Below are positions 1-33,337 of a stretch of 33,337 bases of DNA, in pieces. The notes below the pieces were generated by a model that worked only from the letters and a program-made list of their open reading frames with translations, made no database searches and had not been told where the DNA came from. Source of the stretch: an uncultured Opitutales bacterium (lineage in GTDB: Bacteria > Verrucomicrobiota > Verrucomicrobiia > Opitutales > Intestinicryptomonadaceae); contig CALXOC010000012.1 of NCBI GenBank assembly GCA_944389915.1, positions 1 to 33,337 on the forward strand. The letters are read 5' to 3'. Made by a program: the position numbers and the translations under genes. Within the stretch, counting starts at the first letter, position 1. Every line of letters starts with the position of its first letter.

Positions 1-559
1 GGTTGTCCATGTTCATTAAAGGCTCGCCCATTCCCATTACGACTATGTTCTCAAACTCAAATTTTGCGTCTTTAACAAAAGGCAAGGCCTCAGAAACAAT
101 CTCGCTGGAGCTCAAATTTCTGACGAAACCTCCAAGAGCCGATGCGCAGAATTTGCAAGCGCATGCGCATCCCACCTGGGTGCTCAAACACAAAGTCTTT
201 CTGTCTTTCCCGTCTTCCGATGGGGCTTTTATTAGTACGCATTCAACCCTGGCGCCGTCGGACAGTTCGAGCAAATATTTTTTTGTCTCGTCTTCGGATT
301 CCCTTCCGCCTATCAGTTTTGCAACGGCAAATTCAAAATTGCCGGACAGGTAGCTTTTCAATTTTGCGGGTATTGACGGAAAATCCGCGGGGTTGAAAAT
401 CTTTTTCTTGTAAACGGCGTCGAATATTTGCGAGGCCCTGTACCTCTCAAAACCGGCAGACTCCAATATGAGTTTTAAATCCGGTTCGGAGAGCTTGAAG
501 AAATCCCTTTTTGAGCAAGCTTCCAATTTTTTATCTGTCGTTGCTTTGGGGACGCCACG
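1..559 (-). CDS. rlmN: RlmN, dual-specificity rRNA/tRNA adenine C2-methyltransferase (5' part only)
   Basis: Radical SAM enzyme that methylates C2 of A2503 in 23S rRNA and of A37 in some tRNAs. Translating the minus strand gives an N-terminal helical domain, then the radical SAM cluster motif CxxxCxxC (C131, C135, C138 in GCACACKFC), and a VVMGMGEPL segment typical of RlmN/Cfr. The gene runs off the left edge, so about 186 residues are visible and the catalytic C-terminal cysteine lies outside. No in-frame ATG precedes the conserved region; the likely start is GTG at 559, preceded by AGGGA. This start lies inside the 3' end of the small lipoprotein gene (29 bp overlap), so the two are probably co-transcribed. 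RlmN is preferred over Cfr because of the housekeeping context. Confidence 0.9.
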
Positions 560-740
560 TATCCCTGTCCAATTCGCGGTTGTTCTTTTCAACACGCTGT
601 ATGTACGAATCGGCGCTGGTTGTTCTGCCGGATATCACCGAACCTATGGGAGTGTTCGAGGCCTCATCCTGCATAAAATTGCAGGACGATATCCAGAGAA
701 CTAAAAGAGTTCCCGCTAATATTGTTATATTTTTCCTCAT
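531..740 (-). CDS. Small predicted lipoprotein, unknown function
   Basis: A 69-residue protein with a basic start (MRKN), a hydrophobic stretch and a lipobox ISSC ending at Cys20, which marks it as a signal peptidase II substrate. The mature part is about 50 polar residues with no recognised domain. Its ATG overlaps the stop of the upstream 88-residue gene as ATGA, and its 3' end overlaps the rlmN start by 29 bp. The two-sided overlap supports it as a real gene in the operon that runs from the CorC-like gene to rlmN. I do not recognise the family. Confidence 0.65.
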   Translation of the reverse strand: MRKNITILAGTLLVLWISSCNFMQDEASNTPIGSVISGRTTSADSYIQRVEKNNRELDRDTWRPQSNDR

Positions 741-1003
741 ACGCTTAAGCCCTCTTTCGATATATGTTTTGAGTCTATGAAAATTCTTCCCTTAAACGAC
801 CATTTCTTAACTTTTGTCCCGTCGTCTTTTATGAGCTTGATTTTCTCAAAGCGTATGGATTTTGATTTATCGGTATTTACAAAAGTCTCAAATACCGGAG
901 ACGGTTCTTTTTCCGGATCGGGGAGCATTGCCGCGGCGGCCTCCAATTGGGAAAGGCTTGGGGCGAATTTTTTTTCTTTTTTCTCGGTGTTGTCTTCGTT
1001 CAT
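737..1003 (-). CDS. Small charged protein, unknown function
   Basis: An 88-residue protein without signal peptide or membrane segment. The first half is acidic, Lys/Glu/Pro-rich and probably disordered; the second half (about residues 42-80) alternates charged and hydrophobic residues in a way that suggests a small beta-rich domain. It begins 15 nt after the agmatine deiminase stop and overlaps the next gene by 4 bp (ATGA), so translational coupling is likely. No clear Shine-Dalgarno is visible before the ATG at 1003. No family recognised; the support is the operon position and overlap. Confidence 0.55.
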   Translation of the reverse strand: MNEDNTEKKEKKFAPSLSQLEAAAAMLPDPEKEPSPVFETFVNTDKSKSIRFEKIKLIKDDGTKVKKWSFKGRIFIDSKHISKEGLSV

Positions 1004-1018
1004 TTCTATTGTTTGATT

Positions 1019-2080
1019 TTAAATTGTGGCGCATCGGGGTTGATGTTGTGTCAGGCAGTGCACGGCGCCGCCTTCCCTGAGAAATATCCGCGAATCCACC
1101 ATTACTATGCTTCTGCCGGGGAATGCGCAAGATAAGCGCTCTGCGGCAATACGGTCGGAGTCGCCCCCGTAAGATGGCATTATTAGCCCTCCGTTTACAA
1201 GCAGATAGTTTGCGTAGCTGGCGGGAAGCCTGCGCTCTTCGCCGTCATAGTAAGTTGCGTATATTGGCTCTTGCGGGAGCGGCAGTTCTATGATGTCAAA
1301 TTTCCTTCCACCGGAATCTCTTGAAGAGGCAAGTATCTCAAGATTTCTCTTCAGTATTGAGCTTGACGGATTTGAATCATCGCAAACTGCGGCCAGAATT
1401 TTTCCTCCGGGTGCAAAACGCGCAATATTGTCTATGTGGCCGTCGGTGTCGTCGTTCGCAAGCCCCTCGGGAAGCCATATCACGTTTCTTACACCAAAAT
1501 ACTTCTCAAATAAAGCTTCCGCACCGCTCTTCGACAAGCCGGGATTGCGCGATTTCGTCAAAGTAGCGCATTCGGTTGTCAAAAGCGTCCCGGCCCCGTC
1601 AAATTCAAGCGCGCCGCCCTCCAATGTGAGTTCCCTGGCGTCTATCAGTTCCGCGCCGGCAGCTTCAGCCATCTTTTCGGCGAGGGCGTCGTCGAGGTCC
1701 CACGGCGGAAATTTCCCGCCCCATGCGTTGTAGGAAAAATCGAGCGCCTGCAAAAGGCCCGAAGGGGAAAGCCTAAATAGGCATCCGCTGTCGCGGCACC
1801 AAGCGTCGTTTGTAGGGTGAGAATATAATTTTATGCGCTTGGCCTCGGCGCCGGGAGTTTTCTCTATGCAGCGCATAATGGCCGATTCCTCTTCCGGAAC
1901 GCAATTTATGTTCAACTTTTCAAAACGAGATATTGCCGCCGCCAATTTTGCAAACGCGTCAATTGCTTCGTTTCTTGCCCCCTTCCACCATTCTTGCGAC
2001 GGCCATGTCATCCAAACGGCCTCCTGCTCCTCCCATTCGGCCGGAATCCGCGGTAGTTTGTCTTCAGCGGGCAAATTCAT
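1019..2080 (-). CDS. aguA: Agmatine deiminase family protein
   Basis: Predicted to hydrolyse agmatine to N-carbamoylputrescine and ammonia, a step of arginine-derived putrescine synthesis. The 353-residue protein has the pentein-fold motifs of the agmatine deiminase/PPAD family (PF04371): WCRDSG near residues 94-99, LEGGALEFDG at 153-162, DDTDGHIDN around 210-218, and the nucleophilic cysteine in GGAVHCLTQ (Cys342). The start chosen is ATG 2080, 1 nt after the stop of the CorC-like gene and preceded by AGAAGAG; the longer open frame to 2188 would overlap that gene by about 100 bp. The usual partner aguB (N-carbamoylputrescine amidohydrolase) is not in the window. A peptidyl-arginine deiminase is less likely because there is no signal peptide. 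Confidence 0.88.
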   Translation of the reverse strand: MNLPAEDKLPRIPAEWEEQEAVWMTWPSQEWWKGARNEAIDAFAKLAAAISRFEKLNINCVPEEESAIMRCIEKTPGAEAKRIKLYSHPTNDAWCRDSGCLFRLSPSGLLQALDFSYNAWGGKFPPWDLDDALAEKMAEAAGAELIDARELTLEGGALEFDGAGTLLTTECATLTKSRNPGLSKSGAEALFEKYFGVRNVIWLPEGLANDDTDGHIDNIARFAPGGKILAAVCDDSNPSSSILKRNLEILASSRDSGGRKFDIIELPLPQEPIYATYYDGEERRLPASYANYLLVNGGLIMPSYGGDSDRIAAERLSCAFPGRSIVMVDSRIFLREGGAVHCLTQHQPRCATI

Positions 2081-2081
2081 T

Positions 2082-3110
2082 TCAACTCTTCTTTTTGCTC
2101 TTTGTCCGGGCCAGTTCGCGCATGTCGACAGCAATGTCGTCGGTCTCGAAAATTTCGGAGCCGAGTAGATGCTCAAATATGTCCTCAAGTGTTACAACTC
2201 CGGTCAGCGATGCAAATTCGTCAACAACTATACCCATTTGCTGGTGCTTTTTTATAAGCTGCCTCATAACGGCAAGCGCGCTGCCGTTCTCAGGTACGAA
2301 CACTGCGGGATGAACAAAATCCCCGACTTTGGAATCGTGTTTGTCGCCAGCCATGGCGGTGAGTATGTCGCGCCTGCGCACGACACCTATTATATTGTCA
2401 ATGGTGTCGTTGTAAACCGGTATCCGCGAAAAGTTAAGTGTAGGATTCCTCTCAAAAGCCTCACGCACGGTCATGCTGCCTTCAAGCGCCATCACAACGG
2501 TGCGCGGCGTCATGATTTTGTCTATGGTGATGTCGTCGAGCGAAAGGGTATTGGCTATTAAATCGCGCTCCTGCGACGATATAATGCCGCTTTTGCGCCC
2601 TTTTTCCGCAAGGAGAAGAATATCGTCGTCGCTGGTTTCATGCTTTCGGCTGCGAAGGGATATTTTCCCGGAAAACCACAGCGAATACCTCGTTAGCGGC
2701 AACATGATTATTCTGATATAGTGGAGCGGAATTGCCAGAAGCGGCTGTAGCGCGGGTCTGCATATTACCCCAAGATTTCTCGGCAATATTCCTGCGAAAA
2801 AAAGAAGCAAGGCGGTCAATAAAACCGGGAAAATGCAAGTGGAGGCGCCGCCTCTGCCGTATATCAGGGCGAATTGCGCGCCTGCAAGCGTGGCTCCAAA
2901 TATGGTGAAAATGGCGTTTGCTGCGTGTATGGAAAAAATTGTCTCGTCTATGTTGTTAGCAGCATGCGCCAACATGTTCCCGCGGCTTTTGGACTTCCGC
3001 TTTAGGGCGTCTATCTCCTCCGGGGTCGTGTTTAGGAGGGTTGTTTCAAGCGCGGAGCAGAATGCCGACAACAATATCGTGATAATGATTGTGAGTATGA
3101 GATAAAACAT
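2082..3110 (-). CDS. CNNM/CorC-type membrane protein with CBS pair
   Basis: Belongs to the DUF21 (CNNM) plus CBS family of proposed Mg/Co efflux or haemolysin-C-like membrane proteins. About 150 N-terminal residues form several hydrophobic helices (DUF21), followed by a CBS pair at about residues 190-310 (motifs IMTPRTVVMAL and GVVTLEDIFEHLLG). The protein stops about 30 residues after the second CBS domain, so the usual C-terminal CorC_HlyC domain is missing. The ATG at 3110 begins directly with the first transmembrane segment; a TTG at 3146 would add 12 residues and is less convincing. It is the first gene of the minus-strand operon that continues into the agmatine deiminase 1 nt downstream. 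Confidence 0.8.
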   Translation of the reverse strand: MFYLILTIIITILLSAFCSALETTLLNTTPEEIDALKRKSKSRGNMLAHAANNIDETIFSIHAANAIFTIFGATLAGAQFALIYGRGGASTCIFPVLLTALLLFFAGILPRNLGVICRPALQPLLAIPLHYIRIIMLPLTRYSLWFSGKISLRSRKHETSDDDILLLAEKGRKSGIISSQERDLIANTLSLDDITIDKIMTPRTVVMALEGSMTVREAFERNPTLNFSRIPVYNDTIDNIIGVVRRRDILTAMAGDKHDSKVGDFVHPAVFVPENGSALAVMRQLIKKHQQMGIVVDEFASLTGVVTLEDIFEHLLGSEIFETDDIAVDMRELARTKSKKKS

Positions 3111-3198
3111 TGCCCATATTAAGAACGCAAACTTTCCTCTTCGCAAACATTTTCATCTTGCAATAGCCCAAGAGTACAGTCATAAGAACTCAAAGTTT

Positions 3199-3345
3199 AT
3201 GAAATTTATTTTTCTCATTCTGGCCTTGGCCGCAATGATTTTTCTTTCCGGGTGTACAATTCCGGTGAGTCCGCTTATGTTTTTTCTCATAGATAACGGC
3301 GATATTCCGCAATCGAACGAACTTGTCTTATACGCAAATAAATAG
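3199..3345 (+). CDS. Very small lipoprotein (48 aa)
   Basis: A short reading frame with a textbook lipoprotein signal: MKF, a hydrophobic core (IFLILALAAMIFL) and the lipobox LSGC with the lipidated cysteine at position 19. The mature peptide is only about 30 residues, begins CTIPVSP and ends with a short polar tail. It sits between the divergent CorC-like gene and lrgA in the same direction as lrgAB. A weak promoter-like pair (TTGCAA/CATAAG, 17 nt apart, 3158-3186) lies close upstream, but no strong ribosome binding site is seen. Function unknown; perhaps a small lipoprotein or lysis-protein-like entericidin analogue, which is speculation. Confidence 0.55.
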   Translation: MKFIFLILALAAMIFLSGCTIPVSPLMFFLIDNGDIPQSNELVLYANK

Positions 3346-3414
3346 GGATTTTTCGGAATTTTGCTTGATATTGATTCTTAAAGTACAAAATCCGCACTTT
3401 GCCCTAAATTAAAA

Positions 3415-3828
3415 ATGCGAGCGCCATACAAGCTTTTCAGAATCGTAGCAGGAATAGCCGTTATGTACGGAATATATTCCCTTGTTCGGATAGTTTTGCA
3501 TTATTTGCAAATAAAAATTATTCCGGCGTCAATAGCGGGAATTATAGTATTGTTTCTCATGTTGCTTTTGAGCGGGCGCTTTGCAAAATTCATGCAGGAC
3601 GCGTCAAAATTTACGCTCGATAATATGGCGATATTTTTCATGCCCATGTTTGTGGGTCTTGTATTGGGAGGAAAATTGCCTCAGGGCAATATATTTATTT
3701 TTATAGTTTTAATGTGCATAAGTAGCCTTATAACGCTGCTTGCCACGGCATTTGCCGTTGAATGCTATCTCAATAGGCGCCCGGCGCGTTGCCGAGATGA
3801 CAAACAGATTGAAATGGAATGCAAATGA
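3415..3828 (+). CDS. lrgA: LrgA/CidA family membrane protein
   Basis: A 137-residue protein with four hydrophobic segments (about residues 8-25, 33-53, 68-87, 93-115) and the family signature of CidA/LrgA (PF03788), including IPASIAGIIVLFLMLL and FFMPMFVGLV. LrgA/CidA proteins are holin-like inner-membrane proteins linked to murein hydrolase export and, in some species, pyruvate transport. The lrgB gene follows with an overlapping start, the standard pairing. The C-terminal 20 residues are charged and probably cytoplasmic. Whether it acts in cell lysis or metabolite transport cannot be told from sequence. Confidence 0.88.
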   Translation: MRAPYKLFRIVAGIAVMYGIYSLVRIVLHYLQIKIIPASIAGIIVLFLMLLLSGRFAKFMQDASKFTLDNMAIFFMPMFVGLVLGGKLPQGNIFIFIVLMCISSLITLLATAFAVECYLNRRPARCRDDKQIEMECK

Positions 3829-4556
3829 ATCTTGAGGAGATATTTTCGGAAGGCTGCGCCGTAGTAATAGCTGGCGTTTTCCTGACTTTAATAGTCCACC
3901 TGCTGTGCTCAGCTGTGGCAAAGAAGAAAACTTTGGGCTTTGGAATAAGCGAAATTCCGTCGGTAATAACGGGGGGCGTAATTATAACGCTAATTGTTCT
4001 TTTGACGCCCTTGGAGTTTGAAAGCTATGAGCGCGGAGGGGAATTTATAAAATATTTTCTACCTCCGGCTACTCTCGCGCTGGCATATCCGCTTTATTCT
4101 TATCGCCGCCTAATATGGGAGAATTTTGCGGTGGTCGCCATGGCAACCACCGTGTCGGTGTCCGCAAGCGTGTTGTCTATGGTAGCCCTCGGATACATAT
4201 TCGGCTTTGATGCGGAATTTATAAAGCCCGCCCTGGCAAAATCTGTAACTGCGCCGGTCGCGATTGAAATAACGCGCATTCTTGAAAGCCCCCTCACAGA
4301 GCTCTGCATATGTTCGGTTTTTGCCGCCGGCATGACGGGAACCTTTTTCGGCCATAGAATTCTTAAGGCGGCCGGTGTAAAAAACGACCTGTCAGTGGGG
4401 CTGGCAATGGGCTCCACAAGCCATGTGCTCGGAACGTCGAGATGTTTTGAATACAGTCAGAAGCAGGCGGCGTTTTCGGCTCTGGTGCTTGTGGCAATAG
4501 CGCTGTTTTCGGCGTTATTGGCTATGCTTTTTGCCTTGGTTTTGCGCATGTGTTAG
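3825..4556 (+). CDS. lrgB: LrgB/CidB family membrane protein
   Basis: Partner of LrgA (PF04172), an inner-membrane protein of about 243 residues with many hydrophobic helices. Recognisable family segments include ITGGVIITL, the KSVTAPVAIEI block and GLAMGSTSHVLGTSR. Of two possible starts, ATG 3825 is preferred over ATG 3819 because it forms the usual ATGA overlap with the lrgA stop and has GGAA at a sensible distance. LrgAB together are implicated in control of cell-wall hydrolysis or in small organic acid transport. No regulator such as LytSR or CidR lies in the window. Confidence 0.9.
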   Translation: MNLEEIFSEGCAVVIAGVFLTLIVHLLCSAVAKKKTLGFGISEIPSVITGGVIITLIVLLTPLEFESYERGGEFIKYFLPPATLALAYPLYSYRRLIWENFAVVAMATTVSVSASVLSMVALGYIFGFDAEFIKPALAKSVTAPVAIEITRILESPLTELCICSVFAAGMTGTFFGHRILKAAGVKNDLSVGLAMGSTSHVLGTSRCFEYSQKQAAFSALVLVAIALFSALLAMLFALVLRMC

Positions 4557-4582
4557 ACTTGCTCTGCCCATGAAAAATGAGG

Positions 4583-4613
4583 TTGACAAATTGCGCCGCT
4601 GAAATTTTATAGA
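4583..4613 (+). promoter_or_regulatory. Candidate sigma70-type promoter of rpmH
   Basis: A perfect TTGACA lies at 4583-4588, followed by an AT-rich -10 region (TTTATA with 17-nt spacing, or TATAGA with 19-nt spacing). It sits 35-65 bp before the rpmH ATG and after the lrgB stop, the expected place for a promoter of the rpmH-rnpA-yidD-yidC block. The -10 match is moderate. Confidence 0.45.
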
Positions 4614-4647
4614 ACAGCTTTGAGAATTTTAGAAAGAGAGAACAGCA

Positions 4648-4788
4648 ATGTCCAAACCCACATACAAACCTTCAAAACTTAAACGCGCACGCCGCTGCGG
4701 CTGGCGCGCGAGAATGAGCACGCGCGGCGGCAGAAGCGTCATAGCCTCGCGCCGCCAAAAGGGGCGCAAGCGCCTTGTAACAAAGTAG
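4648..4788 (+). CDS. rpmH: 50S ribosomal protein L34
   Basis: A 46-residue, very basic protein matching bL34 end to end: [11 protein letters not shown], then a [12 protein letters not shown] segment and the terminal [10 protein letters not shown]. bL34 is a component of the large ribosomal subunit. The start is well set by AGAAAGAGAG a few bases upstream. It opens the widely conserved rpmH-rnpA-yidD-yidC cluster; rnpA follows after 13 bp. dnaA, which lies next to rpmH in many bacteria, is not here; lrgAB precedes it instead. Confidence 0.97.
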
Positions 4789-4801
4789 GATTGCCGGAAA
4801 C

Positions 4802-5182
4802 GTGCGTTTTGCAAGGCGGAACAGGGTGCGCCTTACGCGCGATTTCGAATCCATCAAGAAAAATTCCGCGAAGGTGGACTGTTCCGCCTTCGTGTTTTAT
4901 TTTTCCAAGTCTGCGTCCGGAGTGTCGCGTTTGGGAGTGGTTACAAGCAGAAGGGTAGGTTGCGCGGTGGAGCGCAATTTTGCGCGCAGAAGAATTCGTG
5001 CGGTTTTTGCGGAAACATGCGCGGATTTCCCTTTTGAGGCCGATGTTCTCGTATTTGTTAGGCGCGGATTCCTGAAGTTCGAATACTCCGACATAAAAAA
5101 GAAATTTAAATATGCCGTATCGCGCGGGGCTGCAATATTGCGCAAGCGCGGTTTGAATGCCGGGGCGAACGATGGTGCCTAA
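4802..5182 (+). CDS. rnpA: Ribonuclease P protein component
   Basis: Protein subunit of RNase P, which trims the 5' leader of pre-tRNAs with the catalytic RNA. The 126-residue product is basic and shows the family pattern: RLTRDFESI near the start, [16 protein letters not shown], and the signature [13 protein letters not shown] (an RN..RR.IR variant of the RNR motif). GTG at 4802 is the likely start. The last 26 bases overlap the longest yidD frame. Position between rpmH and yidD is canonical. Confidence 0.93.
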
Positions 5183-5534
5183 GCGAAAGTCAGACGCAAA
5201 TAGTTCAGGTCTTGCCGGGGCGAAGCCAAAAATGGCCAGGGGAATATTGGCAACCCCCCTATGGCTTGTTGTGAGGTTTTATCAGATTGCGATATCTCCG
5301 GTAATTCACATATTTCCTAACAGCGGCTGCCGGTTTTATCCGACTTGTTCCGAATACGCCCTTCAGGCATTGTCCAGGCACGGCGCTTTAAAGGGCGGCA
5401 TTTTGGCGTTTTGCCGGATATTGCGCTGTAATCCTTTCTGCAAGGGCGGATTCGACTATGTCCCAAAAAAATTTCGTTGGAACCGGCTGTTTTCACAAAA
5501 CAAAGTTGACGAATGCGGGGATTCGCATATTTAA
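5172..5534 (+). CDS. yidD: YidD membrane protein insertion efficiency factor
   Basis: Small membrane-associated protein that helps YidC-dependent insertion. The hallmark motif is complete: [15 protein letters not shown], then [19 protein letters not shown] and GGFDYVP. About 120 residues from ATG 5172, which overlaps rnpA by 11 bp and is preceded by GGGGCGA; an earlier ATG at 5157 and a later one at 5232 are possible. The N-terminal extension before [11 protein letters not shown] and the roughly 20-residue tail after the conserved core are longer than in many YidD proteins. yidC follows downstream. Confidence 0.92.
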
Positions 5535-5595
5535 ATACTCCTTTATTTTTATAAAAATCGAAGCGTCCACCGGGGAAAAGCAATAAGCCGGATGG

Positions 5596-7590
5596 ATGCA
5601 CGCACGCAAAATGGACAAGAAAAATACAATCATAGGCGTTCTGCTGCTTTGCGCGGCCTTCTATTTTATGTTTGATTCCTCCTCCAAGGAGGCAAGATTG
5701 GCGCAGGAGCGCAGGGAGGCCGCGGCGGCCCGCTTTGTGGAGGAGCAGTCGAAGACCAAAGTGCCCGCACACAAGGCTCAGACAAGTTCTCCATTCGCGC
5801 TGGAGGAGAATATAAAAGAGCAGATTGTAACGCTTAAAAACGAGGACATAGCAGTAAATTTTACCAATATAGGCGGGGCAATAGCCAATGTAGAGTTGCT
5901 GAAATACGAGAATTCCCAGGGCTCTTCGGACCACTTTGCCTTTAATGCCGTAAAGGGCGCGCTTCCCGCTTTGACTCTGGCTCTTTTCGACCCTTCAAGC
6001 GATCTTCCCGAACCGATAGTGCGGGCCTTTTCCCTTGTGGAGTCTTCGGACGTGTCTCTCAGGTACGAGCTAATTATTTCCGGAAAGTACAAGATAGAGC
6101 GCTTTTATTCGCTTGCCGACACCTCTAAAAATATCGAATGCGCTCCCTATATATTAAAGACCCGTACCTCGATAAAAAATATTTCCCGCCAGGACATTTC
6201 CCCGGGGGAAGTGTTTCTGAGTTTGGGAACCGTTCCGCCTACGGCAAGCGATGTTTACGGCTCAAACTTGGCGTCGGTATTTTTCGATGCGGACAAAAAC
6301 AGCCATTATTCGCGATCTTCGGCATTCATAAACAGCTCCGGATTTCTGGGCATAGGCGCGTCTCAGGCAAAGCCCTATGAAAAGATATCCGCTTATCCCG
6401 TTACTTGGGCGTCTGTAAAGAACCAGTTTTTCGCTTCGGTCTTTACCCCCGAGGAAATATATTCCACCGGCGGCATAACTTTCCCTATACTTATTGATTC
6501 TTCGGCCGGAGACAAGTATATGCGCAATGCAATATCCGCCTTTATGGGCTTTGAGTTTAAAACCCTAAAACCCGGGGATAGCGCTGTTATAAACGGTTCT
6601 TACTATGTCGGCCCCAAGGAGCTCGACAAACTCTATTCTATGGGCGGCGGGCAAGAGGAGGTTATGAACTACGGCTGGTTTGGATTTGTCAGCCGCCCGC
6701 TGTCTCGCCTGATGAATTGGATTTACTCTTGGGTGTCTATTGTGTCTCCCGAATGGGGTTGGGGGTGGTCCATAATAATTCTGACATTGATAGTTCGCGC
6801 TTTGATGTGGCCGCTGACTTCCATACAGATAAAGTCGGCCCAGCGCATGGCTAAAATGCAGGAGCCGCTGAAGGCCATACGCGAGAAATACAAGGACGAC
6901 AATAAGAGAATACAGCAGGAAACCATGAAGATTTATTCCGAATACGGGATAAATCCGCTTGCGGGGTGCCTGCCGATTTTCATTCAAATACCCATTTTCA
7001 TAGGCTTGTATTACATGCTTCAGACTTCGTGCGAAATACGTTTCGCGCATTTTCTGTGGATAAAAGACTTGTCTCTTCCCGACACCATAGAGGCCATACC
7101 GTCGGTATTCGGCATTCCTCTCCACATTTTGCCCATACTCAACGCGCTTGTAACATTCATACAAATGCATCTGACGCCTACGCCGTCGACAGACAAGTCG
7201 CAGGCGATGATGTTCAAGCTTATGCCGATTATAATGCTGGTATTTTTCTATACTTTCCCTTCGGGATTGGTCCTATACTGGCTTGTGCAGAGTTTGTTGG
7301 GAATATTGCAGGCTATTATAATTAGGCGCGGCAAAGACAAGGTGGTTCTTAAAAAGCGCAACAAACCGGGATTCATGCAGCGCATGCAGGAAGCCATGGA
7401 AAACGCCCAGAAGGTGCAGGCCATGCGCGGGGAGGAATTTAAGAAGCTGCCCCTGCGCGAGCAGTTGCGCATAGCGCGCGAAGACGCCATGAAGGCCCGC
7501 AAAAGCAAGCAGAACGACCCCCTAAAGGGAACAATGTACGAAAAGCGCAAAAAGAACCCCGGCGGGCGCTCCACTCGGCCAAAGCGATAA
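5596..7590 (+). CDS. yidC: Membrane protein insertase YidC
   Basis: Inserts and folds inner-membrane proteins, alone or with SecYEG. The 664-residue protein has the Gram-negative layout: N-terminal membrane anchor (residues 11-27), large periplasmic beta-domain (about 70-345), and the conserved five-helix core starting near 375. The hydrophilic-groove arginine is R401 in IVRALMWPLT, and the cytoplasmic hairpin (about 414-450) is intact. A final hydrophobic helix ends near 576, followed by a strongly basic tail of about 85 residues. ATG 5596 is used; ATG 5611 (MDKKNTIIG) is an equally plausible start. The usual downstream jag/mnmE genes are absent; yebC follows. Confidence 0.96.
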   Translation: MHARKMDKKNTIIGVLLLCAAFYFMFDSSSKEARLAQERREAAAARFVEEQSKTKVPAHKAQTSSPFALEENIKEQIVTLKNEDIAVNFTNIGGAIANVELLKYENSQGSSDHFAFNAVKGALPALTLALFDPSSDLPEPIVRAFSLVESSDVSLRYELIISGKYKIERFYSLADTSKNIECAPYILKTRTSIKNISRQDISPGEVFLSLGTVPPTASDVYGSNLASVFFDADKNSHYSRSSAFINSSGFLGIGASQAKPYEKISAYPVTWASVKNQFFASVFTPEEIYSTGGITFPILIDSSAGDKYMRNAISAFMGFEFKTLKPGDSAVINGSYYVGPKELDKLYSMGGGQEEVMNYGWFGFVSRPLSRLMNWIYSWVSIVSPEWGWGWSIIILTLIVRALMWPLTSIQIKSAQRMAKMQEPLKAIREKYKDDNKRIQQETMKIYSEYGINPLAGCLPIFIQIPIFIGLYYMLQTSCEIRFAHFLWIKDLSLPDTIEAIPSVFGIPLHILPILNALVTFIQMHLTPTPSTDKSQAMMFKLMPIIMLVFFYTFPSGLVLYWLVQSLLGILQAIIIRRGKDKVVLKKRNKPGFMQRMQEAMENAQKVQAMRGEEFKKLPLREQLRIAREDAMKARKSKQNDPLKGTMYEKRKKNPGGRSTRPKR

Positions 7591-7679
7591 AAAAGCTTGA
7601 AAGCGTCTGCGATTGAAATTTCATCATAACAAAAATGTGATAGGAAACTCATATTCTAAAAACAACAGGAGAATAAAAA

Positions 7680-8420
7680 ATGTCCGGACATAGTAAATGG
7701 GCCACGACCAAAAGACACAAGGCGGCGATAGACGCCAAAAAGGGAAAAATCTTTAGCTCCATAAGCAAAGATTTGACAATGGCTGCAAGGGAGGGCGGCG
7801 GAGATCCCTCATCGAACGCGCGCTTGAGAATGCTTATTGCGAAGGCAAAAACGGCCAACATGCCGGCCGATAATGTGGATAGAGCCATAAAGAAAGGTAC
7901 CGGAGAATTGCCAGGCATGGTCTATGAACAGCTTCTGTACGAAGGCTACGGCCCCGGCGGCATAGGAATAATAGTGGAAGTTACAACGGACAATAAGAAC
8001 CGCGCGGCCAGCGACGTTCGCTCCACTTTTACGAAGAACGGCGGCAATCTCGCCGCTCCCGGCGCGCTTCAGTTTAATTTTACAAAACAGGGGCAATTTC
8101 TAATAGGCGCCGATAAGACAAACGAAGACGCTCTGATGGAAATAGTTCTCGAAGCGGGGGCAGACGATATTCGCAACAACGGGGACTATTTTGAAATTCT
8201 TTGCCCTATAGCGAACTTCACGGCTGTGGGCGAAGCTCTTGAAAAGGCCGGAATTGAGCCCGACGAAGCTGAATTGGCGTGGATTCCCAACAGCGAGACT
8301 CCCATTACAGATCCTGAGCTTGCCAAGAAAATAGTTAAGTTGACCGAGGCGCTTGAGGATCTTGAGGACGTCCAAAACGTCTATTCAAACGAAGATATAG
8401 ACGATTCGCTTCTGGATTAA
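7680..8420 (+). CDS. yebC: YebC/PmpR family protein
   Basis: A 246-residue member of the YebC/PmpR family (PF01709), cytoplasmic proteins described as transcriptional regulators and, more recently, as translation factors that relieve ribosome stalling at proline stretches. The invariant start [16 protein letters not shown], the [20 protein letters not shown] block, [15 protein letters not shown] and the acidic C-terminus ([16 protein letters not shown]) are all present. The ATG at 7680 has AGGAG upstream. It is separated from yidC by about 90 bp and followed by a strong hairpin. Confidence 0.96.
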
Positions 8421-8425
8421 TTTTT

Positions 8426-8468
8426 AGCTTTGCCCTCCGGGGCGCTCTTGCGCCGGTAGGGCAAAGCT
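8426..8468 (+). terminator. Strong nested hairpin after yebC (terminator-like, no U tract)
   Basis: Arms AGCTTTGCCCT (8426-8436) and AGGGCAAAGCT (8458-8468) are perfectly complementary over 11 bp. A second stem GGCGC/GCGCC with a TCTT loop is nested inside. It lies 6 bp after the yebC stop. There is no T run on the 3' side, so it may act as a Rho-independent terminator only weakly, or protect the 3' end of the transcript. Confidence 0.5.
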
Positions 8469-8557
8469 CGCCGCGCATTAACAAGCGCGCGCGAGCTTCT
8501 TTGTGGCGCATTTTTATGTGCCCGCTTTATACAAAAAATTTTCCGTCAAATAAGAAA

Positions 8558-9952
8558 ATGAAAAAGACACTCTTTGAAAAAGTATGGCAAAAACATGCCG
8601 TCCACGAGCTTCCCGACGGCTCCACGCAACTGCTGGTGGGCACTCACTTGCTTCACGAGGTTACGAGCCCGCAGGCCTTCGGAATGTTGCGCACCCTCAA
8701 GCTTGGCGTAAAGTATCCGTCTCGCACCTTTGCCACGGTTGACCATATAATTCCAACAACCGACCGCACGGAGCCCTACAGGGACGCAACCGCCTATGAG
8801 ATGCTTGTTCATTTGCGCAAGAATTGCGCCGACAACGGTATAAAATTTTTTGACGTCAATACCGGAGGGCAGGGGGTCATACACATAGTGGCTCCCGAAC
8901 AGGGCTTGATTCATCCGGGAATGACCGTAGCGTGCGGAGACTCGCATACGGCAACCCACGGGGCTTTTGGCGCAATAGCTTTCGGCATAGGAACAAGCCA
9001 GGTTCGCAATGTGCTCGCCACCCAGACCCTCTCGTTTAAAAAGCTGAAGGTCCGCAGGGTGAATGTCGAAGGCGAGCTTAAAAAGGGCGTTTATCCGAAA
9101 GATGTAGCGTTGCATATCATACGCAAGCTTGGAGTCAACGGCGGTATAGGTTACGCGTACGAGTTTGGCGGAAAGGTCTTTGACGATATGTCTATGGAGG
9201 GGCGCATGACTGTATGCAATATGGCCATAGAAGGTGGAGCGCGCATAGGCTATGTAAATCCCGACCAGAAGACTTTTGACTACCTCAAGGGCAGGCCTTA
9301 CGCTCCGCCGGCCGGGGAATGGGACAAGGCGGTGGAATATTGGAAGTCCGTGGCAAGCGACCCCGACGCCGAATACGACGACGTTGTTAATTTTGACGCT
9401 TCCGAGATAGAGCCTACTGTAACATGGGGCGTAAATCCCTCGCAGGCGCTATTTATAGGCGAAACCATACCAGATCCGGCATCTATTGCAGACGAGACCG
9501 CCCGCAAAGACGCTGTTGACGCTTTGGCATACATGAAACTAAAGCCGGGAGACAAGATTGCGGGAACTAAAATTGACGTTGCCTTTATAGGGTCGTGTAC
9601 CAACGGAAGGCTTTCGGATTTTGAGGAGGCTGCCGCATACTTGAAAGGCAAAAAAATTGCTCCACATGTGAAGGCTCTGGCCGTTCCGGGATCTCAGATT
9701 GTGGATAAGCTCGCGCGCGAGAAAGGGCTTAATAAAATATTTGAAGATGCCGGTTTTGAATGGCGCCAGCCGGGGTGCTCCATGTGTTTGGCAATGAATC
9801 CTGACAAGCTTGTGGGAGACCAGCTTTGCGCTTCAACTTCCAACCGCAACTTTAAGGGCAGGCAGGGAAGCCCTACGGGAAGAACTGTTCTTATGAGCCC
9901 TATGATGGTTGCGGCGGCCGCTGTGGCTGGGCATATTTGCGATTGCCGTTAA
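8558..9952 (+). CDS. leuC: 3-isopropylmalate dehydratase large subunit
   Basis: With LeuD, isomerises 2-isopropylmalate to 3-isopropylmalate in leucine synthesis; a cytoplasmic aconitase-family [4Fe-4S] enzyme. The start [15 protein letters not shown] is typical of LeuC, so ATG 8558 is chosen over upstream in-frame starts, giving 464 residues. The three cluster cysteines are Cys347 (GSCTNGR), Cys407 and Cys410 (GCSMCLAMN), at the positions usual for LeuC. Substrate and cluster motifs [16 protein letters not shown] and NRNFKGRQG are intact. leuD does not follow, which is unusual; a clear terminator ends the transcript 25 bp downstream. Confidence 0.96.
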
Positions 9953-9976
9953 TATCTGCAAATTGAAGTTGTTTTT

Positions 9977-10011
9977 AGCCGCATGCTGGCAGCCGCCGCA
10001 TGCGGCTTTTT
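9977..10011 (+). terminator. Rho-independent terminator of leuC
   Basis: A perfect 10-bp stem AGCCGCATGC / GCATGCGGCT (9977-9986 and 9998-10007) with an 11-nt loop, followed by a run of T (10007-10011). It lies 25 bp past the leuC stop and shows that leuC is transcribed without a downstream partner. Confidence 0.85.
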
Positions 10012-10107
10012 ACTGATTTGCAAACATGCAATATGCGCGCTGTTTTGGATAAGCTGCGTCGGGAATAAGGTTTTAAAGACTATTTATCGGCAAAAAAGGG
10101 ACGGCTC

Positions 10108-11682
10108 TTATTCCGTTTTTGGATTCAATGATGGATAGCGCTTTAGTATGCCGGCAATTTTTATGTCTATAGCGCGTTTCCAAAATTCAGATATGTCCAT
10201 TTTAGACTGCCATGTGTAAACTTCAAGCGCTTCTTTTGCACCTTCTTCTCCGCAAGTTTCAAGAAAATCGGCAAGCCGTGCGGCCATTCCCGAAAATTCA
10301 ACAAGTTTTAAGGAATCCTTTCTTAAAAGCGTTCGGGCAATTTCCATCTTATTTTCCTTATTGGTGTCTTCGGCTTCAAAAATTTTAAATAAGAGGGCTT
10401 CGTCGGGCATTTTCCCTATGTAGGACTTAATATAAGAATTTGCGTCTTTGCCCTCAAGCTTCATCAGATTTGCTTTTCTAAGCACTACATACTGTGAATA
10501 TTTGTCTATTTTGCCCGCTTCAATGTCCGCCAACTGTGAATCCAAATCTCTTGAGAAAGGGCGGTATAGAGGGTCGCCTACAAATATCCCTTGCCAGGAC
10601 AGGGCGGGAATGGATATCATAGCGGCTTCTCCCATGCTATGCCCGTCCGCGAGCGCCTTCGATATAAGATGCGGTTGATGTGTCGGGAAGAGAAAAGGTT
10701 CGGCCGAATTTCCGAAAGTTGCGGAAAAACCGTTCTTTACAAAAGACCCTACCCATGTCTTTTCATCTCTTATGCTTTCGGCGCTAAATGAATGTATGTG
10801 GAGCCCAAATGCTCCGGGCGCGGCTTTAAATCCGTTTTCGGCAAAATAGCCTCTGGCTATGTTTGAATACCAACCAAAATATATTGCCATGCCGTCGGCC
10901 CTGTCGCCGTAGCGCATTAGGCGCTTTGTTTCCTCAATTTCTACATCGTAGCCCATATTTTTAAATATTTGCGCTGATGCTTCCATCCATTCGTCCCCTT
11001 TGGGGGCATATTTGGACTTGTCTATATAGACTCTTCCCCGAAGGCCTTTTTTTTCTGAATCAATGGTTCTGTCTATATTTTCCATCACATATTCCGGATT
11101 CGGGCCGTCGAGACGCGCCACAGGAATAACCTGGGAATTTCTCTTTAATTCGCCGGAAAATTTTTTGCCGTATAGGGGATTTTTTAACATTCCATTAAAG
11201 CCTTTATTTGGAAGGAAGCGGCCCGACAACTCCGAGTCCAGAGATGCCTCGTCAGATATGGCTGCGGACAGTTTTTTATCCTTATTTTTCTTATCGGAGG
11301 TGGAGAGTATTCTCCAAGGAACTCCGTAGCACAGTATTACGCAATCCAGTTCTATTGAATTTAGAATATAGGAGTCCCTGCCGGAGTCCTCTTTTGTCCC
11401 GAGAGAAATTGCATTGATTGCCTTTCTTTTTACAAGTTCCCCTATTAGTGGATTCTCAAAGTGCTCTATGTAATTTTTTCGGCTCGATGTGGCTATTGAT
11501 GGAATTTTCAGCCTTATTATGTTTTCCTTTGGAACGCCGCGCGCTTTTGCGTAATATTCTGCTACCCTCAAAGAGTTTTCCTCTTTATCGTTTGTAACAA
11601 GATATATTTTTGACGCTTCAGCGGCATTTATAAACGAATATGCGGCAAATAGTGCAAACACTATGACAAGTAGCTTCTTCAT
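10108..11682 (-). CDS. TIGR03790-family secreted protein
   Basis: A 524-residue exported protein with a clear signal peptide (cleavage near residues 20-23, INAAEA). It matches my recollection of the TIGR03790 family, an uncharacterised group reported to occur only in genomes that carry exosortase. Visible family-like segments are KIYLVTNDKEENS, ARGVPKENIIRLKIP, DCVILCYGVPWRI near residues 113-125, AFGLHIHSFSA near 291-301 and LSWQGIFVGDPLYRPF at 361-376. The alternating hydrophobic strands and the late HSFSA and GDP motifs recall a caspase/gingipain-like fold, which is only an inference. The exosortase gene lies 1.7 kb away, divergently. The C-terminal 130 residues are helical and charged and may be a separate domain. 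Confidence 0.8.
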   Translation of the reverse strand: MKKLLVIVFALFAAYSFINAAEASKIYLVTNDKEENSLRVAEYYAKARGVPKENIIRLKIPSIATSSRKNYIEHFENPLIGELVKRKAINAISLGTKEDSGRDSYILNSIELDCVILCYGVPWRILSTSDKKNKDKKLSAAISDEASLDSELSGRFLPNKGFNGMLKNPLYGKKFSGELKRNSQVIPVARLDGPNPEYVMENIDRTIDSEKKGLRGRVYIDKSKYAPKGDEWMEASAQIFKNMGYDVEIEETKRLMRYGDRADGMAIYFGWYSNIARGYFAENGFKAAPGAFGLHIHSFSAESIRDEKTWVGSFVKNGFSATFGNSAEPFLFPTHQPHLISKALADGHSMGEAAMISIPALSWQGIFVGDPLYRPFSRDLDSQLADIEAGKIDKYSQYVVLRKANLMKLEGKDANSYIKSYIGKMPDEALLFKIFEAEDTNKENKMEIARTLLRKDSLKLVEFSGMAARLADFLETCGEEGAKEALEVYTWQSKMDISEFWKRAIDIKIAGILKRYPSLNPKTE

Positions 11683-11755
11683 AAAGTCGATTTTTTGTCT
11701 GGCCCTATCTTTGGCAAGATTAATATGTATTTGAAAGTATTAACGGCTAATTTGA

Positions 11756-11785
11756 TTGACAAAGTTTGATTTTTTCTTGGATAAT
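11756..11785 (+). promoter_or_regulatory. Near-consensus sigma70 promoter of the exosortase-side operon
   Basis: TTGACA (11756-11761), an 18-bp spacer and GATAAT (11780-11785) make the best promoter match in the window. The predicted start of transcription is about 33 nt before the ATG at 11825, so it should drive the secreted C39-like gene. Because it overlaps the leftmost frame of that gene, it also argues for the downstream ATG as the true start. Confidence 0.7.
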
Positions 11786-11824
11786 ATCGACGTTCTGGAT
11801 TCAACTTTAAATTATTATTGGCAT

Positions 11825-12526
11825 ATGAAAAAATTCTTAGCAATTCTTGTTTGGATCTTTGCGGCGGCATTATCTTTTTCTTCGCATGCTGCCGAGGACA
11901 AGGCGTCGTTAAAGGCGCGCTTTGAAAAAAACGTCACAAAGGCGGAAAATGGCGACGTCATAATTTCCGGTTTTCAAAAGCCGGAAAACTTGAAGGATCC
12001 CAGCGATATTGGCATGGCATTTGTAATGTGCTTGGCATATATAGATCCGGAATTGGACTTTGACAATCTTTCGGACTCAATTAACAAGGCGGTAGGCAAA
12101 AAGCGGACTCCCAACGGCGGGCGTCCGATAGCCTCTATAATGGACGGCATAAGCAAGTATCTGGGAAGAAAGAATATGAACCTGCAACAGGTAAGGCTGT
12201 CGGGCGTGTCCGCGAAGCAAAAGCTCGATGCAGGTTTGCCTATATTTTGTTGGACGGCTGTCAGCCCGATATACAATGGCGCCTTGAAAGAAAGGTCGCA
12301 GAAACGCGCTGATACTTCCGATATCAAAACGTGGGCAAAAGATCTCCGCAAGCTTGAACAGCGCAAAATAAAGCGTGAAAAAAGCACATATACCCAATGC
12401 ATAATAGCCGGATATAACAAGGCAAGCGATGAATACAGAATTCTGGGCGTTTCCGAAATTCCAATATGGATAACGGAAAAGGAGCTTAAGAACCTGTTGC
12501 TTGACGCGTATATTGTGCGATTCTAA
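11825..12526 (+). CDS. Secreted papain/C39-like protein, active site apparently lost
   Basis: A 233-residue exported protein (signal peptide MKKFLAILVWIF...SSHAA, cleavage near 22). The body follows the order of secreted papain-like/C39-like peptidases of this type: an N-terminal helix at about 58-73, an IASIMDGISKYL helix, KQKLDAGLPIFCW (133-143) matching the usual DxGxPxxW strand, and CIIAGYN (192-198) matching the HxxLIxGYN strand. The catalytic Cys site appears as DIGMAF and the His site as TQC, so both catalytic residues seem missing. This assignment rests on pattern order, not a search. It is preceded by a strong promoter and followed by a terminator-like hairpin, then the EpsI-like and exosortase genes. 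ATG 11825 is chosen for the signal peptide. Confidence 0.6.
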   Translation: MKKFLAILVWIFAAALSFSSHAAEDKASLKARFEKNVTKAENGDVIISGFQKPENLKDPSDIGMAFVMCLAYIDPELDFDNLSDSINKAVGKKRTPNGGRPIASIMDGISKYLGRKNMNLQQVRLSGVSAKQKLDAGLPIFCWTAVSPIYNGALKERSQKRADTSDIKTWAKDLRKLEQRKIKREKSTYTQCIIAGYNKASDEYRILGVSEIPIWITEKELKNLLLDAYIVRF

Positions 12527-12564
12527 ATTCGGATAAGGCATTTTTATCATATTTTATATTTTGG

Positions 12565-12589
12565 GCCTTCCGCTTTTCGGGGGGCTTTT
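12565..12589 (+). terminator. Candidate terminator between the C39-like and EpsI-like genes
   Basis: Stem GCCTTCCG / CGGGGGGC (two G-U pairs) with a CTTTT loop, followed directly by TTTT (12586-12589). It lies 39 bp after the stop at 12526 and 64 bp before the next ATG, so part of the transcription may stop here and the EpsI-like/exosortase pair may be expressed separately. Confidence 0.55.
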
Positions 12590-12652
12590 ATGTTTATGGA
12601 AATCTTTATGGTTGCCATAATATAGGTGTTTTAGTTATAGTTTTGCGTCTTT

Positions 12653-13387
12653 ATGAAGAATATCATAGCGTTCATAGTATTGGCCGTTTCGCTTGCGGGG
12701 CTTTATTTCGCCGCAAATCCACGCCCTTTGTTGGAGAGGCAGGCGCAGGCATCGTCTTCAGATAAATTGAAGCGGGCTGTTTCGGCCTCAATCGGTTCCA
12801 TGACAAGCGTTGACAAGCCATTGGGGGATACGGAAGAGGTCAAGAGGGCCTCGGAGAAAATTTTAATGGTCACGGAATTTCTACACCGCGAATATACGCT
12901 CGGCAACGGCATGAAGTTTACCCTTTACATTTCATATTGGGAACCGGGCAGGGAGGATGTTTACAAGGCTTCCACGCATACTCCAGATCGCTGTTGGGTT
13001 AAAAGCGGCTGGAAAAATCTTGATGAAAAAAAGCGCTCCGGCGATGTTTTAAGCGTGGGCGGCAGGCAGCTAATGCCCGCATACTACAGGGAATACACTA
13101 TAAACGCGGGATTGAACAACTATAAGCGAAATGTATGGTTTTGGTTTATCGTCGACGGCAAGCGCTATGATTACAAAACTTCCGACAATTACAATCCGAG
13201 CATAGCTGTGTATTTAAAAAATTTAATATCGTCCGTGACGGCCGAGGCTCCTGAAATGTTTTTTATACGCATAGACAGCGACAGCTCGCTTGAAAGTCTC
13301 CGCAGGGATCCGAATTTTCAAAAACTCTTGTCCGAACTCGGCGAGTTGATTCTCTTCCAAAAGGTGGGGGAGGCATCAAATGGATGA
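12653..13387 (+). CDS. EpsI-like exosortase-associated protein
   Basis: A 244-residue protein with one N-terminal hydrophobic segment (residues 4-20) that anchors or exports it, and a periplasmic domain resembling the EpsI/DUF3485 family. The diagnostic stretch is YISYWEPGRE (92-101) followed by HTPDRCWVKSGW (109-120), matching the HxPxxCxxxxGW pattern. EpsI-type domains accompany or are fused to exosortases and are linked to exopolysaccharide loci; their biochemical role is not established. It overlaps the exosortase start by 8 bp, so the two are almost certainly co-translated. The C-terminal region (about 170-240) is less conserved and helical. Confidence 0.8.
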   Translation: MKNIIAFIVLAVSLAGLYFAANPRPLLERQAQASSSDKLKRAVSASIGSMTSVDKPLGDTEEVKRASEKILMVTEFLHREYTLGNGMKFTLYISYWEPGREDVYKASTHTPDRCWVKSGWKNLDEKKRSGDVLSVGGRQLMPAYYREYTINAGLNNYKRNVWFWFIVDGKRYDYKTSDNYNPSIAVYLKNLISSVTAEAPEMFFIRIDSDSSLESLRRDPNFQKLLSELGELILFQKVGEASNG

Positions 13388-14384
13388 TTCAAAAAAAACG
13401 GACGCGCCCGTAGGGCGTTTTGCCGCATTCAAAAGGCTCCCATTTTATGCAAAGCTTTTCGCCGTGGCTTTTCTTGCCATGTCGGCATCGGAATATTTCC
13501 TGTTGTCATACGTTTGGGACACGAGGCTCGACTACACATTTGGATATCTTGTGCCGATTTTTTCCCTCTATGTGATTTATGACAGATCCGACAAAATGCT
13601 CGGGATTTTGAGGCCCGCTTCGATTGGGGAAACAGAGGGCGTTTTTGCGCGCGGATTTGCGGATTTGTTCTTCGGTTCAATGCTGTTTTGCGGCCTTGTT
13701 TTTTATTTGTTTTTTGCATGGTTCTTCTACATGACGCAAAACCGCGGCGCTCCCGCGTTCTCGATGACTTTCGGCTTCAGCTTTGCGTCTTATGCCATGG
13801 CTTATTTTGCGTCGGCGCGCTCTGTCGACGGCTCTCCGCTCCCGCTTAAATCGCGCCTGCAATTTACGGCTTTGTTTACATTCCCGTGTTTCATATGGAT
13901 ATTGAGCGCCCCGCCTATAGGGACAGTGGAGGAAAAAATCAGCCTGTTCCTTCTTGGAATTGTTGCGAACGTGGTTTACGCTATAATGGACGCGCTCGGT
14001 TATGTGGTGCAGCTACGCGGGAATGTGATTGACTTCCCCGGAGGTTCCGTAGGCGTTGCGGAGGCTTGCAGCGGCATAAGGAGCCTGATGGCCTGCCTCT
14101 TCGCGGGAAGCTTTCTTGCCGCTATTATGCTCGACAAGCTCTGGAAAAAAATCGCGCTGGTCATACTTTCAATGTTTTTCGCTTTCTTTAACAATATTCT
14201 CAGGGCCTTGTTCTTGTCGTTTTGGGCATACGAAAACGGTTCGGAGTCCATAAGCGGATTTGTGCACGACGCCGCGGGCTATTTTGTGTTGGGCACAACA
14301 ATTATAGGGCTGCTCTTGTTTGTGGCGCTTTTCCAACTCAATCCAGTCCCCGAAGAGTTCCGCGAAAAAAGCGGCAATCCGTAG
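13380..14384 (+). CDS. Exosortase/archaeosortase family protein
   Basis: Integral-membrane cysteine transpeptidase that recognises C-terminal sorting tags such as PEP-CTERM, cleaves them and transfers the protein to another surface component. The 334-residue protein has about eight hydrophobic helices. The catalytic triad is intact: Cys230 in EACSGIRSL, Arg275 in FNNILRALFL and His296 in GFVHDAAGY. Length and motif spacing are typical of stand-alone exosortases. It is the last gene of a pair with the EpsI-like protein (8-bp overlap) and converges with the binding-protein gene 17 bp away. No gene in the window ends in a recognisable PEP-CTERM tag, so its substrates are encoded elsewhere. I cannot assign a subfamily letter. 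Confidence 0.9.
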   Translation: MDDSKKTDAPVGRFAAFKRLPFYAKLFAVAFLAMSASEYFLLSYVWDTRLDYTFGYLVPIFSLYVIYDRSDKMLGILRPASIGETEGVFARGFADLFFGSMLFCGLVFYLFFAWFFYMTQNRGAPAFSMTFGFSFASYAMAYFASARSVDGSPLPLKSRLQFTALFTFPCFIWILSAPPIGTVEEKISLFLLGIVANVVYAIMDALGYVVQLRGNVIDFPGGSVGVAEACSGIRSLMACLFAGSFLAAIMLDKLWKKIALVILSMFFAFFNNILRALFLSFWAYENGSESISGFVHDAAGYFVLGTTIIGLLLFVALFQLNPVPEEFREKSGNP

Positions 14385-14401
14385 GGGCTATGCTTTGCGC
14401 G

Positions 14402-15286
14402 TTAACGGCGGAAATCTTTAGCGTATTTGTCGAGAACTTTTACCGCCTCTATTATGCGGGGCGCGGGAACTATAAACAAATCGCGGTTTAGGCATATTAT
14501 GCGCGAATTTTTTACGGCGTCGGTGGCGCGCCATATGGGGTCGGATTGCAGGGCCTCCTTTGCGGCTTTCGCGTCATTGTCGCTTTCAACCGCCGCAAAG
14601 ATTATTTCAGGGTTGGTTTTTAATACGCTTTCCCTTGGCAGCACGCTCCAGGGCTTTTGGGATATGTCTGCGCAGTTTCTGAAGCCGCAAACTTCAAGTA
14701 TGTCTCCAATATACGAGTTTTTACCGGCCGCCATATCCCCAAATAGAAATATTGCGCGCGGCTTTTCCGACGGCGGAATTTTTGCGTTTGATGCCTTTCT
14801 GTCCGCGAGAATGTCTATGTTTCGGGCAATATGCTCCGCATTGCCGCTCTTTTGAAAAAGTTCCCCCAGCATGCGGACGTCTGAGGCTATGTTGCCCAGT
14901 CCCTCGCGGTTTAAATAAAAGCACTTTATTCCCAAAATTCTTAATTTATTCTCTATGCGCGCGTCCGCCAATCCGGGCAGGATTACAAGCTCCGGCTTTA
15001 TTCTCGCAATCTTTTCGTAATCCGGATCAATGAATCCGCCTATCTTTGGCTTGCTTTTGGCAGCGTCTGGGTATGTGCAATAGCGGGATGTGGCTACTAT
15101 TGAATTTTCGGCCCCTATTGCGTAAATTTCCTCGGTAATCGACGGTGTGAGCGTCGCCACTCTCGATGGGGGGGACTGAAATTCAAATTGCCTGCCTTTA
15201 GCGTCTTTTATCGCATAGGAAAAGATTTCGCCCGTAGCGGCGAAAAGCCACAGGCATGCGAGCAGTTTTAATAGGCGCAATCTCAT
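14402..15286 (-). CDS. Periplasmic binding protein, BtuF/FhuD type
   Basis: A 294-residue exported protein of the PF01497 helical-backbone binding family that captures cobalamin, haem or iron-siderophores for ABC importers. A signal peptide (MRLRLLKLLACLWLF...) is followed by the family opening RVATLTPSITEEIYAIGAEN, TSRYCTYP and IGGFIDPDYEKIARIKPELVI, and the second lobe starts around residue 180. The start ATG 15286 overlaps the stop of the VC0807-family gene as ATGA. Neither a permease nor an ATPase gene is adjacent, so it is an orphan binding protein or works with a distant transporter. Ligand unknown; a cobalamin-type ligand is a guess. Confidence 0.82.
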   Translation of the reverse strand: MRLRLLKLLACLWLFAATGEIFSYAIKDAKGRQFEFQSPPSRVATLTPSITEEIYAIGAENSIVATSRYCTYPDAAKSKPKIGGFIDPDYEKIARIKPELVILPGLADARIENKLRILGIKCFYLNREGLGNIASDVRMLGELFQKSGNAEHIARNIDILADRKASNAKIPPSEKPRAIFLFGDMAAGKNSYIGDILEVCGFRNCADISQKPWSVLPRESVLKTNPEIIFAAVESDNDAKAAKEALQSDPIWRATDAVKNSRIICLNRDLFIVPAPRIIEAVKVLDKYAKDFRR

Positions 15287-16011
15287 TTTTTTGCGCGCTC
15301 CGCGATGATATCCTCCATTGACAGGCCCGTGCAGAGGTTTATCGCTCTCAGTATTTTGAACATGGCCCAAATCATTATGACCATGGACGGCACGACTATC
15401 ACGGGAAAGGACAGCGCCGTCATTCTTCCAAGCTCCGCATTGAAAGCCTCCGTTCCGGGTTCGCTTTGAAATATCCAGCAGGCCAGAGCGAAATTGAGAA
15501 TGGAACTCAATAGAAAGGACAGAGCCACGAGAATTGTGGCCGATTTTAAGGTGGCGTTAAAAGAGTCGCGCGTTCCTTTGCCGTCGAGGGCCGCGTTTAT
15601 TTTTTCAAGATTCATTACCGACTCGTTCATGAGCAGCAATTTTGCCAGGGGCTTTTTTGTGGCCGCAGTCGCCAGCACCGCAAGCCCTATAAGGAGCGGT
15701 ATGGCGCCCTCTTTTACTATCATCCACTCGCGCGACACCTTTAAAAGCCCTATGCCGCCGGTAAGGGCAACGCTTGCTATGCCAAGAATAGATATAAAAT
15801 TGAATTTGCGTCGAGATGCGAGGTCGTAAAGCCCGTAAAGCAGGGGAAATGCAATGGCAATTATAAATATCCACATGTCGGCATCTGTTGCCGCGGACAC
15901 GTCGACGCCGCATAGCTGGGCCAATTTCTTGCCCTTTATTAAAAGCAGACTCGGCACTACAATGTTAAAGCCGAGATTCAGCCAGATATTCTCTGATTTC
16001 TTCCCGCTCAT
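15283..16011 (-). CDS. VC0807-family membrane protein
   Basis: A 242-residue integral membrane protein with about six hydrophobic helices. The order NIVVPSLLLIKGKK, IAFPLLYGLYDL, RRKFNFISILGIASVALTGG, then REWMIVKEGAIPLLIGLAVL and the TKKPLAKLLL loop is what I recall for VC0807-family proteins, whose function is unknown. It overlaps the glycosyltransferase upstream and the binding protein downstream by 4 bp each, so it is translationally coupled to both. The second half carries another helix pair and a short charged tail. Confidence 0.7.
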   Translation of the reverse strand: MSGKKSENIWLNLGFNIVVPSLLLIKGKKLAQLCGVDVSAATDADMWIFIIAIAFPLLYGLYDLASRRKFNFISILGIASVALTGGIGLLKVSREWMIVKEGAIPLLIGLAVLATAATKKPLAKLLLMNESVMNLEKINAALDGKGTRDSFNATLKSATILVALSFLLSSILNFALACWIFQSEPGTEAFNAELGRMTALSFPVIVVPSMVIMIWAMFKILRAINLCTGLSMEDIIAERAKK

Positions 16012-17801
16012 TTCTGCTTTTTGCGCGGAAGCTTTGTCAGCAGCAGATTGCCGCTTCTGGCTACTTCCGCGGGCTCCAATTTCATGTCGGACTTAAGGAG
16101 CTCAAGGTTGCGCTCGCGCAAGGCTATGTAAATGTCTCCGTCGATTTTTGACGCAAATTCCCTAAAGTCCTTTTCGTTTAGAATAAATCTTTTGGAATGT
16201 TTTTCTCGCTCGCGCATCAGCCCGAATTTCTGCTCTTCGGGAGCATCTCCTATCATGTAGGTCAAATGCCCCAGCCATACGGGAAGGTCTTGAAAAACTC
16301 CGTAGTCGTAGGCTATAAAAATGACATCGCCGTCTTTTGCGTTAGCCTTATAATATTTTGCAAGCGGTTCGGCGCTCGGCCTCTGCGCTATCGCGCCTAT
16401 GGGGTTTATAAAGGCCAATAGGCCGTAAATGGCGCAAAAAGACGCCGCAAAAAAGGCCTTCGTTTTCCCTTTGAGATAAAGCAGAAGGGCTACAGTGGTG
16501 ATTGCAAACATGAATAGTGCCAGAGACGCGAATATCGGAAGTGCCGTGGCTGTGTCTGGAATTTTGCCGTCTTTAAGCAGTATTGGATATGCAATCGCCG
16601 GCGCTATTGACGCTATGTATCCAAGCGCCACAAATATGCGCGGACTCCATTTTAAGGCGAAGTTTCCGGGCTTTTCCCATACTTTTGCGAGCCACGCGCC
16701 CGTTATATACGCGAGAGCCGGATACACCGGTATTATATAAGGTATGAGCTTTGAGCTTGATGCGGAAAAAAACAGTATCACAAACGCGACCCAAATTGCG
16801 CAGAAAAGCATATCCGCATTCTGGGCCCTCAGATTTCCGAGTCCGCCCTTGAATGATTGCCCCAGGGATTGCGGCAATATGGCTATCCACGGAATAAAGC
16901 CCGCGGGCGCTATTAGCAGGAAAAACCAAAACGGCTGCTCGCGCATGCTTGTTGAAGGGTCTATATAGCGCAAAATGTGTTCGTGTATTATGTAGTACCA
17001 GAAAAAGCCCTGTCCCTCCCATTCCTTGGAAAATATTCCTCCGGCGTTTTCGTAAGGGGGGTTTGCAATGGCCGCAAGCACATGCCAGGGCAGCGCCACC
17101 GCCACAAATACGGCAATGCCGGCCGATATCCAAATAATGTCGCTCTTCCTAAAGATTGATGTGAATTTGGAAGGCCCCATAAACAAGAGCCATATGAATA
17201 CTGCGGCCGCGGGAATGAGTATTCCTATCAATCCCTTTGTGAGTACCGCCAGCGCGCAAAAGAAGAAGAACAATACGGTTAGAACAGCCCTCCATGCCCC
17301 GCTCTTTTTTATCGCCACGATAAACGAGAACATTGCTCCCGATATGAAAACAGAAACCGCCATGTCGAGCGTTACAATTTCTCCAAGGGCGCAGTATAGG
17401 GCCGAAGTTCCGAGAATCATAGCCGTCCATATGCCCGCGAGGCGCCCCCTGAGGGCGCGCGCCGCGCAATAGCTCAGAACTATTCCCGTCAGCGCCATAA
17501 GCGAATTTGGCAGGCGGGCGGAAACTCTGTTTACACCCAAAGCCTTTATTGATGCGGCCTGCATCCAGTAGAAGAGCGGAGGCTTGTAAAAGTATGGCAT
17601 GCCGTTGAGCCTGGGGGTTGTCCAGTCTCCGGATTCGGCCATTTCCCTTGGGATTTCCGTATATCGGCCTTCGTCTGGGCTTGCGAGCGGCCTTATCGGA
17701 GCAATTGCCAAATACAGCGGGATAAATAGCGCCAACAACAGCAAAATGTCGGTCAGCCATGAGATACTGCCTTTATTTTTTTTAATAGAAGATATTGGCA
17801 T
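16008..17801 (-). CDS. ArnT-like glycosyltransferase (GT39/GT83 type)
   Basis: A 597-residue polytopic membrane protein of the PMT/ArnT superfamily, which transfers sugars from polyprenyl-phosphate donors to lipid A, glycans or proteins on the periplasmic face. The conserved first loop SPDEGRYTEIPREM (about residues 41-54) contains the acidic catalytic residue, followed by GDWTTPRLNGMPYFYKPPLFYW. About 12 hydrophobic helices fill residues 18-470 and a soluble C-terminal domain of about 120 residues follows. Closest in pattern to ArnT, but the acceptor cannot be inferred. First gene of the trio with the VC0807 and binding-protein genes (4-bp overlap). Confidence 0.87.
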   Translation of the reverse strand: MPISSIKKNKGSISWLTDILLLLALFIPLYLAIAPIRPLASPDEGRYTEIPREMAESGDWTTPRLNGMPYFYKPPLFYWMQAASIKALGVNRVSARLPNSLMALTGIVLSYCAARALRGRLAGIWTAMILGTSALYCALGEIVTLDMAVSVFISGAMFSFIVAIKKSGAWRAVLTVLFFFFCALAVLTKGLIGILIPAAAVFIWLLFMGPSKFTSIFRKSDIIWISAGIAVFVAVALPWHVLAAIANPPYENAGGIFSKEWEGQGFFWYYIIHEHILRYIDPSTSMREQPFWFFLLIAPAGFIPWIAILPQSLGQSFKGGLGNLRAQNADMLFCAIWVAFVILFFSASSSKLIPYIIPVYPALAYITGAWLAKVWEKPGNFALKWSPRIFVALGYIASIAPAIAYPILLKDGKIPDTATALPIFASLALFMFAITTVALLLYLKGKTKAFFAASFCAIYGLLAFINPIGAIAQRPSAEPLAKYYKANAKDGDVIFIAYDYGVFQDLPVWLGHLTYMIGDAPEEQKFGLMREREKHSKRFILNEKDFREFASKIDGDIYIALRERNLELLKSDMKLEPAEVARSGNLLLTKLPRKKQK

Positions 17802-17866
17802 ATACTAAGAAGATAGCTTATGTGATTTTGCGCTCAAGTATAAAAGTTCGACTTTATTCAACTCTT

Positions 17867-17899
17867 AAAAAAGTGCCTTCCGGAACTGCCGAAAGGCGC
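17867..17899 (-). terminator. Rho-independent terminator of the metY operon
   Basis: On the minus strand a stem GCGCCTTTCGG / CCGGAAGGCAC (one mismatch, one G-U) with a 5-nt loop is followed by six T. It lies about 60 bp past the metY stop and 65 bp before the next minus-strand start, marking the end of the long minus-strand run. Confidence 0.75.
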
Positions 17900-17958
17900 T
17901 GTTGTTTTGTGGAATTATCCCATATGCGCGCCTTGCGGCATTGGGCGCGTTTGGGGGG

Positions 17959-19233
17959 CTATATTTGTTTGAGAGCCTGGTCGAAGTCGGCGATTATGTC
18001 GTCTATATGCTCTATTCCGGTCGAGATTCTTATGAGTTCCGGGAGTATGCCGGTCGCCAGCTGCTCTTCATCGGACAGCTGCCTGTGCGTTGTGCTTGCC
18101 GGATGCAGGACGCAAGTCCGGGTGTCGGCCACATGCGTGACTATTGCGGCAAGTTTTAGGCTGTCCATCAGCTTTTCAGCCGCTTTCCTGCCTCCCTTGG
18201 GCCCGAATGTCATGACTCCCCCGCAGGCTTTGAGGTATTTCTTCGCCAGCTTCGCATAGGGTGAGTCTGGAAGTCCGGGATAGTTTACCCATTCTACTTT
18301 CGGGTGTTTTGACAGGAAATCCGCAAGCTTTTGCGCATTGGAGCTGTGGCGTTCCATTCTAAGCGGAAGGGTCTCGAGATTCATGTTTGTAAGCCACGCG
18401 TTCATAGGTGACATCATCATTCCGTAATCGCGCATGACTTGGGCGCGCGCCTTTGCAAGGAATGCGGCGGCCCCGAAAGCTTTGGTGTAAACAAGGCCGT
18501 GGTAACTCGAATCGGGAGTGGTGAAAGACGGAAACTTCCCCGATGCCTCCCAGTCGAAGCGTCCGCCGTCTATTACTATGCCTCCGAGGGCGCACGCGTG
18601 GCCGTCGGAGTATTTCGACGTGCTGTGCGTTACAATATCTGCGCCAAAGTCCAGCGGTCGGCACAATACCGCAGTCGGGAAGGTGTTGTCTACGGCAAAG
18701 GGTATCTTTGCATTGTGCGCTGCATTTGCGAATTTCTCTATATCGAGCACTTTTACGCTCGGGTTTGAAAGCGTTTCGGCGAATACGAGCTTGGTGTTGG
18801 GGCGTATAGCTTTGGCAATTTCGCTTTCGTCGGCGTCCTGATTTACAAATGTCGTTTCAATGCCGGCCTTTTTCAGCGTATGGGCGAGCAAGTTTGTGCT
18901 GCCTCCGTAGAGAGTTTCGGCGCTTACAATGTGGTCTCCGGCCTCGCACAGCGCAAATACCAGCAAACTCGTTGCGGACTGCCCGCTTGCGCATGCTATG
19001 GCGCCGACTCCGCCCTCAAGCGCCGCCATTTTCTTTTCCAGGACCTCCACCGTAGGATTGCTCAGGCGCGAGTAGAAATGCCCCGCCGTCTTCAAGTCGA
19101 AAAGGTCCGCGAGCGCCTGCGCGCTGTCGTACTTAAATGTTGTGCTCATGCTTATGGGAGCCACGCGCGGATCCCCGTTTTTGGGCTCGTATCCGCCCTG
19201 AACCGATATTGTTTCAATATGTTGGGTGTTCAT
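17959..19233 (-). CDS. metY: O-acetylhomoserine sulfhydrylase (MetY type)
   Basis: PLP enzyme that makes homocysteine directly from O-acetylhomoserine and sulfide in methionine synthesis. The 424-residue protein has the Cys/Met metabolism enzyme fold: opening NTQHIETISVQGGYEP, FYSRLSNPTVEVLEKKMAALEGG, CASGQSA, VDNTFPTAVLCRP, and the PLP lysine K207 in THSTSKYSDGHA. The long family insertion around GGRFDWEASGKFPSFTTPD favours MetY over MetB/MetC. ATG 19233 is 10 bp after the RluD-type gene's stop; the longer open frame would overlap that gene. It is last in its operon and ends at a good terminator. Confidence 0.93.
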   Translation of the reverse strand: MNTQHIETISVQGGYEPKNGDPRVAPISMSTTFKYDSAQALADLFDLKTAGHFYSRLSNPTVEVLEKKMAALEGGVGAIACASGQSATSLLVFALCEAGDHIVSAETLYGGSTNLLAHTLKKAGIETTFVNQDADESEIAKAIRPNTKLVFAETLSNPSVKVLDIEKFANAAHNAKIPFAVDNTFPTAVLCRPLDFGADIVTHSTSKYSDGHACALGGIVIDGGRFDWEASGKFPSFTTPDSSYHGLVYTKAFGAAAFLAKARAQVMRDYGMMMSPMNAWLTNMNLETLPLRMERHSSNAQKLADFLSKHPKVEWVNYPGLPDSPYAKLAKKYLKACGGVMTFGPKGGRKAAEKLMDSLKLAAIVTHVADTRTCVLHPASTTHRQLSDEEQLATGILPELIRISTGIEHIDDIIADFDQALKQI

Positions 19234-19243
19234 GTTGTTAATT

Positions 19244-20203
19244 TCATTTATGTTCGTAAGTCTCTTCCAGAAGCTTTTCAAGATTTTTAAAATCCTCCGG
19301 AGGCTCCGCAACCGCCTCTATGAACTTTTCCGGCTTTATAGGGTGGAAAAATGCAAGTCTTCCGGCGTGGAGCATTACCCTCTCCGGAGCGGCTATTTCC
19401 TTCATCTTGTTTTTCTGAAAGCGATAAGTGTAGTCTCCCAATATTGGGAATCCGAGGTCGGACAAGTGCACCCTTATCTGGTGCGTTCTTCCCGTGTATA
19501 TTTTGCAGGATATCAAGGCGGCCCTTCCGCCGTAGGACTTTTCAAGCCTCCATTCGGTTTTTGCATCGCGGCCTTCGCCGCCATTTGAGGCGCACATTTT
19601 CGTTCTAAATACCGGGTGGCGCGAAATAGGCTTATTTATAATCCCGCCGCGCACGGATGGGACTCCGCATACCAGCGCCAAGTACTCCTTGTCGAGCTCG
19701 CGCTTGGAGAACATTTCCACAAGCCTGTAATATGCGGCGTCGGTTTTTGCCATGACCAGCGCCCCCGAAGTTTCCTTGTCCAGCCTGTGGACTATGCCGG
19801 GGCGCATTGGGCCTCCCGCCAAACTTAAATTGCCCGCGGTGTGGTGCATCATGGCATGCGCCAGCGTGTCTTCCCCCGTTCCGCTGCCGGGATGTACGGT
19901 CATGCCGGCTGGCTTGTTTACAACAACTATGTCTCCGTCTTCGTATATCACATCTATGGGTATGTCAGCCGCGGAAACTTCGCTCGGAAGCGGCTCGGGA
20001 AGAACAAACTCAAGGGTGTCGCCGGGAGCGAGCCTAAAATTCTTCTTTATCGCCAGGCCGCGCAGTAAAACTTTTCCGAGCTTGAAGCTTTCCTCAAGGC
20101 GCGAACGCGATATGTCTGCGCTTAAAAAACACGCCAATGCCTTGTCGGCGCGCATTGGCTGCGCCCCTTCCGGATGCGTGTATGTTTTTGCCGTATCGGA
20201 CAC
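19244..20203 (-). CDS. RluD/RluA-family 23S rRNA pseudouridine synthase
   Basis: Converts uridine to pseudouridine in 23S rRNA (RluD: U1911/1915/1917 in E. coli; the exact target here is not determined). The 319-residue protein has an N-terminal S4 RNA-binding domain (about residues 18-70) and the RluA catalytic domain with HRLDKETSGALVMAKT (catalytic Asp142), VVNKPAGMTVHPG and the HQIRVHLSDLGFPILGD motif. Start is GTG 20203, one base after the stop of the M29 peptidase, so it is co-transcribed with it and with metY downstream. Confidence 0.9.
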   Translation of the reverse strand: MSDTAKTYTHPEGAQPMRADKALACFLSADISRSRLEESFKLGKVLLRGLAIKKNFRLAPGDTLEFVLPEPLPSEVSAADIPIDVIYEDGDIVVVNKPAGMTVHPGSGTGEDTLAHAMMHHTAGNLSLAGGPMRPGIVHRLDKETSGALVMAKTDAAYYRLVEMFSKRELDKEYLALVCGVPSVRGGIINKPISRHPVFRTKMCASNGGEGRDAKTEWRLEKSYGGRAALISCKIYTGRTHQIRVHLSDLGFPILGDYTYRFQKNKMKEIAAPERVMLHAGRLAFFHPIKPEKFIEAVAEPPEDFKNLEKLLEETYEHK

Positions 20204-20204
20204 T

Positions 20205-21320
20205 TCAGGCCTTCAGGTAGCCGGGGTTCAATTTCTCGAGCTCGGAGTCCCCCACAAAGAGGCCGTCTTTGCGTATGAGTTTCCCGTCAAAATATATCTC
20301 TCCGCCCCCGTATTCGGGAGTTTGTATGCACACCATGTCCCAATGTATTCTCGATTTGTTGCCGTTGTCGGCTTCGGAATATGCCTGCCCGGGGGTAAAG
20401 TGAAAAGAGCCGGCAATCTTTTCATCAAAGAGGATATCGCACATGGGCTTTGTTATATATGGATTGAAGCCGAGCGCAAACTCTCCTATGCGCGAGGCTC
20501 CGCTGTCGCTGGATAAAATTTCGCGCAATTTACCGGCGTTTGACGGCGAATATGCCCCTATTATTTTCCCGTCCTTGAATTCGAGGCGTATAGAGTCGAA
20601 AGAGGTGCCGTTGTATATTGTGGGGGTATTGTATTCAATTGTTCCCTGTACGCTGTCCAAGACGGGCGCCGTGAAAACTTCGCCGTCGGGAATGTTGTAT
20701 TGCCCGCCGCAGGTTATTGCGCGCATTCCCTTTATGGAAAATTCCAAATCTGTGCCTTTGCCTGTTATTCTGACAGAATCGGTCTCCTCCATGAGCCGGC
20801 GCAGGGCGTCCATGCCCGGAGTCATGCGCGAATAATCCATGGTGCAAACTTCAAAGTAAAAATCCTGAAAAGCTTCAGTGCTCATTCTCGCCAGCTGCGC
20901 CATGGAAGGAGTTGGCCAGCGCAGCACCACCCATTTTGTCTTGTTGACGCGCCAGTCTACAGATTCCTTCATGGCCGCCGAAATCATGGCCATCTTCTCC
21001 TGCGGGACGTCGGAGTTCTCGTATATGTTTTGCGCTCCCCTTATGGCTATATAGGCGTCCATCTTTTGTATCATGCCCATGTCAATGTCTGCGGCTGTCT
21101 TTAGCCTTTCGGGAGTGGCGCACATTGCCAAAGCCCGCGATATGCGGGGGGAATTTATTCTGACAAAGGGATAGGCGCCTCGGGCGCATATTTCTTCTAT
21201 CAAAGCTTCCGCCATTTCGGAGGGCGTTTCGGAGAAATCGAGCATCACGTTTTCCCCGGAGGCTATCTTTGTTGAATGTCCGCACAGGACCTTTGCCAAT
21301 TTTTTGCAGTATTGTTTCAT
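20205..21320 (-). CDS. M29-family aminopeptidase
   Basis: A 371-residue cytoplasmic metallo-aminopeptidase of the thermophilic AmpS/AmpT/PepS family (PF02073), which releases N-terminal residues from peptides. The N-terminal half has the family's Rossmann-like domain ([18 protein letters not shown]) and the metal-binding C-terminal half carries [10 protein letters not shown], the [10 protein letters not shown] stretch and HWDMVCI, which supply Glu and His ligands. An AAAGGCGAG ribosome binding site precedes ATG 21320. A 43-bp inverted repeat lies just upstream, between this gene and the LolA-like gene. Confidence 0.85.
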
Positions 21321-21341
21321 ATGCTCGCCTTTCTTTTAGCT

Positions 21342-21384
21342 TAGAGTCTTATGGTCGTAAATTTTTTGCCCGCCATAAGCTCTA
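21342..21384. repeat. Inverted repeat between the LolA-like and M29 genes
   Basis: TAGAGTCTTATGG (21342-21354) and CCATAAGCTCTA (21373-21384) pair over 12 bp with one bulged base; the loop is 18 nt. It lies 21 bp before the M29 start codon. There is no T run on either side, so a simple intrinsic terminator is not supported; an mRNA hairpin or a dyad operator are alternatives. Confidence 0.5.
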
Positions 21385-21390
21385 AATGCG

Positions 21391-22230
21391 TCAAAATATC
21401 TTTAGTTCCGGCATCTTGGAGGGCAGTGCGGGATTTTCCGGGGAAAACACGCTTTCGGGAAGCTTTATCTTAACGGCTCCGGAACGGAACTTTAACCTGT
21501 CGGAATCGCGGCTGGAATTGTCCCGGGCCGACAGCTCCAATATTATCCACAGGCCGTCAAGTTTTTTTACGGCTCCAAGCGACACCGTCTTGGAGGGAAG
21601 ATTTCCTGCTCCGAATATCTCCGTTTGCGCCGGCGAGTTAAAGTCGCGTGTCAGGGCTATTTCAACTCTTGAGACGCTGCCTGAAAATTTGTCGGGAGCC
21701 TTGAGCGAGTATACGTGCACTGCTTTCCCCATTCGCATGGGCCCCTTGTAGCCCGATTCCCACCAGCGGTAGGGCATGAGTATGTCGAAAGGCGAAAATA
21801 CAAGCCCGTCAAGCATTGGTTTGTGCCATTCCGATTCCGGAATTTCGCGGAATTTTCCGCCTTCGGAGCGCCATATTTTCGACGATGTCCGCGAATTCTT
21901 AAGTATGAAATCGGCCGCGTCCGTTTCAGGCGAGCCCGCCTTTCGCACAATTATTCGCGTCATAGTGCTGCCGTTCCTCTCGGAGCCAAACATCAGCCCC
22001 TTGTAGATTACGGATTCGCCTCTGCGCGGATTGTGGGATATTGAAAAGCCAAGGCAGTAGTCTCCCGCTATTTTTGACGATGAAAATTCTTTCCATCTTT
22101 CTTGCGCCTCTGCTTGCGTGAGCGCGGCAACTTTGTCGGCCGCGCCTCGCCGGGGTTGGGCGTGGGACGCCGACACAAAAATGAGCGCGACAAACACCGC
22201 GCCCATAAGCATTTTTAATAATGCACGCAT
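21391..22230 (-). CDS. LolA-like outer-membrane lipoprotein-sorting protein
   Basis: A 279-residue periplasmic protein with a clear signal peptide (cleavage near ASHA-Q). The body fits the LolA-like family (PF17131, TP0789 type), beta-barrel-like lipoprotein carriers or related proteins. Family-like segments are GLMFGSERNGSTMTRIIVRK, SPFDILMPYRWWESG followed by YKGPMRMGKAVHVYSL, and a late VSLGAVKKLDGLWIILEL. It begins 3 bp after the secG stop, so it is translated from the same mRNA. It could be the LolA equivalent or a paralog; a true lolA is not otherwise in the window. Confidence 0.7.
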   Translation of the reverse strand: MRALLKMLMGAVFVALIFVSASHAQPRRGAADKVAALTQAEAQERWKEFSSSKIAGDYCLGFSISHNPRRGESVIYKGLMFGSERNGSTMTRIIVRKAGSPETDAADFILKNSRTSSKIWRSEGGKFREIPESEWHKPMLDGLVFSPFDILMPYRWWESGYKGPMRMGKAVHVYSLKAPDKFSGSVSRVEIALTRDFNSPAQTEIFGAGNLPSKTVSLGAVKKLDGLWIILELSARDNSSRDSDRLKFRSGAVKIKLPESVFSPENPALPSKMPELKIF

Positions 22231-22233
22231 GTC

Positions 22234-22683
22234 TTATTTTTTCTCCGGAAGCGCCCCTGCGGCCTTTTGCGCATCATTTTGCTGCTTCGCAGCGGCGGGG
22301 GAAGCGGCGTCTTTTTTTGCGGGCGCCTTGTCTTGAGGCTTTTCCTGCGCGGGAGCCTTATTTCCAGCCTGCTTTGGGGTTGCCGGCGCTATTGAGGATA
22401 TCGATATGGTTTTTTGCGCTTCGGATTCCGTTCCGCTTGTGGCGTATATGTATCCGAGATATAGGCCTGCCGAAAGCAGGAAAAATAGTATGGTCAGCTT
22501 CACGGTGGCTTTGGTCAGAACATTGCCCGTCTCGCCGCCGAACATATCTTGCGCCGCGCCGCCTCCAAGGGCCGCTCCCATGCCCGCATTCGCGTTCGGG
22601 CGCTGCATGAGGATTACCAGCACCAGGAGAATGCAGATAATGACCAGTATCAATGTGAACAATCCTATAAGTATGGAGCTCAT
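22234..22683 (-). CDS. secG: Preprotein translocase subunit SecG
   Basis: Auxiliary inner-membrane subunit of the SecYEG translocon. The 149-residue protein has two hydrophobic helices (about 3-26 and 60-82) with the conserved loop LVILMQRPNANAGMGAALGGGAAQ... shortened here to its key elements VILMQ and GGGAAQDMFGG. The C-terminal tail of about 60 residues is Ala/Lys/Pro-rich and unusually long for SecG. It lies between the RluA-like gene and the LolA-like gene, forming an export-related pair with the latter. Confidence 0.92.
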   Translation of the reverse strand: MSSILIGLFTLILVIICILLVLVILMQRPNANAGMGAALGGGAAQDMFGGETGNVLTKATVKLTILFFLLSAGLYLGYIYATSGTESEAQKTISISSIAPATPKQAGNKAPAQEKPQDKAPAKKDAASPAAAKQQNDAQKAAGALPEKK

Positions 22684-22742
22684 TTATGTTTTCTCGATTT
22701 CTTAAATTTAAAATGCAAATACTGACAAATTTCGATACTTTA

Positions 22743-23636
22743 TCAACATTTTTTTAACGAGTCTAATTCCATATCCAACTTTTTAAGGCAAACGGCAAAT
22801 GCTTTCGGCGGAGGGCAATCTATTTTTACCGGCGCAATTTCAGGCATGCCAAAGTCCTTTCCGTCAAATTCTATCCTGGAGAGATGCACGCACAGATGCG
22901 GATATAGGGGCTTTTCTTCGTCTATGCCTTTCCCAAGCTTGTATTCGTCCTTGAGCTTAGAGAGGAAAATATAGGGCGTTTTTGAATAGAGCCGTTCTCC
23001 GACGATTCCGAGCCCGCCCTCGGCTGCATGCAGCCTTATTTGATGCGGGCGCGCGCTTGAGGCCTTAGCCTTCCAAAGTTGGTATCCCCTCGATTGCCCG
23101 AGCATGCAAAAAGACGTATTCGCTTTTTTCCCGAAGCGGTGTGACACTATCCATAGGGGCTTGCTCTCGTGCATGAGGACGGGCAGCTTTATTTCAAATT
23201 CTTCGCCTCCTCCCCGCGCGCTTCGGCACAATATCAAATATTCAAATTTGAAAAATCCCGACCACATGGCGTTGCGCATGGCGGCGGCAACATCTTTATT
23301 CATGGCCAATAAGGCGGCCCCCGACATCTCGAAGTCGATTTGGTTTACCAAATAGGGCGAAGTCATGCCGAGCCGCTCCAGTTCGCCTTTGCCTTTTTGC
23401 TCCCTCATGGCAAGTATTGCCGATTTTATTTTGGGAGCGCCGAGATAAGAATCCATAAGGATGTCGGCGGGCTTGGACACGGCGGCATACACCCCCTTTT
23501 TTGCGTCGAGTATGTCGAGGCGAATGGGGCGGTCGGATATCGCGCCGGGCGGGAAGCCCAATTTGTCGGGCAGCTTGGAGGTTCCCTCAGCCTTTGGAGC
23601 GTTCATATCAGGCATGCCGGCCTCCCGAAAGCCCAT
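22743..23636 (-). CDS. Divergent RluA-family pseudouridine synthase-like protein
   Basis: About 297 residues related to the RluA catalytic domain but strongly altered. The domain is recognisable from ARPHQIRLHAAEGGLGIVGERLY (a GRTHQIRVH-type motif) and AVSKPADILMD. The catalytic signature HRLDxxTSG is replaced by NQIDFEMSG, which keeps the Asp (D101 from ATG 23636) but loses His-Arg-Leu. No S4 domain precedes it. The start is uncertain: TTG 23657 and ATG at 23636, 23615 and 23606 are in frame. It lies between purE and secG in the same direction. Whether it is an active enzyme or an RNA-binding relict is open. Confidence 0.65.
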   Translation of the reverse strand: MGFREAGMPDMNAPKAEGTSKLPDKLGFPPGAISDRPIRLDILDAKKGVYAAVSKPADILMDSYLGAPKIKSAILAMREQKGKGELERLGMTSPYLVNQIDFEMSGAALLAMNKDVAAAMRNAMWSGFFKFEYLILCRSARGGGEEFEIKLPVLMHESKPLWIVSHRFGKKANTSFCMLGQSRGYQLWKAKASSARPHQIRLHAAEGGLGIVGERLYSKTPYIFLSKLKDEYKLGKGIDEEKPLYPHLCVHLSRIEFDGKDFGMPEIAPVKIDCPPPKAFAVCLKKLDMELDSLKKC

Positions 23637-23723
23637 TGCGCGGCAGGAAAACACCAATATTGCGCGCTTGCCTCGATAACTTGCGTAGCTCTGTCATTTT
23701 CAAGGCGTGAATATTGCGGTGCG

Positions 23724-24224
23724 CTACTTTTCGTCCGGAAATTTCACCGCAAGGGTGTCTTCTGTTTGCTTGCGGCGGAAATCGGCGAGCTTTTGGGCGT
23801 ATGTCGAGTCCGCAAGCGCAAGTATTTGAAGGGCTGCAATCGCCGAATTTACCGCTCCCGCCTTGCCTATTGCCAGCGTCAATACGGGTATGCCGCGCGG
23901 CATTTGCACGGTGGAGAGAAGGGAATCCATGCCGTCGGTAGCCCATCCTTTCATGGGCACGCCTATCACGGGGAGGGCCGTATGCGCGGCTATGACCCCG
24001 GCAAGATGCGCCGCGCCGCCCGCCGCCGCTATAATGACTTTTACACCGCGTCCCGCGGCGGTGCAGGCAAGCTCGCGGGCTTTGTCGGGCGTCCTATGGG
24101 CGCTGGCCACGTTCCTCTCGTAGGGTATTTCGAATTTATCGAGCATGGCGGCGCAGTGCTGCATGGTTTCCCAGTCGCTCACGCTCCCCATGACTATGCT
24201 GACAAGTATTTTGTTGTTCGACAT
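23724..24224 (-). CDS. purE: N5-carboxyaminoimidazole ribonucleotide mutase
   Basis: Class I PurE of the purine pathway: converts N5-CAIR to CAIR. The 166-residue protein has all key segments, IVMGSVSDWETM, SAHRTPDKARE, AAGGAAHLAGVIAA, and MPRGIPVLTLAIGKAGAVNSAI. purK is not adjacent. It follows the beta-helix gene after 58 bp on the same strand, with only a small hairpin (24260-24279) between them. Confidence 0.96.
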   Translation of the reverse strand: MSNNKILVSIVMGSVSDWETMQHCAAMLDKFEIPYERNVASAHRTPDKARELACTAAGRGVKVIIAAAGGAAHLAGVIAAHTALPVIGVPMKGWATDGMDSLLSTVQMPRGIPVLTLAIGKAGAVNSAIAALQILALADSTYAQKLADFRRKQTEDTLAVKFPDEK

Positions 24225-24282
24225 GATTTTTAAGCGTTTTTATCGCGCCAATGAAATATTTGCCTTCCGCCTTAGGCAAACC

Positions 24283-26001
24283 TTATTTTTCAAGTTTTAC
24301 ATTCTTCGCCTTGACATGCGCGCTTACGGCCCTGCCAATGGGGACTTCCGTCCCATCGCAAGTCTCAAAAAGGTTATTCTTGAAGCTTATGTTTTCTCCG
24401 TTTAACACTGCGGCGGCGATAATGCCGGGATTGCCCGGGAGGACAAATTTATTGTCGCTGACTGTTATATTGCGCATTTCCGGTATGTGCGCTTTTGATG
24501 TGGACATCATGTTTATTATAATAGCGGTGCGCCACAGCTTTGAAAAAGTGTTGCCGCTTATTTTTATGTCGTGTGGAATGGCGCCCTCGTACCAACCACC
24601 TATCTCGTTTGAAATCCAGATGCCGCCGGGAGTGGAATCGAAGGTGTTTCCGGAAATTTCGCCGTGGGGAGCTCTCAATACGGCCGCATAACGGCGTTGA
24701 ATGCCGAAGTAATTGTTCTTAATCTTGTAATTGGCGCCGAGATATTCAAGGTTGTACAAGCCCGTAATAGAGGCGTTTTTTCTCACGGCTGCCGTGCTGT
24801 TGGCGATATCCGCGTTGCTTACAGCCTGCCAGAGCACGGGATTTTCTATTTCTTTGTCTGTAGTTATTATGCGTCCCTTTTTTGAAAGCACCTTTGTCCC
24901 GGTAATCCATTTTCCGCTGTCGGCATAGTATATTCCGAGCGTGCAGCCGGGAAATATGGATTCGCCCCTCTCGATTTCATACGTATTGTTCCCAAGCAGC
25001 TTTGTTATACGGGCGGGCGCTGTGCTTATGTTTATTGAGTCGTCGAGCATGCCTTCGAAGCGGCAGCCTTCAATTATAGGGCCGCACTTGTTGTTCTTAA
25101 AGTGCGAGCCGTCGCGCCAGCACGATATCAAATCTTCGGGATTCTTCCATGTTATGGAGCAATTTTTAAAGGCGTATTTGCCGCGATTGAGCGTCCCGGC
25201 AAATCCCAGATGCTTCAGCCCGGAGCATTTTATGCTTTCGAAGAGAACATCGGCGGATTTTGTAACGTTTATATGCGCCATTCCCAAACCCCTTAGTTTG
25301 GGATTGAAAGCTTTGTATACCGGCATTGCAAAGCAATCGCCTATTTCGAGCGTATTATACAGGGGGGCGCTTCTCTTTTCCGTATATAGCACGAATTCCG
25401 ATTCGCTATTGCCGGGCTCCACCCTGCTTATAAACACGGCGTCTATTGTCCCGAATTTTATCGTTCGAGATTTTTTATCCATTACGCTTCCCCATCTCCA
25501 ACCTTCCGAATGTGTCTTTTTTGTATATTCATCAGACGGAAGCAAGGGGTAATTCTTATGTATTCTAAGGGTGAAATTTTCTTTTGCTTTGTCTATTGCA
25601 ACCACGTCGCCCTGTGTAAAAGGCGGATTCGTATGGCTTGTATTCATATTGCGGACTATTATGTTGTCCGAATTGCGGACCTCGCAAAAGGAATTGTAGG
25701 AATCTATGGATATTGACGCTCCCATGCCGTCAACAGTCAGGTTTGAAATTCCGTCTATCAACATCAGCCAGCCGCATTCTTCGGATTTTGGGAATACATA
25801 GTTGCGCTTGGAAAACTTTATTAGGGTGGGAGAACCTTTTTCGGCCTTTGCCAAATCCAAAATCTTCCGCATTGCCATGAGGCCGTCTTCGCCCTCTTTC
25901 CAATAGTCGTCGAAGTTGAAGGTCTTTGCCGCTTGAGCGGGAACGCATACAAAGGGCAATGCCGATATCGCGAGCGCCGATAATATAAAAGCTGTCTTCA
26001 T
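24283..26001 (-). CDS. Secreted parallel beta-helix protein, GH110-like
   Basis: A 572-residue exported protein (signal peptide to about PAQA-A, residue 24) made of right-handed parallel beta-helix coils, seen as repeated NxxxxNNxF-type turns between residues 90 and 565. The stretch WRDGSHFKNNKCG, GPIIEGCRFEGMLDDSINIS (about 295-326) resembles the active-site region of GH110 alpha-1,3-galactosidases, where two adjacent aspartates (here D320, D321) are catalytic. I therefore infer a glycosidase acting on host or algal glycans; another polysaccharide lyase or GH28-like activity is possible. It has its own good promoter at 26013-26040 and is divergent from the sugar transferase. First gene of the nine-gene minus run. 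Confidence 0.65.
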   Translation of the reverse strand: MKTAFILSALAISALPFVCVPAQAAKTFNFDDYWKEGEDGLMAMRKILDLAKAEKGSPTLIKFSKRNYVFPKSEECGWLMLIDGISNLTVDGMGASISIDSYNSFCEVRNSDNIIVRNMNTSHTNPPFTQGDVVAIDKAKENFTLRIHKNYPLLPSDEYTKKTHSEGWRWGSVMDKKSRTIKFGTIDAVFISRVEPGNSESEFVLYTEKRSAPLYNTLEIGDCFAMPVYKAFNPKLRGLGMAHINVTKSADVLFESIKCSGLKHLGFAGTLNRGKYAFKNCSITWKNPEDLISCWRDGSHFKNNKCGPIIEGCRFEGMLDDSINISTAPARITKLLGNNTYEIERGESIFPGCTLGIYYADSGKWITGTKVLSKKGRIITTDKEIENPVLWQAVSNADIANSTAAVRKNASITGLYNLEYLGANYKIKNNYFGIQRRYAAVLRAPHGEISGNTFDSTPGGIWISNEIGGWYEGAIPHDIKISGNTFSKLWRTAIIINMMSTSKAHIPEMRNITVSDNKFVLPGNPGIIAAAVLNGENISFKNNLFETCDGTEVPIGRAVSAHVKAKNVKLEK

Positions 26002-26012
26002 ATTTGACGGAA

Positions 26013-26040
26013 GTTATACTGCTTGGGAAATATGTGTCAA
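26013..26040 (-). promoter_or_regulatory. Sigma70-type promoter of the beta-helix gene
   Basis: On the minus strand TTGACA (26035-26040) and TATAAC (26013-26018) are 16 bp apart. The -10 ends 12 bp before the ATG at 26001, so the leader would be very short. It is the only strong promoter found for the long minus-strand run. Confidence 0.55.
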
Positions 26041-26110
26041 GTAAGCAGAGCTTGTTTGTCCGCTCCTTTTAAATTTGACATTAAACAGCCCGATAGCATC
26101 TTTTTTTGCC

Positions 26111-26761
26111 GTGTATAAAAAGTATTTCAAGCGCCCTTTAGATTTCTTGTTAGCGCTGTTATTGATTTTGGCGCTTTCTCCCGTATATCTGGCTGTATAT
26201 GTTCTCGTGCGTTTGAACATGGGCAGCCCCGTGATTTTTAGGCAGGCGCGCCCCGGTCTGAACAATAAGATATTTTATATATTAAAATTTAGGAGCATGA
26301 ATTCACGGAGAGACTCCAAGGGCGAACTGCTTCCCGACGCCGAAAGGTTGACAAAGTTGGGAGCTTTTCTCAGAAAGACCAGCCTCGATGAAATACCGCA
26401 GTTTTTTTGCGTTTTGAGAGGGGACATGTCGTTTATAGGCCCCAGGCCGCTGTTGCCGCAGTACTTGGCCTATTATACGCCAGAGGAAAGCAGGCGCAGC
26501 GAGGTTCGTCCGGGCATAACGGGCCTGGCGCAAATAAACGGCAGAAATTGCATATCTTGGGCCGAGAAACTTGCCTATGACGTGGAATATGTGGATAATG
26601 TAACTTTTTTGGGCGACCTGAAAATCGCGCTTAAGACCGTTGTAAAAGCCTTCGCGTCTTCCGGCGTGCGCGTGGGCGTGGAAGAGTCTCTCAATGTTGT
26701 ACGCTCGCGGAGAGCCGCGGGGGAGAGGGATTCGGAATCTTCATCCGGCAAAAAGGAATGA
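26111..26761 (+). CDS. PglC-type initiating phosphoglycosyl transferase
   Basis: Small monotopic phosphoglycosyl transferase (PF02397) that moves a phosphosugar from a UDP-sugar to undecaprenyl phosphate and starts assembly of a glycan. From GTG 26111 it has 216 residues: one reentrant membrane helix (residues 9-33), PVIFRQARPGLNNKIFYILKFRSM, the catalytic dyad Asp93-Glu94 in TSLDEIPQ, and RGDMSFIGPRPLLPQYL. The start VYKKYFKRPLDF matches how PglC proteins begin; TTG 26075 is rejected. The C-terminal 25 residues are Arg/Ser-rich. It stands alone, without an adjacent polysaccharide cluster, and the sugar cannot be told. Confidence 0.88.
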   Translation: MYKKYFKRPLDFLLALLLILALSPVYLAVYVLVRLNMGSPVIFRQARPGLNNKIFYILKFRSMNSRRDSKGELLPDAERLTKLGAFLRKTSLDEIPQFFCVLRGDMSFIGPRPLLPQYLAYYTPEESRRSEVRPGITGLAQINGRNCISWAEKLAYDVEYVDNVTFLGDLKIALKTVVKAFASSGVRVGVEESLNVVRSRRAAGERDSESSSGKKE

Positions 26762-26787
26762 TTTTTTCTTAATAAATTTTCGTTTTT

Positions 26788-26816
26788 TTGACTTTATAAG
26801 CGCTTTCTCGTTTATT
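26788..26816 (+). promoter_or_regulatory. Weak promoter candidate before the glycoside hydrolase gene
   Basis: TTGACT (26788-26793), 17 bp and TTTATT (26811-26816) in the 200-bp AT-rich gap between the sugar transferase and the next gene. A second TTGACT at 26884 lies closer to the gene but lacks a good -10. Nothing else is recognisable in this gap. Confidence 0.25.
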
Positions 26817-26962
26817 ATTTTCTTATTGGGCGGATTTTCTTATTTTTGCGCATATGTGTTCGCTTAAATGCTCGCCAAAAGTATTGACTCGCACTAGGGC
26901 GGCGTTATTTGGGTAAAAGTATATACCTCTTAGTTCATGTGGAAAGGGAAAGGAGCTTTATT

Positions 26963-28744
26963 ATGTTGCGGAGAATAATATGTTATGCGCTTGCCGCATG
27001 GCTTTCTTGCGCGTGGCTTTTGGCCATAGACAGCGCCGATGTGAAAATTTTGCGCAAAGGCGGAAAATATGAAACACGCCTAAAGAAGTTGGAAAAGGTA
27101 GGCGAAGGCGTGTGGCGCTTAAAAATTCCTACATGTGAAATTCCCCGCGACGCATTGAAGATTGACGTTGTAAGCAGCTGGGCGACCGCAAGCAAGGGAG
27201 ACGCCGGATACTTTGTAACTTCCGACGGCCACTTGGGAACATTTAGAGAAGACAACGGAAAATACTGCAGCCGCAAGAATATGCTGAAATTGTACGGCAT
27301 GAAGGGGCCGAAAGGCTGCTTCGTGGCAATAATGAAAGGCTTGGCATTTGAACAGAATCTGCATGTGGAGGCAAAGGACGGCAAGTATGCGATTTTTCCG
27401 CGCTATAACATAGATAAAATCGAATTCGATCCATATGAGGACATAGTTATAGATTTTTACGAATTGAAGGGCGATGATGCCAATTACAGCGGAATGGCGC
27501 GGACATACAGGAAGTATCAGTTGGGCCGCGGCGAGGTTGTCCCTTTGAAGGAGCGCGCAAAAAACAATCCCACATTGGACTTTGCAGCCAAATCCATTTA
27601 CGTCCGGATTAAGGCCGGGCGCTGCGACAGGCGCGCATACCCGCGGGAGCTGTGGGGCAAGCGCGAATTCCCATTGGTTGTGGACAATACTTTTGACGGC
27701 ATTATAGATATAATGAAGCGCATGAAGTCCATGGGCATAGACTGGGCGGAAGTTTGCCTTGTCGGGTGGCATAAGGGCGGTCACGACGGCCCCTTTCCGG
27801 ATTTATTTCCCGTTCCCGAAGAATTTGGGGGAGAGAAGAAAATGCTCGAAGCCATACGGGAGGGGAAGAGTTTGGGATATAGAATGACAGTCCATGTAAA
27901 CCATACCAGCTTTTACTACGGCAAGGCGAAGCGCCTTCCATTGGAAGACGTCTGCAAGGGGCCCGACGGCAAAGCCCGCAAATACACATTTTGGCCGGGA
28001 GGCCAGGCTTACTTTTCGTGCTACCAGACTCTCTGCAACAGGCTGTTGGACGCCGACCTTTCCAAGTTCAAGTCAATGGGCCTGAACGGGACTTTCCATG
28101 TGGATGTTACGAGTGCGCGCGAGCCTACGCCATGCCACGATCCCATGCATCCAAACAACAGGAAACAAATGGCTGATTGGCAAAACAGGGTTAACAAGAA
28201 GTGCAGGGACGCCTTTGGCGCATACAGTTCCGAGTGCGCTTTCGACCATGTGGCAAAAACTCTCGATTACGGCTTGTATGTAAGCTGGCAGGGCTCGGAA
28301 AGCTTAAAATTCGGGAAGCTGATTGACAGGCCAATACCGCTGACAGAACTCGTTTACCACGGCATAATTCTCACAAATCCCTTTTACGGCACTATAGACG
28401 CTCCCTACGAGCGCGGCGAGGACAAATTCTCCGACGTAAAAGAATCCTATGCCTATTTGGGCAGCGCAGCAAATCGAATGCTGAAAGTCATAGAGTTCGG
28501 GGGGAGACCGTCATTCTATTATATTGACTACAAAGACCTCTCTCCCATGAAGGGTTTTTACGATGAATACCAGAAGCTAAAGCATTTGCAGTTTGAATTT
28601 ATGGACTCGCATGAGGAGGTGGCCAAAGGCGTATTTTCCACAACTTATTCCGACGGCACTTGCATTGTGTGCAATTATAGGGACGAAGCGTTTGATTTCA
28701 AGGGGAAGAGCATAAAGCCCAAGTCGTATATTGTGCTCTATTGA
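26963..28744 (+). CDS. Secreted TIM-barrel-like glycoside hydrolase candidate (DUF5696-like)
   Basis: A 593-residue exported protein (hydrophobic start MLRRIICYALAAWLSCAW). Residues 30-180 form a beta-rich domain; residues 205-520 look like a glycosidase TIM barrel, with MGIDWAEVCLVGWH (257-270), GYRMTVHVNHTSFY (305-318), GTFHVDVTSARE (376-387) and YSSECAFDH (421-429). The pattern recalls DUF5696 and the GH101/GH129-like barrels, which suggests D381 and E424 as nucleophile/acid candidates. This is inference from motif order. A short beta domain closes the protein. ATG 26963 with AGGAG upstream is preferred over the longer frame. It converges with the YgiQ gene 11 bp away. Confidence 0.6.
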   Translation: MLRRIICYALAAWLSCAWLLAIDSADVKILRKGGKYETRLKKLEKVGEGVWRLKIPTCEIPRDALKIDVVSSWATASKGDAGYFVTSDGHLGTFREDNGKYCSRKNMLKLYGMKGPKGCFVAIMKGLAFEQNLHVEAKDGKYAIFPRYNIDKIEFDPYEDIVIDFYELKGDDANYSGMARTYRKYQLGRGEVVPLKERAKNNPTLDFAAKSIYVRIKAGRCDRRAYPRELWGKREFPLVVDNTFDGIIDIMKRMKSMGIDWAEVCLVGWHKGGHDGPFPDLFPVPEEFGGEKKMLEAIREGKSLGYRMTVHVNHTSFYYGKAKRLPLEDVCKGPDGKARKYTFWPGGQAYFSCYQTLCNRLLDADLSKFKSMGLNGTFHVDVTSAREPTPCHDPMHPNNRKQMADWQNRVNKKCRDAFGAYSSECAFDHVAKTLDYGLYVSWQGSESLKFGKLIDRPIPLTELVYHGIILTNPFYGTIDAPYERGEDKFSDVKESYAYLGSAANRMLKVIEFGGRPSFYYIDYKDLSPMKGFYDEYQKLKHLQFEFMDSHEEVAKGVFSTTYSDGTCIVCNYRDEAFDFKGKSIKPKSYIVLY

Positions 28745-28755
28745 CCTTTGGCTTT

Positions 28756-30462
28756 TTAACGGCGGTCGCGCCTCAACATGTCGCGTTGGGCGCGCCGCTG
28801 GGCCAGGCCCTTGTTCACTTCTATTTGCCTGCCGTCGGGAGTCGTTTGCGAGCAGTACATTGCGCAGCCCATTGTCATTGGCAATGGTATAAAGTCTTGG
28901 ACTTGCCTCACATTCCAATTTGACTTTGCCAAGTAGTTGTCTACAAGCTCCATATCCTCGTCTGCGCAGCCAGGAAAATTGGATATAAAATAGGGAACCA
29001 TATATTGTTTCTTGCCGGTTGCGCCGTTTACGCTGTCGAATATGCTCCTGAATTTTTCAAATTCTCCGGCGCGCCCCTTGCGCATCAGCCGCAGAACGCG
29101 GTCGTCCAAATGCTCGGGGGCAACGCTGATTTGCCCGGATATATGCTCGGCTATTATTTTCTCGGTCTGGTAGGGCTGCATCAATGCCAAGTCGAGGCGT
29201 ATGCCGGAGTTTATGAATACATTTTTTACGCCCGCTATGGATTTTAAGCGGTCTAAAAGCTTCATCAATGGGCGTTCGTCGGCATTGTAGTTCGGGCATA
29301 CTTTGGGGAAAAGGCATGAGAATCGCCTGCATTTTTTGCATATTTCAGCGTCTTTGGGGCGATGCCCGTATATGTTGCCCGCCGCTCCCCCTATATCGCT
29401 GATTGTGCCGTGAAAAAATGGCTGCTTAGAGAGCCTTTTAACACTTCGCACGACGCTTTGCGGGCTTCGGCATGCCAGATGCCTGCCCTGGTGCGACACC
29501 AATCCGCAAAAGGCGCAGCCGCCCGGACAACCGCGAACAACCGCAATAGAGTCTTTTATAGTTTCCCATGCAGGTATTTTTTCAGTGTAGCTAAAGTGGG
29601 GGCGCCCGGTAAAGGGAAGCTCGCTGAAGCGGTCGAATTGCTCGGTGGTCATTGGCGGTCGGGGCGCTTCAGCTATGAGCATTCGGGAGTTTGTGGATTG
29701 GGCGAGCCTTCTGCCGCACCATGGGTTCATTTCGGCCTCGACTATTTTTGTCTGGCGCATAATGGCGTCTTTATCGGAGCATATTTCCTCATACGATGGC
29801 AGCCTAATGCAGCCTTCGTCAAATTTAAAATCCATGGACTCCTTGCCGCCGAGATACCTGCATGTTCCGCGTATGCCGCCGAGACCCTTACCGCTCTTTA
29901 TCCTTTCAAAAATTTCGAGCATGGTAAGCTCTCCCATGCCGTAGCATAAAAGGTCGGCTTTGGAATCCACGAGAACCGATGGGCGCATCTTGTCTTGCCA
30001 GTAGTCATAGTGGGCGAATCTTCTCAGGCTGGCTTCCACTCCGCCCAAGATTATGGGCAGGCCGGGAAACGCGCGGCGCGCAAGCTGCCCGTAAACAACC
30101 GACGCATGGGGAGGGCACATGCCGCTTTTCCCTCCCGGAGAGTACATGTCTTCCCTGCGCAGCCTCCTGCCGGCGGTGTAAATCTTGAGCATTGAATCCA
30201 TATTGCCGCTCGAAACTCCGCAGCCCAAGAGCGGCCTGCCGAACACCTTTAGGCTGTCGGGATTTCTCCAGTCCGGCTGCGCAACAAGCCCAACCCTGTA
30301 GCCGGCGTCGAGCAGGATCCTTGCTATGAGTGGAGCTCCAAAACTCGGGTGGTCCACATAGGCGTCCCCGCTCACGAGAAGTATGTCGATGGCGTCCCAT
30401 GCGCGGGCTTGCATTTCGCGCAGGGTCATGGGCACAAATTCCGTCAAATATCCGCCGTTCAT
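28756..30462 (-). CDS. ygiQ: YgiQ family radical SAM protein
   Basis: A 568-residue cytoplasmic radical SAM protein of the UPF0313/YgiQ family, function not established. The start EFVPMTLREMQARAWDAIDILLV and SGDAYVDHPSFG are family hallmarks, followed by a B12-binding-like N-terminal domain, the SAM cluster CxxxCxxC (C312, C316, C319 in RGCPGGCAFCG), and a C-terminal region ending in KQYMVPYFISNFPGC and MGCAMYCSQTTPDG. ATG 30462 matches the usual N-terminus; ATG 30429 is also possible. It stands alone between two convergent or divergent plus-strand genes. Confidence 0.93.
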   Translation of the reverse strand: MNGGYLTEFVPMTLREMQARAWDAIDILLVSGDAYVDHPSFGAPLIARILLDAGYRVGLVAQPDWRNPDSLKVFGRPLLGCGVSSGNMDSMLKIYTAGRRLRREDMYSPGGKSGMCPPHASVVYGQLARRAFPGLPIILGGVEASLRRFAHYDYWQDKMRPSVLVDSKADLLCYGMGELTMLEIFERIKSGKGLGGIRGTCRYLGGKESMDFKFDEGCIRLPSYEEICSDKDAIMRQTKIVEAEMNPWCGRRLAQSTNSRMLIAEAPRPPMTTEQFDRFSELPFTGRPHFSYTEKIPAWETIKDSIAVVRGCPGGCAFCGLVSHQGRHLACRSPQSVVRSVKRLSKQPFFHGTISDIGGAAGNIYGHRPKDAEICKKCRRFSCLFPKVCPNYNADERPLMKLLDRLKSIAGVKNVFINSGIRLDLALMQPYQTEKIIAEHISGQISVAPEHLDDRVLRLMRKGRAGEFEKFRSIFDSVNGATGKKQYMVPYFISNFPGCADEDMELVDNYLAKSNWNVRQVQDFIPLPMTMGCAMYCSQTTPDGRQIEVNKGLAQRRAQRDMLRRDRR

Positions 30463-30606
30463 CTCATGTTGATATTCGCGCTGCCGTCCGCATTTTCAAG
30501 GCTCAAGTTTCCCGAAACTAAAAAAAAACGATTTTTTATTGACGGATTTCAATCTTTTATTAAACGTTTAACTAAAAAAGCGCATGGAGCGCGCTTGCTT
30601 TGCGGT

Positions 30607-31596
30607 ATGAGATATTTTATAGGCATAGACATAGGCGGGACAAAGTCTGCGGCAACTCTTTCATGCGATGACGGTGCAGGGGCTCTCGAGATTCTTGAAA
30701 AGAAAGTCCTGCCCACAATGGGCCCCCGTGAAACCTTGAATGAGCTGTTTAAAATGACCGGCGGCATGCTCGCCTCGGCGGAGGGTGGGGCTAAGAGGCC
30801 GTCGGCGATTGGAATTAGCTGCGGAGGCCCGCTCGACGCGCGAAAAGGAGTGATAATTTCTCCGCCCAATCTTCCTGGGTGGAATAACATAGATATTGTG
30901 CGCGCCTTTGAGGAAAGATACAATATGCCGGCATTTTTGCAAAACGACGCCAATGCCTGCGCTGTGGCAGAATGGAAATACGGGGCCGGGCGCGGCGCCG
31001 AGAATATGGTTTTCATGACTTTCGGCACGGGGCTCGGGGCGGGCATCATAGCAAATTCTAAGCTCGTCTACGGCGCCAACGGCAATGCGGGCGAAGTTGG
31101 GCATATCAGGCTTGAGAAATTCGGGCCGGTGGGCTACGGGAAAATGGGCTCTTTTGAGGGCTTTTGCAGCGGTTCCGGCATAGCGCAGGCGGCGCGCGCG
31201 AAGGCCTTGGAGCTTCTCCAGTCGGGCGGGAAGTGCGCCTACTGCGCCGACATGTCGGGGCTGGAAAAAATTACGGCCAAAAGCGTGGCGCAAGCGGCCG
31301 AATCCGGAGACGAAAGCGCGATATCCGTATATAGGGAGGCGGGGGAGTATCTCGGCAGGGGTGTGGCGATTTTGATAGACATACTCAACCCGGAGCTTGT
31401 TGTAATAGGAAGTATTTTTGCCCGGTCTGAAGGCCTATTGCGCGATTCCATGGAAAAGACGATAGTATCTGAGGCGTTGAATCTTTCGGCATCCGCATGC
31501 AGGGTGGTTCCGGCCGAGCTTGGCGAAAAGATAGGGGATTATGCGGCCGCGGCGGTGGCTTCATGCGGATTGGAAGATAGAATTTCACCATGCTGA
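30607..31596 (+). CDS. ROK family sugar kinase
   Basis: A 330-residue cytoplasmic kinase of the ROK family (glucokinase, NagK, NanK and relatives). The phosphate-binding start FIGIDIGGTKSAA, ISCGGPLD, the catalytic Asp114 in LQNDANA and FGTGLGAGIIAN are present, as is the metal-site His166 in GEVGHIRL. The cysteine-rich zinc motif CxCGxxGC that usually follows is replaced by YGKMGSFEG, so structural zinc seems absent. The start ATG 30607 is chosen because it begins the kinase fold; the much longer open frame is non-coding. It overlaps the isomerase gene by 7 bp. The sugar is not determined. Confidence 0.88.
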   Translation: MRYFIGIDIGGTKSAATLSCDDGAGALEILEKKVLPTMGPRETLNELFKMTGGMLASAEGGAKRPSAIGISCGGPLDARKGVIISPPNLPGWNNIDIVRAFEERYNMPAFLQNDANACAVAEWKYGAGRGAENMVFMTFGTGLGAGIIANSKLVYGANGNAGEVGHIRLEKFGPVGYGKMGSFEGFCSGSGIAQAARAKALELLQSGGKCAYCADMSGLEKITAKSVAQAAESGDESAISVYREAGEYLGRGVAILIDILNPELVVIGSIFARSEGLLRDSMEKTIVSEALNLSASACRVVPAELGEKIGDYAAAAVASCGLEDRISPC

Positions 31597-32186
31597 ATAT
31601 AATAACAAACTCCCTGAAAGAGGCGCACAACGCACTTGAAGCTTTTATGGCCGACGAATCGTCAGCTGGGTCTATAAGCGCTGCGGCCGGGCTGATGTGC
31701 CGCAGCCTAAAATCCGGAGGCAAAATTATTGCTTGCGGGAACGGAGGGTCGCTTTGCGACGCTTCGCATTTTGCCGAGGAGCTGACAGCCCGTTTCCGCG
31801 GGAACAGAATTCCAATCCCAGCGCTTGCGGTAAACGATTCCGCATATATAACGTGCGCTTTGAACGATTTTAGCGCGGATGCGGTATTTTCAAGATATGT
31901 GGAGGCCATGGGAAAGAGCGGCGATGTTTTATTGGCTATAAGCACGAGCGGAAATGCCGAGAACGTTTTGACCGCAGCGCGCAGCGCCCGGCGTTTGGGA
32001 ATGAAAGTAGTTGCTCTAACCGGCAACGGAGGGGGCAGGCTTGCCGGGCTTTCCGATATTGAGGTGAGGGCTCCGTATTCTAATTTTTCCGACAGGGTTC
32101 AGGAGATTCACATAAAGGTGATACACATACTTGTTGAATGCATAGAGGACGGATTGAAAGTTGGAGGAAATTTTAATGAATGCTAA
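31590..32186 (+). CDS. GmhA-like phosphoheptose isomerase (SIS domain)
   Basis: A 198-residue SIS-domain protein resembling GmhA, which converts sedoheptulose 7-phosphate to D-glycero-D-manno-heptose 7-phosphate for LPS core. The motif GNGGSLCDASHFAEEL gives H60 and E64, and SDRVQEIHIKVIHILVE gives Q171 and H179, the zinc and catalytic set of GmhA within one residue of the E. coli numbering. STSGNAENVL is the SIS phosphate loop. It is encoded between a sugar kinase (7-bp overlap) and a sugar transporter (11-bp overlap) instead of with hldE/gmhB, so it may act in sugar salvage. Confidence 0.87.
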   Translation: MLNIITNSLKEAHNALEAFMADESSAGSISAAAGLMCRSLKSGGKIIACGNGGSLCDASHFAEELTARFRGNRIPIPALAVNDSAYITCALNDFSADAVFSRYVEAMGKSGDVLLAISTSGNAENVLTAARSARRLGMKVVALTGNGGGRLAGLSDIEVRAPYSNFSDRVQEIHIKVIHILVECIEDGLKVGGNFNEC

Positions 32187-33333
32187 GGCGGCTCCTATAT
32201 TTTTGGCGTTTCTGTGCATGGGCTTCGGAGACGCCGCTGCAACCTTTGTGGGGAAGGCCAAGAGCGCTTTCGAACTTGGAAATTTCGAGGCCCAGTTGGT
32301 TTCCTTCGCGGGTTTTATCATGTTTGGGCTTCTTTCCATTCCCATGGGACTTTTGCAGGCGCGAATATCGAAAAAGTACACGTTGCTGGCGGGATTGTTC
32401 ATGGAGCTGGCGGGAGTGCTTCTAATTCTTGTTTTCGGCGTCCGCAGTTATGCCGTTTTTTTGGCTTCGGTTTTCCTCTTGGGCGCGGGGGCGGCTATAC
32501 TCCAAGTATCAGGAAACCCCATTATGCGCGACGTCTCGGCCCCGGGGGCCTATTCAAGCAATTTGTCGATGGCGCAGTTTGTAAAGGCCATAGGCTCCAA
32601 TACTGCTCCCATAGCGTTTTTTGTTATGGCCTATATGGGTGTTTCGGGGGGCGGATCGGGATTCGAATGGACCGTGCTGTTTTGCGTGTTCGCGGCGTCT
32701 ATAATTGCCGCGCTGCTTTCGGTGTCGGCGCTGAAAATTAAGGAGTCTAAGGCTGAATCGGCCGCAAGCGTGGGCTCGTGCTTTGCTCTCCTAAAAAATC
32801 CTTTTGTCGCTGCGGCGGTATTTGGAATATTCGTTTATGTGGGGGCGGAAAATTGCATTTCCAACGGCATGCCGATTTACTTCGCGGAAGTATTCGGAAT
32901 TTCAGGGGATATTGCCACGAAATACGTATTTTACTTCTTTCTATGCGTTATGGCGGGCAGGCTGGCAGGAGCCGCCATACTCAGGAAACTTCCACCGCGC
33001 ACCTTCTTATTGGCGAGCGCGGCTTTCTCTATTGCCGGCTTTGCCATTCTTGCCCTCAACACGCAGACTGCGGCCGTTGCCGCGCTCGTTGTGATAGCGC
33101 TTGGCTATTCCAACATATTCCCGCTAATATTTTCCATTGCCATAGACAAAATGCCCGATAAGAGCGACGAACTTTCCGGTTTAATGGTAACGGCAATAGT
33201 GGGCGCGGCCCTCATACCGCCAGCCATGGGTGTGCTCGCAGATTTGTCGGGTGTTCTCGCGGGATTTTTCGTGCCTTTTGCGGCAACCGTCTACATCGTG
33301 CTTTTATCGGCCCGCTGGCTTAATAGGGTGTGA
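32176..33333 (+). CDS. FHS-type sugar transporter (MFS, FucP/NagP-like)
   Basis: A 385-residue polytopic inner-membrane transporter with about 12 hydrophobic helices of the major facilitator superfamily. The segments FLCMGFGDAAATFVG, GFIMFGLLSIPMGLLQARISKKYTLL (in parts), QVSGNPIMRDV and FSNIFPLIFSIAIDKMP-like text resemble the fucose/N-acetylglucosamine:H+ symporter (FHS) group. GGAGGAAAT at 32163-32171 fixes the start at ATG 32176, 11 bp inside the isomerase gene. Last gene of the ROK-isomerase-transporter operon; the stop lies 4 bases from the window edge. Substrate unknown. Confidence 0.83.
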   Translation: MNAKAAPIFLAFLCMGFGDAAATFVGKAKSAFELGNFEAQLVSFAGFIMFGLLSIPMGLLQARISKKYTLLAGLFMELAGVLLILVFGVRSYAVFLASVFLLGAGAAILQVSGNPIMRDVSAPGAYSSNLSMAQFVKAIGSNTAPIAFFVMAYMGVSGGGSGFEWTVLFCVFAASIIAALLSVSALKIKESKAESAASVGSCFALLKNPFVAAAVFGIFVYVGAENCISNGMPIYFAEVFGISGDIATKYVFYFFLCVMAGRLAGAAILRKLPPRTFLLASAAFSIAGFAILALNTQTAAVAALVVIALGYSNIFPLIFSIAIDKMPDKSDELSGLMVTAIVGAALIPPAMGVLADLSGVLAGFFVPFAATVYIVLLSARWLNRV

Positions 33334-33337
33334 TGCC

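Follow-up and report, generated by a model that had tools for sequence, protein, structure and literature searches.

The locus

The window, by which we mean the whole stretch of DNA analysed here, is a complete contig of 33,337 bases, taken from a genome of 2.21 Mb in 218 contigs. The relatives with which it was compared are gut and environmental Opitutales. The features of concern are the following.

10108..11682, minus strand: TIGR03790 family exported protein, 524 aa (profile match, predicted model)
11683..11824: divergent intergenic region upstream of g2, with a promoter-like TTGACA-18-GATAAT at 11756-11785 on the plus strand (consensus match only)
11825..12526, plus strand: g2, an exported protein of papain/C39 fold without the catalytic Cys and His (relatives' profile matches, model)
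12563..12587, plus strand: terminator-like hairpin between g2 and EpsI (consensus match only)
12612-12641: promoter-like site after the terminator-like hairpin and before EpsI (consensus match only)
12653..13387, plus strand: EpsI-like (DUF3485) protein (profile match)
13380..14384, plus strand: exosortase, 334 aa, C230/R275/H296 (profile match, alignment)
14402..15370, minus strand: BtuF-like periplasmic binding protein, which opens the conserved flank and in relatives adjoins TIGR03790
15283..16011, minus strand: VC0807 family membrane protein, conserved flank
16008..17801, minus strand: PMT/ArnT-like glycosyltransferase, conserved flank

An earlier note on this DNA had placed a TIGR03790 protein, a degenerate C39-like protein, an EpsI-like protein and an exosortase side by side between 10108 and 14384. 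All four genes lie where it put them, and all four identities are borne out. TIGR03790 is encoded on the strand opposite to that of g2, EpsI and the exosortase. Between g2 and EpsI, the hairpin and the promoter-like site, as matches to consensus, suggest separate transcription units.

The exosortase and its EpsI-like partner

The exosortase matches PF09721 over its full length at 143.9 bits (cut-off 25.7). Its triad of C230, R275 and H296, described previously as complete, is so, and all 18 aligned rows keep it unchanged. The protein falls below the cut-offs of all the named NCBIfam Xrt subtypes, the best being XrtW at 92.7 of 425. The EpsI-like protein scores 43.5 bits against DUF3485 (PF11984), above the Pfam cut-off of 26.1, and 26.6 bits against TIGR02914, under the cut-off of 42.8. 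The overlap already remarked between these two genes is 8 nt long. An EpsI-like ORF lies directly upstream of the same exosortase type in 10 of the 11 other family genomes having that type.

How does this pair compare with the exosortase/PEP-CTERM system of EpsH with EpsI (Haft et al. 2006, PMC1569441)? The two are alike in the Cys-Arg-His exosortase, in the EpsI/DUF3485 partner and in the many PEP-CTERM substrates dispersed over the genome. Unlike that system, the present one reaches neither the TIGR02914 cut-off nor that of any named Xrt subtype, has no visible exopolysaccharide cluster around the pair, and has TIGR03790 adjoining the exosortase, which it does only here.

The same genome contains a second EpsI–exosortase pair (G000:C70; L033/L110). 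This is 73% identical in DNA to the locus of the relative G036 and is its sister in the tree, whereas the TIGR03790 of the window is 42% identical to that of G036. The second pair is possibly a transfer or bin contamination. A third, more divergent exosortase is found at G000:C15:1368-2135.

The degenerate C39-like protein g2

The g2 ORF opens with a TTG at 11756, the probable start being the ATG at 11825. By itself g2 has no match in Pfam or NCBIfam. The description ‘degenerate C39-like’ is nevertheless the right one, because 5 of 12 family members match Peptidase_C39_2 (best 1.4e-8), because the catalytic Cys and His of Peptidase_C39_2, retained in homologues of 400 aa, are both missing from g2, and because its AF2 model (pLDDT 71) finds papain-fold enzymes as its structural matches. 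Fold and homologues are thus shared with Peptidase_C39_2 and the papain-like enzymes; the absence of the Cys and His of the 400-aa relatives sets g2 apart. The neighbour of the C39-like gene is TIGR03790 in two relatives (G036 and G155) and BtuF/VC0807 in two others (G051 and G092). In none of these four does the gene lie beside an exosortase.

Co-occurrence of TIGR03790 and exosortase

Is TIGR03790 tied to exosortase at the level of whole genomes? The phylogenetic correlation stated in the earlier note holds. A PF09721 match is present in 100 of the 104 genomes of the order that have TIGR03790 and in 123 of 124 in a sample of the phylum (Fisher p 4e-22 and 2e-22, respectively, uncorrected for ancestry). 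The exceptions, with TIGR03790 and no exosortase, are two incomplete genomes together with G072, G032 and G274. In G274 the gene lies at C1:248819-249814; G032, a single contig that is 97% complete, has TIGR03790 and three PEP-CTERM tags and no PF09721 match. In the other direction, TIGR03790 is missing from 22 of 122 exosortase genomes in the order and, among those of the phylum sample, from 57 of 180. One member of the genus, G081, assembled as one contig, has no exosortase, no TIGR03790 and no PEP-CTERM match. Akkermansia muciniphila is described as having 23 PEP-CTERM proteins and a gene resembling EpsH (PMC4960237).

Divergent TIGR03790 genes, whose often longer proteins have lower scores on the model, are found no farther than about 3.5 kb from an exosortase in at least six genomes among the exosortase matches listed (G226, G323, G300, G234, G022 and G071). 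DUF3485/EpsI adjoins the exosortase at all three such loci that were checked. On their evidence, linkage is possible in the TIGR03790 family at large. Proximity to an exosortase is seen only for this divergent subfamily, and there only sometimes; for the canonical form the linkage that had been proposed fails. Long divergent TIGR03790-like proteins with bacterial Ig (Big_7) domains were also seen near exosortases (L195, L197).

Might TIGR03790 be unrelated to the exosortase pathway, the co-occurrence reflecting shared ancestry and genome size? That canonical TIGR03790 is unlinked to exosortase, and that so many exosortase genomes manage without it, would fit such a reading. But the dependence is one-sided, TIGR03790 being almost never found without an exosortase; the two are jointly absent within the genus, in G081; and divergent members recurrently adjoin exosortases. 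We consider independence possible, but rather unlikely.

TIGR03790: predicted fold and putative active-site residues

The protein encoded at 10108-11682 matches TIGR03790 over its full length at 250.4 bits (cut-off 67, E 3e-74), and in defining features it does not differ from that NCBIfam subfamily. It is the only copy in its genome. A signal peptide is followed by a gingipain/separase-like core (about 25-370) and by C-terminal TPR-like helices (about 380-515). The AlphaFold2 model, built from 53 sequences, has a pLDDT of 93 and a pTM of 0.92. Its top Foldseek matches in the PDB are to gingipain K (E 3.6e-5 and 1.6e-4, prob 1.00) and the next is to separase (prob 1.00), both of clan CD; the TM-scores are modest at 0.37/0.42, with an rmsd of 8.2. 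In Pfam and PDB sequence searches the core has no match, and only the C-terminal helices match, to TPR proteins. PF01364 (Peptidase C25) matches neither this protein, at E up to 1, nor anything else in the genome. Profile–profile comparison gave a C25 link of 59.8% and 41% probability with a balanced or a divergent alignment, above shuffled-column controls; the link vanishes with a large canonical TIGR03790 alignment. We regard a gingipain-like fold as likely.

If the fold is that of a gingipain, what has become of the active site? Compared with Peptidase C25 (the gingipains) and the separases, the predicted fold is alike, as is a GDP-L type motif where the core ends. The C-terminal domain differs, and the catalytic His and Cys are not at the expected places: residues 269-275 include no His and residues 294-301 no Cys, these positions being placed by sequence alignment rather than by superposition. 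The Cys-His dyad has probably been lost. Could another site have been rebuilt on the same fold, with Ser298 acting together with His295 and Glu328, so that TIGR03790 is still an active enzyme? All 127 rows, 112 of them canonical and 15 divergent, carry S298, E328 and P329, H295 is present in 109 of the 112 canonical rows, and one profile alignment places S298 at the C25 cysteine. However, H295 is missing from a few members and the register of the alignment is uncertain. We think such an enzyme unlikely, and its activity a candidate one.

TIGR03790 had no assigned function, and a literature search found no paper naming it. What we add for the family is a predicted fold and a usual neighbourhood, the former being a concrete structural hypothesis.

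Conservation of the neighbourhood

Do the four genes belong together? The earlier note had suggested that they form one unit for the sorting or maturation of surface proteins. Their order is conserved in none of the relatives examined, and in close relatives canonical TIGR03790 is not linked to exosortase. Twelve other genomes of the family have both genes, and in none is TIGR03790 near an exosortase: in G036 at least 196 kb separate the two, and in the rest they are on separate contigs. In some relatives the contig ends shortly beyond TIGR03790, and for these the comparison is one-sided. Nor does an exosortase lie near TIGR03790 at any of 80 Opitutia loci, with flanks of at most 10 kb compared.

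What is conserved instead is a block of PMT, VC0807, BtuF and TIGR03790, found in six of nine members of the genus, in G036 with two genes inserted. The PMT, VC0807 and BtuF genes are those at 14402-17801 of the window. The EpsI–exosortase pair therefore sits between two parts of a conserved block, which g2, EpsI and the exosortase interrupt exactly. With some two to three exosortases per genome, chance should, as we estimate, place the two genes within 5 kb of each other about once in 100 genomes. We conclude that the adjacency of TIGR03790 and exosortase in the window is probably incidental.

One sorting unit of four genes would accord with their adjacency, with products that are all exported or membrane proteins, with the genome-level co-occurrence of TIGR03790 and exosortase, and with the divergent subfamily that does adjoin exosortases. 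Yet no relative examined keeps the arrangement, no exosortase lies near g2 in other genomes, TIGR03790 is encoded in the opposite direction, a terminator-like site separates g2 from EpsI, and chance alone would supply the occasional adjacency at the rate just estimated. We reject such a unit on the synteny in relatives, and hold it to be very unlikely. That the contig is a chimera, an EpsI–exosortase piece joined into the TIGR03790 block, is extremely improbable: the genome is indeed fragmented and the block broken exactly at these genes, but EpsI–exosortase differs little in GC content from the whole contig (0.487 against 0.496), the genes on both sides are intact, and the junctions have no long repeat and nothing resembling an insertion element.

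A proposed role for TIGR03790

Exosortase systems are widespread and, to our knowledge, little is known of the fate of PEP-CTERM proteins after cleavage. The explanation that we favour, with reasonable though far from full confidence, is that the adjacency is incidental and that TIGR03790, an exported protein of gingipain fold, works with the exosortase pathway in trans. Two separate gene sets would have come to lie side by side through rearrangement in this genome. The first would be an ordinary EpsI–exosortase pair, acting on PEP-CTERM proteins encoded elsewhere. The second would be TIGR03790, which in the genus normally belongs to the block described above, next to which the dead C39-like g2 is occasionally found. 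Even so, TIGR03790 most likely remains in the service of the exosortase/PEP-CTERM pathway. Since the Cys-His dyad usual in such folds seems to be gone, we infer a protein that, instead of acting on sorted proteins as a cysteine peptidase, probably binds or handles them, the site being the periplasm or the outer membrane.

PorU is a gingipain-related sortase of the type IX secretion system. By analogy, TIGR03790 might act on PEP-CTERM proteins after exosortase cleavage, either as an acceptor without catalysis or through a site rebuilt around Ser298, its divergent form standing beside EpsI–exosortase in some Verrucomicrobiota; we put this forward as a distinctly doubtful idea. The locus illustrates that a striking adjacency in a single genome can be incidental, and the genome-level tie to exosortase tells where the function of TIGR03790 can be examined.

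The PEP-CTERM proteins themselves do lie elsewhere. The genome-wide scan for their tags, proposed earlier, gave 22 matches above the cut-off, every one of them outside the window, which agrees with the previous statement that no substrate is encoded here. The 12 tails that were read end in PEP, a transmembrane segment and basic residues. In G036, two similar exported proteins adjoin TIGR03790 (L072:10785-13518), and a PEP-CTERM match of that genome falls there.
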